Source: JACPSX01 sp035288405 [NCBI: bacterium]
Lineage (GTDB): Bacteria > JACPSX01
Length of the DNA stretch: 7,634 nt
Assembly: GCA_035288405.1 (NCBI GenBank)
Contig: DATEAK010000328.1
Location: 1 to 7,634 of the forward strand
Direction: 5' to 3'
Positions 1 through 7,634 of this stretch are shown here, in pieces. The position numbers and the translations under genes were made by a program. The notes under the pieces were generated by a model, which saw only the letters and a program-made list of their open reading frames with translations, did no database searches and had not been told where the DNA came from. Numbering within the stretch: position 1 is the first letter of the stretch; every line of letters starts with the position of its first letter.

Positions 1-572
1 AGGGCGTACGTGGGAGTGCACAGGAGAACGGTAGCTCCGTTGTCCTGGATGGCATTGAGACGTTGGGTTGAATCGAGCCCGCCGCCCGGCAAAACCAAGG
101 CACCTACGAGCCGCGCGCCTTCCATAGCGGACCAGAAGCCGATGAAAGGGCCGAAGGAAAAGGCAAAGTAGATGCGGTCTCCGGGTCCCACCCCGCACCC
201 CGTAAAGATGTAGGCCCAGGCGCTCACGAACCAATCCCAGCTTTCGGCCGTATCGATCCAGCGCAGGGGCTGGCCTGTCGTCCCCGAGGTCTGATGGAAG
301 CGGATGTAGCGCTCCAGTGGATAGGTATGATCGGTCCCGAACAGAGGATAATCCCTTTGATTTTGAGAGAGTTCCGACTTGGTGGTGAAGGGGAGCCGCC
401 GCAGGTCGTCCAGAGTTTGAATCCGCTTCACGTCGACTTTCGCTTGCCGCCATTTCTCCTGGTAGAAGCAGTTCGACCGTACCACTTCATCGAGCAGGGC
501 CTGGAGCTTTTGCTCCTGTACAGAACAGATCTGATCCCGGCTCGCGGTCTCTAACTCTTTATTGGTATACAT
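1..572 (-). CDS. Phenylacetate-CoA ligase-like (PaaK family) adenylate-forming enzyme, N-terminal part, cut by window edge
   Basis: The frame is open from an ATG at 572 down to the window edge and gives 190 residues. A Shine-Dalgarno AGGAG-like site (AGGGAG, complement of 581-586) lies 8 nt upstream. The region around residues 52-70 reads like the 'tLeDLrrLPfTTKseL' stretch of PaaK-type ligases. Residues 94-102 (QTSGTTGQP) are the glycine-rich ATP/AMP-binding loop of the ANL adenylating superfamily. Known family members activate aryl or other carboxylic acids to acyl-CoA through an acyl-adenylate in the cytosol and are about 430 residues long, so more than half is missing here, including the adenylation core motifs and the mobile C-terminal domain. 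The specific acid cannot be inferred. The neighbouring IclR/amidohydrolase/Rieske genes suggest a catabolic role. Alternatives are other PaaK-like enzymes, such as those acting on benzoate or coenzyme F390-type substrates. Confidence 0.88.
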   Translation of the reverse strand, partial: MYTNKELETASRDQICSVQEQKLQALLDEVVRSNCFYQEKWRQAKVDVKRIQTLDDLRRLPFTTKSELSQNQRDYPLFGTDHTYPLERYIRFHQTSGTTGQPLRWIDTAESWDWFVSAWAYIFTGCGVGPGDRIYFAFSFGPFIGFWSAMEGARLVGALVLPGGGLDSTQRLNAIQDNGATVLLCTPTYA

Positions 573-597
573 ATAAATGACTCCCTGCGTTTATTCT

Positions 598-735
598 TCA
601 CCACGTGATCCAGGGCTCCCTGGCCGAGGTGTCCATCAGGCACGGGGATCCAAGGAGGTGGAAGTAGTTGCCGGGGTAGGGCAAAACAAAGGCTACTATA
701 TGCAGGTGCGGCCGAGACTTCAAGAGGATTTTCAT
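598..735 (-). other. Spacer between hicB and the ligase gene; only a doubtful 45-codon ORF
   Basis: The 214-bp gap 573-786 contains no recognisable gene. On the minus strand one ATG-initiated frame of 45 codons runs from 735 to a TGA at 598. Its product starts MKILLKSRPH and includes a hydrophobic stretch, HIVAFVLPY. I recognise no family, and there is no good Shine-Dalgarno site. It overlaps the likely ligase promoter, so it is probably not translated. The stretch may be decayed coding DNA left beside the damaged toxin-antitoxin locus, but that is inference. Confidence 0.2.
695..723 (-). promoter_or_regulatory. Candidate promoter for the PaaK-like ligase gene
   Basis: On the minus strand a TTGAAG box (complement of 718-723) lies exactly 17 nt from a TATAGT box (complement of 695-700), a good match to a sigma70-type promoter. 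Transcription would start near 688 and leave a leader of about 115 nt before the ATG at 572. This leader contains a short inverted repeat at 610-623. The call rests on motif matching only. Confidence 0.4.
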
Positions 736-786
736 TAGGTTGGCAGGCACTCGAGACGAGTAGAAAATCCGCTCTGAGCAGTACTC

Positions 787-1035
787 TCAAACCACTTGCT
801 TCAGTCTCTTTGTATTCTGGATGACAACCTTCGGATTCGGATTGGGTTTGGGAATAGGGAGTCTCTTTTCTTTCAAGAGGGAAAGGTGTTCTTCCATTCC
901 CCATTTTGCCTTATAAAGGCAATCCTCTATCGAATGCCCGACGCCGGTGAATCCTGAGATGTCGGGAGAATAGAAGGCGAAAAAACTAGGGTCTTCAGTT
1001 GCTTCAATGACCAGTGAATACTTCAACTCGATCAT
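787..1035 (-). CDS. hicB: HicB-family antitoxin (short form)
   Basis: This 82-residue protein matches the HicB / UPF0150 pattern. An opening strand LKYSLVIEA is followed by FFAFYSPDISGFTGVG (residues 18-33), which corresponds to the family's 'y.ayspdlpGc.t.G' segment. Next comes the helix SIEDCLYKAKWGMEEHLSLL (35-54), then the typical LPIPKP (59-64). HicB proteins neutralise HicA mRNA interferases with a partly degraded RNase H-like fold. Many carry a C-terminal helix-turn-helix or ribbon-helix-helix domain for autoregulation. None is visible here, so this is the short form and may not bind DNA. The ATG overlaps the stop of the upstream hicA remnant by one base (TAATG), the usual translational coupling in hicAB. 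Because hicA looks inactivated, this may be an orphan antitoxin. Confidence 0.8.
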   Translation of the reverse strand: MIELKYSLVIEATEDPSFFAFYSPDISGFTGVGHSIEDCLYKAKWGMEEHLSLLKEKRLPIPKPNPNPKVVIQNTKRLKQVV

Positions 1036-1136
1036 TACTGATCCTCCCCTCGCCGTTTCAATCCTGCCGCCCCCCCATCTTTGATCAGCTTGAAGCCATT
1101 GCGCTCCAAAAGCCGGATGAGTTCATTGAAAGTCAT
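1035..1136 (-). pseudogene. hicA: hicA toxin remnant: N and C termini joined, catalytic core missing
   Basis: This is a 33-residue frame starting MTFNELIRLLERNGFKL, a textbook HicA N-terminus ('ELI.LLe.nGf.l'). After residue 22 it passes straight to AAGLKRRGEDQ and stops. AAGLK resembles the C-terminal 'ILKaAGl' end of HicA proteins, which are normally about 60-90 residues. The whole middle is therefore absent: the G-S-H/I segment with the catalytic histidine and the 'vpvH' strand. The join lies at a run of seven G (complement of 1070-1076). The frame and the TAATG overlap with hicB survive, so the gene looks internally deleted rather than frameshifted. It begins 24 bp past the ggt stop and may be read from the ggt transcript. 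An unusually small intact peptide is possible but less likely. Confidence 0.65.
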
Positions 1137-1160
1137 GGATTTGGTTCCGCCAATTTTGGG

Positions 1161-2876
1161 TTACTGTGCCAAATCGACTCCTACACCGCGCGAATCCGAG
1201 GCGCCGTAGGGTAACCCCATGATCGGGTCAATCAAAATCGCCTGCACATTTCCCATGGAGCTGCTCTCTCGTATGGTATGTCCCATGGCTTCGAGGGCGT
1301 GAATGACCTCAGGAGAGAGGGCTCGCTTTTCGGCCAGAATCTCATCAGGCAGCCACTGATGGTGAATCCGGGGAGCGTCCACCGCCTCTCGGATGTTCAT
1401 GTGGTAATCAATCACGTTCAAGATGACTTGCGCAACGGTCGTGATGATCCGCGAACCACCGGGACTCCCCAGGACCAGAAACAGTTTGCCTTCCCGGAAG
1501 ACCATCGTCGGAGCCATGCTGCTCAGGGGGATTTTTCCGGGCGCAATGGCATTGGCTTCGTTGCCCACAAGCCCGTAGGCGTTGGGAACACCGGGCTTGG
1601 CGCTGAAGTCGTCCATCTCGTTATTGAGAAGAATCCCCGTGCCGGGAACGACGACTCCCGAGCCGAAGGTCGTATTGATGGTTTGCGTAAGGGCGACCGC
1701 ATTTCCTTCCCGGTCCACGACGGAGAGATGGGTCGTGTTGGAGCTCTCAAAGGAGATCGGATTTCCGAATTTTACTTCCCGACTTGGGGTCGCACGCTCC
1801 GGATGGATCTGCTCTCTCAGTGTGGCGGCATAGGATTTGGAGAGAAGACCCGCTAGTGGAATTTTGACAAACGCGGGATCGCCCAGAAACTGGGCACGGT
1901 CCGCGTAGGCCCGGCGAAAGGCTTCCACCATCCGGTGGACGGCTGCGGGCGACTTGCGGCCCAGTCTCGCCAGGTCGTAGCCCTCCAAGATGTTTAGGAT
2001 CTCCATGAGATGAACGCCGCCGGAACTGGGCGGCGGCATAGAGACAATTTCATAGCTCCGGTAGGTTCCGCGCACGGGCGTGCGCACAGTGGGCCTGTAG
2101 GAGGCCAGATCCTGTTGGGAGATGAGCCCGCCGTTTCGCCGCATTTCCTTATCGATGATATCTGCAATGGAATCCTCGTAGAAGATGCGGACCCCTTTCT
2201 GGGCAATGGCCTTGAGAGTTCCGGCCAGATCTTTTTGGATCAGAGTGGAGCCAATCGGAGGAGGCTCCCCATTTTTGAGGAAGATCTGCCGGCTGGCGGG
2301 GAACTTCGCCAGCTTTTCCTGCTTCGCTTTGATCTCTTCCTGAAGAGTTTGACTGACCGGAAATCCCCGGTCCGCATAGCGGATCGCCGGAGAGAGAACT
2401 TGCGGGAGAGACTTGCTTCCGTATTTCTGCAAAGCCAGGATTAGGCCCGCTACAGTGCCGGGGACCGCGGCAGCCCGGTAGCCTTCTGTGCTAAGCCCCG
2501 GCACGACGTTACCCGACTTGTCCAGGTACATATCCCGCGAGGCCTTCAGCGCTGCCTTTTCCCGATAATCGAGAGCCACCACCTCGCCGCTCTTGCCGTT
2601 TCGAATGAGCATAAAGCCGCCGCCGCCGATTCCGGAGCTCTGGGGTTCCACCACGCTCAGAACGAAGGCCATAGCCACTGCGGCGTCCACGGCGTTGCCG
2701 CCTGCTTTGAGGATTTCAATCCCGGCACGGGAAGCCAGGGGATGGGCGGAGGCCACCATTCCGTGAGCGCTCTGCATAGAAGAGCGCTCTGCAGCGGTTC
2801 CGGCTAGTGGGGCGGATACGAGGAGGAGGCTCAGGAGTACTAACATCCAGAGCGTACGACCTTTTTTAGGGTACAC
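1161..2876 (-). CDS. ggt: Gamma-glutamyltransferase (glutathione hydrolase), periplasmic
   Basis: The 571-residue product is a full-length gamma-glutamyltransferase, an N-terminal-nucleophile hydrolase that removes or transfers the gamma-glutamyl group of glutathione and related amides. The precursor cleaves itself into large and small subunits. Residues 1-29 form a signal peptide: basic KKGR, a leucine-rich core, then AGTAA before E30. The predicted autocleavage site is before Thr381 in NTTHLSVVD, giving a small subunit of 191 residues. By analogy with the E. coli enzyme, Arg105 (LDYRE), Thr399, Asn401, Asp423 (EMDDF), Ser452-Ser453 (PLSSM) and Gly473-Gly474 (SPGGSR) are the expected active-site and oxyanion residues. 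The lid-loop region (PNAYGLVGNEANA, 431-443) is present. The start is a GTG at 2876. It is preferred over ATG 2846 because the latter would lose the basic n-region, and a GGGGGA site lies 6 nt upstream. It is divergent from the IclR gene. The likely role is glutathione or peptide scavenging. Confidence 0.96.
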   Translation of the reverse strand: MYPKKGRTLWMLVLLSLLLVSAPLAGTAAERSSMQSAHGMVASAHPLASRAGIEILKAGGNAVDAAVAMAFVLSVVEPQSSGIGGGGFMLIRNGKSGEVVALDYREKAALKASRDMYLDKSGNVVPGLSTEGYRAAAVPGTVAGLILALQKYGSKSLPQVLSPAIRYADRGFPVSQTLQEEIKAKQEKLAKFPASRQIFLKNGEPPPIGSTLIQKDLAGTLKAIAQKGVRIFYEDSIADIIDKEMRRNGGLISQQDLASYRPTVRTPVRGTYRSYEIVSMPPPSSGGVHLMEILNILEGYDLARLGRKSPAAVHRMVEAFRRAYADRAQFLGDPAFVKIPLAGLLSKSYAATLREQIHPERATPSREVKFGNPISFESSNTTHLSVVDREGNAVALTQTINTTFGSGVVVPGTGILLNNEMDDFSAKPGVPNAYGLVGNEANAIAPGKIPLSSMAPTMVFREGKLFLVLGSPGGSRIITTVAQVILNVIDYHMNIREAVDAPRIHHQWLPDEILAEKRALSPEVIHALEAMGHTIRESSSMGNVQAILIDPIMGLPYGASDSRGVGVDLAQ

Positions 2877-2920
2877 GGTGATTCCCCCGATCTCCTTGAC
2901 AGAGCGGTTGAGTTTTGTTA

Positions 2921-2926
2921 ATTATA
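2921..2926 (-). promoter_or_regulatory. -10 box of the likely ggt promoter
   Basis: A perfect TATAAT is present on the minus strand, 48 nt upstream of the ggt GTG start, in a locally AT-rich stretch. Transcription would begin near 2914, giving a leader of about 38 nt. At 17-nt spacing the -35 position reads AGATAC, a poor match, so the promoter may be weak or activator-dependent. Confidence 0.45.
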
Positions 2927-3065
2927 ACCGACCCCATCACAAGGTATCTCGTTCTTTTATCGGTATTTCCTTGCGGAAGCGGCGCTGTCACAGAGGGTTT
3001 CTTGAGGTGAGTGTCTCTCCTGGAGGGAGCAGGACGATTTCCGCCGATGCGCCTTAAAAAAGATC

Positions 3066-3095
3066 TTGACACCGATGCGATCGTTCACCTATTCT
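3066..3095 (+). promoter_or_regulatory. Candidate sigma70-type promoter of the IclR-family gene
   Basis: A consensus TTGACA (3066-3071) is followed after 18 nt by TATTCT (3090-3095, four of six consensus bases). The predicted start is near 3102, giving a leader of about 32 nt to the ATG at 3134. The promoter lies inside the longer open frame that begins at 3011, which supports choosing the later ATG as the true start. Confidence 0.5.
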
Positions 3096-3104
3096 TACCA
3101 GTGT

Positions 3105-3118
3105 TTCATATATCTGAA
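3105..3118. promoter_or_regulatory. Candidate IclR-type operator, 14-bp near-palindrome
   Basis: TTCATATATCTGAA is a dyad with six of seven base pairs matched. It lies immediately downstream of the predicted IclR transcription start and upstream of its Shine-Dalgarno site. IclR-family proteins commonly bind short palindromes in their own promoter region and repress themselves. The size and position fit that role, but binding is inferred. Confidence 0.35.
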
Positions 3119-3133
3119 CAAGGGTCAAGATCC

Positions 3134-4057
3134 ATGGCTGCCGAAAAACTGGTTGGTTCCGTCAACAAGACCCTCGCGATTCTAAGCGCCTTTACCCGGG
3201 ACAAGATGGAGCGTGGGGTCAGTGAACTGAGCCGAGAGCTGGGACTCCACAAGGCGACGGTGCATCATATTCTGAAAGATCTGGAGCGCTGGTCTTTCGT
3301 GCAGCAGGATGAAAAGACTCAAAAATACCGTCTGGGAATGCGGCTCCTGGAGCTGGGAGATCTCGTCCGCGGGGATTCCGATCTCATCCGGAACAGCCAG
3401 TCCTTCTTGAATGAGCTCGGCAGGAAGACCGGAGGGACCGTGACTCTAAGGGTTCTGGAGAGGGACGGCTTGTTGGTCCTGGCCAAAGCGGAGAGCGTGC
3501 ACAGCCTGAAAGTCACCTATGATGTCGGTTCCCGCCTTCCTTGCAACTTTGGCGCTTCGGGAAAACTACTCCTGGCTTTCTTGCCGGTCAAGGAGTTTCG
3601 GAGGCTGGCCAGGGAGGGAAAGATCAAGAAGCTGACTCCCCGGACGGTGGTCGATCCCCGGGAGCTTGAACAGGAGTTTGAGAAAATCCGCCGCCGCGGT
3701 TATGCCTTTAGCAGCGAGCAAGCCATCAGCGGAGCTCGCGGGGTGGCGGCTCCCATACGGGACCGGCTCGGCATTGTGGTGGCGGCTCTCGGTATCAGCA
3801 TGCCGATAAGCCTCCTCCCGCAAAATAAAGTTCCGGAGATCAGCCGTGAGATTCTTGAAACTGCAGACGCAATCTCCACCCGCCTGGGCTACAGGCTACA
3901 GATCGATGAAGAGCGGATGGATAGAGGAGCAAGGGATGGCGACCGAAGAGCTGCGGCACGGAAAAGAGTGAGTCCGGAATTTGATGATCCGGGTGGGCCT
4001 CTACGACTCACTCATGTAAAAAGGAGGTATAATTCAACTCAACAATTGATGCCCTAG
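3134..4057 (+). CDS. IclR-family transcriptional regulator with a C-terminal extension
   Basis: From ATG 3134 the product has 307 residues. Residues 8-70 form the winged helix-turn-helix: VNKTLAILSAF, then the HTH ELSRELGLHKATVHHILKDL at 31-50, then a wing ending KYRLGMRLLELG. Residues 85-255 match the IclR effector domain, including GASGKLLLAFLP (140-151) and RRRGYAFSSEQAISGARGVAAPI (187-209). Family members bind small aromatic or organic acids and repress or activate adjacent catabolic genes. The frame is open further upstream to 3011, but ATG 3134 has an AAGGG site 9 nt away, gives the usual short N-terminus and lies downstream of a good promoter. The family usually ends near LGYR (about residue 254). 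About 50 further basic, low-similarity residues follow, probably from loss of an earlier stop. The amidohydrolase operon 53 bp downstream is the likely target. Confidence 0.92.
   Translation: MAAEKLVGSVNKTLAILSAFTRDKMERGVSELSRELGLHKATVHHILKDLERWSFVQQDEKTQKYRLGMRLLELGDLVRGDSDLIRNSQSFLNELGRKTGGTVTLRVLERDGLLVLAKAESVHSLKVTYDVGSRLPCNFGASGKLLLAFLPVKEFRRLAREGKIKKLTPRTVVDPRELEQEFEKIRRRGYAFSSEQAISGARGVAAPIRDRLGIVVAALGISMPISLLPQNKVPEISREILETADAISTRLGYRLQIDEERMDRGARDGDRRAAARKRVSPEFDDPGGPLRLTHVKRRYNSTQQLMP
4028..4033 (+). promoter_or_regulatory. Possible -10 box for the amidohydrolase-Rieske operon
   Basis: TATAAT lies 78 nt upstream of the amidohydrolase ATG, inside the extended C-terminal codons of the IclR gene. 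No -35 match is visible at 16-18 nt spacing, so if functional it would need an activator, which some IclR proteins are. It directly follows AAGGAGGT (4021-4028), a perfect Shine-Dalgarno sequence that has no usable start codon at normal distance. Confidence 0.25.
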
Positions 4058-4089
4058 TCGGCTTGATACGCCGTACAACCTAGGACTAG
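4054..4089 (+). promoter_or_regulatory. Inverted-repeat structure in the 5' leader of the amidohydrolase operon
   Basis: CTAGT (4054-4058) pairs with ACTAG (4085-4089). Directly inside the left arm, CGGC (4059-4062) pairs with GCCG (4070-4073) across the loop TTGATAC, leaving an 11-nt unpaired stretch on the right. No U-tract follows, so it is not a standard intrinsic terminator. It lies 9-22 nt before the operon's Shine-Dalgarno site and could be an operator or an RNA leader structure. Confidence 0.25.
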
Positions 4090-4110
4090 CCAATAAAGAG
4101 AGGGGGATTT

Positions 4111-5166
4111 ATGGCAGTCAGCGGTTTTACCGTCATTGACACGGATGCGCATTATCTCGAGTCTTTCCAGGAAGTCGCCAAGTACATGGAGGAGCCTTAT
4201 AAGTCACGGCTCCTCAAGTCCGCCCATAGATTGATTCCAACCACAACCGGGGACCGCTTCCTGGAAGGGAGAATTCGCCGCGACGAAGTCTCCTATCCCC
4301 AGAAACCCATGACGCCTGACGAAATTCCGGCGGCCCAGAAGCGCCTCGGGGTGGATGTCTCGGTCATCCTGCCGAACAATCTACTGGAGCTCGGCAAGTT
4401 TCCCATCAAGAACATGGCTTTAGCTCTCTGCCAGGGGTTTAATGACTACATGCTGGACCAGATTGTGGATCCCAAGAGGGGGATCTACACGATGGTCTTT
4501 GTTCCGCTCCTGGATCCTCCCGAGTCCGCTAAGCTGATCGACCGGGTGGGCAAGCACCCCGGTGTATCCGCCGTCTGCTTTATCAGCGCCAACGTGGAGC
4601 CTCCGCTGGGGGACACGTTCTACAATCCCGTCTACGAGGCGGCGCAGCGCAACGGGCTTCCCATCGTCTATCACAGCGCGGGCTCGGACCTGCATGACTT
4701 CTTCGTGAGAGGGTTTCAGACTTTTGCGGAGACCCACTCCCTGGGATTTGTTTTCTGGAATTACATTCACATGACCAGTGTCGTCATGGAAGGGATTCCG
4801 GAGCGTTTCCCCGGGATTAAGTTTGCGTTTCAAGAGTCCGGGATCTTCTGGGTTCCCCAGCTCATGTACCGCTTGGACAATGCCTACATGAAGCGGCGCT
4901 CCGAGTCGCCGCTCTTGAAGAAACTGCCCAGCGAGTACATACGGGAATTTCGGTTTGGCACCCAGCCCCTGGAATCTCCCAAGAACATGGATCATCTTAA
5001 GTACGCCTTTGAGATGGTGGATGCGGAAAATACATTAATGTTTTCCACCGACTATCCTCATTGGGATTTTGATCCCCCTTCCACGATTACCGACTTGCCC
5101 TTTCTGAGTCACAAGGCGAAGACGCGAATTCTTAGTGAAAATGCCGAGAACTTTTTCCGGTTTTAA
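4111..5166 (+). CDS. Amidohydrolase-family protein (Amidohydrolase_2 / ACMSD-like TIM barrel)
   Basis: The 351-residue soluble protein has the layout of PF04909 metal-dependent hydrolases and decarboxylases. VIDTDAHYLE (residues 8-17) supplies the first strand with Asp10, Asp12 and His14 in place of the more usual HxH. IVYHSAG (185-191) gives His188. FAFQESGIFWVP (238-249) carries Glu242 where ACMSD-type enzymes have a catalytic histidine. MFSTDYPHWD (310-319) gives Asp314, the conserved barrel-end aspartate. IHMTSVVMEGIPERFPGIK (219-237) is the family's conserved 'sGvler.P.lk' region. There is no signal peptide. Family members hydrolyse C-N bonds or decarboxylate/hydrate aromatic acids; which applies cannot be read here. 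It lies 12 bp upstream of the Rieske gene, clearly in an operon. The ATG has GAGAGGGGGA just upstream. Confidence 0.9.
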   Translation: MAVSGFTVIDTDAHYLESFQEVAKYMEEPYKSRLLKSAHRLIPTTTGDRFLEGRIRRDEVSYPQKPMTPDEIPAAQKRLGVDVSVILPNNLLELGKFPIKNMALALCQGFNDYMLDQIVDPKRGIYTMVFVPLLDPPESAKLIDRVGKHPGVSAVCFISANVEPPLGDTFYNPVYEAAQRNGLPIVYHSAGSDLHDFFVRGFQTFAETHSLGFVFWNYIHMTSVVMEGIPERFPGIKFAFQESGIFWVPQLMYRLDNAYMKRRSESPLLKKLPSEYIREFRFGTQPLESPKNMDHLKYAFEMVDAENTLMFSTDYPHWDFDPPSTITDLPFLSHKAKTRILSENAENFFRF

Positions 5167-5178
5167 AGGAGGGGGAAA

Positions 5179-5541
5179 ATGGCGAAACATCGAATTGCCC
5201 GGGTGGAAGAGATCCCGGCTGGTGAAAGGAAGTTGGTGGAGGCGGGAGGGAAATCCATCGGAGTTTTCAACGTGAGGGGGGAATATCACGCTCTGGAAAA
5301 TGTCTGTTGTCACCGGGGAGGGCCGGTCTGCGAGGGGAACGTGTTTGGCCGGCTGGAGTCCGAGGTGTTGCCCGACAATCGCATCCGGGAGTACTACGCC
5401 ACGGAGGGGGACGTGATCGCCTGCCCGTGGCACGGCTGGGAATACGAGATCCCGAGCGGGGAATGCCTGGCCGATCGCACCTATAAACTGCGCAAGTTCC
5501 CCGTTGTGATCGAAGAGGGAGCCGTTTGGGTAGTCGTGTAA
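5179..5541 (+). CDS. Rieske [2Fe-2S] ferredoxin-like protein with a long inter-motif insertion
   Basis: This 120-residue single-domain protein has both Rieske motifs: Cys43-x-His45 (in VCCHRGGP) and Cys82-x-x-His85 (in CPWHGW). Together they ligate a [2Fe-2S] cluster through two cysteines and two histidines. About 36 residues separate the two motifs. Ordinary Rieske ferredoxins have roughly 15-20, so there is an insertion around residues 52-79 (acidic and arginine-containing, starting EGNVFGRLE). C-terminal residues 86-120 form the closing strands expected of the fold. No signal or transmembrane segment is seen, so it is cytosolic. It follows the amidohydrolase by 12 bp with a strong GGAGG site 6 nt before its ATG. 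The pairing implies electron transfer or cluster-mediated sensing linked to the amidohydrolase pathway, but no oxygenase or reductase is in view. Confidence 0.92.
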   Translation: MAKHRIARVEEIPAGERKLVEAGGKSIGVFNVRGEYHALENVCCHRGGPVCEGNVFGRLESEVLPDNRIREYYATEGDVIACPWHGWEYEIPSGECLADRTYKLRKFPVVIEEGAVWVVV

Positions 5542-5608
5542 TCTGTAGTGGATCTCCCCACCCCATCTCTTTGCGGTAGTGACACGTCGGCGAAGTGCTC
5601 GGGGGTGC

Positions 5609-5620
5609 GCCCCTTGGGGC
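5609..5620 (+). promoter_or_regulatory. Short GC hairpin overlapping the yqeC ribosome-binding region
   Basis: GCCCC and GGGGC are separated by only TT and end 2 nt before the ATG at 5623. The right arm is also the only Shine-Dalgarno-like sequence. If the RNA folds (with a loop wider than TT), it could lower initiation. It may be only a by-product of the GC-rich junction. Confidence 0.2.
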
Positions 5621-5622
5621 TG

Positions 5623-6342
5623 ATGATGGAAGCCAAGAGCAAATTCTTATCCTCCAATTCCCTTTTAGGGGCCATTGGGCCGAAGTACCCCGAGATCATC
5701 GCTCTCACCGGGGCGGGCGGCAAGACGAGCACCATGCTGCAACTCGCGCGGGCGGCGTATGCCGCGGGCATGGGGGTGCTGGTAACGGTAACAACGAAAA
5801 TCTACGAGTCGGATGCGGCCAGGTTCGGGCCGCTCGTGTATCGCGCGGAAGAACTCCCCGGCAAACGCCTCGCCGTCTATGTCGCCGGCAAGGACGAGTC
5901 GACGGGCAAACTGATCGGCATCGATCCGGATGCGATTCCGGACGGCTTTGACCTCGTGCTGGTGGAGGCCGACGGATCGGCCGGCAAGCCGCTGACGGCT
6001 CCGAAAGCGCACGAGCCGGTCATTCCACCATCGGCCACCACCGTTCTCGCCGTCGCTGGGCTGGACGCGCTGGGGCAACCGGTACGCGCGATGCACCGGC
6101 CGGAAGTCATCTCGGAGCTGACCGGCGCGAGTCCGGACGCCGCCGTGAGCGCCGAAGTGATAGCCGCGGTTCTGTCGCACCCGCGTGGCAACACCAAGGG
6201 CAGGCCGGCCCATGCGCGCGTCCTCTACGTTCTCAACAAGGCTGACGACGATGAGCGACTTCATCGAGCAATCGCCATCGCTGATCTCCTTGCAGGTCCT
6301 GTGCTGGTGACCTCGCACGGCCAGGTGCGCTGGTCAAAGTAG
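5623..6342 (+). CDS. yqeC: YqeC-type selenium-dependent hydroxylase accessory protein (P-loop)
   Basis: From the ATG at 5623 the product has 239 residues. The Walker A loop GAGGKTS is at 30-36 after IIALT. LVEADGSAGKPLTAPKAHEPVIP (113-135) is the hallmark of the YqeC family, and VLNKADDD (203-210) resembles a GTPase-like NKxD motif. YqeC proteins are found with selenium-dependent molybdenum hydroxylases and are thought to help assemble their cofactor; the biochemical reaction is not well established. No hydroxylase, selD or xdhC gene is present here. The open frame extends up to a GTG at 5548, but the extra 25 residues look unlike the family, and family proteins begin just before 'LL.alg...viaLtGAGGKT'. 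The gene is visibly richer in G+C than its neighbours and is followed by a broken mocA start, suggesting a transferred or rearranged block. Confidence 0.85.
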   Translation: MMEAKSKFLSSNSLLGAIGPKYPEIIALTGAGGKTSTMLQLARAAYAAGMGVLVTVTTKIYESDAARFGPLVYRAEELPGKRLAVYVAGKDESTGKLIGIDPDAIPDGFDLVLVEADGSAGKPLTAPKAHEPVIPPSATTVLAVAGLDALGQPVRAMHRPEVISELTGASPDAAVSAEVIAAVLSHPRGNTKGRPAHARVLYVLNKADDDERLHRAIAIADLLAGPVLVTSHGQVRWSK

Positions 6343-6359
6343 AGGGACGGGTTCAAGCG

Positions 6360-6470
6360 ATGATCTCCGGCATCATCCTGGCTGTAGGCGAGTCGCTCCC
6401 TCGTGGTCCAAGAGGGACATCGGACGCTGCCTTCATGATTTTTCTTGACACAAGGGTGAAAGAATGTTGA
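6360..6470 (+). pseudogene. mocA: Truncated start of a MocA-like molybdenum cofactor nucleotidyltransferase
   Basis: An ATG 17 bp after the yqeC stop opens a 36-residue frame beginning MISGIILAVGES. This matches the N-terminus of MocA/MobA-type nucleotidyltransferases ('MisgIILAAGeSsRMG.pK'), in which this glycine-rich loop binds the nucleotide. Similarity stops after about residue 12. There is no RMGxxK motif, and the rest (LPRGPRGTSDAAF onwards) is unrelated before a TGA at 6468-6470. Full proteins are about 200 residues. A mocA-like gene directly after yqeC is a known arrangement in selenium-hydroxylase gene clusters, which supports the identity. The break near 6396 marks a deletion or recombination point. 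The translated stub overlaps the next gene's longest possible start by 7 bp. Confidence 0.6.
6397..6417. repeat. Inverted repeat at the mocA break point
   Basis: TCCCTC (6397-6402) and GAGGGA (6412-6417) can form a 6-bp stem with a 9-nt loop, exactly where similarity to MocA ends. The octamer AGAGGGAC at 6411-6418 also occurs at 6341-6348, beside the yqeC stop, as a direct repeat 70 bp apart. These short repeats may relate to the rearrangement. No T-tract follows, so a terminator is not supported. Confidence 0.3.
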
Positions 6471-6493
6471 AAGAAATTATCGTGAGGGTACTA

Positions 6494-7612
6494 ATGAAAT
6501 ACTCTATGCACCGCAACGTACCTTTTTTTCTTGTCCTGGCCTTCTCTCTGCTCTTCTTTTGGGGATGTGCTGACGCCGGCCCGCGGGAATTCCCTCCAGA
6601 ACGTTCGGGAGGCGCCTCCAGGAGTGGCTCTGCCGGGAAAATCACTTATATCGATGTCCACGCTCACCCGATGGGAAATATCAGATCCGCGGGAGGGATG
6701 CCGGAGGAGGACTTTCAAGGGGCCGCCCGGGCCGCCCTGGCTGCCATGGATCGGATGGGCATAGCGAAAACCATCCTCATGCCCTTTCCTTTTTTTCCGA
6801 ACCTGCCCGGTATCTTCGATATCGATGAGCTGGTCTCCCGGGTGGGGACGCAATCGGGCCGTTTTGCCTTTCTCGGAGGAGGCGGCACGCTGAATATCAT
6901 GGTTCTCCAAGCCTTCCGGGAAGGGAAGACGGACGCGGAACTGCGGAGTCGGTTCGAGGAGAAAGCTCTCCAGATCCTTTCCAAAGGTGCCGTGGGCTTC
7001 GGGGAAATGATGGCGGAACATGTCTCCCTCGGACCCGACCACTCGTATGGGGCGGTCCCTCCGGATCACCCGCTCCTCTTGCTCCTGGCCGACATCGCCG
7101 CCCGATACGATGTGCCGATCGACCTCCACATGGAGGCGGTTCCCGAGGAGATGCCCCTGCCTGAGGGTTTGAGGTCGCCGCCAAACCCTGCTTCACTGCA
7201 CGCCAACATCCCCGCCTTCGAGAGACTGCTGTCCCATAATCCGAAAGCGAAAATCATCTGGGCTCACGCCGGCTGGGATCAAACGGGGCGCAGGACCACC
7301 GCCTTGATGGCGGACCTCCTCCAGAGACATTCGAATCTCTACATGAGCATCAAGATCGGGAGGGACAGCCGACCCGAAAACAGGCCCATGAATTCCCCAG
7401 GGGAAATAAGGCCCGAGTGGCTTGCTCTGATCCGGGCGTTCCCGGACAGATTTCTTATCGGCAGCGACCAGTTTTACCTCTCCCCAAGAGCAGCGCAGCG
7501 ATTTCCCCAAAGAACGGAAGTGGTAAACGAGTTTCTCTCCGTTCTCCCTGCAGAACTGGCCCGCAAGGTGGGGTACGAGAATCCGGTTCGCCTCTTCAAG
7601 CTGGAAAAGTAA
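6494..7612 (+). CDS. Exported amidohydrolase-family protein, possible lipoprotein
   Basis: From ATG 6494 the product has 372 residues. Residues 1-25 (MKYSMHRN, then a Phe/Leu-rich core ending LFFWGC) form a signal sequence. Cys25 after Gly could be lipidated, but Phe and Trp at -3 and -2 make a poor lipobox. A charged linker of about 24 residues follows, then an Amidohydrolase_2-type barrel: IDVHAHP (53-59; Asp54, His56, His58), GFGEM (168-172; Glu171), IDLHME (209-214; His212), WAHAGWD (256-262; His258) and IGSDQFY (322-328; Asp325). These are the expected metal and catalytic residues, so the enzyme looks intact. The substrate is unknown. The start at 6494 has GAGGG 5 nt upstream. The ATG at 6464 would add ten residues and lacks as good a site. 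It resembles the upstream 351-residue amidohydrolase only at the superfamily level. Confidence 0.86.
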   Translation: MKYSMHRNVPFFLVLAFSLLFFWGCADAGPREFPPERSGGASRSGSAGKITYIDVHAHPMGNIRSAGGMPEEDFQGAARAALAAMDRMGIAKTILMPFPFFPNLPGIFDIDELVSRVGTQSGRFAFLGGGGTLNIMVLQAFREGKTDAELRSRFEEKALQILSKGAVGFGEMMAEHVSLGPDHSYGAVPPDHPLLLLLADIAARYDVPIDLHMEAVPEEMPLPEGLRSPPNPASLHANIPAFERLLSHNPKAKIIWAHAGWDQTGRRTTALMADLLQRHSNLYMSIKIGRDSRPENRPMNSPGEIRPEWLALIRAFPDRFLIGSDQFYLSPRAAQRFPQRTEVVNEFLSVLPAELARKVGYENPVRLFKLEK

Positions 7613-7634
7613 AGATCCCCGCGTACGAGGCCTG

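What the first reader, a model, noticed from the sequence alone, without database searches (positions are those of the whole stretch)
4111..5541. Tight amidohydrolase plus long-insert Rieske operon behind an IclR regulator
A PF04909-type amidohydrolase and a single-domain Rieske protein are 12 bp apart with strong ribosome-binding sites. Yet there is no oxygenase large subunit or ferredoxin reductase, the normal partners of a Rieske protein. The Rieske protein has about 36 residues between its CxH and CxxH motifs, about twice the usual number. A metal hydrolase paired with a redox cluster suggests an uncharacterised enzyme pair, with the cluster as electron donor, activity switch or oxygen sensor. 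This is the best candidate in the window for an undescribed system.
Basis: partly seen in the sequence, partly recalled or inferred. Interest (0 to 1): 0.6.

Follow-up and report, generated by a model that had tools for sequence, protein, structure and literature searches.

The report
Amidohydrolase-fold monooxygenase with its Rieske ferredoxin
A two-gene unit pairs an enzyme that looks like a hydrolase but carries the metal-binding residues of a recently described family of oxygen-activating enzymes with the small iron-sulfur protein that most likely feeds it electrons; this kind of pair is already known, and this copy belongs to a less studied branch.

Summary
In detail: a PF04909 protein (4111-5166) and a single-domain Rieske protein (5179-5541) lie 12 bp apart, with 36 residues between the Rieske cluster motifs. 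The "missing oxygenase" is not missing: the amidohydrolase-fold protein is itself the predicted oxygenase. Its best solved matches by sequence and fold are the "amidohydrolase-related dinuclear oxygenases" (AROs: SfbO, AibH2, three orphans), and the six residues that bind the Mn/Fe or Fe2 centre in AibH2 are present. AROs were found in print (PMC10811679) by this same PF04909-plus-small-Rieske adjacency. The long Rieske loop is usual for ARO partners: 62 of 64 Rieske proteins within 2.5 kb of an ARO-like gene (same strand) have 32-37 residues there; the 2 exceptions and 10 unlinked Rieske proteins have 15-21. So this is a new member of a known kind, probably a catabolic monooxygenase of unknown substrate. 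Its branch of the ARO tree holds none of the five solved AROs placed in it. A sister clade encodes an unnamed third protein of about 100 residues between the two genes. No dedicated reductase was found.

The parts
4111..5166 (+). PF04909 amidohydrolase-fold protein, predicted dinuclear (Mn/Fe or Fe2) monooxygenase of the ARO family
   Evidence: PF04909; best PDB matches 8sm7 E 2.5e-55, 8sm6/SfbO 8.9e-43, 8sm9, 8sm8, AibH2 1e-36; AF2 model closest to 8sm7 (Z 35.3, 2.6 A over 316) and the other AROs
4144..4152 (+). metal ligands D12 and H14 (D-x-H), taken as the equivalents of AibH2 D25 and H27
   Evidence: aligned with the D-x-H of 8sm7, 8sm8 and 8sm9 (the printed AibH2 alignment starts further on); ligand list from PMC7782822 section 8
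4672..4674 (+). metal ligand H188, matching AibH2 H211
   Evidence: alignment with AibH2
4834..4836 (+). metal ligand E242, matching AibH2 E265
   Evidence: alignment with AibH2; the 7 mononuclear-type sequences met here have His at this column
5050..5067 (+). D314-Y-P-H317-W-D319: two metal ligands (AibH2 D337, H340) and the second-sphere Asp (AibH2 D342)
   Evidence: alignment with AibH2; role of D342 from PMC10401708
5179..5541 (+). single-domain Rieske [2Fe-2S] ferredoxin, predicted electron donor to the ARO
   Evidence: PF00355; AF2 pLDDT 93.5; nearest solved folds are ferredoxins of aromatic dioxygenases (2qpz Z 17.4, 1.8 A over 100)
5350..5403 (+). long insert (about residues 58-75) between the two cluster-binding motifs, modelled as a beta hairpin (strands 59-63 and 69-73)
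   Evidence: residues 54-74 have no counterpart in 1fqt; long spacing in 62 of 64 Rieske proteins within 2.5 kb of an ARO-like gene
5167..5175 (+). ribosome-binding site of the Rieske gene, in the 12-bp gap
   Evidence: sequence
4100..4106 (+). ribosome-binding site of the ARO gene
   Evidence: sequence
3134..4057 (+). IclR-family regulator, probably of this or the ancestral larger unit; it runs 31 codons past the end of its L001 counterpart
   Evidence: PF01614 and PF09339; synteny
3985..4020 (+). 36-bp match (92%) to the sequence just upstream of the ARO in L001; with the junction at 3957 it marks a probable 4.6-kb deletion
   Evidence: blastn and sequence

Best explanation
The pair is a multicomponent monooxygenase of the ARO type. 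The Rieske ferredoxin takes single electrons from an unidentified, unlinked reductase and passes them to a dinuclear Mn/Fe or Fe2 centre held by D12, H14, H188, E242, D314 and H317 in the TIM barrel of the amidohydrolase-fold protein. The reduced centre binds O2 and hydroxylates a C-H bond of an unknown small molecule, as in AibH1H2 and SfbO. The long beta-hairpin insert of the Rieske protein is a mark of ARO-partner ferredoxins and probably helps it recognise the barrel. Shown here: genes, ligand residues by alignment, predicted fold, insert, conserved pairing. Inferred: metal content, electron transfer, O2 chemistry, docking role of the insert, control by IclR, a catabolic role.
For: Best solved relatives are AROs by sequence and by model: ranks 1-10 are 8sm7, SfbO, 8sm8, 8sm9 and AibH1H2 chains, Z 30.9-35.3; then 4dzi, a structural-genomics amidohydrolase, 29.4, PtmU3 29.3, DitZ 27.3, LigW2 27.0. 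All six ligands and the second-sphere Asp are present. Of 99 homologues with six ligands and E < 1e-20, 68 have a same-strand long-insert Rieske within 1.5 kb, against 0 of 7 mononuclear-type (His at 242) homologues, 6 of these 7 with a flank cut. 62 of 64 Rieske proteins within 2.5 kb of an ARO-like gene, same strand, have spacing 32-37, including the one beside a 77% AibH2 homologue on a Rhodococcus plasmid (33). All 5 loci returned by the Rieske query have a six-ligand ARO. Mirror distances r = 0.62. Literature: PMC10811679 defined AROs by this adjacency and showed four candidates hold redox-active dinuclear iron; [quoted passage not shown]
Against: I found no biochemistry for this protein or its branch in the papers searched; the five solved AROs placed on the tree all lie outside its clade. 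No reductase was recognised in the window; in the relative's MAG G001 the only PF00175 hit is next to a dihydroorotate dehydrogenase and looks like its PyrK partner, with none for PF14759. There is no AibH1-like second subunit. 31 of 99 strong six-ligand homologues have no same-strand Rieske within 1.5 kb, 8 of them with a flank cut. 18 of 19 weaker homologues (E >= 1e-20) with six ligands also have no Rieske nearby, 17 with a flank cut, so the six-residue pattern alone does not prove a Rieske-fed oxygenase. The AF2 model of the ARO is only moderately confident (pLDDT 76.4) and is poor at residues 192-211 and 316-320, at or near the metal site.
Confidence: 0.88

Rival explanations
1. A mononuclear metal hydrolase or decarboxylase (LigW/ACMSD-like PF04909) that merely sits beside an unrelated ferredoxin.
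For: PF04909 contains such enzymes, and LigW and ACMSD appear as weaker hits.
Against: The window protein has D at residue 12 and E at 242, where the 7 mononuclear-type sequences met here have another residue and His, plus H317; closer sequence and fold matches are AROs; recurrent pairing with a long-insert Rieske.
Confidence: 0.05
2. A metal hydrolase whose activity is switched by the redox state of the Rieske cluster, or an oxygen sensor (a reading offered by the first reader).
For: Only that a metal enzyme and a redox protein are paired.
Against: The metal site is that of an oxygenase; for the homologous AibH1H2GF the hydroxylation needed all four proteins and the flow NADH to AibF to AibG to AibH1H2 was assigned (PMC7782822); neighbours in relatives include transporters, aldehyde dehydrogenases and reductases, which fits catabolism.
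Confidence: 0.03
3. An ARO-fold protein in a branch that has changed function (for example an O2-dependent oxidase or dealkylase rather than a hydroxylase) but still uses the dinuclear centre and the Rieske donor.
For: The window's clade is split from all five solved AROs in the tree by a well-supported branch (100/99); aldehyde dehydrogenase genes lie close by in four relatives of this clade (L043, L118, L127; L046), which would fit release of an aldehyde.
Against: No direct evidence on the reaction. SfbO itself starts an N-dealkylation, proposed to begin by C-H hydroxylation (PMC10811679), so this is barely distinct from the main reading.
Confidence: 0.2

Closest known systems
SfbO and the orphan AROs 8SM7, 8SM8, 8SM9 (PMC10811679)
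   Same: PF04909 barrel, six ligands, neighbouring small Rieske ferredoxin; 8SM7 is the best sequence and fold match
   Different: Lie in another clade of the ARO tree; 26-31% identity on structural alignment; native substrates were not known there either
AibH1H2GF, the 2-aminoisobutyrate monooxygenase of Rhodococcus wratislaviensis (PMC7782822, PMC10401708)
   Same: Same ligands and order in AibH2; dedicated Rieske ferredoxin AibG (its sequence was not seen); a 77% AibH2 homologue on a Rhodococcus plasmid has a Rieske with a long insert (33)
   Different: The window has no AibH1-like subunit and no AibF-like reductase; IclR instead of the LysR-type AibR
PtmU3, diiron hydroxylase of platensimycin biosynthesis (cited in PMC7782822 and PMC10811679; the primary paper was not read)
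   Same: ARO fold and dinuclear site (fold match 6omp Z 29.3)
   Different: Weaker match: E 5.4e-9 and 18% identity on structural alignment
Rieske ferredoxins of aromatic dioxygenases (naphthalene, toluene, biphenyl, carbazole)
   Same: Fold and cluster motifs (Z 16-17)
   Different: About 100 of 120 residues align, leaving the insert unmatched; they work with Rieske oxygenase alpha subunits, not with a PF04909 protein (established knowledge)

Membership tests
Amidohydrolase-related dinuclear oxygenases (ARO) | PF04909 TIM-barrel protein | tested here: met
   Pfam 94.9 bits over a 26.4 cut-off; model pTM 0.82, top fold matches are AROs
Amidohydrolase-related dinuclear oxygenases (ARO) | six dinuclear ligands (AibH2 D25, H27, H211, E265, D337, H340) | tested here: met
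   D12, H14, H188, E242, D314, H317 by alignment
Amidohydrolase-related dinuclear oxygenases (ARO) | small Rieske protein in the same transcriptional unit (the criterion used in PMC10811679) | tested here: met
   12-bp gap, same strand; co-transcription itself not tested
Amidohydrolase-related dinuclear oxygenases (ARO) | redox-active Fe2 or Mn/Fe cofactor and O2-dependent C-H hydroxylation | not testable with these tools
   needs purified protein
AibH1H2GF-type three-component system | second, non-catalytic PF04909 subunit (AibH1-like) | tested here: not met
   Only one ARO-like ORF in the unit. The other PF04909 ORF (6464-7612) has a lipoprotein-like N-terminus and an H-x-H start motif (both motif names recalled)
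AibH1H2GF-type three-component system | dedicated ferredoxin:NAD+ reductase (AibF) | tested here: inconclusive
   Not among the 8 window ORFs scanned. In G001 PF00175 gives one hit, beside a dihydroorotate dehydrogenase, and PF14759 none; a MAG can miss genes
Classical Rieske non-heme iron oxygenase system | Rieske-plus-catalytic-domain alpha subunit | tested here: not met
   No such ORF among the 8 window ORFs scanned; the Rieske is a stand-alone 120-aa protein
Mononuclear PF04909 decarboxylases/hydrolases | no Asp at the D12 position and His at the E242 position (the pattern of the 7 such homologues; H-x-H start recalled as typical) | tested here: not met
   Window has D-x-H and E242
NirD small subunit of nitrite reductase | NCBIfam TIGR02378 above its cut-off | tested here: not met
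   54 bits against a cut-off of 74.65

The most novel reading that the evidence does not exclude
The window is a member of a second, untested deep branch of the ARO family in which electron delivery is rebuilt: a ferredoxin with one of the longest hairpins (35-37 residues between motifs throughout its 16-row clade), no dedicated reductase nearby, and in the sister clade an unnamed ~100-residue third protein that acts as a coupling component, as MmoB or TmoD do in diiron monooxygenases. The branch would oxidise a substrate class not yet known for AROs.
Probability: 0.3. Interest if true: 0.5.

Novelty: new member of a known kind. Interest (0 to 1): 0.28.

Why it matters
It shows that an 'amidohydrolase plus orphan Rieske' annotation should be read as a probable oxygenase with its ferredoxin. 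It adds a cheap sequence mark for such systems (32-37 residues between the cluster motifs), which I did not see described in the parts read of PMC10811679, PMC10401708 and PMC7782822. It also points to a clade of AROs, found here in haloarchaea, Chloroflexota, Bacillota, Alphaproteobacteria and a Tectomicrobia MAG, with no solved member among the five placed in the tree.

Tried and rejected
Rejected: an undescribed enzyme pair (published as AROs); a nitrite reductase small subunit (below cut-off); linkage to the downstream YqeC gene as part of the unit (in L001 YqeC lies 2.4 kb further on, with other ORFs between); the second PF04909 ORF as partner subunit. A phylum search around G001 returned only G001 itself. 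The promoter/terminator scan gave counts within what its shuffles give. A spacing script printed no Rieske rows because its filter was too strict; searches replaced it. A paper search for 'TruffO', the name in PDB titles, showed no paper with that word among the 15 listed of 40.

Counting limits. The first count held nested duplicates; removes them (L128-L131 and L030) and is the one quoted. L002-L005 were found through the Rieske query, so their pairing is not independent in the 68 of 99. The Rieske profile was built from hits of the window protein and missed three Rieske proteins of G001, added by hand (spacing 15, 15, 21). Of the 7 unlinked Rieske proteins, five are one near-identical 597-647-aa kind of protein in L051-L055. 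Loci L012-L041 carry only about 1.5-kb flanks. The plasmid regions read (15 of the 50 hits listed) were chosen by hand. 60 regions were fetched from 32 of the 34 matching genomes among 151 searched, mostly the strongest matches. The mirror-distance test does not remove species relatedness. The tree has a midpoint root and leaves out PtmU3 and DitZ; the five PDB AROs are in it only as the parts printed.

Full report
WHAT IS THERE. The window codes on the + strand for an IclR regulator (3134-4057), a PF04909 protein (4111-5166), a Rieske protein (5179-5541), a YqeC-like protein and a second PF04909 protein with a lipoprotein-like start; on the - strand for a gamma-glutamyltransferase, a small ORF and the start of a PaaK-like CoA ligase. 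The PF04909 and Rieske genes are 12 bp apart with good ribosome-binding sites. The spacing of 36 residues between the cluster motifs is correct.

WHAT THE AMIDOHYDROLASE IS. Its five best solved matches are 8sm7, 8sm6 (SfbO), 8sm9, 8sm8 and 6m1w_B (AibH2), E 2.5e-55 to 1e-36. PMC10811679 (parts 1 and 2 of 3 of the text read) names these 'amidohydrolase-related dinuclear oxygenases' (AROs). In AibH2 the two metals are held by D25, H27, H211, E265, D337 and H340 (PMC7782822 section 8), and D342 supports catalysis (passages of PMC10401708). The window protein has D12, H14, H188, E242, D314, H317 and D319 at these places: the last five are aligned directly to AibH2, the first two to the D-x-H of 8sm7, 8sm8 and 8sm9. 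The AF2 model (pLDDT 76.4, weak at 40-63, 192-211 and 316-320) is closest to 8sm7 (Z 35.3, 2.6 A over 316) and then to SfbO, 8sm8, 8sm9 and AibH1H2 chains (Z 30.9-33.7); next come the structural-genomics amidohydrolase 4dzi (29.4), PtmU3 (29.3), DitZ (27.3) and the decarboxylase LigW2 (27.0).

WHAT THE RIESKE PROTEIN IS. Its model (pLDDT 93.5) is a ferredoxin of the naphthalene, toluene and biphenyl dioxygenase kind (Z 16-17, about 100 of 120 residues aligned). The extra stretch forms a beta hairpin (strands 59-63 and 69-73). It is not odd for its kind: of 71 Rieske proteins found in the loci gathered here, 64 lie within 2.5 kb of an ARO-like gene on the same strand, and 62 of these have 32-37 residues between the motifs. 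The other two have 16 (L096, L124) and lie in loci that also hold a long one beside the ARO-like gene (for L124, for L096). The 7 not so linked all have 16, and three more Rieske proteins of G001 that my profile missed have 15, 15 and 21. The Rieske next to a 77% AibH2 homologue on a Rhodococcus plasmid, followed by a PDR/VanB-type reductase, has 33. The insert is therefore best read as a mark of ARO-partner ferredoxins. Its role in docking is my inference.

IS THE PAIRING RANDOM? A search with the Rieske protein alone returned 5 loci, and all 5 have a six-ligand ARO within 1.2 kb on the same strand. Among 141 distinct ARO-like ORFs, 99 have all six ligands and E < 1e-20. Of these, 68 have a same-strand, long-insert Rieske within 1.5 kb; 5 have only a 597-647-aa Rieske-motif protein on the other strand; 26 have none, 8 of them with a cut flank. 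Of 7 mononuclear-type homologues (His at 242) none has a Rieske, but 6 of the 7 have a flank cut. Of 16 ORFs with altered ligands, 10 sit beside a long-insert Rieske; several of them (such as L070:4396-5523 and L003:10451-11551) lie next to a six-ligand ARO and look like AibH1-type second subunits. Of 19 weaker six-ligand homologues, 1 has a Rieske and 17 of the other 18 have a flank cut. Distances of 46 non-redundant ARO/Rieske pairs correlate at r = 0.62; 0 of 5000 permutations reach this and the highest is 0.25. In 14 of 15 plasmid regions read, a small Rieske gene lies within the 5-6 kb flank of the ARO gene; the exception is L123. PMC10401708 section 7 gives 90% for 555 AibH2-like proteins.

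NEIGHBOURS. In these 15 regions an IclR gene occurs in 4 (L043, L045, L118, L120), an aldehyde dehydrogenase in 3 (L043, L118, L127) and a PDR/VanB reductase in 4 (L044, L116, L121, L126); various transporters occur. Another relative, L046, has an aldehyde dehydrogenase between ARO and Rieske (PF00171). This fits catabolism of a small molecule, possibly with an aldehyde product; the substrate stays unknown. In L001, whose ARO is 95% and Rieske 92% identical, IclR is separated from the pair by a MoaD-like gene, a molybdopterin oxidoreductase, a 4Fe-4S protein and an NMT1-type binding protein. The window lacks about 4.6 kb there but keeps short matches to both ends, so a deletion in the window's lineage is likelier than an insertion in L001.

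WHERE IT SITS IN THE FAMILY. In a tree of 52 AROs the window falls in a 22-row clade split from a 30-row clade that holds all five PDB AROs (100/99 support). Within its clade it lies with Chloroflexota and haloarchaeal proteins; Rieske spacing is 35-37 in all 16 rows of the starred set around the window. The nearest other group is a 9-row clade (100/100) in which the order is Rieske, a small unnamed protein, then ARO. The small protein (93-123 aa in the five copies aligned) has no family match above a cut-off (6 copies scanned). In 151 genomes of L005's phylum (Chloroflexota) its profile hits 4, each time directly before an ARO (coordinates). The window has no hit to it, nor do the haloarchaeal loci gathered.

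ELECTRON SUPPLY. No reductase was recognised in the window. In L001's genome (G001) the only PF00175 hit lies beside a dihydroorotate dehydrogenase and looks like its PyrK partner, and PF14759 is absent. G001 may be incomplete. Which protein reduces the ferredoxin is open.

VERDICT. What is left of interest is the untested branch, the insert as a family mark, and the third protein of the sister clade. Papers: PMC10811679 (parts 1 and 2 of 3), PMC10401708 (outline with abstract, section 7, passages), PMC7782822 (outline with abstract, sections 7 and 8), PMC12141560 (passages); others were seen only in search listings. The MmoB/TmoD analogy and the family knowledge of decarboxylases are recalled.

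Noticed in passing
L106:3556-3927, L044:4558-4857, L119:4541-4888, L120:4503-4838, L121:4575-4856; also in L005, L048, L049, L050: An unnamed protein of about 93-123 aa is encoded between Rieske and ARO in the neighbouring clade (9 loci, one clade in the tree). In 151 Chloroflexota genomes its profile hits only 4 places, all directly before an ARO. No Pfam or NCBIfam match above a cut-off.
   Followed up: partly
window 3957-3985 and L001:1255-5900: The window lacks about 4.6 kb present in L001 (MoaD-like, molybdopterin oxidoreductase, 4Fe-4S protein, NMT1-type binding protein), with short matches to both ends left, and the IclR frame runs 31 codons past its L001 end.
   Followed up: partly
window 6464-7612: A second PF04909 protein with a lipoprotein-like N-terminus and an H-x-H start motif (motifs recalled), probably a mononuclear exported relative unrelated to the pair.
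   Followed up: no
window 5548-6342: YqeC-type selenium cofactor protein (TIGR03172) just downstream; its likely start is an internal ATG near 5620 by comparison with L001, where it lies 2.4 kb from the Rieske gene.
   Followed up: partly
L106:3083-5257 (G001:C189): The relative's genome holds a second ARO/Rieske unit, of the three-gene type, about 0.3 kb upstream of an Rrf2 regulator and genes with SufBD and ABC domains, a Suf-type iron-sulfur assembly cluster.
   Followed up: partly
L051-L055: Five Chloroflexota AROs with all six ligands have no long-insert Rieske nearby but a 597-647-aa Rieske-motif protein (spacing 16) on the opposite strand within 0.4 kb.
   Followed up: no
L002:9210-14288: Peribacillus cavernae has a unit with two long-insert Rieske genes flanking three ARO-like genes behind an IclR-like regulator (regulator named from its sequence).
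   Followed up: no
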